Shown piece after piece: positions 1 to 64,000 of a DNA stretch of 64,000 bases. A program made the translations under genes and the position numbers. Position 1 is the first letter of the stretch. The number at the start of each line of letters is the position of its first letter. This DNA is from Aquisalimonas lutea. Its GTDB lineage: Bacteria > Pseudomonadota > Gammaproteobacteria > Nitrococcales > Aquisalimonadaceae. The DNA lies in the NCBI RefSeq assembly GCF_030409225.1, contig NZ_JAUFPK010000001.1, forward strand, positions 1,913,566 through 1,977,565, in the 5' to 3' direction. The notes beneath the pieces are model-generated. The model worked only from the letters and a program-made list of their open reading frames with translations. It did no database searches and was not told where the DNA came from.

Positions 1-586
1 CCGCGGCGCCGCCGAGGGCGCCGGCGACGAAGGCCAGGCGGTCCGCTCCCCACCACAGCCGGTCGTCGAGCATGAACGTCGGCACCCCGAAGGCCCCCCG
101 ATCCAGGGCTTCATCGGTGGTGCGCTCCAGGGCCGCGCGGCTCTCGGTGGCCGTGATCACGCCCGGGTCCACGCCGTGGTCGTCCGCGAGCCGGCGGAGC
201 AGGCCTTCGTCATCCAGCGGCTTGCCGCGCTCCCAGGTAGCGCTCAAGAGGCCGTGCAGGAGGCCGGGGCGCGCGGGGTCGGGAGCGCCGGCGAGCAGCT
301 GCTGGGCCGCCGTGCTCTCGGTGACCGGCCGGTCCAGCGGTCCCCGCAGGTGAACGCCGGCGTCCTCGGCCTGGCGGTGGGTATCCCGGTGATGGAGCTC
401 GCGCTTGCTGGCGGGCCACGCCTGCTCGGGCTGCGACGGCAGGCGCTGGCGCTCGTACATGCGCGCCAGCGACACCGGGCGGAGGACGAGCTCGTGACCG
501 GTCTCCCGGGCCAGCGTACCGAGGCGGGCAGCGGCGACGGCGACCTGCGGGCAGATCACGTCGAAGAACCATTCCAGTCGTGCCAT
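1..586 (-). CDS. 2-hydroxychromene-2-carboxylate isomerase / DsbA-family protein (3' end outside window)
   Basis: This frame is open from an ATG at 586 to the window edge, giving 195 residues with the C-terminus cut off. It looks like the HCCA isomerase branch of the DsbA/kappa-GST thioredoxin fold. The N-terminus MARLEWFFDVICPQVAV matches the first beta strand of that family but lacks a CxxC redox pair, as expected for isomerases rather than disulfide oxidases. The C-terminal part carries the hallmark GAFGVPTFML followed by LWWGADRL, which forms the cis-proline and ligand region. The real substrate is unknown, because most members have no role in naphthalene catabolism. It is divergent from the bactofilin gene across a 252-bp gap. 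Confidence 0.8.
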   Translation of the reverse strand, partial: MARLEWFFDVICPQVAVAAARLGTLARETGHELVLRPVSLARMYERQRLPSQPEQAWPASKRELHHRDTHRQAEDAGVHLRGPLDRPVTESTAAQQLLAGAPDPARPGLLHGLLSATWERGKPLDDEGLLRRLADDHGVDPGVITATESRAALERTTDEALDRGAFGVPTFMLDDRLWWGADRLAFVAGALGGAA

Positions 587-838
587 GACCGTCTCCACTG
601 TTGCCGGTCGTGGTTGTCCGCACGGCGTGCATCATACGGCTGATCGCGCGTTGTCTTCTATCCTTTCGGGACCGGGACACGCATGACCTGTCGTCGTGGG
701 GAAACAGTTATGGGGGCATGGTTCCCGGGCGTATTCTCCTGACAGGACGCGATTGGCGGGTACAGGCGCAATCGCGGCGGACCGCCGGCCCGTGGGCCGG
801 CGATGCCAGGGCAACATACCCAAGGGGAGGAGCATGCC

Positions 839-1582
839 ATGGCCATGTTTGATATGGGACGCCGCGGCAGCGGCAGCGAGCACGAGCGGGAACTCGAGGA
901 CGAGGCCCTGTCCGACAATGCCGGAGTCGGCCCCGTGGCGCCGGACTGGGAGGCGCCCGGAAAGGCGGGCGTGCGCAGCCGGGAGGCGGCGGTCATCGGG
1001 CCGTCCATCCATATCGACGGCACCCTCAAGGGCGAGGAGGATCTGCTGATCGAGGGCCGCGTGACGGGAACGGTGCAGCTGCGCGAGCACAGCCTGACCG
1101 TCGGCTCCAAGGGACAGGTCGAGGCCAATGTCTACGCCCACACCATCATGGTGGAAGGGCAGGTGGACGGCGATCTGTACGGCTCCGAGCGCGTCGGTGT
1201 CCGCAGCTCCGCCCGTGTTCGCGGGAACATCACGGCGCCGCGGGTGAGCCTGGAAGACGGTGCCCGGTTCAAGGGGGCCATCGAGATGGATCCCGAGGCG
1301 GTGGAAGCGGCCCTCGGCACGCGCGGGAAGGCGGACGCGAAGGCCGGGGCCGAGCCAGGCACCGGTGCGGGCCGCGCTTCCACGGCCGGGCCGGGAGCGT
1401 CCGCCACGGGTGCGGAAGCCTCGTCCGGCCAGGCCTCGTCCAGCCAGGGCAGTCCGTCCCCGTCCGCCGGCGGCCAGAGTGCCGGGAAGACGGCCGCCGG
1501 AGGTGCCCAGAAGGGGGCGAAGGAGTCGGGAGAGCCGGCGTCGGGCGGCAAGGAGCGCAATGCCGGCAGCGGCAGCTCCTGA
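839..1582 (+). CDS. bactofilin (polymer-forming cytoskeletal protein)
   Basis: The 247-residue product carries a bactofilin (DUF583) core at about residues 50-150: repeated short beta-helix rungs such as SIHIDGTLKGEEDLLIEG and QVDGDLYGSERVGV, each with the hydrophobic-Gly-x-hydrophobic pattern. Bactofilins self-assemble without nucleotide into membrane-associated filaments that help position envelope or polar machinery. The last ~95 residues are a low-complexity Ala/Gly/Ser tail, unusually long for the family and probably disordered. An ATG at 803 is also in frame, but 839 has a strong Shine-Dalgarno (GGGGAGGA at 824-831) at good spacing and removes a non-conserved leader. The next gene follows after 44 bp on the same strand. 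Confidence 0.9.
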   Translation: MAMFDMGRRGSGSEHERELEDEALSDNAGVGPVAPDWEAPGKAGVRSREAAVIGPSIHIDGTLKGEEDLLIEGRVTGTVQLREHSLTVGSKGQVEANVYAHTIMVEGQVDGDLYGSERVGVRSSARVRGNITAPRVSLEDGARFKGAIEMDPEAVEAALGTRGKADAKAGAEPGTGAGRASTAGPGASATGAEASSGQASSSQGSPSPSAGGQSAGKTAAGGAQKGAKESGEPASGGKERNAGSGSS

Positions 1583-1626
1583 ATCCGGAGGACAGTCCGC
1601 CGTGACCGTCCGGAGGGGCGCGTTCC

Positions 1627-2229
1627 GTGAGCCGCGATAGTACGTCGCCCGCCGCGGTGGGCCATGAAGCCTTTGCAGCCCCTCTCCTGGCCGGGTGTCT
1701 CGGCCGCCTGGAGGCCGGGGAGCGTCTCGAGGTGCTGGACCTGGGGCCGCCGCGCGCGGCCAACGTGGCCCATCTCAGCCGCTACCGCTGCCGGCTCGGC
1801 ATCGCCGACGCGCTGGCGGAGCTGCCGGCACTGGCCGGCGGGGACGCCGCGTCCGCGGCGCCGGAGATCGAGGCCATCCTGCCGGCATCACTGTTTGCCG
1901 GGGCCCAGCTCGTGCTGTGCTGGGACGTGCTGGAGTACCTGCCGGAGCAGGGGATTCGCATGCTGGGCAATCATCTCCGGGATCTCGCGCGCCCCGGCAC
2001 GGAGCTGCACGCCCTGGTCGCCTACGGCACCTCCCGCGTGGCGACGCACCCTACGGGCTACGAGCTGGTCGCCGAGGGCGTCCGGCCCGCGCCGGCCGGG
2101 GCCGATGACCCCGGCCGGACGCCGCGGCGGATCAGCAGCGGCGAGCTCCAGCGGCTGCTGCCGGACTGGCAGCTGGAGCGCTCGGTGCTGCTCCGTAACG
2201 GCTTGCAGGAGTATCTGTTCCACACCTGA
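1627..2229 (+). CDS. SAM-methyltransferase-like protein, degenerate
   Basis: The 200-residue product starts at GTG. The fold resembles a small class I methyltransferase. EVLDLGPPRAANVAHL (residues ~35-50) stands where the SAM-binding motif I (E/DxGxGxG) should be, and LVLCWDVLEYLPEQGIRML (~97-115) resembles the post-II/III region. The glycine-rich loop is replaced by GPPRA, so SAM binding and activity are doubtful. It follows the bactofilin gene closely, so the two are probably co-transcribed. I cannot name a substrate. Confidence 0.6.
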   Translation: MSRDSTSPAAVGHEAFAAPLLAGCLGRLEAGERLEVLDLGPPRAANVAHLSRYRCRLGIADALAELPALAGGDAASAAPEIEAILPASLFAGAQLVLCWDVLEYLPEQGIRMLGNHLRDLARPGTELHALVAYGTSRVATHPTGYELVAEGVRPAPAGADDPGRTPRRISSGELQRLLPDWQLERSVLLRNGLQEYLFHT

Positions 2230-2245
2230 GCCGGCCGGCGGCGCC

Positions 2246-3088
2246 TCAGCGGTGCGTGTCGACAAACCAGCGGATCAGCTGACCGGCAATGGACATCTCG
2301 CCGGGCACATCGGGCAGGGCGTCGGGCCGGTACCAGCCGGCATCCAGGATCTCGTCGCCGTCCACGCGGATCTCGCCGCCGGCGTGGTCGGCGATGAACG
2401 CCACCATCAGGGAGTGGGGGAAAGGCCACGGCTGGGAGCCGAAGTACCGGATGTCGCGTACTTCCAGCCCGACCTCCTCGCGTACCTCCCGGCGAACGCA
2501 GCCCTCCAGGGTCTCCCCGGGCTCGGCGAAGCCGGCGAGCACGCTGTAGAAGCCTTCGGGATAGCGCGGCGAGCGTGCCAGAAGGAGCTCCCGGCCGCGC
2601 CGGACCAGCGCCATCATCGCCGGCGTGACCCGCGGGAACTGGGTGTGGCCGCAGCGCGGACAGATCCGTGCCCGTTGATCCGGCGCGTGTTCCGTGGGTG
2701 TCCCGCAGCGGCCGCAGAAGCGGTGATTCCGGTCCCACTCCAGGATCTGGTACGCGCGCCCGGCCAGCAGGAACAGGTCCGTGTCCATGCGGCCGTGCAG
2801 GCGGTACAGGTTGCGCTCGATGATCTCCTCGCCCGCCGCCGGGACGTCACCGGTCACCTCGGCGGCATGACAGGGAACGCCGTCGAGATAGCCCAGGAAG
2901 TGTGGTGCGGGCGCGTCGCCGGCGCGCGGGTCCGCAGGCCCGTACAGGGGCCGCAGCCGGCGCTCGTCGACGCGGGCGAGGAGCATGTCCCGGCCGCGGA
3001 ACAGAAACCACCATCCGGGGGCCACCGGTGCGGTCGGTACGATCGCCGGCTCGAACCGGCGCTGGTGCTCGAAATCGGGTATTTCCAC
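2246..3088 (-). CDS. nudC: NAD+ diphosphatase / NAD-capped RNA hydrolase NudC
   Basis: The product is 280 residues, close to the ~257 of E. coli NudC. It cleaves NAD(H) to NMN(H) plus AMP and removes NAD caps from RNA. Three features identify it: a zinc ribbon with paired CGRCG and CPRCG at about residues 124-150, the Nudix box GFAEPGETLEGCVRREV continuing REEVGL, and the diagnostic SQPWPFPHS that follows the box in NudC and separates it from other Nudix enzymes. It is convergent with the methyltransferase-like gene (16-bp gap) and lies downstream of the flavodoxin-type gene on the same strand. Confidence 0.95.
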   Translation of the reverse strand: MEIPDFEHQRRFEPAIVPTAPVAPGWWFLFRGRDMLLARVDERRLRPLYGPADPRAGDAPAPHFLGYLDGVPCHAAEVTGDVPAAGEEIIERNLYRLHGRMDTDLFLLAGRAYQILEWDRNHRFCGRCGTPTEHAPDQRARICPRCGHTQFPRVTPAMMALVRRGRELLLARSPRYPEGFYSVLAGFAEPGETLEGCVRREVREEVGLEVRDIRYFGSQPWPFPHSLMVAFIADHAGGEIRVDGDEILDAGWYRPDALPDVPGEMSIAGQLIRWFVDTHR

Positions 3089-3212
3089 AGGGGCATCCTG
3101 GTCGTGGGATGGACTTGGCCGTCGACGCTCCGCGCGGTCACCGCGGGGCGTGTCGACAGGCCCTACGAATTCAACCCGACACCGTCACCTTCTGGCAAGG
3201 GACCGACAGCCA

Positions 3213-3683
3213 CTACAGGATGCCGGCATCCAGGCCGGCCGCCATGTACAGGCCCAGCTCCTCGCAGTCCTCGACGAACTGCTCCTGGAAGGTACCGCGG
3301 CACAGCAGGGGCTCCTGGGCCGGCTGCCAGCGCAGGCCGGTGACGATGCTCTCCACGGCCCGGCGCGTCCCGGTGCCGTCGCGCCCGGCGCGGATGTAGA
3401 GCGCGTACGGCAGGCCCTGGGTCTCCTCCAGGCATGGGTAGTAGATGCGGTCGAAGAAGTCCTTGAGGGCGCCGCTCATGTATCCCAGGTTCTCGGTGGT
3501 CCCGAGGATGACGGCGTTGGCCCACAGGACGTCGTCGGGTCCGGCTTCCAGCGGCGGGACGTGGCGCGCCTCGACGTTATCGACGTCCGGGTGCCGGGCT
3601 CCGCGCAGCACGGCATCCACCAGCTTGCGGGTATTGGGGGAGGGCGCGTGGGCCACCACCAGCAGGTGCTTGCTCTCGCTCAT
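3213..3683 (-). CDS. flavodoxin / NADPH-dependent FMN reductase family protein
   Basis: The 156-residue product begins HLLVVAHAPSPNTRKLVDAV, a flavodoxin-fold phosphate-binding loop (S-P-N-T-R-K) that would hold the FMN phosphate. It continues with ANAVILGTTENLGYMSGALK, the family's flavin-ring region with Gly-Tyr-Met-Ser-Gly-x-Lys. Members reduce quinones, azo compounds or bound FMN. A start much further upstream is in frame, but the ATG at 3683 places the beta-1 strand at the N-terminus as in the family. The dispersed repeat motif TCAGCGTTTCCTTA lies in its upstream region. Confidence 0.85.
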   Translation of the reverse strand: MSESKHLLVVAHAPSPNTRKLVDAVLRGARHPDVDNVEARHVPPLEAGPDDVLWANAVILGTTENLGYMSGALKDFFDRIYYPCLEETQGLPYALYIRAGRDGTGTRRAVESIVTGLRWQPAQEPLLCRGTFQEQFVEDCEELGLYMAAGLDAGIL

Positions 3684-3749
3684 GGGCTTGTCCCCGTTGT
3701 GATCGCGGCGCGGTCCCTTCAAGGTACTAACCTTTCGGGACCCATTGCC

Positions 3750-3791
3750 AGGTCGCAGAAGCACGCGGGAATTAGTCAGCGTTTCCTTAAA
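3750..3791 (+). repeat. dispersed repeat end, copy 1
   Basis: The sequence GCACGCGGGAATTAGTCAG followed by CGTTTCCTTAA matches, almost base for base, the end of the larger repeat at 5345-5380 (GCACGCGGGAATGGTTCAG then CGTTTCCTTAG). It sits in the gap between the flavodoxin-type gene and the exporter gene. Only this one end is present, so it may be a solo remnant of a small mobile element. Confidence 0.55.
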
Positions 3792-3832
3792 GCTTCGTCC
3801 GGTCGGGCAGACAGGGGTTCCAAGGAGGGCTG

Positions 3833-4714
3833 GTGGCGAACGAGACCAAGGCGACATTGCTGGCCCTCGGGGCCGTCCTGCTCTGGTCGACGGTGGCCAG
3901 TGCGTTCAAGCTGTCCCTGAACTACCTCACCCCGGTCCAGCTTCTCGCCTGGGCCAGCCTGGTGTCCCTGGTCACCCTGGGCGTGCTGCTGGCCGCCACC
4001 GGCCAGCTGCGGGCGCTGCGCGCCACCCGGCCCGCGGATGCGGCGTATTCCCTGGCCCTGGGCGTGTGCAACCCGTTCCTCTACTACGTGGTGCTGTTCG
4101 AGGCCTACGACCGGCTGCCCGCGCAGGAGGCCCAGCCGCTGAACTACACCTGGGCGTTCACGCTGGCGCTGCTGTCCATCCCCCTGCTGCGCCAGCGCCT
4201 CAGCCGCTGGGACGTCATCGGCGGTGTCATTGCCTACGGCGGCGTGTGGACCATCGCCACGCGGGGGCAGGTGCTGGCGGTGGAGTTCGCCAACCCGGCC
4301 GGGGTGGCCCTGGCCCTGGGCAGCACCGTGCTCTGGGCACTGTACTGGATCGGCTCCACCCGCGATCACCGGCCGCCGCTGGTGGCCCTGTTCAGCAACT
4401 TCGCCGCCGCGGCGCCGGTGGTGGTGATCGCCTGCGCCCTGACCGACGGCATGGCGATCACGCAGTGGCAGGGCCTGGCGGGTGCCGCCTACGTGGGCAT
4501 GTTCGAGATGGGGCTGGCGTTCGCCCTGTGGCTCAGCGCCATGCGCCTGACCCGCAGCGCCGCCCGCATCGGCAACCTGATCTTCCTGTCGCCGTTCCTG
4601 TCCCTGGTATTCATCCGCATCCTGGTGGGGGAGGCGATCATGGCGTCGACAGTGGTCGGCCTGGCGCTGATCGTCGCCGGGCTGGTTCTCCAGCAGACGC
4701 TGCGGCGGGCGTAG
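3833..4714 (+). CDS. EamA/DMT-family membrane exporter
   Basis: The 293-residue product has ten predicted transmembrane segments in two EamA repeats of five (for example LLALGAVLLWSTVASAF at the start and AYVGMFEMGLAFALWLSAM in the second half). Members export amino acids, nucleobases or other metabolites. Neither substrate nor direction can be read from the sequence. Translation starts at a GTG preceded by AAGGAGG at 3822-3828. The GIY-YIG gene follows after 5 bp, so the two likely share a transcript. Confidence 0.9.
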   Translation: MANETKATLLALGAVLLWSTVASAFKLSLNYLTPVQLLAWASLVSLVTLGVLLAATGQLRALRATRPADAAYSLALGVCNPFLYYVVLFEAYDRLPAQEAQPLNYTWAFTLALLSIPLLRQRLSRWDVIGGVIAYGGVWTIATRGQVLAVEFANPAGVALALGSTVLWALYWIGSTRDHRPPLVALFSNFAAAAPVVVIACALTDGMAITQWQGLAGAAYVGMFEMGLAFALWLSAMRLTRSAARIGNLIFLSPFLSLVFIRILVGEAIMASTVVGLALIVAGLVLQQTLRRA

Positions 4715-4719
4715 ACGCC

Positions 4720-5376
4720 GTGGGTTCCGGACACGAGCGCCCGTCACGCACCCCCGCCGGGCACGCGCTTGCGCTGCCCCGGGCCGGGGGGACCTACGTG
4801 CTGGTACTGCGGCTGGAGCGGGGCTGCGTGTGCCGGGTCGGCCGCCTGGGCGAGGTCGCGTTTCCGCAGGGCACCTACTGCTATGTCGGCAGCGCCTTCG
4901 GCCCCGGCGGGCTGCGGGCGCGGCTGCAGCGTCATGCGCGGCCGCCGGGGCGCTGTCACTGGCATGTGGACTACCTGCGCGCGGTCGCCGAGGTGGCCCG
5001 GGCGTGGTTCCTCCCGGGCCCCCGGCGTCACGAGCACGCCTGGGCCCGTGCACTGGCGGCATCGTCGGCGCTGGAGCTGGCCGTGCCCCGGTTCGGGGCG
5101 TCGGACTGTGACTGCCCGGGGCACCTGTTCCGCGCCACCGGCGCAGGTGAGCTGGAGGCGCCGCCAAGGCGCGTTGCGCCGCGCTGTACTGGCGGTACAG
5201 TCAAGCAACGCAACGCCGGCTGCGCTCGCGCTGCTCGGCCCCGAAGGGCGCTCCCCAGCGGCGTTGTGGTCTGCGTTGGCATTCTTGTAAATGGCGACGG
5301 CCATTCACGGCGAATGCCGCCTTGCCACAACGCCGCTGTGGAGCGCAGAGGCACGCGGGAATGGTTCAGCGTTTCC

Positions 5377-5391
<15 letters not shown>
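4720..5391 (+). CDS. GIY-YIG (DUF123-type) nuclease-like protein with repeat-derived tail
   Basis: Residues ~20-145 match the DUF123/GIY-YIG family. YVLVLRLERGCVCRVGRLG leads to FPQGTYCYVGSAFGPGGLRA (the YVGSA-G-L-R signature), then HWHVDYLRA, and finally the paired Cys region DCDCPGHLF. Homologues are about 140-160 residues long, but this frame runs to 223 because its last ~75 codons pass through the repeat at 5170-5380. The C-terminal tail is therefore probably not functional protein. The GTG start at 4720, five bases after the exporter stop, is the only start that keeps the domain whole. The 3' end overlaps the end of pckA by 15 bp. Confidence 0.7.
5170..5380 (+). repeat. palindromic repeat ending in CAGCGTTTCCTTA
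   Basis: This region contains the small hairpin CTGTACTGGCGGTACAG (5184-5200). It also holds a larger one whose arms CAGCGGCGTTGTGG (5256-5269) and CCACAACGCCGCTG (5325-5338) are perfectly complementary, with GGCATTC/GAATGCC nested inside. It ends with GCACGCGGGAATGGTTCAG plus CGTTTCCTTAG at 5351-5380. Related ends occur at 3750-3791, 9534-9548 and, degenerate, at 58072-58100. It looks like a MITE-type or REP-type element. No matching left end with the complementary TAAGGAAACGCTG was found. Confidence 0.6.
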
Positions 5392-6993
<1,602 letters not shown>

Positions 6994-7182
6994 GTGCCTG
7001 TCCTCCTCGTACATACGGGCCCGCGGCGCGCTACGCGCTCGCGGTGCAGCTGCGGCCGGAGCAGCGCACACCCGTCCGGATTCCGGAACCGATCAGGCCG
7101 GCATCATACACGACTGGAGGTAAATCACCGAGAGTCGGGGCCACCTCCAAGACGGCCGGGTCAGTGTCCGACTCGTATGAGA

Positions 7183-8391
7183 TCAGGCAAAATCCGACGA
7201 GCTCGGGTTACCGGACACCAGGCTCCAGTCGTTGTGGGTGAGCGGCTCCGCGGCGCCGCTCGCGCAGACCCGCACGGTCTCGCTCATGCCGATGCCCCAG
7301 CGGCCGGGCAGGCGCAGGCACAGCGGCAGGTGGAAGACCATGTTCTCCCGGAACAGCACGTCCTGATCCCGGGCGATGAATCCCGTCCCCTCGACCCACG
7401 ACGGCGGGAAACCCGCCCCCACGGTGTAGCCGAAGACACCGGAGAAGAACGCCTCCCGCTCCAGGGGGACCAGCGCCGCCTCGGCGGCCCGCGCGGCGGC
7501 ATCGAAGCTGATGCCCGGCTGCATGTTCTCCACCAGGGCCGTGTAGATGGCGCGGCAGGTGTCGGCGACCCGCTCCATGTCGGCGTCCGGGGTGCCGCAC
7601 ACGCGGGTGCGCATCTGCGGGGCGGTGTAGCGGCGCACGCTGGCGCCGAACTCCATGAACACCGGGTCGTCGGCTGCGACGGTGCGCCCGTTGTGGTTGG
7701 CGTGGATCACGCTGCTGCGCACGCCGGTGGTGACAATGGGCTGCATGCTCATGAACTCGCTGCCGCCGGCGAGCATGGCCCGGGCCCCTTCGGCGGCGAT
7801 GGTGCTGTCGCTGACGCCGGTCCGGACGACGGCGACGGCGGCATCCAGGCCCGCCTGCGTAAGCCGGGCGCTTTCCCGCAGGCACTCCAGCTCGGCGGTG
7901 CTCTTGACCCGCCGGATGGGCGGCAGCAGGTCGGCGGCGTCGTGGAAGCGGCACTCCGGGCGCGCTTGCCGGAGCCCGTCCAGGAGGCCGGCGCGCAGGC
8001 CCGGCTGCCACGGGTCGTAGCCGATCTCGCGGCTGCCGGCGATGAGGTCCGCCAGCGGCGCCAGGGGCCCGCCACTGTCCTCCCAGCGGTAGCCCATGAG
8101 ATCGCTGACGCGGGTGCAGACCACCGCCGGCCCGGTCTCGATGGACGGCACCTGCAGCGCCGTGTAGCCGGGACCGAGGGCCAGGCAGGCGTGCACGGAG
8201 ACCTCGAAGGTGTTGTAGCCGGTGAGATAGTAGATGTCCGCCGGCGCCGTCAGCAGCAGCACGTCCAGGCCGCGGGCCGCCATGGCCTGACGTACCTTCT
8301 CCTCGCGGCGATCCAGCTCGTCCGCGGAGAAGGGGACCTCGCTGCCGGCCAGGCCGTCCCGCAGCGTTCGCCGGTAGGTGTTGTAGTCCAT
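7183..8391 (-). CDS. M24-family amidohydrolase (creatinase / ectoine hydrolase-like)
   Basis: The 402-residue product has the two-domain pita-bread architecture: an N-terminal creatinase domain (VRQAMAARGLDVLLLTAPAD then YYLTGYNTFEVSVH) and a C-terminal M24 domain. Most metal ligands of true aminopeptidases are absent. The usual DxG...D site reads MEFGASVRRYTAPQMRT, and the HGxG site reads FGYTVGAGFPPSWVEG. Only the last Glu, in GMSETVRV, remains. This replacement pattern is typical of creatinase and ectoine hydrolase (DoeA/EutD), which open C-N bonds without metal. Ectoine degradation would fit a halophile, but no doeB neighbour is present, so the substrate is uncertain. Confidence 0.8.
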   Translation of the reverse strand: MDYNTYRRTLRDGLAGSEVPFSADELDRREEKVRQAMAARGLDVLLLTAPADIYYLTGYNTFEVSVHACLALGPGYTALQVPSIETGPAVVCTRVSDLMGYRWEDSGGPLAPLADLIAGSREIGYDPWQPGLRAGLLDGLRQARPECRFHDAADLLPPIRRVKSTAELECLRESARLTQAGLDAAVAVVRTGVSDSTIAAEGARAMLAGGSEFMSMQPIVTTGVRSSVIHANHNGRTVAADDPVFMEFGASVRRYTAPQMRTRVCGTPDADMERVADTCRAIYTALVENMQPGISFDAAARAAEAALVPLEREAFFSGVFGYTVGAGFPPSWVEGTGFIARDQDVLFRENMVFHLPLCLRLPGRWGIGMSETVRVCASGAAEPLTHNDWSLVSGNPSSSDFA

Positions 8392-8505
8392 GTCGCCCCC
8401 GCCGTCGGCAATCGCTGAATGATGGCTAAAGCCTACGCGCGCGGGAGGGCATCCGGGAAGGCGAGTGTGGCAGAATCCGCCGGGAAGCAACGCGAGGTCC
8501 CGTGC

Positions 8506-8970
8506 ATGAACGAACCGTCGACGAGCGCGATCAACACCGCACCCCCGCGGCAGCTCCCGTGGCTGCACGCGGTCTTCTCGCTGGTGGCCGCCGGCCTGCT
8601 CTACGCACCGTTGCTGCATCTCGGCGACGGCGGGGTGCTGACCCTCATGGACCTGGGTGCCGGCTGGACCCTGGCCAGCCTGGTGCTGCTCATGCTCCTG
8701 GCCCTGGCCTCGGTGCTGCTGATGGTCGCCGACCGGGTGAGCTGGATCCGCCTGCTGTCGGTGGACATGCTGGTGCTGGTCGCCCTGCTGCCCGTGGTGC
8801 TCGGCGTGGTGGTGCGCTGGGAGGTGCCCGCGGCGGGGGTGGCCGGGTTCGCCTGGGGGTTCTGGGCGGCCATCGTCCTGGTGCTGCTGCGCCTGCCCCT
8901 GAGCGTGTGGATCCGCATGCACGCGGCCCGGGCGCAGGGGGGCGTGCGCGGCGGCCGCGGAGAGGGCTAG
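8506..8970 (+). CDS. four-helix membrane protein of unknown function
   Basis: I do not recognise this gene. The 154-residue product has four clear hydrophobic segments: PWLHAVFSLVAAGLLYAPLL, LASLVLLMLLALASVLLMVA, LSVDMLVLVALLPVVLGVVV and FAWGFWAAIVLVLLRLPL. It ends in a short basic Gly/Arg tail. I chose the ATG at 8506 because it directly precedes a hydrophilic leader before helix 1. It is divergent from the M24 gene (114-bp gap) and convergent with the DoxX gene, with a strong hairpin between. Confidence 0.6.
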   Translation: MNEPSTSAINTAPPRQLPWLHAVFSLVAAGLLYAPLLHLGDGGVLTLMDLGAGWTLASLVLLMLLALASVLLMVADRVSWIRLLSVDMLVLVALLPVVLGVVVRWEVPAAGVAGFAWGFWAAIVLVLLRLPLSVWIRMHAARAQGGVRGGRGEG

Positions 8971-8986
8971 CGCCGGCTTGCGGGAT

Positions 8987-9013
8987 GCCCCGGGGGCCGC
9001 AACCCCCGGGGGC
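8987..9013. terminator. stem-loop between convergent genes
   Basis: The arms GCCCCGGGGG and CCCCCGGGGGC enclose CCGCAA. This GC-rich hairpin has no T-run on either side. It lies exactly between the stop codons of two convergent genes, so it may help stop transcription or protect mRNA 3' ends from both directions. Confidence 0.4.
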
Positions 9014-9019
9014 GACCGA

Positions 9020-9415
9020 TCAGCGGCCGTTCAGCCCGATCCGGCCCGGGCCGAGAAGGAGGATCACCACCGCGCTCATCAGGAAGAAGGCCTGGAGCTC
9101 GATGGCCCAGCCGCCGTTGCCCCCGAGGGCGAAGATCTCGTGGGCGTGGACCAGGAACAGGGCGAAGAGCATGTTGATGATGATCAGAACGGCGCCGATG
9201 CTGCAGTACCAGCCGACGATGACCATCAGCGGCGCCAGGATCTCGCCGAGGTAGACCCCGAACGCCAGCCATTCGGGCAGGCCGGCACCGGCCAGCATGC
9301 CCTGGATACCGCCGATGCCGTCGATGAACTTGTGCAGGCCGTGGGGCAGGAGCAGCAGGCCCAGGGTGAGCCGCAGCACGAGCTTGCCGAGCTGGTCGTT
9401 CTGCAGAAAGGCCAT
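9020..9415 (-). CDS. DoxX-family membrane protein
   Basis: The 131-residue product has four membrane segments, starting LGKLVLRLTLGLLLLPHGLH with the family's Gly-x-x-Leu-x-x-His-Gly-x-x-K-F pattern (HGLHKF). A second conserved patch is AFGVYLGEILAPLMVIVGWY. DoxX relatives are small quinone-linked or detoxification-associated inner-membrane proteins, and the precise role of this clade is not known. The gene is single and faces away from the GlcG-like gene. Confidence 0.85.
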   Translation of the reverse strand: MAFLQNDQLGKLVLRLTLGLLLLPHGLHKFIDGIGGIQGMLAGAGLPEWLAFGVYLGEILAPLMVIVGWYCSIGAVLIIINMLFALFLVHAHEIFALGGNGGWAIELQAFFLMSAVVILLLGPGRIGLNGR

Positions 9416-9533
9416 GACGTCGTCCTTCCGTTGGTTTGCGTTGTACCGGTTCCCCGAGAGTGTCCCCGAGCGGCGCGCCGCTGTCGAGTGGCTGGCATTC
9501 GGCGCCCGGATCTGGTGCCATGTGACACCCTTT

Positions 9534-9548
9534 TCAGCGTTTCCTTAA
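9534..9548 (+). repeat. dispersed repeat end, copy 3
   Basis: The sequence TTCAGCGTTTCCTTAA is identical over 15-16 bases to the ends at 3776-3790 and 5366-5380. It lies 30 bp before the start codon of the GlcG-like gene. Flanking sequence does not match the other copies, so only the terminal motif is shared. Confidence 0.45.
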
Positions 9549-9578
9549 GTCCTTTCCATTCCGTGGAGGAGCCCTGCA

Positions 9579-10046
9579 ATGCCTGCAGACGTATACAAGC
9601 TGACCGTGACCCTGCCCCTGGAGCAGGCCCGCACCATGATCCGCGAGACCCTGGCCGAGGGGCACCGGCGCGGGTTGCAGCCGCTGACGGTGGTGGTGCT
9701 GGACGCCGGGGGCCATATCGTCTCCCTGGACCGGGAGGACGGCTCCGGCATCCGCCGGATGGAAGTCGCCCGGGGCAAGGCCGGGGCCGCCCTGGGGATC
9801 GGCATCGGCAGCGGCGTCGTGGGCGAGCGCAACCAGGGCCGGGACGCCTTCCTCGCCAGCGTCGCCTCCGCCTCCAACGGCGAGTTCGTGCCGGTGCCGG
9901 GCGGCGTACTGGTGCTGGATGATGCCCAACGCATCGTCGGCGCCGTGGGGGTCAGCGGCGACGCCTCGCCGGAGGACCAGGCCTGCGCCGTCGCCGGCAT
10001 CGAGGCCGCGGGCTACGGCGCCGGCCTGGACGCTGCCGGGGGCTGA
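9579..10046 (+). CDS. GlcG/HbpS-type heme-binding-fold protein
   Basis: The 155-residue product belongs to the GlcG/HbpS family (PF03928). It shows [20 protein letters not shown] near residues 36-55, a central [13 protein letters not shown] helix, and the C-terminal [20 protein letters not shown]. Members bind heme or small ligands; GlcG itself sits in glycolate operons, but no glycolate genes are nearby here. The gene ends 34 bp inside the 3' end of psd on the opposite strand. Confidence 0.85.
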
Positions 10047-10981
10047 TCCCCGCGCGTGTTCGCCTGGTACGTGCCCAGGGGCTGGTTCACGCGCACGGGG
10101 TCGTCGGCCGACCAGGCCGGGTCCCAGTGCACGGTCTCCGGCGGGAACGCCACGATGACCGTCGAGCCCATGTTGAACCGCCCCATCTCCTCGCCCCGTG
10201 CCAGGCGGACGGCGCCCGGCTCGTAGCGGCGCTCGGTGATGGTGCGCCCGCGGGGCGGGGTGACCTCGCCGGCCCAGACGGTGGCGATGCTGGCGACGTT
10301 GATCGCGCCCACGAGCACCACCGCCATGGGCCCCCGGGCGGTGTCGAACAGGCACGCCACCCGCTCGTTGCGCGCGAACAGGCCGGGAATGGTGCGCACC
10401 GTGTGCCGGCCGACGCTGAACAGCCGCCCGGGGACGTGGGTCATGGCCCGCAGCTCGCCGTCCGCCGGCATGTGGACGCGGTGGTAGTCCGCCGGCGACA
10501 GGTAGATGGTGGCGAAGGTGCCGTTGCGGAAGGGCGCGGCCCGGTCGGCATCGCCGCCGAGCAGCGTGGCCAGGGAGTAGAACCGGCCCTTGGCCTGGAT
10601 CAGGCGGTCGTCGTCGAGCCGGCCCAGCGCGCTCAGGGCGCCGTCCGCCGGGGCGCACACGGCATCGGCTGCGGCCGGCATGGGCCGGGCATCCGCGCGC
10701 AGGGCCCGGGTGAAGAAGCTGTTGAAGTCCGGATAGGCGTCCGGGTCCGGCTCCCGGGCCTGGGACATGTCCACGCCGAAGCGGCGGATGAACCAGCGCG
10801 TCAGCGGCCGCCGAATCCATGCCCGGCGGCTGCGGGTGAGGCGGTGGACGAGTCGCGAGACGGCATGGTGGGGCAGGGGATACAACGGCAGGGACTTCAG
10901 GTAGTCCGCGATCCCCGCTTTTCCCGCGAGATAGCGATCCGTTCCCGTCCCGGAAGGCCCCGCCGGCTCAGGAGGCGCCAT
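10013..10981 (-). CDS. psd: phosphatidylserine decarboxylase proenzyme
   Basis: The 322-residue proenzyme makes phosphatidylethanolamine at the inner membrane. It cleaves itself at a Gly-Ser bond to create the pyruvoyl cofactor. The cleavage motif appears as MGST (Ser 273) instead of the usual LGST. The self-cleavage triad partners are visible as Asp 113 in PADGALS and His 170 in [11 protein letters not shown]. The start ATG overlaps the end of the upstream SCO1 gene by 14 bp, so the two are translationally coupled. The 3' end overlaps the GlcG-like gene. Confidence 0.93.
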
Positions 10982-11615
10982 GGAATTCCAGGATCCTGGC
11001 CAGGTCCCGGCTCATCTCCGGGGGCCGGTGGGGTGAGCTGAACAGCGCCTGGAAGCGGCCCTCCGGGTTGATCAGCAGGATCGCCGTGCCGTGGTCGACG
11101 GCGTAGTCATCGCCGTCGCCGTCGTCGTGGCGCTGGTGGCTGATGCCCAGATCTGCGGCGAGGACGTCGATCTCGCTCAGGGGGCCGGTGACGCCGATGA
11201 AGTCGTCCCGGAAGCTGGTGACATAGCTCTCCAGGCGTGCCGGCGTATCCCGGGCGGGATCCACCGTCACGAACACCGTCTGCAGGTTCGCGCCGAGGCC
11301 GTCCTCCTCCAGCAGGGCATGCACGCGGCTGAGCTTGCCCAGGGTGGTGGGGCAGATGTCCGGGCAGTGGGTGAAGCCGAAGAACATCAGCGTCCACCGG
11401 CCCTCGAGATCCTCGCCGGTGAACGGCTCACCGCGGTGGTTCACGAGCTGGAAATCGGTGACGGCGCGGCCGTCTTGCAGATAGGTGGCGTTGAGCTGCC
11501 CGCCATCCAGTGTTGACGGCGTGAACAGGCTGCCCGCGGCCCACACGCCGCCGAGCAGCAGGCCGGTGGCGACCAGGATGCCGGCGATGGTGACGGGAAT
11601 CCGGGAGGTCTTCAT
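10968..11615 (-). CDS. SCO1/SenC copper chaperone
   Basis: The 215-residue product has an uncleaved N-terminal membrane anchor ([20 protein letters not shown]) and a periplasmic thioredoxin-like domain. The copper-binding CxxxC appears in [15 protein letters not shown], and the distal His ligand in [11 protein letters not shown]. These proteins deliver copper to the CuA site of cytochrome c oxidase or act as thiol reductants. An alternative in-frame ATG lies 6 codons upstream. The gene is followed with overlap by psd, an unusual partner for a cytochrome oxidase factor. Confidence 0.9.
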
Positions 11616-11723
11616 GGTGCCCGATTTTCGCATACAGGGCCGGGCGGGGAAATCGCGCGCCGGCATGAACCGGCCCGGTTCGGTTATCATGGGCGGCCGA
11701 TACCACGGTTGGGAGCCCGTTGC

Positions 11724-12659
11724 ATGCTCGATACCCGCGAAGCGCTGGAGCAGCTGCACACCCTGCACGATTACGTGCGCTGGGGCGCGAGCCGCTTCCG
11801 CGAGGCCGGCCTGGTCTACGGCCACGGCACCGACAATGCCCTGGACGAGGCGGCGGCCCTGGTGCTGCATACACTGCACCTGTCGCCCACCATTCCGGAG
11901 CCGTACTGGCAGGCGCGGGTTACCCGCAGCGAGGGCGAGGCCATCCTGGCGCGCATGCAGCGGCGCATCGACGAGCGCCTGCCGGTGCCCTATCTCACCC
12001 ACGAGGGCTGGTTTGCCGGGTTGCCGTTCTACGTGGACGCCCGGGTGCTGGTGCCGCGCTCGCCCATCGCCGAGCTCGTCGACAACGGCTTCGCGCCGTG
12101 GCTGGACCCGGACGCGGTGGAGCGCGTGCTGGATCTCGGCACCGGCAGCGGCTGTATCGCCATCACCTGTGCCCTGACCTTCGACCACGCCGAGGTGGAT
12201 GCCTCGGATGTCTCCGCCGACGCCCTGGAGGTGGCGCGCATCAACGTCGCGCGCTACGGCCTGGAGCGGCGCGTCCACCCGGTGCGGGCGGACGTCTTTG
12301 AGGGATTGCCCGCGGAGCGGCGCTACGACCTGATCGTCGCCAATCCGCCGTACGTGGATGCGGCCGACATGGACCGCCTGCCGCCGGAGTACCGGCACGA
12401 GCCCAGCGAGGGCCTGGCGGCGGGCGACGACGGCCTGGACGTGGTCCGCCGCGTGCTGGCCGGGGCACCGGAGCGGCTCGCCGAGGGCGGCCTGCTGGTG
12501 GTGGAGGTGGGCAACAGCGCGCCGGCGGTCGAGGCCGCCTGGCCGCAGGTGCCGTTCACGTGGCTGGAGTTCGAGCGCGGCGGGCACGGCGTGCTCGCCC
12601 TGACATCCGCCGAGGTGACGGCGTACGCTGCGGCATTCCGCGCCGCATCCGATACCTGA
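11724..12659 (+). CDS. prmB: 50S ribosomal protein L3 glutamine methyltransferase
   Basis: The 311-residue product methylates the side-chain amide of a glutamine in ribosomal protein L3 during 50S assembly. It has the N-terminal helical substrate domain, then the SAM-binding motif [13 protein letters not shown] (residues ~137-149) and the catalytic NPPY in [15 protein letters not shown]. The sequence [19 protein letters not shown] is typical of PrmB and separates it from the release-factor enzyme PrmC. I chose ATG 11724 over an upstream TTG. It lies immediately upstream of aroC, as in many gammaproteobacteria. Confidence 0.93.
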
Positions 12660-12688
12660 GCGCATCAACCATTCAGGAAGTAACCCGC

Positions 12689-13801
12689 ATGTCCGGAAAC
12701 ACCATCGGCAAGCTGTTCCAGCTCACCAGCTTCGGCGAGAGCCACGGGCCGGCGCTCGGCGCCGTGGTGGACGGCTGCCCGCCGGGGCTGGCCCTGTCGG
12801 AGGCCGATCTCCAGCGCGACCTGGACCGGCGGCGTCCCGGCACCTCCCGCTATACCACGCAGCGCCGGGAGCCGGATCAGGTCCGCATTCTCTCCGGCGT
12901 GTTCGAGGGCTATACCACCGGCACGCCCATCGGGCTGCTCATCGAGAACACCGACCAGCGCTCCCGGGACTACTCGGAGATCGCCAATACCTTCCGGCCC
13001 GGGCACGCGGACTACACCTACGTGCAAAAGTACGGCGTGCGCGACTACCGCGGCGGCGGCCGCTCGTCCGCCCGGGAGACGGCCATGCGCGTGGCCGCCG
13101 GGGCCATCGCCAAGAAGTGGCTGGCGCAGCGTTACGGCGTGCACATCCGCGGCTACCTGTCGCAGCTCGGGCCCATGGAGCTGGCGCTCAAGGACTGGCA
13201 GGCGGTGGATGCCAATCCCTTCTTCTGCGGCGACCCCGAGCGGGTGCCGGAGCTGGAGGCGTACATGAACCAGCTGCGCCGGGACCTGGATTCCGTGGGC
13301 GCGCGGGTCACGGTCCTTGCCGAGGGCTGTCCGCCCGGGTGGGGCGAGCCGGTATTCGACCGCCTGGACGCGGACCTGGCCGGGGCGCTGATGAGCATCA
13401 ACGCCGTCAAGGGCGTGGAGCTCGGCGCCGGGTTCGCCTCGGTGGCGCAGCGGGGCAGCGAGCACCGCGACGAGATCACGCCGGACGGCTTTCTCGGCAA
13501 CAACGCCGGCGGCGTCCTGGGCGGCATCTCCACGGGCCAGGACGTGGTCGCGTCCATCGCCCTGAAGCCCACCTCCAGCATCGTCACGCCGGGGCGTTCC
13601 ATTGATACCGCGGGCAGTCCGGTGGAGGTCTCGACCAAGGGCCGCCACGATCCGTGCGTGGGCATCCGCGCCACGCCCATTGCCGAGGCGATGATGGCAC
13701 TGGTGCTCATGGATCACGCCCTGCGCCACCGGGCCCAGAACGGCGATGTCGAACCGCCGTTCCGCCCCGTGCCCGCGGAGCCCGGCCGCCGGGGCGAGTA
13801 G
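12689..13801 (+). CDS. aroC: chorismate synthase
   Basis: The 370-residue, full-length product makes chorismate from EPSP, the last common step to Trp, Phe, Tyr and folate. All three family signatures are visible: [19 protein letters not shown] near the N-terminus, [19 protein letters not shown] in the middle, and RGSEHRDEI before the C-terminal [15 protein letters not shown]. Catalysis needs reduced FMN. The start is 29 bp after prmB and the stop is 3 bp before the MFS gene, so prmB-aroC-MFS form one transcription unit. Confidence 0.97.
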
Positions 13802-13804
13802 GCC

Positions 13805-14986
13805 ATGGCCGGCGGGCTTCCCTACTGGCGGCTGTCCGCCTTCTACGCCTGCTTTTTCGCCGTGCTGGGCGGGCTGGCGCCCTACCTGGGCCCGTACCTG
13901 AATGCCCGCGGCTTCTCGGCCGCCGAGATCGGGCAGCTCATCGCCATTCTTCATGCCACCAAGATCGTCGCCCCCAATGTCTGGGGCCTGATTGCGGACC
14001 GCACGGGCCGGCGCATGACGGTGGTGCGCTTCGGTGCCCTGGCGGCGCTGGTGAGCTTCGCGGGCCTGCTGCCGGGCGGCGGCTTCTGGTGGCTGGCGCT
14101 GGTCATCGCGCTGTTCAGCTTTTTCTGGAACGCGGCGCTGCCCCAGTTCGAGGCCAATACCATGAACCACCTGGGGCAGGGGGATCACGGCTACAGCCGC
14201 ATCCGGCTGTGGGGCTCGGTGGGGTTCATCGTCTCGGTGGTGGGCTTCGGCGAGCTCATCGACCGCTTCGGCGTGACCATCCTGCCGTGGCTGCTGCTGG
14301 TGCTGTTCGCCGGGCTGTGGGTGTCCAGCCAGATGGCGCCCGAGGCGCGGCAGGCCCCCGGCCGCCAGGTGAGCGATCCCATTCTGCGGGTGCTGTTCCG
14401 GCCGGACGTGATCGGTTTCTTCCTGGCCTGCTTTCTTCTCAAGGCCAGCCATGGCCCCTATTACGCGTTCTTCAGCATCTACCTGGAGGAGACGGGCTAC
14501 AGCAGCAGCATGATCGGCGTGCTGTGGGCGGTGGGCGTGGTGGCGGAGATCGTGCTGTTCCTGGTCATGCATCGCCTGCTGCCGCGCTTCGGGGCGCGGG
14601 TGCTGATGACCGCGGCCATGTGCCTGTCGGCGCTGCGCTGGGTGCTCATCGCCCTGGCGCCGCAGCTCCTGCCGGTGCTGCTGTTCGCCCAGACGCTGCA
14701 CGCGGCCTCGTTCGGCGTCTACCACGCGGTGGGCATCGCCCTGGTGAACCGCTATTTCGTGGGTGCCAACCAGGGCCGCGGCCAGGCGCTTTACAGCAGC
14801 ATCACCTTCGGCGCCGGCGTGGCCGCCGGGAGCCTGGCCAGCGGCCTGCTCTGGGATGTCGTCGGCGGCAGCGCCACCTTCTACCTGGGCGCCCTGGTTG
14901 CCGCACTGGCCGGCGTCGTCGCCGTGGCCAGCTTGCCCGGGCGGGCGGCGGAAGAGCAGCAAGCGGTCATGGCCCAGGGGCGGTAG
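13805..14986 (+). CDS. MFS transporter (MFS_1-like, HcaT/PPP type)
   Basis: The 393-residue product has twelve membrane segments. The N-terminus YWRLSAFYACFFAVLGGLAP and the loop WGLIADRTGRRMTVVRFG (MFS motif A) match the MFS_1-like group typified by 3-phenylpropionate permease HcaT. The central FEANTMNHLGQGDHGYSRIR and LWGSVGFI are also characteristic. Substrate is unknown. It directly follows aroC by 3 bp. The downstream gap holds two folded repeats, so its 3' end is followed by strong secondary structure. Confidence 0.88.
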   Translation: MAGGLPYWRLSAFYACFFAVLGGLAPYLGPYLNARGFSAAEIGQLIAILHATKIVAPNVWGLIADRTGRRMTVVRFGALAALVSFAGLLPGGGFWWLALVIALFSFFWNAALPQFEANTMNHLGQGDHGYSRIRLWGSVGFIVSVVGFGELIDRFGVTILPWLLLVLFAGLWVSSQMAPEARQAPGRQVSDPILRVLFRPDVIGFFLACFLLKASHGPYYAFFSIYLEETGYSSSMIGVLWAVGVVAEIVLFLVMHRLLPRFGARVLMTAAMCLSALRWVLIALAPQLLPVLLFAQTLHAASFGVYHAVGIALVNRYFVGANQGRGQALYSSITFGAGVAAGSLASGLLWDVVGGSATFYLGALVAALAGVVAVASLPGRAAEEQQAVMAQGR

Positions 14987-15002
14987 GGCTCGCGGTAGGG
15001 TC

Positions 15003-15227
15003 GGATCGAGGTGTTGGCGATGCCGTTGGGGCTCCGGAGCTCCGCTTACGGTACCCGGCTTCGGTTGAAGCCGGGTACCTACCCTGCGCTCCGGCCTGGC
15101 CGAGCGACAGCACGTCCCTGTGCTGACGCTCGGTTGCTTCATCCCTGAAGCAACCCCTTCGGGGCCGGGCGGCCTGCGCTCCGGCGCTGCGCAAGTCGCC
15201 CCAACGGCATCGCCAACACCTCGATCC
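15003..15227 (-). repeat. multi-branched palindromic element, copy A
   Basis: A perfect 29-bp outer stem pairs 15003-15031 with 15199-15227. Inside are three hairpins: a 13-bp stem at 15050-15079, a stem around CAGCAC...GTGCTG at 15102-15131, and a 10-bp stem at 15132-15155. On the minus strand the last two have loops GGGAC and GGGA. The core matches copy B in reverse orientation (for example GCGCCGGAGCGCAGGCCG and the CAGCAC hairpin), whereas the outer stem and two of the hairpins have entirely different sequence but the same pairing. Confidence 0.85.
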
Positions 15228-15351
15228 GCCGAGGCTCCGACGCCGTGGGGCTCGCGGTAACCTGCGGGGGACTGCCGACGGCAGCCCTGGGGTGAACCTT
15301 TAGATTCGTCGAGACCGGGCATGGCAGACGGGAAACGGCGAGTCGCTGCCC

Positions 15352-15585
15352 GTCAGATCCCGGGTCGGGGGCATTGGGGTGGGCGACTAGCGTAGCGCCG
15401 GAGCGCAGGCCGTCCGGCCCCGTCAGGGGTGGCCGCAGGGACGCGGCCACCGGCTGTCAGCACAGGGATGTGCTGTCAGCCGGCCAGGCCGGAGCGGAGG
15501 GTAGGAAGCCAGCATTGCCGGCAATGCTGGCTTCCGTAAGCGGAGATCCGGAGCCCACCCCAATGCCCCCGACCCGGGATCTGAC
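15352..15585 (+). repeat. multi-branched palindromic element, copy B
   Basis: A perfect 33-bp outer stem pairs 15352-15384 with 15553-15585. Inside are a 9-bp hairpin at 15428-15451 (loop AGGGAC), a hairpin at 15452-15481 with stem GGCTG, a T-T mismatch, CAGCACA, and loop GGGA, and a near-perfect 16-bp palindrome at 15504-15535. It is homologous to copy A in inverted orientation, with compensating changes in three of four stems. The segment ACAGGGATGT at 15462-15471 matches the core of the known CsrA/RsmA binding consensus. Confidence 0.85.
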
Positions 15586-15714
15586 CCCTCGAAAGGCACT
15601 TGACCTGCACGAGCCGACACCTCATCTACCGATACAGCGGAGGATCCGAATCCGTTATACTTACGGGTTGGAAACGGGTTCAGGCGTGGTTTCGCCACCA
15701 TCGGGTGAGTACAT

Positions 15715-17118
15715 ATGGCAGGCAGGACACTCTACGAGAAGCTCTGGGATGATCACGTCGTTCGTGACAACGAGGACGGTACCTCGCTTCTGTACATCGA
15801 CCGCCAGCTGGTCCACGAGGTGACCTCGCCCCAGGCGTTCGAGGGCCTGCGCCTGGCTGGCCGGCAGCCCTGGCGCACCGACGCCAACCTGGCGGTGGCC
15901 GACCACAACGTGCCCACCACCGACCGCCGCGGCGGCATCGCCGATCCCGTCTCGCGGCTGCAGGTGGATACCCTGGACGACAACTGCCGGACCTACGGCA
16001 TCACCGAGTTCGGCATGAACGACCCGCGGCAGGGCATCGTGCACGTCATCGGCCCCGAGCAGGGCGCGACCCTGCCCGGCATGACCATTGTCTGCGGCGA
16101 CTCCCACACCTCCACCCAGGGTGCCATGGGCGCCATGGCCTTCGGCATCGGCACCTCCGAGGTGGAGCACGCGCTGGCCACGCAGACGCTGGTGCAGCAG
16201 AAGAGCAAGACCATGCTCATCAGCGTCGACGGTGAGCCGGGCCCCGGCGTGACCGCCAAGGACATCATCCTGCACATCATCGGCACCATCGGCACCGCTG
16301 GCGGTACCGGCTACGCCATCGAGTACGGCGGCTCGGCGGTGCGCAACCTGTCCATGGAAGGGCGCATGACCATCTGCAACATGTCCATCGAGGCCGGCGC
16401 CCGGTGCGGCATGATCGCGGTGGACGATACCACCATCGACTACATCGCCAACCGGCCCTTCGCCCCCACAGGCGAGCAGTGGGAGCAGGCCGTGGCCTAC
16501 TGGAAGACCCTGCACAGCGATCCGGACGCGGCCTTCGACCGGGTGGTGCACATCGACGCCGCGACGATCCAGCCCCAGGTCTCCTGGGGCACGTCGCCGG
16601 AGATGGTCGTGCCCATCCACGGCAGCGTGCCGAACCCGTTCAAGGAGACCGACGAGGCCAGGCGCACCGCCTACGCCCGCGCGCTGGAGTACATGGGCCT
16701 CGAGCCCGAGACGCCGATGACCGATATCTGGCTGGACAAGATCTTCATCGGCTCCTGCACCAACGCGCGCATCTCCGATCTGCGCGAGGCCGCGCGCGTC
16801 GTCGAGGGGCGCCGCATCGCCGACAACATCAAGCTGGCCATGGTGGTGCCGGGCTCCGGCCTGGTGAAGAAGCAGGCCGAGGACGAGGGCCTGGACCGGG
16901 TCTTCAAGGAGGCCGGCTTCGAGTGGCGCGAGGCGGGCTGCTCCATGTGCCTGGGCATGAACCCGGACCAGCTCTCGCCCGGCGAGCGCTGCGCGTCCAC
17001 GTCCAACCGCAACTTCGAGGGCCGGCAGGGCCAGGGCGGCCGGACCCACCTGGTGAGCCCCGCCATGGCGGCGGCGGCGGCCGTGGCCGGTCACTTCGTC
17101 GACGTCAGGGAATTCTGA
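15715..17118 (+). CDS. leuC: 3-isopropylmalate dehydratase large subunit
   Basis: The 467-residue product forms isopropylmalate isomerase with LeuD in leucine synthesis. It is an aconitase-family protein: the 4Fe-4S ligands are Cys 348 in [10 protein letters not shown] and Cys 409 and Cys 412 in CSMCLGMN. The N-terminal [12 protein letters not shown] and [19 protein letters not shown] are family signatures. leuD follows after a single base, consistent with coupled synthesis of the heterodimer. Confidence 0.97.
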
Positions 17119-17119
17119 G

Positions 17120-17761
17120 ATGGAACCGTTCCGACAGCACAAGGGGATCGTGGCGCCGCTGGAGCGCGCCAACGTCGACACCGACGCCATCATCCCGAAG
17201 CAGTTCCTCAAGTCCATCAAGCGCACCGGCTTCGGCGACAACCTGTTCGACGAGATGCGCTACCTGGACCATGGCGAGCCGGGCCAGGATTGCAGCCAGC
17301 GGCCGAAGAACCCGGATTTCGTCCTCAACCGGGAGCCGTACTGCAACGCCACCGTCCTGCTGGCCGGGCGCAACTTCGGCTGCGGCTCGTCCCGGGAGCA
17401 TGCCCCGTGGGCGCTGAAGGACTTCGGCTTCCGGGTGCTCATCGCCCCGAGCTTCGCCGACATCTTCTACAACAACTGCTTCAAGAACGGCCTCCTGCCC
17501 GTGGTGCTGCCGGAGGAGACCGTGGAGCGGCTGTTCCGGGCGGTGGAGGCCGAGCCCGGCTATCAGCTGGCCGTGGATCTGCCGGCGCAGACGGTGACCA
17601 CGCCGTCCGGGGAGGTCCTGGCGTTCGACATCGACGGCTTCCGCAAGCACATGCTCGAGCAGGGACTGGACGAGATCGGCCTGACCCTGCAGCACGCCGA
17701 CGCCATCCGCGCCTACGAGGAGCGCCGCCGGCGGGAGGCGCCGTGGCTGTTCCGGGCGTGA
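17120..17761 (+). CDS. leuD: 3-isopropylmalate dehydratase small subunit
   Basis: The 213-residue swivel-domain partner of LeuC shows [19 protein letters not shown] at residues ~14-32. It also shows the family motif [19 protein letters not shown] (~84-102), which contributes substrate-binding Ser and Arg. Length is standard. The start codon lies one base after the leuC stop, and leuB begins 37 bp downstream. Confidence 0.97.
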
Positions 17762-17798
17762 TCCGGAGCTAACCCATCCACCGATACGAGGCCCGCGC

Positions 17799-18878
17799 AT
17801 GACCCGCAAGGTACTGGTACTCCCCGGCGACGGCATCGGTCAGGAGATCGTCGCCGAGGCCGTCAAGGTGCTGGAGCACCTGCGCAGCCGTTGCGGCCTG
17901 GACGTGGCCGTCGAGCACGGGCTCATCGGCGGCGCCGCCGTCGATGCCCACGGCGCGCCGCTGCCGGAGGAGACACTGACCCGGGCGCGGGCTGCGGACG
18001 GGATTCTCCTGGGGGCCGTGGGCGGGCCGCAGTACGATACCCTGGATCGCCCCCTGCGCCCGGAGCGCGGGCTGCTGGCCATCCGCTCGGAGCTGGAGCT
18101 GTTTGGCAACCTGCGGCCGGCGATCCTGTATCCGCAGCTGGCGGCGTCGTCCGCGCTCAGGCCCGAGGTGGTCGCCGGGCTGGATCTCATGATCGTGCGC
18201 GAGCTCACCGGCGGCATCTACTTCGGCGAGCCCCGCGGCATCCGCACGCTGGACAACGGCGAGCGGCAGGGCTACAACACCCTGGTCTACAGCGAGTCGG
18301 AGATCGAGCGCATCGGCCGGCTGGCCTTCGAGACTGCGCGCAAGCGCAGCGGCCGCCTGTGCTCCGTGGACAAGGCCAACGTGCTCGAGGTCACCGAGCT
18401 CTGGCGCGAGGTCATGGACCGGCTCGCCGCCGACTACCCGGACGTCGAGCTGTCCCACATGTACGTGGACAACGCCGCCATGCAGCTGGTGCGCTCGCCC
18501 AAGCAGTTCGACGTCATCGTCACCGGCAACATGTTCGGCGACATTCTCTCCGACTGCGCGGCCATGCTGACGGGCTCCATCGGCATGCTGCCCTCGGCCT
18601 CCCTGGATCGCCACGGCCGCGGCATGTACGAGCCGGTGCACGGCTCGGCGCCGGATATCGCCGGGCAGGACAGGGCCAATCCGCTGGCGACCATTCTCTC
18701 GGTGGCCATGATGCTGCGTTATTCTCTCGGTGAGGGCGCGCTGGCGGACCGGGTGGAGCGCGCCGTCGGGCGCGTGCTGGACGACGGGCTGCGCACCCCG
18801 GACATCGCCGCCGAGGGCGCCCGGACGGTGGGCACCCGCGCCATGGGCGATGCCGTGGTGCAGGCCCTGGACGACTGA
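17799..18878 (+). CDS. leuB: 3-isopropylmalate dehydrogenase
   Basis: The 359-residue product oxidises and decarboxylates 3-isopropylmalate with NAD+. Its motifs are [19 protein letters not shown] at the N-terminus, the substrate-binding [13 protein letters not shown], the catalytic [12 protein letters not shown], and the family signature [19 protein letters not shown]. It ends 46 bp before asd on the same strand, the order also found in Pseudomonas (leuB-asd-fimV). Confidence 0.97.
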
Positions 18879-18924
18879 TGAGTACACGGGCGGACCGCCG
18901 CCCTCTCGCGAACGAGGTGAAGTG

Positions 18925-20037
18925 ATGAGACGCGTTGGATTCGTAGGCTGGCGGGGCATGGTCGGATCCGTGCTCATGCAGCGGATGCGCGAGGAGGGCG
19001 ATTTCGCCGATATCGATCCGGTGTTCTTCACCACCTCCCAGGTGGGGCAGCCGGGCCCCGATATCGGCAGGGACGTGCCCGCGCTCAAGGATGCCCGCGA
19101 CATCGCGGCCCTGAGCGAGATGGAGGCCATTGTCACCTGCCAGGGCGGCGACTACACCGAAGCGGTCTACGCGGACCTGCGCAACAGCGGCTGGAACGGC
19201 TACTGGGTGGATGCCGCCTCCACCCTGCGCATGGCGGATGACAGCATCATTGTGCTGGACCCGGTGAACGCCGACGTCATCCGCCAGGGCCTCGCCGACG
19301 GGGTGAAGACCTACGTCGGCGGCAACTGCACCGTCAGCCTCATGCTCATGGGCATCGGCGGGCTCCTGCGCGAGGGCCTGGTGGAGTGGATCAGCCCCAT
19401 GACCTACCAGGCCGCCTCGGGCGCCGGCGCCCAGAACATGCGCGAGCTGATCGCGCAGATGGGGCATCTGCGCGACGCCGCCAGCGCCGAGCTCGCCGAC
19501 CCCGGCAGCGCCATCCTGGAGCTGGATCGCAAGGTGACCGAGGCCCTGCGGGACGACGGCTACCCCAGCGAGCACTTCGGCTACCCGCTGGCCGGCAGCC
19601 TGCTGCCCTGGATCGACAAGAAGCTGGACAACGGCCAGAGCAAGGAGGAATGGAAGGCTGGGGTGGAGACCAACAAGATCCTCGGGCGCAGCCACGATCC
19701 CGTCCCGATCGACGGCATCTGCGTGCGGGTGGGGGCGATGCGCTCCCATGCCCAGGCGCTGACCATCAAGCTCACCCGGGATGCGCCGCTGGACGAGATC
19801 AGCACCATCATCGCCGAGTCCAACGCCTGGGCGCGGGTGGTCCCCAACGACAAGGAGGACACCCTGCGGGAGCTGACCCCGGCGGCGGTGACCGGGACGC
19901 TGAACGTGCCCGTGGGGCGGCTGCGCAAGCTCGCCATGGGCGGCGAGTACCTGGCGGCCTATACCGTCGGCGATCAGCTTCTCTGGGGCGCCGCTGAGCC
20001 GCTGCGCCGCATGCTGCGCATCCTGCGCGAAGGCTGA
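18925..20037 (+). CDS. asd: aspartate-semialdehyde dehydrogenase
   Basis: The 370-residue product reduces aspartyl phosphate to the semialdehyde for Lys, diaminopimelate, Thr and Met synthesis. The N-terminal NADP-binding loop is [18 protein letters not shown], as in the gram-negative Asd type. The catalytic Cys 135 is in [11 protein letters not shown], and the substrate-binding region [12 protein letters not shown] is present. The start has AGGTGA upstream. A 14-bp-stem hairpin follows the stop codon. Confidence 0.97.
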
Positions 20038-20047
20038 GCGTCCGCAT

Positions 20048-20080
20048 CCGGTGCCGCCGGATCGGGTCCGGCGGCACCGG
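20048..20080 (+). terminator. hairpin after asd
   Basis: CCGGTGCCGCCGGA and TCCGGCGGCACCGG form a perfect 14-bp stem with the loop TCGGG, starting 10 bp after the asd stop. Only a short GTTTG follows rather than a full T-run, so termination may be partial. The rest of the 266-bp gap to fimV probably holds the fimV promoter; no clear hexamers were seen. Confidence 0.55.
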
Positions 20081-20303
20081 CGGGTTTGAAATTCCGCGTA
20101 CTGGCGGCTAGTCTCCCTTCACCGTGTAGCCGCCGGCAATGCTGTTGGCCGGGACACTGGTGACCGCTTTCGCTGCACATGCAAAGTCGCAGAATGGGAA
20201 CGGTCGCACAGACTTGTTGCAGGGATAAGAAACACAATCGCAAGGGCTGACGGCCCCGCCGGGCAACTTTCTGGCCGATCGGTCCATCGATTAAGGGAAT
20301 GCC

Positions 20304-23270
20304 ATGGCTCGCAGACTGGTTCGCATCGCGGCGCTCACCACCGTATTTGCTCCCTCCTTCGCAGTGGCGCTCGGGCTGGGGTCCATCGAGACCGAATCGG
20401 CCCTGAACGAGCCCCTGGAAGCCCGGATTCCGCTGCAATCCGCGGATGTCGAGGAAGTCCGGACCCTGAACGCGACGCTCGCGTCACCGGAGGCCTTCGA
20501 CCGTGCCGGCCTGGAGCGCCCGTTCACGCTCTCCCGCCTGGAGTTCGAGGTGGTCACCGAGGGCGTGCGGGAGCCCTATCTGGCGATCCGTACCTCCGAA
20601 GCGGTCCGCGAGCCGTTCCTGGCGTTCCTGGTGGAGCTCAACTGGGCCGGCGGCCGGCTGATCCGCGAATACACCATGCTGCTGGATCCGCCGGTCCACT
20701 CGCCGGAAGAGGAATCCGGGGCCGCGGTGGCCGAAGGGGATGCGCCGTCCGATGCCCGGTCCCGGGAGGGCGAAGGGCAGCCCAGTGCCACCGCCGGCCG
20801 CAGCCGCCCGGAAGATGTCGCCGAGGCGGGCGCACCGCAGCAGATCGAGGTCCGCAGCAACGACACCCTGTGGGAGATCGCCGAGGGGGCTCGCCCCGAT
20901 GACGGCGTCAGCGTCCATCAGATGATGATGGCCCTGCTGGAGGCCAACCCCGAGGCATTCACCAACGGCAACGTGAACAATCTGCGTGCAGGGGCGGTCC
21001 TGCAGGTGCCGGACCGCGAGGAAACCCAGGTGCTCAGCGCCGGCGAGGCGCGCCAGCGGTTCGCCGCCCAGGTCGAGGCCTGGCAGAGCGGCCGTGCGCC
21101 CGAGCCGTCCCAGGAGCCGCCGCAGGAAGAGCAAGTCGCCGAGGAGACGCCCGAGCCCGGCGAGGGCCGCCTGGAAGTCGTGGCCGCCGGCGAGACGTCC
21201 GGGAGTAATGCCACCGCGTCGCTCATGGAGGACGATCTCGAGGCGACCCCCGAGAACGTGGAACGGCTCCAGTCGCAAGTCGCCGCCCTGCGCGAGAGTG
21301 AAGCCTCCCTGCGTTCCGAGAACGAGGAGCTGCGTCAGCAGACCGATGAGCTCATGGAGCGTGTCGAGGCCCTCGAGCGGACCCTGGATATCCAGGTGGA
21401 GGGCGCGGTTCCGGGCATGCCGGATGCCGCCGGCGAGGACGAGCCGGAACTGGCGCAGGGCCAGGACGATGCGTCCGCCGACGAGGCCGACGCGGCAGCG
21501 TCCGCCGATGACGCAGAGGGTGCAGCTTCCGACGCCGAGGCGGCAGCCTCCGCGGACGCGGCGGATGCCCCGGACATGGCCGCGGCGGAAGAGGCCGGCG
21601 GCCAGCCCGGCGATACCGCCGCGGACACGGCGGCAGACGACGGCGAAGCGGCTTCGGATGAGGCGGCCATGGCGTCGGCCGACACCACGGACGAGGCCGC
21701 GGAAGAAGGTGCTGCCAGCGCCGGTGACGGCGCCGATGAAGAGGCCGCCGACACGGAACAGCCGACCGAGGAGGCCGCCGCGGAAGAAGAGACGGCCGCC
21801 GCCGGGGAGGAAGAGCCGGCGGAGGCCGCCACCGGGACCACCAGCGGTCCTCTGGCGGCGCTGTGGCAGAATCCGCGGAGTCTCGGCCTGGGTGCGGCGG
21901 GTGTGCTCGCCCTGTCCGTGCTGGCTCTGCTCGTGGTGCGCCGCCGCCGCAATGCGGCCGAGGACGCCTCGGCCAGCGTCGCCGCCGCCTCTGAGCTGGA
22001 TGAAGCGGCGGCGCAATCCATCGGCGTACCGGCGGAGGAGGCCGGGCAGCCGGCTGCCGGCGAGGAATCGACGGCGCAGGACGCTCCCACGGAGCCCCGC
22101 GGCGATGTCGACCCGCTGGAGGAGATCGAGGTCTACATGGCCTACGGCCGCTACGACCAGGCCCGGGATCTCCTGGCGACGGCCGTCGCCGGCGAGCCGG
22201 AGCGCAAGGACCTGCGGCTCAAGCAGCTCGAGATCCACGCCCTCACCCACGACCGCGGCGGGTTCGAGACGGACGCCCAGGAGCTCTACGCCCTGGTGGA
22301 TGGTCCCGATGATCCCGTGTGGCAGCAGGCGCGGGAGATGGGGCGCGAGATCGCGCCGGAGCACCCGCTGTTCGCCGAGGATGGCGGCAACCTCCGGAGT
22401 CCGGCCATGGCGAGCGAGCCGGCCCCGGCCGTAGCGGAGGAACCCGTCGCGTCGCCGGAGACGGTGGAGCCCGCCTCCGGCGGGGCCGCTGCCGACGAGG
22501 CGACGGACGAGGATGATTTCGGCGATCTGGACTTCAGCCTCGACGACACCGACGAGGCGCCCGCCGGCGCCCCCGCGGCGGCCCGCGAGGAGCCGGCTCC
22601 GGCCGAGGGTGAGGGCGACGCCGACGACGCGTTCAGCCTGGACTTCGACCTGGAGGACTTCCAGGCGCCGGCAGGAGGCGACGAGGCGGCGCCGGCGGCG
22701 GACGAGAGCGCCGCGGCGCCGGCCGCGGAGGAGCCGGCTGACGACGACTTCTCCCTGGACTTCGAGGCCTGGGGGACGGATACGTCCTCCGAAGAGGCGC
22801 CCGCAGCCGGGGAAACGGCCGAGGCGGACGAGGCCACCGAGGACGACGACGATGCGCCCACCTACAGCCTCGATGACCTGGACCTGGGTGGCGAAGACGA
22901 TGCCGAGGCCGAGGAAGAGGGGCTGCGCTACGACGGCCTGCCGGAGTCCGACGCGGAGGCGTCCGCGGGGGACGATGATCTCTCCTTCGCTGCCGATGAT
23001 GCGCCGGGCGAGGAGCCCGGCGAGACAGAGGCGGAGGTGGCCCAGCCGGTGGAACAGGAGGCGTCGGCCGGCGGCGAGCAGGATGCCGACGACGCGGACG
23101 ACGACCTCTTCGATGCCGGCGACGAGAACAGCACCAAGCTGGACCTGGCCCGGGCCTACCTGGACATGGGCGACAGTGAGGGCGCCCGGTCGCTGCTGGA
23201 CGAGGTGATCCAGGAAGGTTCCGACGAGCAGAAGGCCGAGGCCGAGTCCCTGTACGATCAGGCGCGCTGA
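20304..23270 (+). CDS. fimV: FimV-type peptidoglycan-binding polar hub protein
   Basis: The 988-residue product has, in order, a signal peptide, a FimV N-terminal domain (GLGSIETESALNEPLEARI), a LysM domain (~179-232, IEVRSNDTLWEIAEG), and a coiled coil (~317-363). A long acidic Ala/Glu/Asp stretch, one membrane segment (~528-547), further acidic linkers and a C-terminal TPR-like FimV domain (STKLDLARAYLDMGDSEGA) follow. FimV organises the cell pole for type IV pili and, in some species, cAMP or chemosensory signalling. The cytoplasmic part is exceptionally acidic, which could reflect a salty habitat. Position between asd and truA matches Pseudomonas. Confidence 0.95.
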   Translation: MARRLVRIAALTTVFAPSFAVALGLGSIETESALNEPLEARIPLQSADVEEVRTLNATLASPEAFDRAGLERPFTLSRLEFEVVTEGVREPYLAIRTSEAVREPFLAFLVELNWAGGRLIREYTMLLDPPVHSPEEESGAAVAEGDAPSDARSREGEGQPSATAGRSRPEDVAEAGAPQQIEVRSNDTLWEIAEGARPDDGVSVHQMMMALLEANPEAFTNGNVNNLRAGAVLQVPDREETQVLSAGEARQRFAAQVEAWQSGRAPEPSQEPPQEEQVAEETPEPGEGRLEVVAAGETSGSNATASLMEDDLEATPENVERLQSQVAALRESEASLRSENEELRQQTDELMERVEALERTLDIQVEGAVPGMPDAAGEDEPELAQGQDDASADEADAAASADDAEGAASDAEAAASADAADAPDMAAAEEAGGQPGDTAADTAADDGEAASDEAAMASADTTDEAAEEGAASAGDGADEEAADTEQPTEEAAAEEETAAAGEEEPAEAATGTTSGPLAALWQNPRSLGLGAAGVLALSVLALLVVRRRRNAAEDASASVAAASELDEAAAQSIGVPAEEAGQPAAGEESTAQDAPTEPRGDVDPLEEIEVYMAYGRYDQARDLLATAVAGEPERKDLRLKQLEIHALTHDRGGFETDAQELYALVDGPDDPVWQQAREMGREIAPEHPLFAEDGGNLRSPAMASEPAPAVAEEPVASPETVEPASGGAAADEATDEDDFGDLDFSLDDTDEAPAGAPAAAREEPAPAEGEGDADDAFSLDFDLEDFQAPAGGDEAAPAADESAAAPAAEEPADDDFSLDFEAWGTDTSSEEAPAAGETAEADEATEDDDDAPTYSLDDLDLGGEDDAEAEEEGLRYDGLPESDAEASAGDDDLSFAADDAPGEEPGETEAEVAQPVEQEASAGGEQDADDADDDLFDAGDENSTKLDLARAYLDMGDSEGARSLLDEVIQEGSDEQKAEAESLYDQAR

Positions 23271-23279
23271 TCCGGGGGC

Positions 23280-23978
23280 GTGGCCCGTCCCCGGATGCAC
23301 GTCCACCCTGCGGTCCGGCTGCTCTGGCTGGTATGCCTGGCCGTGGCGCTCGCGCGGCCGGGCGCCTGGACGTTTGCCGCCTGCCTGCTCGGCATCGGCC
23401 TCGTCTGGGCCCGGGCGCGACCGGCGCCCGGCACGGTGCTCCGCGGCCTGTGGCGGCTGCGCTGGTTCCTGCTGATCCTGCTGGTGTTCTACGCCTGGCT
23501 GACGCCGGGCACGCCCCTTTTCGCCGGTGCCCCCGCGCTGCTGCCCACCGTGCAAGGGCTCGCCCAGGGCGGCGAGCGCCTGCTGGCGCTGATCCTGCTG
23601 GTGGTCGCCGTACAGCTTCTGCTCGTGACCACGTCCCGGGGCGTGCTGGTCGCCGCGCTGCACTGGTGGCTGCGTCCGCTGGAGGCCCTGGGGGTATCGG
23701 CGGACCGCGTAGCGCTGCGGCTGGTGCTGGTCCTGGAGGCGGCGCCCGCGCTGCGGGAGCGTATTGCCGCGCTGTCCCCGCGCACCGCTGGTGACGGGTG
23801 GCGGCAGCGGCTGTCCGCCTTCGCGGCGGAGGTGTTCGCGGATGTCCTGCGTACCGCCGAGCATGCCCCCCTGACGCCGGTGCGTGTTCCCGTGCTGCCG
23901 CCGGTGAGGCTGTGGTCCGTCGCGCTTCCCGTTATCCTGTTGGCCGGACTGATCATGATCGACTCTAGGGCCTGTTAA
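23280..23978 (+). CDS. CbiQ/EcfT-like membrane protein, 3' end altered by MITE
   Basis: The 232-residue product has several membrane segments (AVRLLWLVCLAVALARPGAW, LRWFLLILLVFYAWLTPG, ALILLVVAVQLLLVTTSRGV, LWSVALPVILLAGLIMI). It resembles the energy-coupling transmembrane family CbiQ/EcfT. No ECF ATPase or substrate-binding gene lies nearby, so it is an orphan. Translation begins at GTG 23280 or ATG 23295. The last five codons (SRAC plus stop) come from the inverted end of the MITE at 23965, so the native C-terminus was probably different. Confidence 0.6.
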   Translation: MARPRMHVHPAVRLLWLVCLAVALARPGAWTFAACLLGIGLVWARARPAPGTVLRGLWRLRWFLLILLVFYAWLTPGTPLFAGAPALLPTVQGLAQGGERLLALILLVVAVQLLLVTTSRGVLVAALHWWLRPLEALGVSADRVALRLVLVLEAAPALRERIAALSPRTAGDGWRQRLSAFAAEVFADVLRTAEHAPLTPVRVPVLPPVRLWSVALPVILLAGLIMIDSRAC

Positions 23979-24238
23979 CACTTCCCGCGGTCGTCGCGTT
24001 GCTGCCCGCAATCGCGCGGGGCAAGGCGCGAGGAGCGACGTTTAGCAGGGCCTAAATGAGCGACGAGCAACGCCGCCCGGCGCGATTGCGGGCGCAACCC
24101 GAAGGGCCGGGGCCATTTTGCCGCAATGCGGCGTTGCGCTTCGCTTACGTAGTGGTGCTACGCTGCGCTCACCGCGCCTAGCCTTGCGGCAAAATGGCCG
24201 CCGGCGCGGCGATCGCGGAAAGTGTTAACAGGCCCTAG
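23965..24238. mobile_element. 274-bp MITE with 25-bp terminal inverted repeats
   Basis: The left end CTAGGGCCTGTTAACACTTC continuing CCGCG is the complement of the right end at 24214-24238 with one mismatch in 25. Two internal lobes are perfect inverted repeats: 24005-24017 with 24080-24092 (13 bp) and 24111-24126 with 24184-24199 (16 bp). CTAG at both ends suggests TA duplication at a CTAG target, as known for IS630 and some IS5-group elements. There is no transposase gene inside. It separates the CbiQ-like gene from truA. Confidence 0.85.
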
Positions 24239-24252
24239 GAGATCGCGGCACG

Positions 24253-25041
24253 GTGACTGGGGTACGGGTTGCCATGGGCGTGGAATACGACGGCACACGC
24301 TATGCCGGCTGGCAGGAGCAGCGCCACGCCGACACCATCCAGGCGCACGTCGAGCGGGCCCTCGGCCGGGTGGCCGACGAGCCCGTGCGGGTGGTGTGTG
24401 CCGGTCGCACCGATGCCGGGGTCCACGGCGTCGGCCAGGTACTCCACTTCGATACCCGCGCGCGCCGCGACCCGCACGGCTGGCGCCTCGGCGGCACCAC
24501 CTACCTGCCGGACGACATCGCGCTGACCTGGGCGCGGGAGGTGCCGGCGGAGTTCGATGCCCGGCGCAGCGCGCTGCAGCGCCACTATCGCTACGTGATC
24601 CTCAACCGCCCGGTGCGGCCGGGCTGGCTGCACGGCCGCGTGGCCTGGACCTGGAAGCCCCTGGATGCCGACCGCATGCAGGCGGGCGCCGGCTACCTCC
24701 TGGGCGAGCAGGATTTCACCTCGTTCCGGGCGGCGGCCTGCCAGGCGCCGCACGCCCGGCGCGACGTGACCCGCCTGGAGGTGACGCGTGCCGGCGATCT
24801 CATCTACCTGGATGTCTCCGCCAACGCCTTTCTCCACCACATGGTCCGCAATATTGCCGGTACACTGATGACCGTGGGCAGCGGCGAGCGCGAGCCCGAG
24901 TGGGTGCGGGACGTGCTGGCGGCACGGGACCGGACCGTCGGCGGCATGACGGCGCCGGCCGCGGGCCTGTACATGGTGGCGGTGGACTACCCCGAGCGGT
25001 TCGGGCTCCCGGCGCCGCCCGCGCCGCCGCGCTTTGCGTGA
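24253..25041 (+). CDS. truA: tRNA pseudouridine(38-40) synthase
   Basis: The 262-residue product isomerises uridines 38-40 in the tRNA anticodon stem. The catalytic Asp 54 is in CAGRTDAGVHG. EYDGTRYAGWQ at the N-terminus and SANAFLHHMVRNIAGTLM near the C-terminus are the other family motifs. It starts at GTG 24253, only 14 bp after the MITE end, so the MITE now forms the leader of this gene unless transcription starts inside it. Confidence 0.96.
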   Translation: MTGVRVAMGVEYDGTRYAGWQEQRHADTIQAHVERALGRVADEPVRVVCAGRTDAGVHGVGQVLHFDTRARRDPHGWRLGGTTYLPDDIALTWAREVPAEFDARRSALQRHYRYVILNRPVRPGWLHGRVAWTWKPLDADRMQAGAGYLLGEQDFTSFRAAACQAPHARRDVTRLEVTRAGDLIYLDVSANAFLHHMVRNIAGTLMTVGSGEREPEWVRDVLAARDRTVGGMTAPAAGLYMVAVDYPERFGLPAPPAPPRFA

Positions 25042-25700
25042 CTCCGGCGTGGGGGTTACTATCAACTGCTTTGCGGACGAGGGGGCGCGCGTGCACACGC
25101 GGGTCAAGATCTGTGGTCTCACCCGGCCCGAGGATGCCCGCGAGGCGGCCCGGCTGGGCGCCGACGCGGTGGGGCTGGTCTTCTACCCCGCCAGCCCGCG
25201 GCTCATCGATGTCGACCGGGCCCGGCGCATCCGGGCGGCGGTGCCGCCGTTCGTCACGGTGACGGCGCTGTTCCTGGACGCACCGGCGGACGAGGTGCGG
25301 GCCGTGCTGGACGGGGTCGCCGTGGATCTCCTGCAGTTCCACGGCAGCGAGCCGGCGGACTACTGCGAGGCCTTCGGCCGGCCCTATATCAAGGGCGTGT
25401 CCATGGCGCCGGGCGCCGACCCGGCCGCGGTTCTCGCCGGCCACCCGCAGGCCGCGGGGTTTCTCCTGGACAGCCACGGAGTGGGCGAGCGCGGCGGCAC
25501 CGGGGTCGCCTTCGACTGGACCACCGTCCCCGAGGCGCGGCAGCGGCCGGTCATCCTGGCGGGCGGCCTGCACCCGGGCAATGTCGCCGACGCGGTGCGG
25601 CAGGTGGCGCCGTGGGCCGTCGACGTCAGCAGCGGCGTAGAGTCCGCGCCCGGCATCAAGGATGCCGCGCGCATGGCACGATTCATCAGCGAGGTCCAAG

Positions 25701-26929
<1,229 letters not shown>

Positions 26930-26933
<4 letters not shown>

Positions 26934-27748
26934 GCCGCCTTGCCGCACGATTCAGCGAGCTGCGCGCCGGGGACCGGACCGCGCTGATCCCTTACATTAC
27001 CGCCGGCGACCCCGAGCCGGACAGTACCGTGGGCTTCATGCACGCCCTGGTGCGCGCCGGCGCCGACGTCGTCGAGCTGGGCGTGCCCTTCACCGATCCC
27101 ATCGGCGACGGGCCGGTGATCCAGCAGGCCTGCGAGCGCGCCCTGCGCCACGGCACCGGCCTGCGGGACGTGCTGGCCATGGTCCGGGCGTTCCGCGCCG
27201 AGGATGCCACCACGCCGGTGGTGCTCATGGGCTACATGAACCCGGTGGAGGTCATGGGCTATGCGGCGTTCGCCGCCGCCGCGGCCGAGGCCGGCGTGGA
27301 CGGTATCCTGGTGGTGGACATGCCGCCCGAGGAGATGGCCGACCTGGCGGACCACCTGGGGGATCACGGGCTGGACTCGGTGTTCCTGGTCGCGCCGACC
27401 ACCACCGAGGAACGCATGCAGCTCATCTGCGACAAGGCCGGCGGTTTCGTCTACTACGTCTCGGTCAAGGGCGTCACCGGTGCCGGCCAGCTGGACGTGG
27501 ACGCGGTCGGCAAGCGGGTGGACCGCCTGCGCGGCATGACCGGCCTGCCCGTGGGCGTCGGCTTCGGCATCAGCGATGCCGCCATGGCTGCGCGCATGGC
27601 GGAGGTCGCCGACGCCGTGGTGGTGGGCAGCGCTCTGGTCCGGCAGATCGAGGCGCACCAGGACGACCCGGCCGCGGCCGCGGAGGCGCTGTCGGCGCTG
27701 CTCGGCGACATGCGCCGGGCCATGGACGCCGACGGCGTGCCCGCATAA
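26930..27748 (+). CDS. trpA: tryptophan synthase alpha subunit
   Basis: The 272-residue TIM barrel splits indole-3-glycerol phosphate and channels indole to TrpB. The catalytic Glu is in [19 protein letters not shown] (which also has the second acid Asp), and the phosphate loop is [12 protein letters not shown]. The GTG start overlaps the trpB stop as GTGA, with AGGAGGGG upstream, so the subunits are translationally coupled. accD follows after 31 bp. Confidence 0.97.
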
Positions 27749-27779
27749 GCGAAACCACAAGCGTGAAGGAAGAGACACC

Positions 27780-28694
27780 ATGAGCTGGTTCCAGAAACTC
27801 ATGCCGTCCCGGATTCGCACCGACGCCACCGAGAAGGCGCGCAACCGCAGCGTGCCCGAGGGCCTGTGGACCAAGTGCCCGGGCTGCAGCGCGGTGCTCT
27901 ATCGCCCGGAGGTGGAGCGCAACCACGAGGTCTGCCCCAAGTGCGCCCACCACATGCGCATCGGCGCCCGGACCCGGCTGCAGTCGTTCCTGGATGCCGA
28001 CGACCGCACCGAGATCGGTGCCGCGGTCAAGCCCGTGGACGCGCTGCGCTTCCGCGACAGCAAGAAGTACAAGGACCGCCTGACCCAGGCGCAGAAGACC
28101 ACCGGCGAGGACGACGCCCTGGTGGCCTACCACGGCCGCCTGCGCGGCAGTCCGGTGGTCGCCTGCGCCTTCGAGTTCGACTTCATGGGCGGATCCATGG
28201 GCTCGGTGGTGGGGGAGCGCTTCGTGCGCGCCGCCGCCATCGCCCTGGAAGAGCGCATCCCCATGGTGTGCTTCGCCGCCTCGGGCGGCGCGCGCATGCA
28301 GGAAGCGCTGTTCTCCCTGATGCAGATGGCCAAGACCAGCGCCATGCTGGGCCGCATGCGCGAGGAGGGGGTTCCCTACATCTCGGTGCTCACCGATCCG
28401 ACCATGGGCGGCGTGTCCGCAAGCCTGGCCACGCTGGGGGATGTCAACATCGCCGAGCCGGAGGCGCTGATCGGCTTCGCCGGCCCCCGGGTCATCGAGC
28501 AGACGGTGCGCGAGACCCTGCCCGAGGGGTTCCAGCGCGCCGAGTTCCTGCTGGAGCACGGCGCCATCGACATGATCGTGGACCGGCGCGAGATGCGCGA
28601 CACCATCGCCCGGCTGTTCGCCATCCTTACCCACCAGCCTTCCCCGGACGAACAGCCGGCGCCGGCCGAAGTGGAAGAACCCGCAACCGAGTGA
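27780..28694 (+). CDS. accD: acetyl-CoA carboxylase carboxyltransferase beta subunit
   Basis: The 304-residue product transfers the carboxyl group from biotin to acetyl-CoA, together with AccA. The N-terminal four-cysteine zinc finger is complete ([11 protein letters not shown] ... [12 protein letters not shown], residues ~33-58). The acyl-CoA-binding crotonase-like core includes [18 protein letters not shown] and [12 protein letters not shown]. It carries an acidic Pro/Glu tail. accD-folC-SPOR-cvpA-purF is the conserved gammaproteobacterial series. Confidence 0.97.
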
Positions 28695-28701
28695 GCCGCC
28701 C

Positions 28702-29973
28702 GTGCGCTTCGGTACCCTGGACGACTGGCTGAACTGGCAGGCAAGTCTGCACCCGCGGCTCGTCGACCCGGGCCTGGACCGGGTCGGTGCCGTGGCGGAC
28801 CGGCTGGGGCTGCGGCCGGCCGCCGTGCCGGTGATCACCGTCGCCGGGACCAACGGCAAGGGCTCGTCGGTGGCGCTGCTGGACGCAATGCTCGCCGCCG
28901 CCGGCTACCGTACCGGCGCGTATACCTCGCCCCACCTGCTGCGCTACAACGAGCGCATCCGGATTGCCGGCGAGGAGGCGCCGGACGAGGCGATCATGGC
29001 CGCCTTCGATGCTATCGACCGGGCCCGCGGCGAGATCAGCCTCAGCTATTTCGAGTTCGGCACCCTGGCCGCGCTGTGGCTGTTCCGCGAGCGCGCCGTG
29101 GACGTGATGGTGCTGGAGGTCGGCCTGGGGGGGCGGCTGGACGCCGTCAATCTGCTGGACCCGGACGTGGCGCTGCTCACCAGCATCGGCCTGGATCACG
29201 CCGAGTGGCTGGGCACCGACCGTGACGCCATCGGCCGGGAGAAGGCGGGAATCCTGCGCGCCGGCCGGCCCGCGGTGTTCGCCGGGACGGCGATGCCGGC
29301 GTCGGTGCGGGACCATGCCGCCGCCCTGGGGGCGCCCCTGCGCGTCGCCGGCGAGGCGTTTCACCGGCACGTGGCGGACGACGGTACGTGGTCGTGGTGG
29401 TCGGCGACGCAGCACCTGGACGGGCTGCCGGCGCCGGCCCTGCCCGGCGGCATGCAGTACGCCAACGCCGCCGGGGCGCTGGCCGCCCTGGAGGCGCTGG
29501 CGGACCGCCTGCCGGTGCCGCCGCCGGCTGCGGCCGAAGGGCTGCGCCGGGCACGTCTGCCGGGGCGGCTGCAGGTCATCCCCGGTCCGGTGGAGTGGCT
29601 GCTGGATGTCGCCCATAATGCAGATGCGGCCGCCGTGCTCGCCGCGGAGATGCGCCGCCGGCCGGTGACGGGCCGGTGCCATGCGGTGCTCGGCATTATG
29701 GCCCGCAAGGACCTGGGACCGGTGCTGGATGCGGTCGCCGCCGGGGTGGATACCTGGTGGCCGTTGTCGCTGCCGGACGACGAAGCCCGGCCGGCGGCCG
29801 AGGTGGCCGCGGAGCTGCGCGCCCGCGGCGAGCCGGTGGCCGGCACCGGCGACGCCGATGCCCTGCTCCGGGAGCTGACGGCCGCCGTGAAGCCGGGGGA
29901 CCGGGTGGTGGTGTTCGGCTCCTTCCGTACGGTGGAGGAGATGACCCGGGCGCGCACCGGGACGGATTACTAA
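28702..29973 (+). CDS. folC: dihydrofolate synthase / folylpolyglutamate synthase
   Basis: The 423-residue ATP-dependent Mur-type ligase adds glutamate to dihydropteroate and to folates. The P-loop VAGTNGKGSSVALLDAML is at ~50-67. It is followed by YTSPHLLRYNERIRI, which binds folate and Mg, and VGLGGRLDAVNLLDPDV. C-terminal ligase motif LDVAHNADAAAVLA is present. It starts at GTG seven bases after accD. Confidence 0.96.
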   Translation: MRFGTLDDWLNWQASLHPRLVDPGLDRVGAVADRLGLRPAAVPVITVAGTNGKGSSVALLDAMLAAAGYRTGAYTSPHLLRYNERIRIAGEEAPDEAIMAAFDAIDRARGEISLSYFEFGTLAALWLFRERAVDVMVLEVGLGGRLDAVNLLDPDVALLTSIGLDHAEWLGTDRDAIGREKAGILRAGRPAVFAGTAMPASVRDHAAALGAPLRVAGEAFHRHVADDGTWSWWSATQHLDGLPAPALPGGMQYANAAGALAALEALADRLPVPPPAAAEGLRRARLPGRLQVIPGPVEWLLDVAHNADAAAVLAAEMRRRPVTGRCHAVLGIMARKDLGPVLDAVAAGVDTWWPLSLPDDEARPAAEVAAELRARGEPVAGTGDADALLRELTAAVKPGDRVVVFGSFRTVEEMTRARTGTDY

Positions 29974-30025
29974 CCTTCCCGGTTCGTAAGCGGCCCGCGG
30001 GCGGTTCCGCAAGGAGGAAGGCGGT

Positions 30026-30646
30026 TTGCAACAGCATCACAAGCAGCGGCTGATCGGCGCGGTGGTGGTGGTCGCCCTGGCCGTGGTGTTCCTGCCCATG
30101 CTGCTCCAGGGGCCGGTGGATCGCAGCACCACGGACATGTCCATGGACATCCCGCCGCGGCCCGAGGCCGGCAGCGGCGACAGCGCCGGGCAGGACGCCC
30201 GCCGGCCGGCGGACACCCTGGAAGCGGTGCCCCTGCCCGAGGACACGGATACCGGCGATACCGGCACGACCGGGGCGCAGGATGCGCCGCCGCCGGAACC
30301 GAGCGTCCAGGCGGCCGAGCCCGGCGGTGGCGAAGCCGGCGAGACGGCCGAAGCGGGCCCGGCGCCGGCGGAAGGCGAAGGCGATACGGAGCCCCGGGGC
30401 GATGAGGATGCGGCCTGGGCCGTGCAGGTGGGCAGCTTCAGCCAGCGGGACAACGCACTGGGCTTGCGCGACCGGCTGCGCGATCAGGAGTTCTCCGCCT
30501 ACGTGGACCGGGTGGAGCGCGACGGCGAGCCACCGCTGTACCGCCTGCGGGTGGGGCCGGTGATCCAGCGCGAGGATGCCGAGGCGCTGCTGCAACGCCT
30601 GAGTGCCGAGGCGGATCTGGACGGGCTGGTGGTCTCCCATCCGTGA
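30026..30646 (+). CDS. SPOR-domain cell-division protein (DedD-like)
   Basis: The 206-residue product has one N-terminal membrane helix (LIGAVVVVALAVVFLPMLL), a disordered acidic Pro/Ala/Glu/Asp linker, and a C-terminal SPOR domain (~128-206, AWAVQVGSFSQRDNALGL). SPOR domains bind septal glycan stripped of stem peptides, which targets the protein to the division site. It starts at TTG, supported by AAGGAGGA 8 bp upstream. The position between folC and cvpA is that of dedD. Confidence 0.88.
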   Translation: MQQHHKQRLIGAVVVVALAVVFLPMLLQGPVDRSTTDMSMDIPPRPEAGSGDSAGQDARRPADTLEAVPLPEDTDTGDTGTTGAQDAPPPEPSVQAAEPGGGEAGETAEAGPAPAEGEGDTEPRGDEDAAWAVQVGSFSQRDNALGLRDRLRDQEFSAYVDRVERDGEPPLYRLRVGPVIQREDAEALLQRLSAEADLDGLVVSHP

Positions 30647-30737
30647 AGGCGCGCCGGGCGGCGAAGCAGGTTTCTCCCGTGCGGGCGCTTTGCTACCATT
30701 TCGCCCTTCCTGCTGCTCCGGCGCCCGACGTCCGCCC

Positions 30738-31355
30738 ATGAACTGGCTCGACTATGCCATCCTCGCCGTAATCGCCCTGTCGGCGCTGATCAGCCTGATC
30801 CGGGGCTTCGTGCGCGAGGTGGTCTCCCTGGTGGTCTGGGTCGCCGCCTTCTGGATCGGCATTCGCTACTCCGGCGAGGTCTCGGTGTACTTCACCGACA
30901 CCATCGCCTCGCCCACGCTGCGGCTGGGGCTTGCGTTCGTGCTGCTGTTCGTGGCCACCCTGATCGTGGGTGCGCTGATCAACTACGCAGCCGGCCAGTT
31001 CGTCGGCCGCACGGGGCTCACCGGCACGGATCGCTACATCGGCGTGATCTTCGGCATCGCCCGGGGCGTCGTCGTGGTGGGCGTGCTGGTGCTGGCGGCC
31101 GGGCTGACGGCGCTGCCCCGGGAGCCCTGGTGGCAGGGGTCGATGCTGACCCGGCAGTTCCAGCCGTGGGTCTGCGAGATCGGCGTTCGCGAGTGGCTGG
31201 ACGACATGATGGTCTACGCTCCGCTGGCCGACGAGTCGCAGATGGAGGGCACGCCCGCGCCGGACTACTGGGACGAGTTCTGCGGCCGCGCCGACCCGGC
31301 AGCGGAATCCGGACCCGAACCCGCGGACGGGGAAGCCGCGGACGAAGCGAGCTGA
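30738..31355 (+). CDS. cvpA: CvpA family membrane protein
   Basis: The 205-residue product starts with the CvpA signature [20 protein letters not shown], followed by [18 protein letters not shown]. It has four membrane segments and an acidic C-terminal tail. CvpA was named for colicin V production and is now linked to envelope stress and bile tolerance. Its location just before purF is conserved widely, and it is probably co-transcribed with purF (50-bp gap). Confidence 0.93.
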
Positions 31356-31405
31356 ACACGCCGCCGGTGCCCGAGCGCACCGGGCGGCAGGAGGATCCAG
31401 GAATC

Positions 31406-32920
<1,515 letters not shown>

Positions 32921-32984
32921 GGGCGCCGTCACCGCTGCCGGACCGACGATTCCGGGACATGCCAACAGCCGCGAGACCACGCAT

Positions 32985-34172
32985 ATGACCGAGCAAGGCA
33001 AGGGAAAGGGCTTCGATACCCGTGCCGTGCGCGGGGGACAGGTGCGGACCGCCGAGCAGGAGCAGTCCGAGCCCCTGTTCCTGTCCTCCAGTTTCACGTT
33101 CGACAGCGCCGCCCAGGCCGCCGCGCGCTTCGCCGGGGAGGAGCCCGGGAACATCTATTCCCGCTTCACCAACCCCACCGTGCGTACCTTCGAGCAGCGC
33201 CTGGCCGGGCTCGAGGGCGGGCAGGCCTGCGTGGCCACGTCCTCGGGCATGGCGGCGATCAACGCCATGTGCATGGCGCTGCTGCGCTCCGGCGACCACG
33301 TGATCTGCTCCCGGGGCGTGTTCGGCACCACCACCTCGCTGCTCACCAAGGTCCTGCCGAAGTTTGGCGTGCACGCCACGTTCGTGGGGCCGACCGACTA
33401 CGCCGGCTGGCAGGAGGCCATGCGCCCCGAGACGCGGCTGCTGTTCCTGGAGACGCCGTCCAATCCGCTCACCGAGGTGGCGGACATCGCCTGGCTCGCG
33501 GGGCTGGCCCACGAGCACGACGCCCTGCTGGTGGTGGACAACTGCTTCTGTACGCCGGCGCTGCAGCGGCCCCTGGAGCTGGGGGCGGACCTGATCATCC
33601 ACTCCGCCACCAAGTACCTGGACGGCCAGGGGCGCTGCGTCGGCGGCGCCGTGGTGGGGGACGACAAGCGTGTGGGCGAGGAGATCTTCGGCATGCTGCG
33701 CACCGCCGGGCCCAGCATGAGCCCGTTCAACGCCTGGGTGTTCAGCAAGGGCCTGGAGACGCTGCGGCTGCGCATGCGGGCCCACTCCGAGAATGCCCAG
33801 GCGCTGGCGGAGTGGCTCCAGGAGCATCCGCGGGTGACCCGGGTCAACTACCCGGGCCTGCCGGGCCACGCCCAGCACGAGCTGGCCCGCCGCCAGCAGG
33901 ACGGCTTCGGCGGCATCCTCTCCTTCGAGGTGGACGGCGGACGCGCCGGGGCCTGGGCGGTGGTCGACGGCACCGAGATGATCTCCATCACCGCCAACCT
34001 GGGCGACGTGAAGTCCACGATCACCCATCCGGCCAGTACCACCCACGGGCGCATCAGCCAGGAGGAGCGCGACGCCTCGGGCATCACCGAGGGCCTGCTG
34101 CGCATCTCCGTGGGGCTGGAGGACGTCGAGGATCTGCAGGCGGACCTGGACCGGGCCCTGGCGGCCGGCTGA
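32985..34172 (+). CDS. metZ: O-succinylhomoserine sulfhydrylase
   Basis: The 395-residue PLP enzyme of the Cys/Met family makes homocysteine directly from O-succinylhomoserine and sulfide. The PLP Lys is in HSATKYLDGQGRCVGGAVVG. IYSRFTNPTVRTFEQRLAGL and YPGLPGHAQHELA are typical of MetZ. The conserved cvpA-purF-metZ neighbourhood supports MetZ over cystathionine gamma-synthase. Confidence 0.93.
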   Translation: MTEQGKGKGFDTRAVRGGQVRTAEQEQSEPLFLSSSFTFDSAAQAAARFAGEEPGNIYSRFTNPTVRTFEQRLAGLEGGQACVATSSGMAAINAMCMALLRSGDHVICSRGVFGTTTSLLTKVLPKFGVHATFVGPTDYAGWQEAMRPETRLLFLETPSNPLTEVADIAWLAGLAHEHDALLVVDNCFCTPALQRPLELGADLIIHSATKYLDGQGRCVGGAVVGDDKRVGEEIFGMLRTAGPSMSPFNAWVFSKGLETLRLRMRAHSENAQALAEWLQEHPRVTRVNYPGLPGHAQHELARRQQDGFGGILSFEVDGGRAGAWAVVDGTEMISITANLGDVKSTITHPASTTHGRISQEERDASGITEGLLRISVGLEDVEDLQADLDRALAAG

Positions 34173-34209
34173 CCGCCGCGGGCGCGCACGAGATCAACGG
34201 GGGAGCGTC

Positions 34210-35445
34210 ATGGACCACCGGGAAATCCTGCAACAGCTCTACCGCGCGGCCCTGGACCGGGTGGGCGGCCGGCCGGCGGTGCGCCACGCGGTGGAGAACG
34301 ATCCGCCGGACGGGCCGGTGCACGTGCTGGCCATCGGCAAGGCGGCCTCGGCCATGGCCCAGGGCGCCATGGATGCGCTGGACGAGCAGCTCCAAAGCGG
34401 CCTGGTGGTCACCAAGACCGGCCATCTGGGGCGTGCCGTCAGCGATGACCCGCGCTTCCGCTGCCTGGAAGCGGCGCACCCGGTGCCCGACGACAGCAGC
34501 CTGGCTGCGGGCGAGGCGGTGGTGGAGTACCTGGAGTCGCTGCCGTCCGGCGACGAGGTGCTGATCCTGTTCTCCGGCGGCGCATCCAGCCTGGTGGAGC
34601 GCCTGCCGCAGGGGTTCACCGCGGACCATCTCGCCGAGCTGAACCGCTGGCTGCTGGGCCAGCACCTGGCCATCGACGGCGTCAACGCCGTGCGCCGGGC
34701 CATCTCGTGCGTCAAGGGCGGGCGCCTGGCCCGGCATCTGCACGGCCGGCCGGCGCGGCTGTACCTGATCTCCGACGTACCCGGCGACGACCCCGCCGTG
34801 ATCGGCTCGGGCCCGTTAGTGCCGTCGGCAGCGGAGCCGTCGCTGGCGGCGGACGTTCCCGCCTGGGTCGCCGAGGCGGCGGCCGCAGCGCCCGCGCCGC
34901 CGGCGCCGGAGGCGCCGGAGCTGGCCGGGCTGCGGCGGGAGATCATCGCCACCAACGCCGACGCCCGTACCGCGGTGGGCGAGCGGGCGGAGCACCTGGG
35001 ACTGCCCGTGCAGGTCCATCACGAGCCCCTGGACGGGGATGCCCTGCGGGCCGGCGAGCACGTCGCCGACGCCCTGATCCACGGCGAGCCGGGAGTGCAG
35101 GTCTGGGGCGGCGAGACCACCGTGGCCCTGCCGGAGAACCCGGGGCAGGGCGGGCGCGCCCAGGCCATGGCGCTCACGGCCGCCGCCTGCATCGAGGGCC
35201 ATCACCAGCTGTGGCTGCTCGCCGCCGGCACCGACGGCACGGACGGCCCTGGTGATGCCGCCGGCGCCATCGTCGACGTCCACACCTGCTTCCGCGGGCG
35301 ACAGGCCGGCCTGGATCCGGAGGCCAGCCTGGAAGCCGCCGACAGCGGCACCTTCCTGGACGCCAGCGGCGACCTGCTGCGCACGGGCCCCACGGGCACC
35401 AACGTCATGGACGTGGTGATCGGTCTCCGGGGCGGCTGGTCGTGA
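34210..35445 (+). CDS. glycerate 2-kinase (MOFRL family)
   Basis: The 411-residue product has an N-terminal glycerate-kinase domain (HVLAIGKAASAMAQGAMDAL; LILFSGGASSLVERLPQG) and a C-terminal MOFRL domain (WGGETTVALPENPGQGGRAQ; LAAGTDGTDGPGDAAGAIVD). It phosphorylates D-glycerate at O2, feeding glycolate/glyoxylate or serine-cycle carbon into glycolysis (GckA/TtuD type). No other glycerate genes lie adjacent. Its stop overlaps the GTG start of the next gene by four bases. Confidence 0.93.
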   Translation: MDHREILQQLYRAALDRVGGRPAVRHAVENDPPDGPVHVLAIGKAASAMAQGAMDALDEQLQSGLVVTKTGHLGRAVSDDPRFRCLEAAHPVPDDSSLAAGEAVVEYLESLPSGDEVLILFSGGASSLVERLPQGFTADHLAELNRWLLGQHLAIDGVNAVRRAISCVKGGRLARHLHGRPARLYLISDVPGDDPAVIGSGPLVPSAAEPSLAADVPAWVAEAAAAAPAPPAPEAPELAGLRREIIATNADARTAVGERAEHLGLPVQVHHEPLDGDALRAGEHVADALIHGEPGVQVWGGETTVALPENPGQGGRAQAMALTAAACIEGHHQLWLLAAGTDGTDGPGDAAGAIVDVHTCFRGRQAGLDPEASLEAADSGTFLDASGDLLRTGPTGTNVMDVVIGLRGGWS

Positions 35446-36104
35446 AGCGCGTCCCCGAGCCCGAGCTCATGGATGCCGCCGACCAGGCCGCGGCCTACGC
35501 GGCGGCGGACTTTGAGGAGCCCAACAGCCGCTTCGTGGCCTTTTTCGCCGATGCCGTCGGCGCGCCGGCCGGTCCGGTCCTGGACCTGGGCTGCGGGCCC
35601 GGCGACATCGTGCTGCGCCTGGCTCGCCGCTACCCCGGTGTGGAGGTCCACGGGCTCGACGGCGCCGAGGCCATGCTGGCGCACGCCCGGCAGGCGCTGG
35701 GACGGGAGCCGGAGCTGGCGTCCCGGGTCCGGTTCCTGCAAGGTACGCTGCCGGACGGTCCCTTGCCGCGAAGCGACTACGCCGCGGTGACCAGCAACAG
35801 CCTGCTGCACCACCTGCACCGCCCGGCGGATCTCTGGGCGACCATGCGCCGGGCGGCCGCGCCCGGCGCTGCCGTGCTCGTCATGGACCTGTTCCGCCCC
35901 GGGAGCCGCGAGGACGCCGAGGCGATCGTGGCCACGTACGGGGCCGGCGAGCCGGACGTGCTGCGGCGGGATTTCTTCAATTCCCTGCTGGCCGCGTTCA
36001 CCCCCGACGAGGTTCGCCGGCAGCTCCGGGAGGCCGGCCTGCCGGGCCTGCAGGTGGAGACGGTCTCCGACCGCCACCTGCTGGTACACGGGCGGCTTCC
36101 TTGA
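35442..36104 (+). CDS. class I SAM-dependent methyltransferase
   Basis: The 220-residue product has a clear SAM-binding motif PVLDLGCGPGDIVLRLARRY (~46-65), the acidic loop EVHGLDGAEAMLAHARQALG, and motif post-II SDYAAVTSNSLLHHLHRP. Substrate is unknown; the layout resembles small-molecule or ubiquinone-type methyltransferases. It is translationally coupled to the glycerate kinase gene (GTGA overlap). Confidence 0.85.
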   Translation: MKRVPEPELMDAADQAAAYAAADFEEPNSRFVAFFADAVGAPAGPVLDLGCGPGDIVLRLARRYPGVEVHGLDGAEAMLAHARQALGREPELASRVRFLQGTLPDGPLPRSDYAAVTSNSLLHHLHRPADLWATMRRAAAPGAAVLVMDLFRPGSREDAEAIVATYGAGEPDVLRRDFFNSLLAAFTPDEVRRQLREAGLPGLQVETVSDRHLLVHGRLP

Positions 36105-36212
36105 GCCCGGCCCGCCGGAACCTGCTAACCTGAGCGGATAAGTGGATGAGTGGTCGCATTCCGTGGCTACCCATGCCACAGTGCCCAATCCGCGACGGTG
36201 TAGGAGGTGGCC

Positions 36213-36500
36213 ATGGCCCAACGGGACGAGTATCTGGAGAAGTTCAAGGCGCAGCTGGACCAGTGGAATTCCGAGCTGGCGCGCCTGGAGGCCAAGGCGG
36301 AAGAGGCGCAGGCCGACGCCCGGCTACGCTACGAGGCCGAGATCGAGGAGCTGCGGCAGCGCCGCGAGGAAGCGCGGCAGCGCATGAAGGAGCTGGAACA
36401 GTCCGGCGAGGAGGCCTGGGAGGATTTCCGCAAGCGTGCGGAGCAGGCCTGGAACGACCTGGATGAGGGCTTCCGCAAGGCCTGGTCGCATTTCCGCTAG
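36213..36500 (+). CDS. small coiled-coil protein
   Basis: The 95-residue, highly charged product is almost entirely predicted coiled coil, with repeated Glu/Arg/Lys heptads such as EIEELRQRREEARQRMKELE. It ends in an amphipathic AWNDLDEGFRKAWSHFR reminiscent of sll1863-type stress proteins. The ATG follows AGGAGG at 36202-36207. I cannot assign a function. Confidence 0.65.
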   Translation: MAQRDEYLEKFKAQLDQWNSELARLEAKAEEAQADARLRYEAEIEELRQRREEARQRMKELEQSGEEAWEDFRKRAEQAWNDLDEGFRKAWSHFR

Positions 36501-36631
36501 GGCCGTTTGACAGGAATCCGACGTCGGCAGCCGTTGCCTTGGTCCGGACGCAGCTCCGGGACACGGGCACGGCTGCCGAAACGTGTCCGCTATCGAATTT
36601 TCCATCAAGCCTGCAACGGGAGAACGAATCA

Positions 36632-37129
36632 ATGGCAGAGTTTTCAGTCCGCGGCACCATGGTCCATACCGCCGGCGACCTGCCCGCGAAGGGCAGCCGT
36701 GCGCCGGCGTTCACGCTGACGCGGACGGACTTCTCCGCCCTTTCCCTGGACGACCTCAAGGGCAAGAAGGCGATACTCAACATCTTCCCGAGCATTGATA
36801 CGCCCACGTGCGCCAACTCCGTGCGCCGCTTCAACCAGGAGGCGGCCGGCCGGGACAATGTCATCGTGCTGTGCGTGTCCGCGGACCTGCCCTTTGCCCA
36901 GTCGCGCTTCTGCGGCGCGGAAGGGCTGGAGGACGTGGTGCCCGTGTCCACCTTCCGCAACCCGGAATTCGGCCGCGACTACGGCGTGGTCATGGTGGAC
37001 GGCCCCCTGGCCGGGCTCATGGCCCGGGCGCTGGTGGTCGTCGACGAGGACGGCGCCGTGCTCCACGCCGAGCAGGTACCGGAGATCGCCCGGGAGCCGG
37101 ATTACGCCGCCGCACTGGATTGCGTCTGA
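36632..37129 (+). CDS. tpx: thiol peroxidase
   Basis: The 165-residue atypical 2-Cys peroxiredoxin reduces lipid and alkyl peroxides using thioredoxin. Peroxidatic Cys 60 is in SIDTPTCANSVRRFN and resolving Cys 94 is in LPFAQSRFC, the same spacing as E. coli Tpx (61 and 95). The conserved Arg of the active site is in the NSVRRFN segment. It is a single gene with its own 131-bp upstream region. Confidence 0.96.
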   Translation: MAEFSVRGTMVHTAGDLPAKGSRAPAFTLTRTDFSALSLDDLKGKKAILNIFPSIDTPTCANSVRRFNQEAAGRDNVIVLCVSADLPFAQSRFCGAEGLEDVVPVSTFRNPEFGRDYGVVMVDGPLAGLMARALVVVDEDGAVLHAEQVPEIAREPDYAAALDCV

Positions 37130-37232
37130 TTGTTGCCGCCGTTTCGTACTATCATGTCCTCAGCGCGGCCGCGGCAGCCCGTGCGCGGCGGCCGCGAGCA
37201 CCTATTCACGCCCTGACAACCCTCGAGCAGCC

Positions 37233-38807
37233 ATGACCGACGCCCGCGAACTCCAGGAAGACACCGACGAGCATCGCCTCATCCTCCGCAACCTGCGCAC
37301 GGACGACTACGAGGACATCAAGGAGATCATGGAGGAGGTCTACGACCCCTCGATGGGGCCGTGGACGCGCAAGCAGTTCCATGCGCAGCTGAACCGTTTC
37401 CCCGAGGGCCAGATCTGCATCGAGGACAACGGCAAGGTCGTCGCCGCCGCGCTGACCATCATCGTGGACTACCGTCGGTTCGGCGACCGCCACACCTATG
37501 ACCAGATCACGGGCAACGGCTACTTCACCACCCATGATCCCAACGGCGACGTGCTCTACGGCGTGGACATCTTCGTCAGCCCGCGCTACTCCGGCATGCG
37601 CCTGGGGCGGCGGCTGTACGACGCGCGCAAGGAGCTGTGCCGCAAGCTCAACTGCCGCTCCATCGTTGCCGGCGGCCGGATCCCGGGCTACACCCAGTAC
37701 GCCGACCAGATGTCGCCCGAGGAGTACATCGAGCTGGTCAAGCGCCAGGAGGTCTACGACCCCATTCTCAGCTTCCAGCTGGCCAACGACTTCCACGTGC
37801 GCCGGGTGATCACCAACTACCTGCCGGAGGACCGGGATTCCAAGGCATTCGCCACCCTGGTGCAGTGGAACAACATCTTCTACGAGGAAGAGGACGACAA
37901 GCCGCTCATCGGCGGCGAGAAGAGCGTGGTGCGCGTCGGTGCCGTCCAGTGGCAGATGCGCTCCATGCACTCCGTCGAGGAGCTGATGCAGCAGGTGGAG
38001 TTCTTCGTCGACGCGCTGGCCGGCTACAACGCCGACTTCATCATGCTGCCGGAGTTCTTCAACGCGCCGCTGCTGTCGAACTTCAACCAGGACAACCCGG
38101 CGGAAGCCATCCGCGGCCTGGCCCAGTACACCGACGAGATCCGCGAGGAGATGCTGTCCCTGGCGGTGAGCTACAACATCAACATCATCGGCGGCAGCAT
38201 GCCCGTCTATGCGGACATGGAGCTCAACAACGTCTCCTTCCTGTTCCGCCGCGACGGCAGCTGGGATACCCAGCACAAGCTGCACATCACTCCGGACGAG
38301 CGCGCCTACTGGGGGCTGCGCGGCGGTGACGGCCTGCACGTGTTCGACACCGACGTGGGCAAGATCGGCATCCTGGTGTGCTACGACGTCCAGTTCCCGG
38401 AGCTCTCGCGGGTGCTCATGGAGCAGGGCATGCGCATCCTGTTCGTGCCCTTCTGGACGGATACCAAGAACGGCTACCAGCGGGTGCGCCACTGCTCCCA
38501 GGCGCGCGCCATCGAGAACGAGTGCTACGTGGCCATCACCGGCAGCGTGGGCAACCTGCCCAATGTCGAGAACGTGGACATCCAGTACTCGCAGTCCGGC
38601 GTTTTCTCGCCCTCGGACTTCGCCTTCCCCCACGATGCCGTGGTCTCCGAGGCGACCCCGAATACCGAGATGACCCTCATCGTCGACCTGGACCTGGAGA
38701 AGCTCCGGGAGATGCGCTACGAGGGCTCGGTGCGGAACTACCAGGACCGCCGCCTGGACCTCTACCAGGTCCAGTGGATCGGCCAGGACACCACGCGGGG
38801 CACGTGA
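37233..38807 (+). CDS. GNAT acetyltransferase - carbon-nitrogen hydrolase fusion
   Basis: The 524-residue product joins two domains. The N-terminal GNAT part (~14-215) has acetyl-CoA loop VSPRYSGMRLGRRLYDARKE. The C-terminal nitrilase-superfamily part (~230-515) has the catalytic triad Glu in MLPEFFNAP, Lys in QHKLHITPDE and Cys in LVCYDVQFPEL. The same domain pair is known from bacterial genomes, but the substrate is not established to my knowledge. One idea is acetylation and hydrolysis of the same or related amides. No operon partner is evident. Confidence 0.9.
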   Translation: MTDARELQEDTDEHRLILRNLRTDDYEDIKEIMEEVYDPSMGPWTRKQFHAQLNRFPEGQICIEDNGKVVAAALTIIVDYRRFGDRHTYDQITGNGYFTTHDPNGDVLYGVDIFVSPRYSGMRLGRRLYDARKELCRKLNCRSIVAGGRIPGYTQYADQMSPEEYIELVKRQEVYDPILSFQLANDFHVRRVITNYLPEDRDSKAFATLVQWNNIFYEEEDDKPLIGGEKSVVRVGAVQWQMRSMHSVEELMQQVEFFVDALAGYNADFIMLPEFFNAPLLSNFNQDNPAEAIRGLAQYTDEIREEMLSLAVSYNINIIGGSMPVYADMELNNVSFLFRRDGSWDTQHKLHITPDERAYWGLRGGDGLHVFDTDVGKIGILVCYDVQFPELSRVLMEQGMRILFVPFWTDTKNGYQRVRHCSQARAIENECYVAITGSVGNLPNVENVDIQYSQSGVFSPSDFAFPHDAVVSEATPNTEMTLIVDLDLEKLREMRYEGSVRNYQDRRLDLYQVQWIGQDTTRGT

Positions 38808-38854
38808 GCCGGAACCGAACCACAAGCCCAGCGGGCCCGGGAGGAGGGTTGCCC

Positions 38855-39400
38855 ATGCAGATGCGTGCAGAGACATCGTGCCTTCTGGTGGTGGACGTCC
38901 AGGAGCGTCTGGCACCGGCCATCCATGGCGGCGACGAGGTCACGGCCAACGCCGCCTGGCTGATCAAGCTGGCGCGGGAGGTGGATCTGCCCGTGCGCGT
39001 GACCGAGCAGTATCCCCAGGGGCTCGGCCCGACGGTGGAGGCGGTGCGCGCGCTGGTGCTCGACGACGAGCTGCTGCAGAAGGTGCACTTCTCCTGCATG
39101 GAATCCGACAGCATCCGGCGGCACCTGGCCGCCCTCGGGCGGCGGCAGATCATCATGGCGGGCACCGAGGCCCACGTGTGCGTGCTGCAGAGCGCCCTGG
39201 GGCTGGTGCGGGAAGGCTACGAGGTGTTCGTGGTCGCCGACGCGGTCTCCAGCCGCAAGCCGCGGGATGCGGAGCTTGCCCTGGAGCGCATGCGCACGGC
39301 GGGGGTGCACGTGGTCAGCCGCGAGATGGTGGCCTTCGAGTGGCTCCACCGCGCCGACACCGACCTGTTCCGTCACGTGCAGCGCCGCTATATCCGATAG
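38855..39400 (+). CDS. isochorismatase-family cysteine hydrolase
   Basis: The 181-residue product shows the cysteine-hydrolase fold. The Asp is in CLLVVDVQERLAPAI, the Lys at the LLQKVHFSCME segment, and the nucleophile Cys in IIMAGTEAHVCVLQSALGL. That TEAHVCV form is common in YcaC-like and nicotinamidase-related proteins. The substrate is unassigned. ATG 38855 has GAGGAGG upstream (38841-38847). A REP cluster follows the stop codon. Confidence 0.88.
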   Translation: MQMRAETSCLLVVDVQERLAPAIHGGDEVTANAAWLIKLAREVDLPVRVTEQYPQGLGPTVEAVRALVLDDELLQKVHFSCMESDSIRRHLAALGRRQIIMAGTEAHVCVLQSALGLVREGYEVFVVADAVSSRKPRDAELALERMRTAGVHVVSREMVAFEWLHRADTDLFRHVQRRYIR

Positions 39401-39439
39401 GCGGGCACCGTCGCCGCCGTGGCTCGGGTCCGTGTGCCG

Positions 39440-39616
39440 CAGGAGCGACGTGCGTCGCGACTATTGCAGAGCGGGTCAACGGACCGAGGTCGGGGCTGAA
39501 GCCCCTCCCACACGATTCTGCAGCGGGCTTCGCCGGAGCCACGTAGGAGCGGCGTCAGCCGCGACCGTTGCAGAGCGCTGGTTCTCTGGAAAAGTCGCGA
39601 CTGACGTCGCTCCTAC
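39440..39616. repeat. REP/REPIN cluster 1
   Basis: Four REP units lie in alternating orientation, carrying stems GCGAC/GTCGC, GGGGC/GCCCC and GCGGC/GCCGC. They use the general form GTAGGAGC-stem-TCAG-stem-GACC. Units are linked by a conserved spacer containing TTGCAGAGCG...TTCTCTGGAAA. It fills most of the 297-bp gap between two convergent genes. Confidence 0.85.
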
Positions 39617-39640
39617 AGCCACCTCAGGCCCACAAACAAA

Positions 39641-39670
39641 CGGGACGCGGCCCCTGAAGGCCGCGCCCCG
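39641..39670 (-). terminator. terminator of the slyD-like gene
   Basis: On the minus strand a GC-rich hairpin (arms GGGCGCGGCC and GGCCGCGTCCC) is followed by GTTTGTTTGTGG. It lies about 30 bases past the stop codon of the slyD-like gene, fitting a Rho-independent terminator. Confidence 0.65.
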
Positions 39671-39697
39671 CTGCTGACTGACCTGTGCGCCGAGCGC

Positions 39698-40159
39698 TCA
39701 GTGCGCGTGGCCGTGTTCCTTCTCTTCGTCCGTGGGTTCGCGGACTTCCACGACCTTCACCTCAAAGTTCAGCGGCACGCCGGCCATGGGATGGTTCGCG
39801 TCGACCGTGACATCGTCGCCATCAATGGCCGCGATGGTGACGATCTGCTCGCCGCCCTCGGCCTGGGCCTGGAACTGCATGCCCACCTGCAGCTCGTCCA
39901 CGCCCTGGAACAGGTTGCGCGGCACCACCTGGGTGAGGTCTTCACGGCGTTCCCCGTAGGCCTCTTCCGGCGGGACCCGCACGCTGACTTCCTCGCCCTG
40001 GCTCTTGCCTTCCAGGGCCCGCTCCAGACCGGGGATGATGTTGCCGGAACCGTGCAGGTACGCAAGCGGCTCTTTGCCCTCGGACGTATCCAGGACGCTG
40101 CCGTCTTCGTCCTTCAGCGTGTAGTCGATGGCAACGACCTTGTCCTTAGCAATCTGCAT
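39698..40159 (-). CDS. FKBP-type peptidyl-prolyl isomerase, SlyD-like
   Basis: The 153-residue product has the split FKBP domain (VVAIDYTLKDEDGSVLDTSE, PLAYLHGSGNIIPGLERALE) with an inserted IF chaperone flap (AYGERREDLTQVVPRNLF). NHPMAGVPLNFEVKVVEV follows. It ends in the short HGHAH rather than the long Cys/His-rich metal tail of E. coli SlyD, so nickel delivery to hydrogenase is unlikely. It assists folding in the cytoplasm. Confidence 0.92.
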   Translation of the reverse strand: MQIAKDKVVAIDYTLKDEDGSVLDTSEGKEPLAYLHGSGNIIPGLERALEGKSQGEEVSVRVPPEEAYGERREDLTQVVPRNLFQGVDELQVGMQFQAQAEGGEQIVTIAAIDGDDVTVDANHPMAGVPLNFEVKVVEVREPTDEEKEHGHAH

Positions 40160-40269
40160 TAGGGAAAACCTCTGACTATGAATGAATAGTCCATGATACG
40201 TGCCCGTGCGCGATCACGCAAAAATTTTTTCCCTTGGCGGACAATGGCTTCGGCGCCGCCGTCAGCGCG

Positions 40270-40707
40270 TCACGGCTTTTTCGGCAGCAGCCGCTGCAGC
40301 GCCTCCACGTACGCCTGCTCGTCGGGCATGCCGCCGCTGCTCTGGGCATGCCACAGGGCCTCGGCCAGGGGCTCCATCATGCGGTGCTCGGCTTCCAGGT
40401 GATCGCCCAGGCGCCGGGTCAGGGCCGTGTGTACCGCCTGCACGCCGGGCGGGCGGTCCGTGGCCACCTGCTCGCGCAGGGCCAGGTGCAGTCCCATGTG
40501 CAGGAACGGATTGGTGGCACCGTCCTCGGGCGTCCAGTCGCCGCCCAGCGCCGCCTCGTCGTTCTCGAGCAGGTGGTGATACTCCGGGTGCTCCGCCACC
40601 ACCTCGCCGATCATGGCCTCCAGCGGCGTCACCGTCTCGCTGTTGCGGTACTTGCGCCAGGCCTCCAGGTACTGCCGGCGCATGGCGTCGCGGTCGTTGG
40701 AGAACAT
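40270..40707 (-). CDS. DUF1841 family protein
   Basis: The 145-residue product matches the DUF1841 family, of unknown function, in AWRKYRNSETVTPLEAMIGE, EHPEYHHLLENDEA and NPFLHMGLHLALREQV, with a His-rich helical pattern. The family is usually next to nth in gammaproteobacteria and betaproteobacteria, as here (133-bp gap holding a REP pair). No catalytic motif is apparent. Confidence 0.85.
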   Translation of the reverse strand: MFSNDRDAMRRQYLEAWRKYRNSETVTPLEAMIGEVVAEHPEYHHLLENDEAALGGDWTPEDGATNPFLHMGLHLALREQVATDRPPGVQAVHTALTRRLGDHLEAEHRMMEPLAEALWHAQSSGGMPDEQAYVEALQRLLPKKP

Positions 40708-40730
40708 GATTCCGGGCCTGTGGGATGCAT

Positions 40731-40804
40731 TGTGGGAGGGGCTTCAGCCCCGATCGATGCGGACAACCGATTCTCCGGAAAGTCGCGGCTGAAGCCGCTC
40801 CCAC
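40731..40804. repeat. REP pair 2
   Basis: Two REP units in opposite orientation, one with stem GGGGC/GCCCC (TGTGGGAGGGGCTTCAGCCC) and one with GCGGC/GCCGC, are separated by GATGCGGACAACCGATTCTC-type spacer. It lies between DUF1841 and nth. Confidence 0.8.
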
Positions 40805-40840
40805 GGGTGACTGTGGCGTGCCGCTCCGGACATTGTGGCA

Positions 40841-41476
40841 TCAATCCTCGGTCTTGTCCGGGTACTCGCACAGGTCGTGGATCACGCAGGCGCCGCAGCG
40901 CGGCTTGCGGGCGACGCAGACATAGCGACCGTGGAGAATGAGCCAGTGGTGGGCGTCGCGCAGGAACTCCCGCGGCGTCCAGCGCAGCAGCCGGTCCTCC
41001 ACCTCCCGGACGTTCCGGCCGGGGGCCAGGCCGGTGCGGTTGGCGACCCGGAAGATGTGCGTGTCCACGGCGATGGTGGGTTCGCCGAAGGCGGTGTTGA
41101 GGATCACGTTAGCGGTCTTGCGGCCGACCCCGGGCAGGGCCTCGAGCTCGGCCCGGGTGCGCGGCACCGCGCCGCCGTGGCGGTCCACCAGGATGCGGCA
41201 GAGCTTCATGATGTTCGCCGCCTTGCTGTTGTACAGCCCGATGGTCTTGATGTGCTCCTTGAGCCCGTCCTCGCCGAGGTCGAGGATGGCCTGCGGGGTG
41301 CTGGCCACCGGGAACAATCGCGCCGTCGCCTGATTGACGCCGCGATCGGTCGCCTGGGCGGACAGCACTACGGCGATCAGCAGCTCGAACGGCGTCGAGT
41401 AGTTGAGCTCGGTGGTGGGCTCCGGGTTGTGCTCCCGCAGCCGCTGGAAGATGGCCCGTCGTTGTTCCTGGTTCAT
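40841..41476 (-). CDS. nth: endonuclease III
   Basis: The 211-residue bifunctional DNA glycosylase/AP lyase acts on oxidised pyrimidines. Catalytic Lys 120 is in LPGVGRKTANVIL and Asp 138 in AVDTHIFRV, the same numbers as E. coli. The C-terminal 4Fe-4S loop CVARKPRCGACVIHDLC has the canonical C-x6-C-x2-C-x5-C spacing. It follows rnfE, the arrangement of many rsx/rnf operons, but here a 250-bp REP cluster intervenes. Confidence 0.97.
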   Translation of the reverse strand: MNQEQRRAIFQRLREHNPEPTTELNYSTPFELLIAVVLSAQATDRGVNQATARLFPVASTPQAILDLGEDGLKEHIKTIGLYNSKAANIMKLCRILVDRHGGAVPRTRAELEALPGVGRKTANVILNTAFGEPTIAVDTHIFRVANRTGLAPGRNVREVEDRLLRWTPREFLRDAHHWLILHGRYVCVARKPRCGACVIHDLCEYPDKTED

Positions 41477-41504
41477 GGTATGTCCGTCGTGGAGGTTGCC
41501 CGCC

Positions 41505-41725
41505 GTAGGAGCGACGTCAGTCGCGACCGTTGCAGAGCATCTGCGCTCTGGAGAAGTCGCGACTGACATCGCTCCTACGGCCACGGCGTGCGGTCCCCTG
41601 GTCGTCGGGGCTGAAGCCCCTCCCACAAAGGCCCCGGAACCCATTGGGTGGATGTGGGAGGGGCTTTAGCCCGACCTGCTCGGAATCAGCCTCTCTGCAA
41701 TGGTCGCGACTCACGTCGCTCCTAC
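41505..41725. repeat. REP cluster 3
   Basis: At least four REP units (two of the GCGAC/GTCGC type, one GGGGC/GCCCC, and one slightly decayed GGGGCTTTAGCCC) lie in alternating orientation, again with the TTGCAGAG spacer. It ends five bases before the rnfE stop codon, so it would be transcribed in the rnf mRNA between rnfE and nth. Confidence 0.85.
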
Positions 41726-41729
41726 GGTT

Positions 41730-42437
41730 TCATGAAGCTGTCTGCTGCGGCTCGCCGCCCGGCTCCGCGGCGGGCGACCCGGCTGCCGCAGCCCGCCGCG
41801 CCAGATGCCCGTCGATGCCGTTCTTCAGCGCCACCAGCAGCCCCAGGCCGATGAATGCCCCCGGCGGCAGCAGGGCCAGCAGGAATCCCTGCTCCACCGG
41901 CAGGACCTGCAGGCCCAGTCCGGCGGCCCGCTCGCCCAGGAGCAGCTCGGCGTTGCGCAACAGGGTGCCGTGCCCCAGCAGCTCCCGCAATCCGCCCAGG
42001 GCGGTGAGCACGCCGGTGAACCCGAGTCCCATCATCAGCCCGTCGAAGCCGGCGGGTGCCGGCGTGGTGCGCGACGCGAACGCCTCGGCGCGCCCGAGGA
42101 TGGCGCAGTTGGTGACGATCAGCGGTACGAAGATCCCCAGGATCCGGTAGAGATCGTGGAAGAAGGCATTCATGACCAGCTCCACGGTGGTAACGAACGA
42201 GGCGATGATGAGCACGAACACCGGGATGCGGATCTCCGGCCGGGCGGCCCGGCGGATCAGCGACACGGTGACGCCGGAGCCGACCAGCACCAGCGTGGTC
42301 GCCAGGCCCAGGGCCACGGCGTTGACCACGGTGCTGCTCACCGCCAGCAGCGGGCACAGGCCCAGCAGCTGGACCAGTCCCGGGTTGTTGTGCCACAGCC
42401 CCTGCCGGGCCAGCCCGGCGTAGTCGGTTGCCGTCAT
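41730..42437 (-). CDS. rnfE: Rnf complex subunit E
   Basis: The 235-residue integral membrane protein has six segments and the family motifs [19 protein letters not shown] and [19 protein letters not shown]. It belongs to the RnfA/RnfE (NqrD/E) pair that carries membrane-buried cysteines and a shared FeS centre. The C-terminal tail is extended and Ala/Gly-rich. It is the last gene of the rnfBCDGE unit and follows rnfG by 3 bp. Confidence 0.95.
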
Positions 42438-42440
42438 GGG

Positions 42441-43082
42441 TCAGTCAGCCTCGCCCGATGCCGTGAACAGCCGGTTGCGCTCTTCCCGGTAGTACGCCAG
42501 CGCCCGGGCCACGGCGCGAATCACCGCCCGCGGCGTGATGCTGGCGCCGGTGAGCTGGTCGAAGGCGCCGCCGTCCTGGCGCAGGGCCCAGTCCTCCCGT
42601 GGCGGATCACCCAGGCTGCGCCCGCGGAAGCCCCGGATCCAGTCGCTGCGCTCGGCCTCGATGGCGTCGCCCAGGCCGGGCGTCTCGTTGTGCTCCACCA
42701 CGCGGACCCCGGCCAGCGAGCCGTCGCGATTGATGGCCACCAGCAGCTCGATGGGGCCGTTGTAGCCGTCCGGGGCGATCACGGTGAGGACCACCGCTTC
42801 GGGCTCGCCGTGGTCCCGGGCGCGATAGGCCGTCACGGGCTCATCGGTGCCCAGGCGCGGATCGCGTACCTGCAGGGTATCAGCGGCCGGGTTGTTGGTG
42901 TATCGCCGCGGCGGCAGTACGGCCTCGAGCTGTTCCAGGGTGCGTTCCTGGCGGCGCAGCTCGATGTGCTCGGCGGTGTGCTGATGGACGAACGCCACCA
43001 CGCCCACGCCTCCTGCGGCCACCGCCAGCAGGAGGCCGCCTGCGCGCAGCATGGATGACACCAGCGTCCGGTCGAAGGCCAT
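42441..43082 (-). CDS. rnfG: Rnf complex FMN-binding subunit G
   Basis: The 213-residue product has one N-terminal helix (MLRAGGLLLAVAAGGVGVVAF) and a periplasmic FMN-binding domain. The flavinylation motif, normally Asp-x-x-(S/T)-Gly-Ala-Thr, reads DQLTGASITP, with Ser in place of the flavin-accepting Thr. NETPGLGDAIE is conserved. It overlaps nothing and starts 3 bp after rnfD. Confidence 0.93.
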   Translation of the reverse strand: MAFDRTLVSSMLRAGGLLLAVAAGGVGVVAFVHQHTAEHIELRRQERTLEQLEAVLPPRRYTNNPAADTLQVRDPRLGTDEPVTAYRARDHGEPEAVVLTVIAPDGYNGPIELLVAINRDGSLAGVRVVEHNETPGLGDAIEAERSDWIRGFRGRSLGDPPREDWALRQDGGAFDQLTGASITPRAVIRAVARALAYYREERNRLFTASGEAD

Positions 43083-43084
43083 GG

Positions 43085-44119
43085 TCAGCCGCCCCCGTGA
43101 CCGTAGATGCGCGGCCGGGTTGCGCGGTCGATGAGCGGCACCGCCATGTTCATGAGCAGAACGGCGAAGGCGATGCCGTCGGGGTAGCCGCCCCAGGTGC
43201 GGATGATCCACGCCAGCAGGCCGATGCCGCAGCCGAACAGCAGCCGGCCCCGGGGCGTGGTGGCGGCGGATACCGGGTCCGTGGCGATGAAGAACGCCCC
43301 CAGCATGGCGCCGCCGCTGAGCAGGTGGAACAGCGGCGACAGGTACTGGTCCGGGTTGAAACTCCAGAACACCAGGGCGGGGATCGCCAGGCCGAGCAGT
43401 ACCCCTGCGGGGATCTGCCAGCGGATGACCCGCAGCCACAGCAGCGCCAGGCCGCCGGCAAGGAACAGCAGGTTGATCCATTCCCAGCCGCGCGCCGCCA
43501 GTACCCCGAAGGCCGGGCCGCCGCGCAGCTCGCCGATGGTCAGCGCCTCCCCGAGCCGGGTGCGGATGTGGTCCAGCGGCGTCGCCTGGGTGATGGCGTC
43601 AGGCTGAACCCCCGCGGGCCAGTGGCCGAGAAGGGTGATCTGCAGCGTCTGCAGCGGCCCGACCGCCGTCTCCGCGAACGGCGCGACGGCGGGCCACTGG
43701 ACCATGGCCCGGGGGAAGGCGACGAGCAGGACGACGTAGCCGACCATGGCCGGGTTGAACGGGTTGTAGCCGAGCCCGCCGTAGAGATGCTTGCCGAAGA
43801 TCAGCCCGAAGGCGACGCCGGTGGCGGTCATCCAGGCCGGCAGCAGGGGCGGCAGGCACAGCGCCAGGAGCACGGCGGTGACCACCGCGCTCCAGTCGCC
43901 CAGGAACAGCCGCACCGGCCGCCCGCGCAGCCGGAGCATGAAGGCTTCGCAGGCCACGGCGACGACAACCGCGACGACGACGTTGACCAGCACGCCCCAG
44001 CCGAGCACCGCGACCAGGGCCGCAATGCCCGGCACCAGGGCCAGCAGCACCCGCTGCATGACCAGCGACACGCGGTTGCCCCCGTGGATGTGCGGAGCCG
44101 GCGGCGTGGGCAGGCGCAT
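43085..44119 (-). CDS. rnfD: Rnf complex subunit D
   Basis: The 344-residue membrane subunit is homologous to NqrB. The covalent FMN site is Asp-Ala-Ile-Thr-Gln-Ala-Thr (Thr 180, followed by PLDHIRT). Conserved GKHLYGGLGYNPFNPAMVGY and TDPVSAATTPRGRLLFGCG are present. The complex couples NADH:ferredoxin electron transfer to a sodium or proton gradient. rnfC ends one base before its start. Confidence 0.95.
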   Translation of the reverse strand: MRLPTPPAPHIHGGNRVSLVMQRVLLALVPGIAALVAVLGWGVLVNVVVAVVVAVACEAFMLRLRGRPVRLFLGDWSAVVTAVLLALCLPPLLPAWMTATGVAFGLIFGKHLYGGLGYNPFNPAMVGYVVLLVAFPRAMVQWPAVAPFAETAVGPLQTLQITLLGHWPAGVQPDAITQATPLDHIRTRLGEALTIGELRGGPAFGVLAARGWEWINLLFLAGGLALLWLRVIRWQIPAGVLLGLAIPALVFWSFNPDQYLSPLFHLLSGGAMLGAFFIATDPVSAATTPRGRLLFGCGIGLLAWIIRTWGGYPDGIAFAVLLMNMAVPLIDRATRPRIYGHGGG

Positions 44120-44120
44120 G

Positions 44121-45674
44121 TCAGTCGTCGCCCCCGCGCTTGCGCTTGCGGGCCCGGGCGATGGCGGCCTGGATCTCCGCCTTGCGGTCGCCGCGCTCGT
44201 CCGCCCCGGCATCCGTCTGCAGGGCTTCCTTCTTGCGCCGGCGGCGCTCGGCCTGCTCCCGGCGTTCGCGCTCCAGCCGCGCCTGCCGGAACTCGTAGCG
44301 TTGCCGCGCCTGCTCGGCGAAGCGCTGCTGCTGCTCGGCGGCGCGGATCTCTGCCTTGGCACTGCGGTAGTAGCCCACCAGCGGCAGGTGGCTGGGGCAG
44401 ACGTAGGCGCAGGCGCCGCACTCGATGCAGTCGAACAGCCCCGTTTCGGCCAGGGCCTCGGTATCCCGGGCCCGCGCGTGCCAGTAGAGCTGCTGGGGCT
44501 GCAGGCTCACGGGACAGGCATCGGCGCAATCGCCGCAGCGGATGCAGGGCAGGGCGGGTTCCGGCGCCGGGAAGCTGTACTCCTCGCCCACCAGGAAGCA
44601 GTTGCAGCCCTTGGTGACCGGTACCCGGTCGTGCTCCAGGGCATGGCCCATCATCGGCCCGCCGACGATGAGCCGGCTGGTGCGGCCGCGGTAGCCGCCG
44701 GCCGCCTCCACCAGGGCGCTGACGGGCGTGCCCAGGCGCACCCGCAGGTTGCGCGGGGCGCCGACACCGGTGCCGGCCACGGTGACGATGCGCTCGGTGA
44801 GCGGCTCGCCGAGGCAGACCGCGTCGTGGACGGCGGCCGCCGTGCCGGCGTTGTGGCACAGAACGCCGATATCCAGGGGGAGGCCGTCGGTGGGCACCTC
44901 GCGGCCGGTGAGCGACTGGACGAGCTGCTTCTCGCCGCCGGCCGGGTAGCGGACGGGGACGGGCACCACGCGGATGCCTTCGTCCTCCGCCCCGGCGAGC
45001 GCCTCGTGCAGCGCGTCCGCCGCCTCGCGCTTGGTCTCCTCCAGGGCGATGACGACCTCCTGCGCCCCCAGGATATGGCGCATGATGCGGATACCGGTGA
45101 GCACGGCCCCGGCGTGCTCGCGCAGGAGCACGTCGTCGCAGGTGATCCACGGCTCGCACTCGATGGCGTTGATGATCAGCAGCTCCACGTCGGCGCCGGG
45201 ACGCGGGGTGAGCTTCACCGCGGTGGGGAAGGCCGCCCCGCCCAGGCCGACCACGCCGGCGGCCTCGATGCGTCGCCGCAGCTCGGCGGGCGCGCGCTGC
45301 GCCCAGTCGTGCAGCGGCTCGGGCGCTTCCGGGCTGCGGCGGTCCAGGCCGTCGGTGGCGATGACCACGCACGGCTCTGTCAGCCCGGAGGGGTGGGCGA
45401 CCGGGCGGTCCTCCACGGCGACCACGGTGCCGGAGGTCGGCGCGTGTACCGCGGCGCTGAACTCGCCGGGCGCGCGTCCGATGCACTCCCCCCGGCCGAC
45501 CGTGTCCCCGGCGGAGACGACGGCCCTGGCCGGGTCGCCGCCGTGCTGGGTCAGCGGAACCACCAGCTCCGGCGGCAGGGGCAGCGCGCCGATCGGGTCC
45601 CCGGTGCTTGCGGCCTTGTGCGTGGGCAGGCGCACGCCGCCGGGGAAGCCGAACAGGGACGCGGAGCCGCTCAT
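44121..45674 (-). CDS. rnfC: Rnf complex NADH-binding subunit C
   Basis: The 517-residue soluble subunit has a NuoF-like NAD/FMN domain ([27 protein letters not shown]) and two 4Fe-4S sites ([14 protein letters not shown] and [14 protein letters not shown]). A charged coiled-coil tail of Glu/Arg/Lys repeats (~440-517) is shorter than the long repeats of enterobacterial RsxC. The start overlaps rnfB by four bases (ATGA). Confidence 0.96.
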
Positions 45675-46225
45675 GCCGCGTGGTCGGGCGTATTGCTGGG
45701 GCGCGGCCACTGCCAGTTGCGGGTGGTGGTGGCAACGGGGCGCATGTGGATGCAGTCCACCGGGCAGGGCTCGACGCACAGGTCGCAGCCGGTGCAGAGG
45801 TCTTCCACCACCGTGTGCATCTGCCGCGGCGCGCCGATGATCGCGTCCACCGGGCAGGCCTGGATGCACAGCGTGCAGCCGATGCAGCGGTCCTCGTCGA
45901 TCCAGGCCACCGTGGCCTGCTCCTTGGCCTCGCCGTAGTCCGCGTTCAGCGGTTTCGGCTCCCGGTCCAGGAGATCGGCCAGGGCGCGGACGGTGGCCTC
46001 GCCCCCCGGCGGACACTGGTTGATGTCCGCCTCACCCCGGGCGATGGCCTCGGCGTACGGACGGCAGCCGGGGTAGCCGCATTGGGCGCACTGGGTCTGG
46101 GGCAGCAGCGCGTCGATGCGCTCCACCGCCGGATCCGACCCCGGCTGCAGGCGCACGCTGGCGTATCCGAGCAGGAGCCCGAAGCCGGCGGCGATGGTTC
46201 CGATTGCCATGATTGCGGTGAGCAT
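45671..46225 (-). CDS. rnfB: Rnf complex ferredoxin subunit B
   Basis: The 184-residue product has an N-terminal membrane anchor, then a 4Fe-4S domain ([18 protein letters not shown]...CPPGG) and two ferredoxin clusters ([12 protein letters not shown] and [12 protein letters not shown]). It passes electrons between ferredoxin and the membrane subunits. rnfA normally lies directly upstream, but here 462 bp of REP units and a duplicated rnfA tail separate them. Confidence 0.96.
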
Positions 46226-46242
46226 AGCGCCCCAGGCGTAGT

Positions 46243-46270
46243 GTTCAGTTGGCAGTTTTCAGTTTTCAGT
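46243..46270. repeat. short tandem CAGTTTT-type repeat
   Basis: The stretch GTTCAGTTGGCAGTTTTCAG followed by TTTTCAGT is a run of imperfect seven-base units. It is AT-rich in an otherwise GC-rich region and lies just upstream of rnfB. It could be slipped-strand mutation prone, but no function is evident. Confidence 0.5.
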
Positions 46271-46306
46271 GCGAGCGCGCCGGACGCGCTGTTGCCGACC
46301 AGGACC

Positions 46307-46674
46307 GTAGGAGCGACGTCAGTCGCGACCGTTGCTGAGCATCCTCTTCCCTGGAAAGTCGGGGCTGAAGCCTCTCCCACAATGCTCCGGCCCGGAACCC
46401 GGGCAACTGATGTGGGAGCGGCTTCAGCCGCGACTGCCCGCTGTACCGGATTTCTCTGCAACGGTCGCGACTCACGTCGCTCCTACCACGACATCCTGAC
46501 CAGCCCGAGAACCCGTGAAGGCCAGGGACAGGATGCCCGCGGTGACCGGTCGCGGCTGAAGCCGCTCCCACAACGGCCTGCGGCATGCCAGGCCGGAGCC
46601 GTGTAGGAGCGGCGTCAGCCGCGACCTTGCAGTGCATCGGCTCTCTGGAACGTCGCGACTGACGTCGCTCCTAC
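46307..46674. repeat. REP cluster 4 in the rnfA-rnfB gap
   Basis: About seven REP units of all three stem types (GCGAC, GGGGC, GCGGC) lie in alternating orientation. This is the largest cluster in the window. It fills most of the 462-bp space between rnfA and rnfB and encloses a degenerate copy of the rnfA 3' end at 46492-46554. Confidence 0.85.
46492..46554 (-). pseudogene. duplicated remnant of the rnfA 3' end
   Basis: This stretch aligns with 46691-46754, the last ~21 codons of rnfA. It shares the uninterrupted block GAAGGCCAGGGACA and the block GATGCCCGCGGTGACC, with a few substitutions and small indels. It is out of frame and lies within the REP cluster, so it is a non-coding duplicate. 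Confidence 0.75.
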
Positions 46675-46687
46675 GACGCTCCTGCCA

Positions 46688-47269
46688 TTACATCTTTACC
46701 AGCCCCGAGAAGCCCATGAAGGCCAGGGACATGATGCCCGCGGTGACCAGTGCGATGGCCGCGCCCTGGAACGGCACCGGGACATCGGCCACGGCCAGGC
46801 GCTCGCGCAGGCCGGCGAACAGCACCAGCACCAGGGCGAAGCCCATGGACGCGCCGAAGCCGTACAGCGCCGAGGCCGCGAAGCTGTGCTGCTCCTGGAC
46901 GTTGAGCAGGGCCACGCCCAGCACCGCGCAGTTGGTCGTGATCAGCGGCAGGAAGATGCCCAGCACCCGGTGCAGCAGCGGGCTGGTATAGCGCACCACC
47001 ATCTCCGTGAACTGCACCACGGCCGCGATCACCAGGATGAACGCGATGGTCCGCAGGTACTCCAGCCCCAGGGGCGCCAGGACCCAGGTGCTCACCAGGT
47101 AGCTCACCACCGATGACAGCGTCAGCACGAAGGCGGTGGCCAGCGCCATGCCCAGCGACGTTTCCACCTTGCGCGAGACGCCCATGAACGGGCACAGCCC
47201 GAGGAACTGGGTCAGCACGAAATTGTTGACCAGCACGGTGGCCACCAGGATCAGGGCGAGCTCGGACAT
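46688..47269 (-). CDS. rnfA: Rnf complex subunit A
   Basis: The 193-residue six-helix membrane subunit shows [20 protein letters not shown] and [19 protein letters not shown], the paired Cys motifs shared with RnfE. I chose ATG 47269 over an in-frame start 14 codons upstream because the family begins near [15 protein letters not shown]. The TRAP permease gene lies just upstream on the same strand (93-bp gap), so some readthrough is possible. Confidence 0.96.
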
Positions 47270-47362
47270 GGCTCCGCTGCGGATGATTTCGGCTCGGCAC
47301 GATCCGAGCATCGTAGTACATTGCGGCGCCGCCCGCGAAGGCTGCGCCCCCGTGGCCCGCCA

Positions 47363-49360
47363 TCAGCCCGCCTGAATGCCCTGCGCACGCCGGCCCGTCC
47401 ACAGCGCCAGCGCAATGCCGGGGACCAGCATCACCGCGCTGATGGCGAGCATCTGGCCGTTGCTCAGGGCCACGGGGCCGCCCCCGGGCACGGCGATGGC
47501 CACCCCGGCGATGACCAGCATGATCCGGATCGGCCACTGCAGTACGGCGCTGGCGCAGAGGCTTCCCACGAAGATCAGATAGCCCTGCAGGGCGCTGGCG
47601 ATGAGCAGGACCCCGACCAGCGCCTGCGCCATCACCACCACGATCTCCGCGGCCGATCCCTGCAGGATCAGCGCCGGGTTGAGCACGAACAGGAACGGGA
47701 TGAAGTAGATTACGCTGCCCAGCCGCATGGCCTGGAGGCCGGTCTCCATGGGCCGCGATCCGGCGATCGTGGCCGCCGCGAAGGCGCCCAGCGCCACCGG
47801 CGGCGTGATGAAGCTGAGCATCCCCCAGTAGAGGATGAACAGGTGCACCGCCATGGGGTTCATGCCGGCGCCCTGGATCAGCGCCGGGGCCAGCGCCACG
47901 GCCAGGAAGATGTAGGCCGCGGTGACGGTCATGCCGATGCCCATGATGAAGCTGGTCAGGGCCCCCATGAGCAGCAGCACCAGGGTGCTGCCGCCGGCCA
48001 GGAAGATGAGGTCGTTGGCGATGGTGCCGGACAGGCCGGTCATGGACAGGGCCCCGACCAGCAGGCCGACGCCGGCGAGAATGGCGATGAGCTCGGCGAA
48101 CAGCTTGCCCGCCGCGGAGAAGAAATCCAGCACCTCCTGCCAGCCCCAGCGCTGGTAGGGCAGGATCTGGTTGATCACCAGCAGCAGCGCCGTGGCGTAG
48201 AACGGCGCGATGGCCTCGCGCCGGAGGAAGAACAGCATCCAGATGAGCAGGATGAACACGAAGATGAAATACCAGCCTTCCTTCAGCGTGCGCTTGAGCG
48301 GGGGCAGCTCCGCCGCGGGCAGGCCCTTGAGGTCGTGGCGGGCGGCATAGGCGTCGATCTGGATGAACAGTCCCAGGAAGTAGAGGATCGACGGCACTGC
48401 CGCCGCCAGGGCGATGTGTCCGTAGGGGACGTTCAGGAACGTGGCCATGACGAACGCCGTCGCGCCCATGACCGGCGGCATGAGCACGCCGCCGGTGGAC
48501 GCGCAGGCTTCGACCCCGCCGGCATACGAGCGGCTGAAGCCCACGCGCCGCATGGCCGGGATGGACAGCACCCCGGTGGTGAGCACGTTGGTGATGACGC
48601 TGCCGCTCATCGAGCCCATGAGGCCGCTGGAGAAGATGGCCACCTTGGCCGGGCCGCCGCGGACGTGGCCGAGGAGCCCGAAGGCCAGGTTGATGAAGAA
48701 CCGCCCGCCGCCGGTGTGCTGCAGCGCCACGCCGAACAGCAGGAAGCCGATCACCAGGTTGGCGAACGCCTGCAGCGGGATGCCCATGATGCTCTCGCGG
48801 CTCATGGCGTGATACATGGCCGTCTGGGAGGGGGTGGCCGGGAAGCCCTGGATCGGGCCGGGCAGGTCCGCCGTGACAATGGGGAAGATGCTCGCCAGGG
48901 CGACGATGACGCCGATGGTCCAGCCGCCGGCCCGCCGGGCGGCCTCCAGGACCACCACCCAGAACAGGAAGCTCACGTACACCGCGTAGTCGGGTGCGCC
49001 GTACTCCCAGCCGCGGTCCACGATGGGTGCGGCGTTGTAGGCGAAAAAGCCGCACACCCCCGCGGCGAACAGGAACAGCGCGGCGTCGTACAGCGGCACA
49101 CCGTCCCGCCGGGCCCGGCCGCTGGCCGGCCAGAGGAGGTAGACCAGCGGCAGCATCAGCGTCACGACGGTGTAGAAGAACTGGCTCTCCCGCCGCGTGA
49201 ACACGGTGAGCAGCCCCAGGTTGAGCAGGTAGTCCAGCGTGATCAGCGTCAGGACCAGGGTGGCGAGCCGCGGCACCCAGGGCCAGTAGCCGTTGAGCGT
49301 GCGTACCCCCGAGATGGCCTCCGGATCCGGCGCCGTTGCGTGCGCGTCGGGCTGGCTCAT
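47363..49360 (-). CDS. TRAP transporter fused permease (TAXI type)
   Basis: The 665-residue product fuses the small (DctQ-like, 4-helix) and large (DctM-like, 12-helix) TRAP subunits, the form that pairs with TAXI receptors. Conserved patches are SGSVITNVLTTGVLSIPAMR, EACASTGGVLMPPVMGATAF and GMTVTAAYIFLAVALAPALI. Uptake is driven by an ion gradient, often sodium. It is preceded by the receptor gene, with a strong hairpin between. Confidence 0.93.
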   Translation of the reverse strand: MSQPDAHATAPDPEAISGVRTLNGYWPWVPRLATLVLTLITLDYLLNLGLLTVFTRRESQFFYTVVTLMLPLVYLLWPASGRARRDGVPLYDAALFLFAAGVCGFFAYNAAPIVDRGWEYGAPDYAVYVSFLFWVVVLEAARRAGGWTIGVIVALASIFPIVTADLPGPIQGFPATPSQTAMYHAMSRESIMGIPLQAFANLVIGFLLFGVALQHTGGGRFFINLAFGLLGHVRGGPAKVAIFSSGLMGSMSGSVITNVLTTGVLSIPAMRRVGFSRSYAGGVEACASTGGVLMPPVMGATAFVMATFLNVPYGHIALAAAVPSILYFLGLFIQIDAYAARHDLKGLPAAELPPLKRTLKEGWYFIFVFILLIWMLFFLRREAIAPFYATALLLVINQILPYQRWGWQEVLDFFSAAGKLFAELIAILAGVGLLVGALSMTGLSGTIANDLIFLAGGSTLVLLLMGALTSFIMGIGMTVTAAYIFLAVALAPALIQGAGMNPMAVHLFILYWGMLSFITPPVALGAFAAATIAGSRPMETGLQAMRLGSVIYFIPFLFVLNPALILQGSAAEIVVVMAQALVGVLLIASALQGYLIFVGSLCASAVLQWPIRIMLVIAGVAIAVPGGGPVALSNGQMLAISAVMLVPGIALALWTGRRAQGIQAG

Positions 49361-49400
49361 GCGGTCACCTGCGTCGGCTGGCTGGGTCAGAATAAAACCG

Positions 49401-49444
49401 CCCCGGCCCGGGCGTGCATACGGTGGTGCGCGCCCGCGCCGGGG
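49401..49444 (-). terminator. internal hairpin between receptor and permease genes
   Basis: The arms CCCCGGCGCGGGCG and CGCCCGGGCCGGGG pair in 13 of 14 positions on the minus strand, followed by CGGTTTTATTC. It lies between the receptor stop and the permease start. It probably reduces readthrough so that more receptor than permease is made, a common device in binding-protein transporters. Confidence 0.55.
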
Positions 49445-49462
49445 TGGTCGGTCACTGGGATA

Positions 49463-50644
49463 TCAACGAAACACGGGAGCCATGTCCTTGGCTTCCAGGG
49501 CCTCGGCGCGTGCCTCCAGCCAGCCGTCCTTGAAGGCCTCTTCGTCCTGCGGCGGGTTGTTCGCCACGTAGTCGCCCCAGGCCTGGCGGATGGTGCGCTG
49601 GCGCTCCACCAGGTGGTCCTGATGCGCCTGCATCTCGTCGGTCCAGTGACCGATCTCCTTGTAGTACTCCACCACCGCCTCGTGGAACGGGATGACCCAC
49701 TCCATGTTCTGGTTCTCCAGCGCGTAGCCCTCGTTGCCGGGGGCGGCATCCCTGTACTTGTCGTGCTCCTCGATGAGCACCCGGACCAGGTTGCGCACCA
49801 GCTCGTCGTCGGTGTCGCTGTTGGCCACCAGGATGGGGTAGGGGTAGCCGGCCCCGATCCAGGGGCTGTCCTCGCCGTAGTCCTCGCCGGCCACCGTGGT
49901 CACCTCCTGGGGCTGGAAGTACGGCGCCACCTCCCGCAGGCGCTGCCAGCCGGCCTCGTTGTCGGGGTCCAGGCGCGGCCAGGTAATGCCCCGCGGGCTG
50001 GCGGCGAGCTGCTGCGCCGGGGGCGCGACGGTCATGGTGAAGCCGGTGTCCGTCTGGTTGCCGACGATGCCCTCGAAGGCGCGCCCGTAGCCCGGGAACT
50101 CCACCCGCTCGACATCGTCCCAGGTCAGGCCGCCGAAGGCGAGAAAGGCCTCCGTGCCCACGTTCAGGGCGTCGTCGCCGCGGATGTAGGACACCCGCTT
50201 GCCCTCCAGGTCCGCCGGGGTTTCCACGCCGATGTCCCCGGCCACGGCGACGCCCAGGCCGAAGCTGGCCGTGGAGGTGGCGATGACGCGGATGTCCTGC
50301 GGGCCCCAGTCCGGGCCGGAGAACATGAGCACGCCCTCCGCGCCGAAGTAGGCGGCAATGCCGCAGGCGCACAGGTTCACGCGGCCGGTCTTGAGCGGGG
50401 TCATGCGCGCCACGTCGTTCTCGCCGGGCAGGATGCGCACGGCCGTGTCGTATTCCTGCTGCAGCATGTTGCCGATGGAGGCCATCTGGGTGTAGCCGGC
50501 GGAGCCGGTGCCGTAGGCCGTCATGGCCAGCGTATCGGGTAGGTCGATGGCGCTGTCCGGGAAATCGACCTCGGCCCCGGCCTGGGATCCCAGGGCGACA
50601 ACGGCGGACAGGGCGCCGGCGGCAATCGTTCGTCTGGTGGGCAT
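49463..50644 (-). CDS. TAXI-family TRAP solute-binding receptor
   Basis: The 393-residue product has a cleavable signal peptide (MPTRRTIAAGALSAVVALGS then QAGAE) and the TAXI fold. Signature segments are AYGTGSAGYTQMASIGNMLQ and LKTGRVNLCACGIAAYFGAE. The ligand cannot be read from sequence; TAXI receptors characterised elsewhere bind glutamate or other carboxylates. The start has GGAGGAGAG upstream. A possible operator lies 50 bp upstream of the start. Confidence 0.92.
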   Translation of the reverse strand: MPTRRTIAAGALSAVVALGSQAGAEVDFPDSAIDLPDTLAMTAYGTGSAGYTQMASIGNMLQQEYDTAVRILPGENDVARMTPLKTGRVNLCACGIAAYFGAEGVLMFSGPDWGPQDIRVIATSTASFGLGVAVAGDIGVETPADLEGKRVSYIRGDDALNVGTEAFLAFGGLTWDDVERVEFPGYGRAFEGIVGNQTDTGFTMTVAPPAQQLAASPRGITWPRLDPDNEAGWQRLREVAPYFQPQEVTTVAGEDYGEDSPWIGAGYPYPILVANSDTDDELVRNLVRVLIEEHDKYRDAAPGNEGYALENQNMEWVIPFHEAVVEYYKEIGHWTDEMQAHQDHLVERQRTIRQAWGDYVANNPPQDEEAFKDGWLEARAEALEAKDMAPVFR

Positions 50645-50691
50645 GGTCTCTCCTCCTTCGTGGTGGTTGTTGTTGTCGTTTCTGAAAGGCT

Positions 50692-50708
50692 ATTCCGTTT
50701 AGCGGAAT
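50692..50708. promoter_or_regulatory. palindrome resembling an IclR-type operator
   Basis: ATTCCGTTTAGCGGAAT has six-base arms ATTCCG/CGGAAT around a five-base centre. Operators of the form TTCCGnnnnnCGGAA are known for IclR-family regulators. It sits between the divergent receptor and acyltransferase genes. No regulator gene is adjacent. Confidence 0.45.
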
Positions 50709-50816
50709 TTCGCCAGATCGGCCCTGGGATGAAGGCGGCCACCGGCAGCGCGCGCGGTATTACCCGAAGCCGGTCGTTGCCGTAGAATGGGCCCCTGTTT
50801 TCGTCAGGGAAGGGCC

Positions 50817-51638
50817 ATGCGTACTATTCGCCGCCTCATTCGCATTCCGGTGCTGTCCGTCCACGTGGTCATCGGCGTGATCGCCATCGTGTCGGCCACC
50901 GGCTGGGACCGGCTCCGCGGGAACCGGCTGCATCAGGGGCTCGCCCGGCGCATGCAGATCTTCTGGTCGCGCAGCATCTGCCGGATCCTGGGGGTGCGCC
51001 TGCACGTCCACGGGGAGGCCATGGCGCAACCCCCGGCCCTGGTGGTCAGCAATCACCTTTCCTGGCTGGATATCCTGGTGATCACGGCGTACTGGCCGGT
51101 GTCGTTCCTCAGCAAGTCGGAGGTGCGCTCCTGGCCCGGCATCGGTCCGGCGGCCACGGCCCTGGGGACGCTGTACATCGACCGCGGCGCCCGCAACGCC
51201 TCGGCCCAGGCCAACGAGGTCATGGCGCAGCGCCTGCGCGAGGGGCACAACGTAGTGCTGTTCCCAGAGGGCACCACCAGCTACGGGCGGGAGCTGCTGC
51301 CGTTCCGGCCGCGGCTGTTCCAGGCCGCCCTGGATGCGGGGGTGCCCATCCAGCCCGTGACCCTGCTGTATCTGGACACAGCGGGCGAGCCCAGCGTGCA
51401 CGCGCCGTTCATCAACGAGGAAAAGCTCGTGCGCCACGTGATGCGGCTCGCCGGCGAGCCCCGCACGGACTGCCACGTGCGCGTGTGCCCGATGATCCCG
51501 GTGGAGGGCCAGCGGCGCCGGGACCTGGCGGCGGCCAGCCGCGCGGAGATGGCGCGCGCCCTGGAGCTGCCCGAGGCTGGTGGCGCCGAGGCAGGTACGA
51601 GCCAGGGCGCCGGCGAGGGCGAGCGCCTGCGCGCCTGA
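50817..51638 (+). CDS. 1-acyl-sn-glycerol-3-phosphate acyltransferase (PlsC-like)
   Basis: The 273-residue membrane-bound product has the acyltransferase motifs NHLSWLDILV (H-x4-D) at ~80 and LFPEGTTSYG at ~150. It also has a first helix VLSVHVVIGVIAIVS. It makes phosphatidic acid or a related lipid such as an ornithine lipid. An ATG 10 codons upstream is less likely; the one at 50817 follows AGGGAAGGG. The C-terminal ~35 residues are low complexity. Confidence 0.88.
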   Translation: MRTIRRLIRIPVLSVHVVIGVIAIVSATGWDRLRGNRLHQGLARRMQIFWSRSICRILGVRLHVHGEAMAQPPALVVSNHLSWLDILVITAYWPVSFLSKSEVRSWPGIGPAATALGTLYIDRGARNASAQANEVMAQRLREGHNVVLFPEGTTSYGRELLPFRPRLFQAALDAGVPIQPVTLLYLDTAGEPSVHAPFINEEKLVRHVMRLAGEPRTDCHVRVCPMIPVEGQRRRDLAAASRAEMARALELPEAGGAEAGTSQGAGEGERLRA

Positions 51639-51678
51639 CGTGCTCCCGTGACCGTTTCGTGACCGCGCCCGATACGGC

Positions 51679-51707
51679 TTGCGCCGGGCTGTGGGACGTC
51701 GTATTCT
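51679..51707 (+). promoter_or_regulatory. predicted arsR promoter
   Basis: TTGCGC (51679-51684) and TATTCT (51702-51707) are separated by 17 bp, a good sigma-70 arrangement. The expected start of transcription falls at about 51713, just upstream of the ArsR palindrome. Confidence 0.5.
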
Positions 51708-51718
51708 TTTAATTCCTT

Positions 51719-51738
51719 ATATACGGATATCCATATAT
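51719..51738. promoter_or_regulatory. predicted ArsR operator overlapping the arsR start codon
   Basis: ATATACGGATATCCATATAT is a 20-bp palindrome with one mismatched pair, centred on GGATATCC. It includes the first two bases of the arsR ATG. ArsR-family repressors bind such AT-rich dyads and release them on arsenite. The operator occupies the place where a Shine-Dalgarno would be, so translation may start on a very short leader. Confidence 0.6.
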
Positions 51739-52072
51739 GCGTGACCCGGAGACATTCTTTCGCGCCCTGTCCGACCCGACGCGGCTGCGCTGCCTGCTGC
51801 TCCTGATGGCCGAGGGGCGGCTGTGCGTGTGCGAGTTCGTCCATGCCCTGGACCTCTCCCAGCCGCGGGTGTCCCGGCATCTCGGGCATCTCCGGGACCT
51901 GGGCATCGTCCTCGACGAGCGCCGCGGCCAGTGGGTGCACTACCGGCTGCACCCGGCGCTGCCGCAATGGGCGCACGACGTCCTGGAGGCCGCCTTCCAG
52001 GCGGAGGGCCTGCGTGACATCCGGCAGCGGCTGGCAAGCATGCCCGACCGCCCGTCGGCGGCCTGTGACTAG
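51737..52072 (+). CDS. arsR: ArsR-family arsenite-responsive repressor
   Basis: The 111-residue winged-helix protein shows RALSDPTRLRCLLLLMAEGR, the metalloid-binding Cys pair in LCVCEFVHALDLSQP, and the recognition helix SQPRVSRHLGHLRD. The ELCVC-type arrangement is the classical As(III) site. It should repress arsR-arsC-acr3 until arsenite binds. It has no clear Shine-Dalgarno and overlaps its own predicted operator. Confidence 0.93.
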   Translation: MRDPETFFRALSDPTRLRCLLLLMAEGRLCVCEFVHALDLSQPRVSRHLGHLRDLGIVLDERRGQWVHYRLHPALPQWAHDVLEAAFQAEGLRDIRQRLASMPDRPSAACD

Positions 52073-52100
52073 CGGAACAACGAACGAGCGGGGGAATGTG

Positions 52101-52514
52101 GTGAACATCCTTTTCCTTTGCACGGGCAACTCCTGCCGGTCGCAGATGGCCGAGGGCTTCGCGCGGGCACTGGGCGCCGACGGGCTCACCGTGGCCTCGG
52201 CCGGCATCGAGGCCCACGGGCTGAACCCGCGGGCCGTCGCCGCCATGGCCGAGGACGGCATCGATATCTCCGGCCAGGTCTCTACCCGGGTCACCGACGC
52301 CATGCTGGCGGGCGTCGACCGGGTGGTGACGGTCTGCGGCGATGCCGACGAGCAGTGCCCGATCCTGCCGCCCGATACCAGCAGGGTGCACTGGCCGCTG
52401 CCGGACCCCACCCGGGTCACGGGCACGGACGAGGAGATCAGCGCCGCGTTCCGGCGCGTGCGGGACGAGCTGCGGGAACGGGTGGAGGCGCTGCTGGCCG
52501 GGGTCGACGCATAG
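52101..52514 (+). CDS. arsC: arsenate reductase, LMW-phosphatase type
   Basis: The 137-residue product reduces arsenate to arsenite using thioredoxin. The P-loop is CTGNSCRS (Cys 7, Arg 13). The redox-relay cysteines are Cys 79 and Cys 86 in VTVCGDADEQCP, matching Cys 10, 82 and 89 of the plasmid pI258 enzyme. GTG 52101 is the likely start (GTG 52098 is adjacent). It ends 285 bp before acr3. Confidence 0.94.
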   Translation: MNILFLCTGNSCRSQMAEGFARALGADGLTVASAGIEAHGLNPRAVAAMAEDGIDISGQVSTRVTDAMLAGVDRVVTVCGDADEQCPILPPDTSRVHWPLPDPTRVTGTDEEISAAFRRVRDELRERVEALLAGVDA

Positions 52515-52534
52515 GCGCCGGATGCTCCGGACGC

Positions 52535-52748
52535 GTCGGGACTGAAGTCCCTCCCACACCGGGGTGTGTGTTCGGTGGCCGAATGATGGCGTCGCCCGTC
52601 TCCGGGGCGGCGGGTGCCGGCCTCGGCGGGAGCATCGCGACCCGAAGCCCCTCCCGCGCCGGTTGCGTGGTTCGCGGCCGAACCGGGGCGCTGCCGTTGG
52701 CCCTCGGGGGCCGGTGGTCCCCCTGGTGGGAGCGGCTTCAGCCGCGAC
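52535..52748. repeat. REP cluster 5 between arsC and acr3
   Basis: There is one REP unit with a changed stem (GGGAC/GTCCC), one decayed unit around 52637-52656 and one GCGGC/GCCGC unit at 52723-52748. Wider spacing suggests an older cluster. It fills most of the 285-bp gap inside the ars operon, so it would be in the operon mRNA. Confidence 0.75.
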
Positions 52749-52799
52749 ATGACACGGCCTGCTGCAGCGCGAACGATCAACTTCCGGCAGGAGAGGACG

Positions 52800-53906
52800 A
52801 TGAATACCACGCAAGAATCCGCCACCAGCGACGCCCCCGAGATTGTCGAGGGTATGGGCCTGTTCGAGCGTTATCTCACCGTCTGGGTGGCACTGGCCAT
52901 CGTCGCCGGTGTCGCCCTCGGCCAGCTCGCTCCGGCCGTCCCGGACGCCCTGTCGCGCTTCGAGTACGCCCGGGTGTCGATCCCGGTGGCCGTCCTGATC
53001 TGGGCCATGATCTTCCCCATGATGGTGCAGATCGACTTCACGTCCATCCTCGGCGTACGCCGCCAGCCCCGGGGGCTGGTGATCACCACCGCGGTGAACT
53101 GGCTCGTCAAGCCGTTCACCATGTTCGCCATCGCCTGGTTCTTCCTGCTGGTGCTGTTCGAGCCGCTGATCCCCGGCCCGCTGGCGCGGGAGTACCTGGC
53201 GGGGGCGATCCTGCTGGGTGCGGCCCCGTGCACCGCCATGGTCTTCGTCTGGAGCTTTCTCACCCGCGGGGACGCCGCCTATACCCTGGTGCAGGTGTCG
53301 GTGAACGACCTCATCATGCTGTTCGCCTTCGCGCCCATCGTGGTGTTCCTGCTGGGGATCTCCGACATCGCCGTGCCCTGGAACACCGTCGCGCTGTCGG
53401 TGGTGCTGTACATCGTCATTCCCCTGGCCGCCGGCTATGCCACGCGCGTGGCGCTGATCCGGCGCAAGGGCGCAGACTGGTTCGACAACGTCTTCATGAG
53501 GCGCATCGGGCCCGTTACCCCCGTCGGCCTGATTCTCACCCTGGTGCTGCTGTTCGCCTTCCAGGGCGAGGTCATTCTCAACAATCCGCTGCACATCGTG
53601 CTCATCGCCATTCCATTGACCGTGCAGACGTTCCTGATCTTCTTCCTGGCCTACGGCTGGGCGCGGGCCTGGCGTGTGCCCCACAACGTGGCCGCCCCGG
53701 GCGCGCTCATCGGCGCCAGCAACTTCTTCGAGCTGGCCGTGGCCGCCGCCATCGCCCTGTTCGGCCTGCAATCCGGGGCCGCCCTGGCCACCGTCGTGGG
53801 GGTACTGGTGGAAGTGCCGCTGATGCTGGCGCTGGTGCGCATCGCCAACCGCACGCGCCACGGGTTTCCGGCGGCGCCCTCCGGTGTTCCGGAAGGTCGG
53901 GGCTGA
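52800..53906 (+). CDS. acr3: arsenite efflux permease ACR3
   Basis: The 368-residue, ten-helix antiporter exports arsenite. The essential Cys 144 is in AILLGAAPCTAMVFVWS and the conserved Glu is in LIGASNFFELAVAAAIALFG. It belongs to the ACR3 family, unrelated to ArsB. Translation starts at ATG 52800 after GGCAGGAGAGG. The stop codon TGA is contributed by the REP unit that follows (GGGGCTGAAGCCCC), so the native C-terminus may have been shortened or extended. Confidence 0.95.
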   Translation: MNTTQESATSDAPEIVEGMGLFERYLTVWVALAIVAGVALGQLAPAVPDALSRFEYARVSIPVAVLIWAMIFPMMVQIDFTSILGVRRQPRGLVITTAVNWLVKPFTMFAIAWFFLLVLFEPLIPGPLAREYLAGAILLGAAPCTAMVFVWSFLTRGDAAYTLVQVSVNDLIMLFAFAPIVVFLLGISDIAVPWNTVALSVVLYIVIPLAAGYATRVALIRRKGADWFDNVFMRRIGPVTPVGLILTLVLLFAFQGEVILNNPLHIVLIAIPLTVQTFLIFFLAYGWARAWRVPHNVAAPGALIGASNFFELAVAAAIALFGLQSGAALATVVGVLVEVPLMLALVRIANRTRHGFPAAPSGVPEGRG

Positions 53907-54007
53907 AGCCCCTCCCACAGGCGAGGCATCCGGAGCGACCCTGGAGCGTGGGGCGGATCTTCAAGTCTGCCCTCCGCGTGTTCTGTGGGAGGGGCTTCAG
54001 CCCCGAC
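53896..54007. repeat. REP pair 6
   Basis: Two GGGGC/GCCCC units in opposite orientation lie about 65 bp apart, forming a REPIN-like hairpin. The first unit overlaps the acr3 stop codon. The pair lies between the convergent acr3 and chrA genes. Confidence 0.85.
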
Positions 54008-54054
54008 TCTTCCAGCGCAATCGCCGCTCCCGCGACCGAGGGGGCGAAGTGACC

Positions 54055-55260
54055 CTAGAGGATGACGAATCCGGCCAGAGCACACGCGGGGACCAGCAGG
54101 TAGACCGGGACGCGCGTGGTCATGAGCGCCGCGAACGCGGCCAGGGCGATGGCCAGTTCCGGCACCCCGGTGATCCCCACGCGGATGACCGGATCCCAGA
54201 GCACGGCCCCCAGCAGGCCGACGACGCCGGCATTGATGCCGGCGACGCCGCGGCGGATCCATGCAACGTGCCCGAGCCGGCTCCACCACGGCAGCACGCC
54301 CACCAGCAGCAGGGATCCGGGCAGGAAGATGGCCACCAGGGCAGCGATACCGCCGAGGACGGGAGCCGGGTCGTAGACCTCCGCGCCCAGGTAGCCGGCG
54401 AAGCTGAACAGCGGGCCGGGCAGCGCCTGGGCGGCCCCGTAGCCCGCCAGGAACGTGCCGTGATCCATGCCTGCGGGTGCGGCGACCTCGCGCTCGAGCA
54501 GCGGCAGCACCACGTGGCCGCCGCCGAACACCAGGGAGCCGGCCCGGTAGACGCCGTCCACCAGGGCCGTGAGCGCCCCGGGGAACGCGCCGGCGAGCAG
54601 GGGCAGCCCGACGAGCCCCGCGGCGAACAGCACCAGGCTGGCCGCCGCCGTACGGCGGGACAGCGGGACGTGCAGCGCCGTCTCCGTGTCCATCCGCCGG
54701 CCCGTGACCGGCAGCAGGAACGCGAGGCCGCCGCCGAGCAGGAGCGCCAGCAGCTGTCCCGCCGGGGTCGGCCACAGCAGGGCCAGGGTCAGCGCCGCCA
54801 GGGTGATGACGATACGCGGGGCGTCCGGGGCCAGGGTGCGGGCCATGCTGATCACCGCCTGGGCCACCACGGCGACGGCCGCGAGCTTGAGGCCCTGCAG
54901 CCAGCCGGTGCCGTGGATGGCATCGGCCCCCAGGGCACCCACCGCCAGGGCCAGGGCGATCATGACGATCGCCGAGGGCAGGGTGAAGCCCAGCCACGCG
55001 GCGGCCATGCCGGGCAGGCCCGCGCGCACCAGGCCGATGGCCTGGCCCACCTGGCTGCTGCTGGGGCCCGGAAGGAACTGGCAGAGGGCGACGATCTGGC
55101 CGTACTGCTGGTCGTTGAGCCAGCTGCGGCGCGTCACCAGGGCATCGCGGTAGTAGCCCAGGTGCGCCACCGGGCCCCCGAACGAGCAGCATCCCAGGCC
55201 GAGAAAGACCAGGAAGACCTCCAGTGCCGGGAAACGCCGCAGGATCCCCGGGCCCGCCAT
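54055..55260 (-). CDS. chrA: chromate transporter, long form
   Basis: The 401-residue product has two homologous CHR halves. The family repeats PGPSSSQVGQAIGLVRAGLP in the N-terminal half and ALPGPLFSFAGYLGAEVYDP in the C-terminal half are both present, as is the N-terminal FGGPVAHLGYYRD. It exports chromate. It starts 2 bp after the argF stop on the same strand, so it is transcribed with argD-argF, an odd pairing. Confidence 0.94.
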   Translation of the reverse strand: MAGPGILRRFPALEVFLVFLGLGCCSFGGPVAHLGYYRDALVTRRSWLNDQQYGQIVALCQFLPGPSSSQVGQAIGLVRAGLPGMAAAWLGFTLPSAIVMIALALAVGALGADAIHGTGWLQGLKLAAVAVVAQAVISMARTLAPDAPRIVITLAALTLALLWPTPAGQLLALLLGGGLAFLLPVTGRRMDTETALHVPLSRRTAAASLVLFAAGLVGLPLLAGAFPGALTALVDGVYRAGSLVFGGGHVVLPLLEREVAAPAGMDHGTFLAGYGAAQALPGPLFSFAGYLGAEVYDPAPVLGGIAALVAIFLPGSLLLVGVLPWWSRLGHVAWIRRGVAGINAGVVGLLGAVLWDPVIRVGITGVPELAIALAAFAALMTTRVPVYLLVPACALAGFVIL

Positions 55261-55262
55261 GG

Positions 55263-56207
55263 TCAGGCGGGCTGCCGGCCGGTGTCGTCCTCCGTCGCCG
55301 TGGCGCCCAGGATCAGCGCCTCCAGCAGCGCCTTTTGGGCGTGCAGCCGGTTCTCCGCCTCATCCCAGACCACCGAGCGGGGGCCGTCGATGACCTCGGC
55401 GTCCACCTCCTCGCCGCGGTGGGCGGGCAGACAGTGCATGAACACGGCGTCCTCCGTCGCCCGGGCCATCAGGGCCTCGGTGACGCGGTAGGGGGCGAAG
55501 GCCCGCTCCCGGTGGCGCTGCTGCTCTTCCTGGCCCATGCTGGCCCACACGTCGGTGACCACCAGGTGGGCGCCGTCGGCGGCCTCGGCAGGGTCGCGGT
55601 GGACGCTCACGCGCTCGCCCGCCTGCGCCGCCAGCTCCGGATCCGGATCGTAGCCCTCGGGGCAGCCGATGCGGAGCCGGAAGTCGAACTGACGGGCCGC
55701 GTTGATGTAGGAGTTGCACATGTTGTTGCCGTCGCCGATCCAGGCCACGGTGCGGCCCTGGATGGAGCCGCGGTGCTCCAGGTACGTCTGCATGTCGGCG
55801 AGCACCTGGCAGGGATGGTAGCTGTCCGACAGCCCGTTGATCACCGGCACCGCGGAATACGCGGCGAACCGTTCCAGTGTCTCGTGGGCGAATGTCCGGA
55901 TCATGACCGCATCCACCATGCGCGAGAGCACGCGCGCGGTGTCCTCCACCGGCTCGCCCCGGCCGAGCTGGCTGTCCCCGGGGCTGAGAAAGATGGCGTT
56001 GCCGCCGAGCTGCTGCATGCCGGCCTCGAAGGAGACCCGGGTCCGCGTCGACGACTTCTCGAACAGCATGCCCAGCACCTTGCCGCGCAGCGGCTCGTGG
56101 AGAACGCCCTGGCGGCGCAGCGCCTTGAGGTCCTGCGCGCGGCGCAGGAGCCGGTGCAGGGTCTCCGGCGTGGTGTCGCACAGGGTCAGGAAATGACGTG
56201 AATCCAT
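55263..56207 (-). CDS. argF: ornithine carbamoyltransferase
   Basis: The 314-residue product makes citrulline from ornithine and carbamoyl phosphate. The carbamoyl-phosphate loop is [16 protein letters not shown]. The ornithine loop is [12 protein letters not shown], with DVWASMGQE between. argD lies 2 bp upstream and chrA 2 bp downstream on the same strand. Confidence 0.97.
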
Positions 56208-56209
56208 GG

Positions 56210-57391
56210 TCAGTACCTCGTGTCGTGGACCAGGCCCTGGATGAGACCGGAGACCTGCTCGACGATACGGTCGGCGTCCTCGTCGGTGAGGACCAGGGGC
56301 GGCAGCAGGCGGACCACCGACTGCGCGGTGACGTTGATGAGCAGGCCCTGGTCCAGGGCCTGCTGGACCAGCTCGGTGCACGGCCGGTCGAGCTCGATGC
56401 CGAGCATCAGCCCGCGGCCACGGATGGCCTTCACGGCGGGCTCGTCGTCCAGGGCATGATGGAACCCGTCGCGCATGCGCGTACCCAGCCGGCCGGCCCG
56501 GGCGATGAGGTCGTCCTCGTCCAGCGCCCGGATCACCGCCAGGGCAGCGCTCGCCGCCAGGGGGTTGCCGCCGAAGGTGGAGCCGTGGCTGCCGGGGCCC
56601 AGGGTGTCCGCCGCCTCGCCCCGCGCCAGGCAGGCGCCGATGGGCACGCCGTTGCCCAGGCCCTTGGCCAGGGTGACCACATCCGGCACGACGTGCTCGT
56701 GCTGGCAGGCGAGCCAGGCGCCGGTGCGGCCGTTGCCGGTCTGGATCTCGTCCAGCATCAGCAGCCAGCCGTTGTCGTCGCAGCGCGCCCGCAGGCCTTC
56801 CAGGTAGCCGGGATGCGGCTCGCGGATGCCGCCTTCGCCCTGGATGGGCTCCACCAGCACGGCGACGATGTCCTCGCGGCCGGCGGCCTCGTCCACGGCC
56901 CCGAGGTCGTCGTAGGGAATGCGCTCGAAGCCCTCGGGCAGCGGCCCGAAGCCCTCCCGGGCGCGGTCGTTGCCGGTGGCCGCCAGGGTGCCGAGAGTGC
57001 GCCCGTGGAAGGCGCCGTCCATCACCAGGATGCGCGGGCTGGCAATGCCGCGCCGGCTGCCGTGCAGGCGGGCCAGCTTGATGGCTGCCTCGTTGGCCTC
57101 GGCGCCGGAGTTGCAGAAGAACACGCCGTCCATGCCCGCGCGCCGGCACAGCGCGGCAGCCAGCTCCTCCTGCAGCGGCACCTGGTAGAGATTGGACGTG
57201 TGCAGCAGCTGCCCCGCCTGCTCCCGGAGCGCCTCGGTGACCCGGGGATGCGCGTGGCCCAGCCCGCACACGGCGATGCCGCTCAGCGCGTCCAGGTAGG
57301 CGTTGCCGTCGCCGTCCCACAGCCAGGCGCCGCGCCCGTGGCTGAATGCCACCGGCAGGCGGCCGTAGGTATGCATCAGTGGATGGGCCAT
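56210..57391 (-). CDS. argD: acetylornithine aminotransferase
   Basis: The 393-residue class III PLP aminotransferase shows [40 protein letters not shown] and the PLP Lys in [15 protein letters not shown]. It transfers the amino group to N-acetylglutamate semialdehyde in arginine synthesis and may also serve in lysine synthesis. AGGGA precedes the ATG. A strong promoter lies ~100 bp upstream. Confidence 0.95.
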
Positions 57392-57406
57392 GGTGTCCCT
57401 GCTCGC

Positions 57407-57460
57407 AAAAACAAAAAGGCAGCGCCGGGGGAACCGCTGGCGCCGGTGGCCGGCGCCGCG
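57407..57460 (-). promoter_or_regulatory. hairpin and U-run in the argD leader
   Basis: On the minus strand the argD leader runs through GGCGCCGG/CCGGCGCC and CAGCG/CGCTG stems, followed directly by TTTTTGTTTTTG, ending about 16 bases before the start codon. This resembles a terminator or attenuator in a ~95-nt leader. No leader-peptide gene is evident. Confidence 0.35.
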
Positions 57461-57490
57461 ACTCCCGACGGGAGCTGCCGGGAATCCTGG

Positions 57491-57519
57491 ATTATAGAAA
57501 GCCTCCGCACAGCGGGCAA
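57491..57519 (-). promoter_or_regulatory. predicted argD promoter
   Basis: On the minus strand TTGCCC (57519-57514), a 17-bp spacer and a perfect TATAAT (57496-57491) form a strong sigma-70 promoter. It lies about 100 bp upstream of argD in the 314-bp argD-grxD gap. Confidence 0.65.
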
Positions 57520-57553
57520 GTTACCGCCGTGGGGTGCTCCGGCCGGCGGGCCG

Positions 57554-57582
57554 TTTTCACCCGCCACGTCAATGGGTATACT
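57554..57582 (+). promoter_or_regulatory. predicted grxD promoter
   Basis: TTTTCA (57554-57559), 17 bp and TATACT (57577-57582) face grxD, divergent from the argD promoter. The -10 is good, the -35 moderate. Confidence 0.45.
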
Positions 57583-57705
57583 GAATACATGATTCAGGCA
57601 GCGCGCGTTGGTCGGCAGCAACGCGGTCACGAGGGAACGGCGCGGTGAACGCCGGGGCGCCGGCGGTTCGTCGGGCCACGCATTCGACGATAACGAGGTT
57701 TGATA

Positions 57706-58041
57706 ATGGACGAGGTTCAGGAAGCCATCAAGAAGCAGGTGGACAGCCACCCGGTCATTCTGTTCATGAAGGGAACGCCGCAGTTCCCGCAGTGCGGCTT
57801 CTCCATGAAGGCATCCCAGGCGCTGGCGGGCTGCGAGGCGGATTTCGCCTACGTGAACGTCCTGGAGGACGAGCGCATTCGCCAGGGCATCAAGGACTTC
57901 GGCAACTGGCCGACGATTCCGCAGCTGTATGTCAACGGCGAGCTCGTGGGCGGCTGCGACATCATCCTGGAGATGTACGAAAGCGGGGATCTCGAGCAGC
58001 TCGTCAGGAACGCGGGAGCCGCCCAGGGAAGCGGCGCCTGA
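57706..58041 (+). CDS. grxD: monothiol glutaredoxin Grx4
   Basis: The 111-residue CGFS-type glutaredoxin has Cys 30 in GTPQFPQCGFSMKASQAL, plus the glutathione-binding NWPTIPQLYVNGELVGGCD. It binds a shared 2Fe-2S cluster with glutathione and moves clusters to other proteins, with BolA as a partner. ATG 57706 follows AACGAGG. It has its own promoter and terminator. Confidence 0.96.
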   Translation: MDEVQEAIKKQVDSHPVILFMKGTPQFPQCGFSMKASQALAGCEADFAYVNVLEDERIRQGIKDFGNWPTIPQLYVNGELVGGCDIILEMYESGDLEQLVRNAGAAQGSGA

Positions 58042-58071
58042 CGGCTGCAGCTCCGCTGCGGTGCGCAGACG

Positions 58072-58100
58072 CGCACGCAAATGGTTCAGTGTTTCCCGAG
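58072..58100 (+). repeat. dispersed repeat end, degenerate copy 4
   Basis: GCGCACGCAAATGGTTCAGT continuing GTTTCCCGA matches GCACGCGGGAATGGTTCAG plus CGTTTCCTTAG at 5351-5380 with several changes. It lies just after grxD and just before its terminator. Confidence 0.4.
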
Positions 58101-58103
58101 CCG

Positions 58104-58129
58104 AACGCCCCGGTCCCCGGGGCGTTTTT
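58104..58129 (+). terminator. Rho-independent terminator of grxD
   Basis: AACGCCCCGG and CCGGGGCGTT form a perfect 10-bp stem with loop TCC and are followed by TTTTTG. It lies about 60 bp after the grxD stop. Confidence 0.85.
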
Positions 58130-58334
58130 GCATTGCGTCCGGGACAGGGTGTTGAAAAGCGGCGGCCCCGTCCGCATGTTCCCGATACGGGGCGTGCAGG
58201 GCACGATGACGGCAGCTCGCGCACGTCCCGCGTCGGCGCCGGGAACCTCGGTACCAAACGCCAGGCCGGATTCGACGGGGTTTGGCCGGAGGGCCGGATC
58301 CTGAACGTGTTTTGCAACCGAAGGAGGCAGAATA

Positions 58335-58958
58335 ATGGCTCACGAACTCCCCGAGCTTCCGTACGCGCACGATGCGCTGGAACCGCACATCGATGCCAAG
58401 ACCATGGAGATCCACCACGGCAAGCATCACAACACGTACGTCACCAAGCTCAACGCCGCGCTCGAGAATCACCCGGACCTGGCCTCCAAGCCGGTGGAAG
58501 TGCTGATCCGCCGCATCAAGGATCTGCCGGCCGACATCCAGACGCCGGTTCGCAACAACGGCGGCGGCCATGCCAACCACAGCATGTTCTGGCAGATGAT
58601 GAGCCCCAATGGCGGGGGTGAGCCGTCCGGCGAGCTGGCGGAGGCCGTCAAGAGCACCTTCGGCAGCTTCGATGCCTTCAAGGAGGAGTTCACCAACGCC
58701 GCGCTGGGCCGCTTCGGCTCCGGCTGGGCGTGGCTGGTGGTGGCCGGCGGCAAGCTGAAGATCACCTCCACGCCCAACCAGGACAGCCCGCTGATGGAGG
58801 ACATCGCAGACGTGCCGGGCACGCCGATCCTGGGCCTGGACGTGTGGGAGCACGCCTACTACCTGAACTACCAGAACCGGCGTCCGGACTACGTGGCGGC
58901 GTTCTGGAACCTGGTCAACTGGGACGACGTGGCCAAGCGCTACGCCTCGGCCAAGTAA
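58335..58958 (+). CDS. sodA: superoxide dismutase, Mn type
   Basis: The 207-residue product has metal ligands His 27 ([10 protein letters not shown]), His in [15 protein letters not shown], and Asp and His in [19 protein letters not shown]. The GGHANHS and PNQDSPLM segments are typical of Mn or cambialistic enzymes (as in Bacillus SodA), not of the Fe-SodB type, which has NAAQVWNH at that place. The start follows AAGGAGG. A perfect terminator follows the gene. Confidence 0.93.
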
Positions 58959-58979
58959 GCGCCGAGCCCGCGTGACCCC

Positions 58980-59006
58980 AAAAACCCCGCTCCGGCGGGG
59001 TTTTTT
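58980..59006 (+). terminator. Rho-independent terminator of sodA
   Basis: AAAAACCCCGC and GCGGGGTTTTTT with loop TCCG form an 11-bp stem with a long T-run, about 20 bp after the stop. Confidence 0.92.
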
Positions 59007-59038
59007 CGTTCGGGGTCGCCCGTGGTGCAGGAGGTGCC

Positions 59039-59322
59039 GTAGGAGCGACGTCAGTCGCGACGTTCCAGAGAACCTGTTTCCCGGCGAATCGGGGCTGAAG
59101 CCCCTCCCACATGGCGACGGGGAAGACCCTGCCGACAGGCGTTGTAGGAGCGGCTTCAGCCGCGACATTCCAGGGCATCAGGTTCTCTGGAACGTCGCGG
59201 CTGAAGCCGCTCCTACACGGCCTCGGTGAAGCTTGTTGCAGGATTCTGTGGGAGGGGCTTCAGCCCCGACCTTCCAGAGAACCGGGGTCATCTGCAACGG
59301 TCGCGACTGACGTCGCTCCTAC
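59039..59322. repeat. REP cluster 7
   Basis: About six REP units, alternating among GCGAC, GGGGC and GCGGC stem types, fill the rest of the 400-bp gap between convergent sodA and rnt. Spacers again carry TTCCAGAGAACC...TTCTCTGGAACG, which is itself an inverted pair. Confidence 0.85.
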
Positions 59323-59358
59323 GGGGTCCGCGCTCTTACCCGAAGCGGCTGTTCCCGG

Positions 59359-60030
59359 TTACGTGCCTTGCTCGGCACCGTTCTGCCCCGGAATCCCGAT
59401 GTGGGCATCCCACCGGTTGACGATCTCGCAGAAGAGGTCCGCCGTCTTCTCGGCGTCGTAGACAGCTGAGTGCGCCTCCTGGCCGTCCCAGCCCAGCCCC
59501 GCGGTGCGCAGGGCCTTGGCGAGCACGGTCTGGCCGAAGGCCAGGCCGGCCAGGGTGGCCGTGTCGAAGCTGCCGAAGGGATGGAACGGGTTGCGGCGGA
59601 TACCGCAGCGCTCCACCGCCGCGTTGAGGAAGTTCAGGTCGAACGTGGCGTTGTGGCCCACCAGGATCGCCCGGGTGCAGCCGGTGTCCCGCACTTCCTG
59701 GCGGATGGGCTTGAAGATGCGGCCGAGGGCGTCCTGCTCGCCGTAGGCGATGCGCAGTGGGTGATCCGGGTCGATGCCGTTGATCTCCAGGGACTTGGGA
59801 TCGATGTTGGCACCCTCGAACGGGCGCACGTGCAGGGAATGGGTCTCCGCGCGGTAGAGCCGCCCCTGCTCGTCCATGCGCACGATCACGGCGGCGAGCT
59901 GGAGCAGGGCATCGGTCTGCGAATTCAGTCCGCCCGTCTCCACGTCCACCACCACCGGCAGGAAGCTGCGGAAGCGGCGGGCGATGGCGCTGGCCGGAGC
60001 CGGGGCGGTTGCGGAATCTTGCTCGGACAT
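59359..60030 (-). CDS. rnt: ribonuclease T
   Basis: The 223-residue DEDD exonuclease trims the 3' end of tRNA and other stable RNAs. Catalytic acids lie in [20 protein letters not shown] (Asp and Glu), [17 protein letters not shown] (Asp) and [17 protein letters not shown] (His and Asp). The N-terminal ~20 residues are a non-conserved Ser/Ala leader. It follows pyrC by 32 bp, the Pseudomonas pyrC-rnt pair. Confidence 0.95.
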
Positions 60031-60062
60031 ACGGATCGTCTCGCGAATGGTGGCGGATCGGC

Positions 60063-61094
60063 TCAGCAAAGGCGCCAGGGAACGGACGTGCCGGCGCGCA
60101 GCGGCACGATGCGCTGCCCGCCGAACGGGTAGTCCTCCGGCAGCGTCCACGGCTCGCGTGCCAGGGTGATGGTGTCCCGGTTGCGGGGCAGACCGTAGAA
60201 ATCCGGGCCGAAATGGCTGGCGAACCCTTCCAGACGGTCCAGGCGGCCGGCCTGCTCGAAGATCTCCGCGTACAGCTCGATGGCCGCCGGGGCGGTGAAG
60301 CAGCCGGCGCAGCCGCAGGCGGCCTCCTTGTCGCCCCGGGCATGGGGGGCGCTGTCGGTGCCCAGGAAGAACTTCGGGTTCCCCGAGGTCGCGGCCTCCA
60401 GCAGCGCCCGGCGGTCGTCCTCGCGCTTGAGAATGGGCAGGCAGTAGTAGTGCGGCCGGATGCCGCCCACCAGCATGTGATTGCGGTTGTACAGCAGGTG
60501 CTGCACGGTGATGGTCGCGCTGACGTTGGCGGGCGCGTCGCGGACGAACTCCATGGCCGCGCGGGTGGTGATGTGCTCGCAGACCACGCGCAGGCGCGGG
60601 TGGCGCTGGAGCAGGGGGGCCAGGCGGTCGTCCAGGAAGCGCGCCTCGCGGTCGAAGATGTCCACGCCCTCGGTGGTGATCTCGCCGTGGATGAGCAGCG
60701 GCAGCCCCGCCTCGGTCATCGCGGCCAGGGTCTCGTCGCAGTGGCGCAGGTCCGTGACTCCGGCATCCGAGTTGGTGGTGGCCCCGGCCGGGTAGAGCTT
60801 GACGCCGTGAATGAAGCCGCTGGCCGCGGCTTCATCCACCGTCTCCGGGGGCGTGTTGTCCGTGAGATACAGCGTCATCAGGGGCTCGAACGCGCTGCCC
60901 GGCGGCAGCGCCGCGAGGATGCGCTCCCGGTAGCCCCGCGCCTGCTCCACCGTGGTCACCGGCGGGCGCAGGTTGGGCATGATGATCGCCCGGGCGAAGC
61001 GCCGGGCGGAGAAGGGCAGCACGTCGGCGACGACCTCGCCGTCACGCAGGTGTAGATGCCAGTCGTCGGGCCGGGTCAGGATGAGTCGGTCCAT
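60063..61094 (-). CDS. pyrC: dihydroorotase, class II
   Basis: The 343-residue zinc enzyme closes carbamoyl-aspartate to dihydroorotate in pyrimidine synthesis. Metal ligands are in [13 protein letters not shown], the carbamylated Lys in [15 protein letters not shown], His in [19 protein letters not shown] and VCEHITTR, and Asp in [15 protein letters not shown]. It is the homodimeric E. coli-like type. The promoter should lie in the 131-bp gap to the divergent thioesterase. Confidence 0.97.
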
Positions 61095-61225
61095 GCGTTT
61101 CGTGTCAGCGTGTCGGTGAAGGCCGCAGAGTATAACGCGATGGTAGCCCGATGGGGGCCTCGGATGCCCACGGATTGCCGGTGGATATGGTACGAATACC
61201 ACCGGACGGGCAACCGGAGAACGGC

Positions 61226-61660
61226 ATGGCACGGGACGACTTTCGCCTGCTGCACGCCGAGCGCGTGCGCTGGGGCGAGGCGGACATGCAGGGCGTGGTG
61301 TTCAACGCCCACTACCTGACCTATATCGACGTCGGCGTCACGGAGTACTTCCGGGCCCTGGCGGCGGACCAGGGCGATCCCCCGGTGGGCGGCGGCGATT
61401 TCTTCATGGTGCGCACGGAGCTGGATTTCTATGCCTCCGCCGAGTTCGACGACGTCATCGACATCGGCGCCCGCATCGTGCGTTTCGGCAGCAGCAGCGT
61501 GGAGTGGTGCGCCGAGATCCACCGCGGTGACAGCCATCTCATCACCGCGCGCATGATCTACGTCCACGCCGACGTCGACTCCCGCGGCAAGCAGCCCGTC
61601 CCGGAGGCCTTCAAGCAGCAGGTCGCCGCCTTCGAGCGGCTCCGGCCGGAAGGGGTGTAG
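61226..61660 (+). CDS. acyl-CoA thioesterase (4HBT hotdog family)
   Basis: The 144-residue hotdog-fold protein shows the 4-hydroxybenzoyl-CoA-thioesterase/YbgC pattern: [20 protein letters not shown] then [17 protein letters not shown]. It hydrolyses acyl-CoA esters, but the exact chain length is unknown. I chose ATG 61226 because it leaves a standard N-terminus before the first strand. No Tol-Pal genes are next to it, so it is not the usual ybgC locus. Confidence 0.88.
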
Positions 61661-61695
61661 GCGGTCGCGACAGGAAGGCTGCGTCGTGCAGTACC

Positions 61696-61873
61696 GTAGG
61701 AGCGACGTGAGTCGCGACCGTTGCGGGCACCTGCTCCTGATCTCGTCGGGGCTGAAGCCCCTCCCACAGCACTCCGCAGCAAGCCTTACCGAAGCCGTGT
61801 GGGAGCGGCTTCAGCCGCGACATTCCAGAGAACCGGAGTCATCTGCAACGGTCGCGACTTACGTCGCTCCTAC
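61696..61873. repeat. REP cluster 8
   Basis: Four REP units (GCGAC, GGGGC, GCGGC, GCGAC) lie in alternating orientation between the convergent thioesterase and alcohol-dehydrogenase genes. They fill most of the 248-bp gap. Confidence 0.85.
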
Positions 61874-61908
61874 AGCCGCATTCAGCCCGGGTTCAGGCCC
61901 AGCGGCGT

Positions 61909-63009
61909 TCACTCGAACAGGATCACCCCGCGGGCGTTGCGGCCGGCCTCCATGTCCGCGAAGGCCCGGGGCGCCTCCTCGATGGTGTAGCGCTGGCTGA
62001 CCAGCTCGTCGAGGAGCAGCTGGCCGCCGGCGTACAGCCCGAACAGCCGCGGGAAGTCGTAGCGCGGCCGCGCGGAGCCGAACCAGCTGCCGCGGATGCC
62101 CCGCTCCTGGGCGGGCAGGGAGAGGGTGTTGATCCGGGTCATGTCGTCGCGGGGGGCGACGCCGACGATGATCACGGTGCCGCCCTTGCCCAGGCAGGCG
62201 TAGGCCTGCTCGGCGACTGCGCCGCGGCCGACGCACTCGAAGGCGTAGTCCGCGCCTCCGGTGAGCTTGCGCACGGCCTTCGGCGCCTTGTCGTCGGCCA
62301 GCACCGTGTCGGTGGCGCCGAACTGCCGGGCGGTCTCCAGCTTGTCCTCCGACATGTCCACGGCGACGATCTGCCGGGCGCCGGCGATGCGGCAGCCCTG
62401 GATGACGTTGAGCCCGACGCCGCCGGCGCCGAACACCACGGCGGTGCTGCCCGGCTCCAGCTGCGCGGTGTTGAACACGGCGCCGACGCCGGTCATCACG
62501 GCGCAGCCCACCAGGGCGGCGCGGTCCATGGGCACGTCGTCGGTCACGGGCACGACGTTGTTCACGTGCAGGGTGGCGTACTCGGCCATGACGCCGCAGC
62601 CGGAGAACACGTTCAGGGCGTTGCCGTCGCCGTCATGGGTGCGCACGGTGCCGTCGGGCAGGGTGGTCAGGGCGGAGTTCACCGTCTCGCAGAGCACCGG
62701 GCGGCCGGCGTTGCAGTAGCGGCAGGTGCCGCACATGCTCACGAAGGAGGTGATGACCCGGTCGCCGGCCTGGAAATCTTCCACGCCCTCGCCCACGGCG
62801 ACCACTTCGCCGGCGCCTTCGTGGCCGAGCACCAGCGGCGGCGGGAAGGCGATGACGCCGGTGGCCGCGGACAGGTCGCTGTGGCACACGCCGCAGGCGT
62901 GCAGGCGGATCGTCACCTCGTCGCGGCGGGGCGGCTCCACCTGGATTGTCTCGACGCCGATGGGCTGGTTCCAGTCACGGCAGACGGCAGCGCGGGCGGT
63001 TCGGGTCAT
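61909..63009 (-). CDS. zinc-dependent alcohol dehydrogenase
   Basis: The 366-residue medium-chain dehydrogenase resembles the class III/aryl-alcohol group. Catalytic zinc ligands are Cys in HACGVCHSDLS and His in VLGHEGAGEVVAVGEGVEDF. The structural zinc loop is CGTCRYCNAGRPVLC. The NAD-binding Rossmann loop VVFGAGGVGLNVIQGCRIAG is intact. The substrate alcohol cannot be predicted. It is divergent from argG. Confidence 0.93.
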   Translation of the reverse strand: MTRTARAAVCRDWNQPIGVETIQVEPPRRDEVTIRLHACGVCHSDLSAATGVIAFPPPLVLGHEGAGEVVAVGEGVEDFQAGDRVITSFVSMCGTCRYCNAGRPVLCETVNSALTTLPDGTVRTHDGDGNALNVFSGCGVMAEYATLHVNNVVPVTDDVPMDRAALVGCAVMTGVGAVFNTAQLEPGSTAVVFGAGGVGLNVIQGCRIAGARQIVAVDMSEDKLETARQFGATDTVLADDKAPKAVRKLTGGADYAFECVGRGAVAEQAYACLGKGGTVIIVGVAPRDDMTRINTLSLPAQERGIRGSWFGSARPRYDFPRLFGLYAGGQLLLDELVSQRYTIEEAPRAFADMEAGRNARGVILFE

Positions 63010-63154
63010 GATTCAGTTCTCCATTTTGTATCATTTCCGGTGAGTGTAGCAGGCATCGCGGCGCTGCTGTATGCCGCCGGCTTGCACTCGCGGACGCCAG
63101 GCCGGATCATTGCGGCAGTCCTCGTGGTCCCCGGCGTTTCGGGCGGATCAGGGG

Positions 63155-63265
63155 CCGCCGGTCGGGTGTTCCGGTCACGGACACGCTGTGAATCCATCCA
63201 TGGACGCTCGACACCGGCCATCCATGGCCGGTGACGGTCCGTGACCGGAACCCCCGACCGGCGGC
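63155..63265. repeat. palindromic element before argG
   Basis: A 29-bp outer stem with one mismatch pairs 63155-63182 with 63237-63264. Inside, CACCGGCC/GGCCGGTG (63211-63232) forms a hairpin with loop ATCCAT, and TCCATCCATGGA forms a second. On the minus strand the loops read ATGGAT. The layout recalls the elements at 15003-15227 and 15352-15585. It fills about a third of the 315-bp divergent adh-argG gap; the rest holds no recognised signal. Confidence 0.75.
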
Positions 63266-63324
63266 GTGCCAGGGTTCCACGATAGGTACACGCGGCTGAT
63301 GCACGACATCCATGGGAGTGCTCC

Positions 63325-64000
63325 ATGAGCAAGGTGAACAAGGTGGTGCTCGCCTATTCGGGCGGGTTGGACACGTCGGTCATCCTGGAATGGCTGAAGG
63401 ATACCTACGACTGCGAGGTGGTGACCTTCACCGCCGATCTGGGCCAGGGCGAGGAGCTGGAGCCGGCCCGGGAGAAGGCGAAGCAGTTCGGGGTCAAGGA
63501 GATCTACATCGACGACCTGCGCGAGGAGTTCGCGCGGGATTTCGTCTTCCCCATGTTCCGCGCCAACGCCATCTACGAGGGCGAGTACCTGCTGGGCACC
63601 TCCATCGCGCGGCCGCTCATCGCCAAGCGGCAGGTGGAGATCGCCCGGGAGACCGGCGCCGACGCCGTCGCCCACGGGGCTACCGGCAAGGGCAATGATC
63701 AGGTGCGCTTCGAGCTCGGCTACTACGGCCTGGAGCCGGGCATCAAGGTGATCGCTCCCTGGCGCGAGTGGGATCTGCTCTCCCGGGAGAAGCTGCTGGC
63801 CTACGCCGAGAACAAGGGCATTCCCATCGAGGGCAAGAAGGAGGGCGGCTCGCCGTACTCCATGGATGCCAATCTCCTGCACATCTCCTACGAGGGCGGC
63901 GTGCTGGAAGACCCCTGGGCGGAGGCCGAGGAGTCCATGTGGCGCTGGTCCGTGGCGCCGGAGGATGCCCCGGACCGGCCGCAGTACGTGGAGCTCACCT
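63325..64000 (+). CDS. argG: argininosuccinate synthase (3' end outside window)
   Basis: The first 225 residues of the ATP-dependent ligase joining citrulline and aspartate are visible. The P-loop-like nucleotide site [19 protein letters not shown] is complete. [18 protein letters not shown] and the citrulline/aspartate-binding [20 protein letters not shown] follow. GGGAG lies 8 bp before the ATG. It completes the ArgD-ArgF-ArgG trio found within 8 kb. Confidence 0.97.

Follow-up and report, generated by a model that had tools for sequence, protein, structure and literature searches.

The name TwoAYGGAY (Rfam accession RF01731) refers to a pair of neighbouring hairpins that both have AYGGAY loops on the same strand. 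The motif was originally listed as a probable RNA of the human gut, Gammaproteobacteria and Clostridiales (PMC2864571). It is proposed in the RMfam paper to be a CsrA-binding RNA, and a figure legend there describes its external stem as not well conserved (PMC4333381); the Rfam 15 paper mentions two additional covarying pairs obtained from R-scape (PMC11701678). RF01731 belongs to clan CL00106, a label also given for RsmW and RsmY. For CsrA, SELEX gave the consensus RUACARGGAUGU, in which GGA occupies the loop of a hairpin (PMC4347634). At the DNA level, template switching is described as a process that homogenises arms and inverts spacers (PMC8604942).

In this study, we analyzed a stretch of 64,000 nucleotides from Aquisalimonas lutea (the window), in which an initial annotation had noticed an inverted pair of multi-branched elements. 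This observation was confirmed as a whole, both the fold and the covariation being real. The pair, which consists of element A (15002-15228) and, in inverted orientation, element B (15352-15585), is flanked by an MFS gene (13805-14986) and leuC (15715-17118; gene names by inspection). In each core, one strand (minus in A, plus in B) carries two neighbouring hairpins with hexaloops of the form C-[ANGGAY]-G, and a long outer stem encloses both. Like TwoAYGGAY, the elements combine two adjacent GGA-hexaloop hairpins on one strand with a poorly conserved outer stem. The best explanation appears to be that A and B represent a dispersed element which is related to TwoAYGGAY RNAs and was amplified within the genus, and that the family is a probable set of CsrA-binding cassettes whose arms are matched by template switching and whose cores are homogenised. 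We give this joint reading, based on sequence comparison, a probability of roughly 0.55. The features of the pair are as follows:

15002-15032, plus strand: left outer arm of element A, 31 bp, perfect match to 15198-15228
15033-15197, plus strand: core of element A, 165 nt, four hairpins, GGA loops on the minus strand
15050-15079, plus strand: hairpin H1 of element A (GGTACCCGGCTTC/GAAGCCGGGTACC), perfect stem
15102-15131, minus strand: hairpin H2 of element A, hexaloop AGGGAC at 15114-15119 (minus strand), A-A mismatch in the stem
15132-15155, minus strand: hairpin H3 of element A, hexaloop AGGGAT at 15141-15146 (minus strand)
15198-15228, plus strand: right outer arm of element A, 31 bp, partner of 15002-15032
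15229-15351, no strand: spacer of the divergent pair, no sigma-70-like promoter and no terminator in a consensus scan
15352-15384, minus strand: outer arm of element B, 33 bp, perfect match to 15553-15585
15385-15552, minus strand: core of element B, 168 nt, GGA loops on the plus strand
15428-15451, plus strand: hairpin H3 of element B, hexaloop AGGGAC at 15437-15442
15452-15481, plus strand: hairpin H2 of element B, hexaloop AGGGAT at 15464-15469, T-T mismatch in the stem
15504-15535, minus strand: hairpin H1 of element B, perfect stem
15553-15585, minus strand: leuC-proximal outer arm of element B, 33 bp, partner of 15352-15384

The initial annotation had given perfect outer stems of 29 and 33 bp; both are indeed perfect and the length for B holds, but the stem of A measures 31 bp. 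Hairpins at matching positions were found as described, H1 being perfect in both elements, and each core contains a small fourth hairpin (CCCCTTCGGGG type) besides H1, H2 and H3. The likeness of the core segments was also borne out, since stretches of the two cores are inverted repeats (77% over 100 nt). The stem said to have changed on both sides is present (GGTTGCTTC/GAAGCAACC versus GGTGGCCGC/GCGGCCACC), and the T-T/A-A mismatch occupies the same place in both elements, recurring as A-A in 34 of the 45 copies parsed below. On the other hand, to call the outer arms of A and B unrelated was slightly too strong: they are very diverged, but agree at 15 of 31 positions when aligned from the inner end and share a weak family frame.

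The fold energy of A as DNA had a z-score of -13.6, with none of 200 shuffles as good, and the RNA folds gave z-scores of -12.6 (A, minus strand), -13.1 (B, minus strand) and -13.2 (B, plus strand), again with 0/200 shuffles each. In B, 24 nt separate the GGA triplet of H3 from that of H2, as in 45/45 parsed copies. When A and B are folded as a single RNA, they pair with each other in the structure of minimum energy, so read-through could mask some of the loop sites. A consensus scan of 14980-15740 revealed no sigma-70-like promoter and no terminator.

A dispersed family and its relation to TwoAYGGAY

A DNA search of the window's genome (G000) revealed copies spread across contigs. For wider comparison, a profile of H3 and H2 on the GGA strand (R1) was built from Aquisalimonas copies alone and run with strict filters (E <= 0.001) against 54 genomes of the order, including four Aquisalimonas congeners (G001-G004). 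Matches were present in 14 of these genomes, namely all five of the genus, none of the nine others in the family and nine of the remaining 40. G000 had 32 matches and the congeners 31 (G002, 15; G001, nine; G004, four; G003, three); outside the family, matches included 11 in G029, six in G037, five in G020, four in G034 and three in G039. The presence or absence of copies differed between species, and at least three elements at orthologous sites are older than the split between G000 and G002. In this respect the initial annotation was right: a structured family stands in place of a one-off pair, with many copies in this genome and in relatives whose stems are maintained and whose loops look selected.

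We parsed 45 Aquisalimonas elements, each with two TCC anchors and an arm score of at least 18, a procedure that leaves out armless copies (e.g., L039) and copies cut by contig ends. Two loci (L028 and L030) were poorly parsed, and their elements re-entered via L023 and L025. Of the parsed elements, 36 formed alignment A1; a further alignment, A3, held 26 of 32 distinct segments.

Besides these elements (type I), a shorter type II was found, likewise by the TCC anchor, with arms of 18-37 bp as parsed and a core of 53-56 nt containing two TCC/GGA hairpins. G000 has 17 strong type II matches, which together with its 32 type I matches give a total of about 50 copies. Among 20 parsed type II elements (18 from G000 and two from G002), 12 had perfect arms, and the layout of the hairpin loops was the same as in type I (n = 20). 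At five loci, type I and type II form a composite, about 92-98 bases apart. One type II element is present near the end of the window:

63154-63265, plus strand: type II element, arms of 29 bp (one mismatch) around a 54-nt core with two TCC/GGA hairpins

The kinship with TwoAYGGAY was approached from both sides. First, an Rfam scan of the whole window gave nothing at gathering score, RF01731 included; between 14950 and 15700, RF01731 had no match with an E value of 5 or less, and it had none at E <= 1 under strict filters in the five genomes of the genus. Order-wide, RF01731 had three matches in two genomes, all below the 43-bit cut-off; R1 overlapped two of these sub-threshold matches (G020:C11, 37.4 bits, and G029:C1:1925.6k, 31.9 bits) and missed the third (G029:C1:229.7k). 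Second, at least 80 loci were collected by pattern fetch and R1 was run on 67, with seven Aquisalimonas loci and six others, judged by eye to be coding chance matches, left out. Among the matches listed, 18 relative loci were scanned with RF01731, which scored in five of them (Psychromonas and Kangiella), at 10 places, and had no match in the other 13. R1 overlapped eight of the 10 places, in L092, L095, L112, L123 and L140 at E <= 0.1, and two of the four places that lack the pattern used for fetching. The initial annotation had held its reading to be incompatible with a known Rfam entry, and here the outcome was mixed: RF01731 scores in relatives, with sub-threshold matches in two genomes of the same order, but the copies in the window have no match.

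The order of the hairpins in the elements is that of the Psychromonas and Kangiella members of RF01731, and two adjacent ANGGAY hairpins were present in 36/36 copies of A1. The Aquisalimonas copies differ from TwoAYGGAY in being sub-threshold and in having mostly AGGGAY loops, with C or U at the second position in only 12 of 72 loops. They also add H1 and H4, arms of 26-44 bp (perfect in 28 of 45 copies) and a high copy number of about 30 plus the 17 strong type II elements. Because they fail the RF01731 score, we filed them not as members but as a related variant: the family appears to be a relative of TwoAYGGAY with many copies and hypervariable arms, seemingly built to work in the same way. 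The orphan motif would thereby be tied to a dispersed repeat family, and its CsrA hypothesis would gain a host genus. Among the literature listings searched, no title or opening abstract described these elements as a dispersed family; the papers on CsrA sRNAs of Alcanivorax (PMC9788540), Rfam 12 (PMC4383904) and the TAACTGA repeats of Beggiatoaceae (PMC4679880) deal with different things.

Outer arms, cores and the copying mechanism

The outer arms were matched and hypervariable at the same time. Apart from the copies with perfect arms, 13 of the 45 had one mismatch, two had two and two had three; all 45 arm sequences differed, and 1514 of 1537 arm cells were Watson-Crick pairs. Standard pairing held for 99.3% of the arm cells in A1; both sides had changed in 23 of 24 arm pairs, and most arm positions displayed all four Watson-Crick types. 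When H2 and H3 were included, 98.8% of 1584 cells were paired. Slid partners gave 34-48% paired, and four of the five measures of the pairing test were reached by 0/500 shuffles (the fifth by two). Although diverged, the arms share a G-rich bias on the left and often a GTC...GGGC frame, and the family-wide mean arm identity was 0.38-0.47 in five bins of core identity versus 0.35 for shuffled arms. Core identity was no predictor of arm identity, since seven pairs with identical cores (in the columns compared) had arms that were 0.35-0.7 identical. Matched arms were absent at L039, and at L041 the two arms fail to match. Outside the genus, long matched arms were found in 10 of the 11 copies of G029 (24-55 bp, up to three mismatches), where they were less variable (eight of the ten alike), and the single copies inspected in G037 and G039 had perfect arms of 44 and 56 bp; none were found in four copies of G034 and five of G020.

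Such covariation might mean that selection on the transcribed RNA alone maintains the stems, through compensatory evolution and with no homogenisation at the DNA level. Its strength in A1 and the near-invariant, protein-site-like loops agree with this idea, as does a lean of singleton wobbles in the internal hairpins to the GGA strand (6 versus 1, hand count, p = 0.125). However, wobble-type cells made up only about 1% of arm cells and fell on both strands (10 plus versus 17 minus, types I and II together), so that a strand test based on them was not significant (p = 0.25). Moreover, near-identical copies (L005, L009, L022 and others) differed by two-sided arm changes. Several of these were G-C to C-G transversions, for which wobble intermediates alone are insufficient, and no intermediates were observed. 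The arms at the L016 site, described next, also argue against selection on RNA as the sole cause, because they agree at few positions between genomes, yet are matched within each. We therefore consider this explanation unlikely.

At the orthologous site of L016, reading of the sequences indicated that the core is in plus orientation in G000, inverted in G002 and absent in G004. The core in G001 was apparently deleted between two GGGCTCC repeats, leaving a palindromic scar. The left arms agreed between genomes at 14-24 of 42 positions without gaps, and within each genome the two arms were matched, with a 1-base indel between those of G000. Taken together, the two-sided transversions, the scarce unbiased wobbles and the flipped core at L016 mean that paired arm change is not by itself proof of RNA selection; the initial annotation had seen in it the hallmark of a fold under selection, a view that did not hold, since all three features fit template switching. 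At L225 (G001:C170:1000-1300), a lost element seems to have left a scar, in which one complete arm and the outer part of the other are joined at a GGGCTCC repeat.

At three orthologous sites, the cores of G000 and G002 were 77.6, 79.0 and 83.4% identical, whereas the same G000 copies showed median identities of 93.8, 86.1 and 90.9% with paralogues of their own genome, and the same G002 copies 86.5, 90.2 and 82.3%; the alignment compared contains only six copies from G002 and two from G001. The last G002 copy, at the L013/L040 site, was thus no closer to its paralogues (82.3%) than to its orthologue (83.4%), and the cores of a G001/G002 pair (L037/L052) were 94.9% alike. Because paralogues were mostly closer than G000/G002 orthologues at the three sites, cores are homogenised within genomes, and a likeness beyond that expected from vertical descent is most simply attributed to gene conversion or an equivalent process.

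From these patterns we infer that the arms are probably re-matched by DNA template switching. The outer arms would need only complementarity, their sequence drifting almost freely; polymerase template switching between them would re-match the arms and occasionally flip the core, and gene conversion or its equivalent would keep the cores alike between loci. Homogenisation of arms in this way could explain the double changes without selection on RNA. Quasipalindrome correction by template switching likewise involves arm homogenisation and spacer inversion (PMC8604942). However, the yeast spacer inversions in the rows consulted have spacers of 3-5 bp, whereas the elements here belong to a repeat family, and their arms, about 33 bp long, enclose a structured spacer of some 165 nt. 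They offer a natural case of near-total covariation with two-sided transversions and spacer inversion, so covariation tests that assume RNA selection should allow for arm homogenisation. We rejected the possibility that arms are copied from the target at insertion, because the empty site in G004 lacks arm sequence and the arms share a weak family frame.

The dispersal of the family, with its 32 profile matches, the differences in presence and absence between species and the composites of types I and II at five loci could also indicate a non-autonomous DNA transposon (MITE-like), in which the arms would be terminal inverted repeats recognised for movement by a transposase and the hairpins would serve transposition only. 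This is improbable for several reasons. The terminal repeats are not conserved (45/45 arms differ), and three or more elements were already in place before G000 and G002 split. No consistent target-site duplication was seen by eye in 30 loci, which offer no close pre-insertion allele for comparison. Finally, the ORFs between two distant element pairs (L056 and L057) did not look transposase-like by eye and are presumably ordinary metabolic genes.

Loops, possible CsrA binding and genomic context

In the loops of H2 and H3, the cells T, C, C and T were changed in 0/288 cases in A1, whereas N was changed in 14/72 (Fisher p = 5e-11, a value that is too small since the copies are related). Read from the opposite strand, the loops give C-ANGGA(U/C)-G, in agreement with the CsrA consensus. 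The motif [AG]TCCNT was found in both hairpins of 45/45 parsed copies, where parsing itself demanded TCC motifs and long arms. The constancy of the ANGGA positions, while N varies, suggests that the loops look selected. Outside the genus, 54 elements fetched by the H2 pattern had a parsable second hairpin (pattern matches without one of the required length being left out), and H3 carried GGA on the same strand in 41 of these 54 among the matches listed; in the other 13 the H3 loop lacked GGA, five of these having CACGATG.

A gene for CsrA, a global RNA-binding regulator, was present in all five genomes of the genus. Where the GGA strand is transcribed, one CsrA dimer would bind both loops, and the copies would act as distributed CsrA-binding sites, either as a sponge or through local control of flanking transcript ends. 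The elements share ANGGA hairpins of the CsrA-site type with the sRNAs CsrB, RsmX, RsmY, RsmZ and RsmW, but differ from them in that each copy has just two sites, the copies are many and dispersed, and no promoter or terminator consensus was found. Matches to RsmW on the GGA strand of B (22.6 bits, gathering score 52, E = 0.16) and to RsmY on that of A (12.0 bits, gathering score 57, E = 2.5) were at chance level. In addition, a second, divergent csrA-like match (49.5 bits) was noted at G002:C1:477215-477370.

With regard to gene context, the copies are intergenic and often lie just after stop codons. Based on gene calls from a codon-usage script, 23 of the 45 copies were in tandem, 16 in convergent and four in divergent contexts, and two were at contig edges; in tandem contexts, the GGA strand was sense in 14 cases and antisense in nine, so that no clear orientation preference emerged. 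This lack of strand preference with respect to genes, the mostly Watson-Crick arms with wobbles free of strand bias and the flipped core at L016 would all suit a DNA-level structural element without any RNA role, such as a cruciform that serves nucleoid proteins, gyrase or bidirectional termination. On the other hand, such an element would leave unexplained both the constant A and GGA around a varying N and the overlap between R1 and RF01731, and we regard it as quite improbable.

Close neighbours on opposite strands were arranged with their GGA strands pointing apart, as in A and B, in 17 cases and together in two (p = 7e-4, several cases coming from the same genera); five further close neighbours were in tandem. 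The 17 versus 2 count was made by hand for gaps of up to 400 bases, and L152 (E = 0.093) and overlapping matches were left out.

REP, REPIN and BIME sequences are likewise intergenic and palindromic and occur in inverted pairs, often after stop codons. Our elements are longer and multi-branched. Although Y1_Tnp matches were present in 5/5 genomes of the genus, mobilisation of the elements as a REP/REPIN family by a RAYT (Y1 transposase) is very unlikely and largely disfavoured, because none of the 10 (of 13) Y1 matches viewed with flanks lay beside a long-armed type I or type II element. Other palindromes (GTAGGGCGGACC..., GTGGGAGGGGCTTCAGCCCC... and others) were present in seven of these ten Y1 regions, with none at the cut-off used in the other three, and single TCC/GGA motifs occurred in five of the ten. 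REP-type palindromes of the GTGGGAGGGGCTTCAGCCCC... and GTAGGGCGGACC... types were noted beside Y1/RAYT-like genes at L210 1677-1751, L212 1748-1833, L213 147-314, L214 1346-1513 and L217 975-1064.

Returning to the family as a set of CsrA-binding cassettes, a more far-reaching and only tentative suggestion from these comparisons is that many Gammaproteobacteria might carry a distributed, multi-locus CsrA titration network. In each genome, it would consist of dozens of two-site cassettes that are interchangeable and often form divergent inverted pairs, with cores kept alike by inter-locus conversion and stems matched by template switching. If this were true, the covariation would largely be a product of DNA copying, by which covariation-based RNA discovery could have been either misled or helped.

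Two observations were made in Psychromonas. A contig of Psychromonas marina (L123) carries four RF01731 elements in the order -,+,-,+ within about 1 kb (2503-3555). At L146 (about 3728-3746) and L140 (about 5915-5933), the second hairpin is seemingly interrupted by a common, insertion-like stretch (...ACTATGCTGTCGCATAATTCGC).
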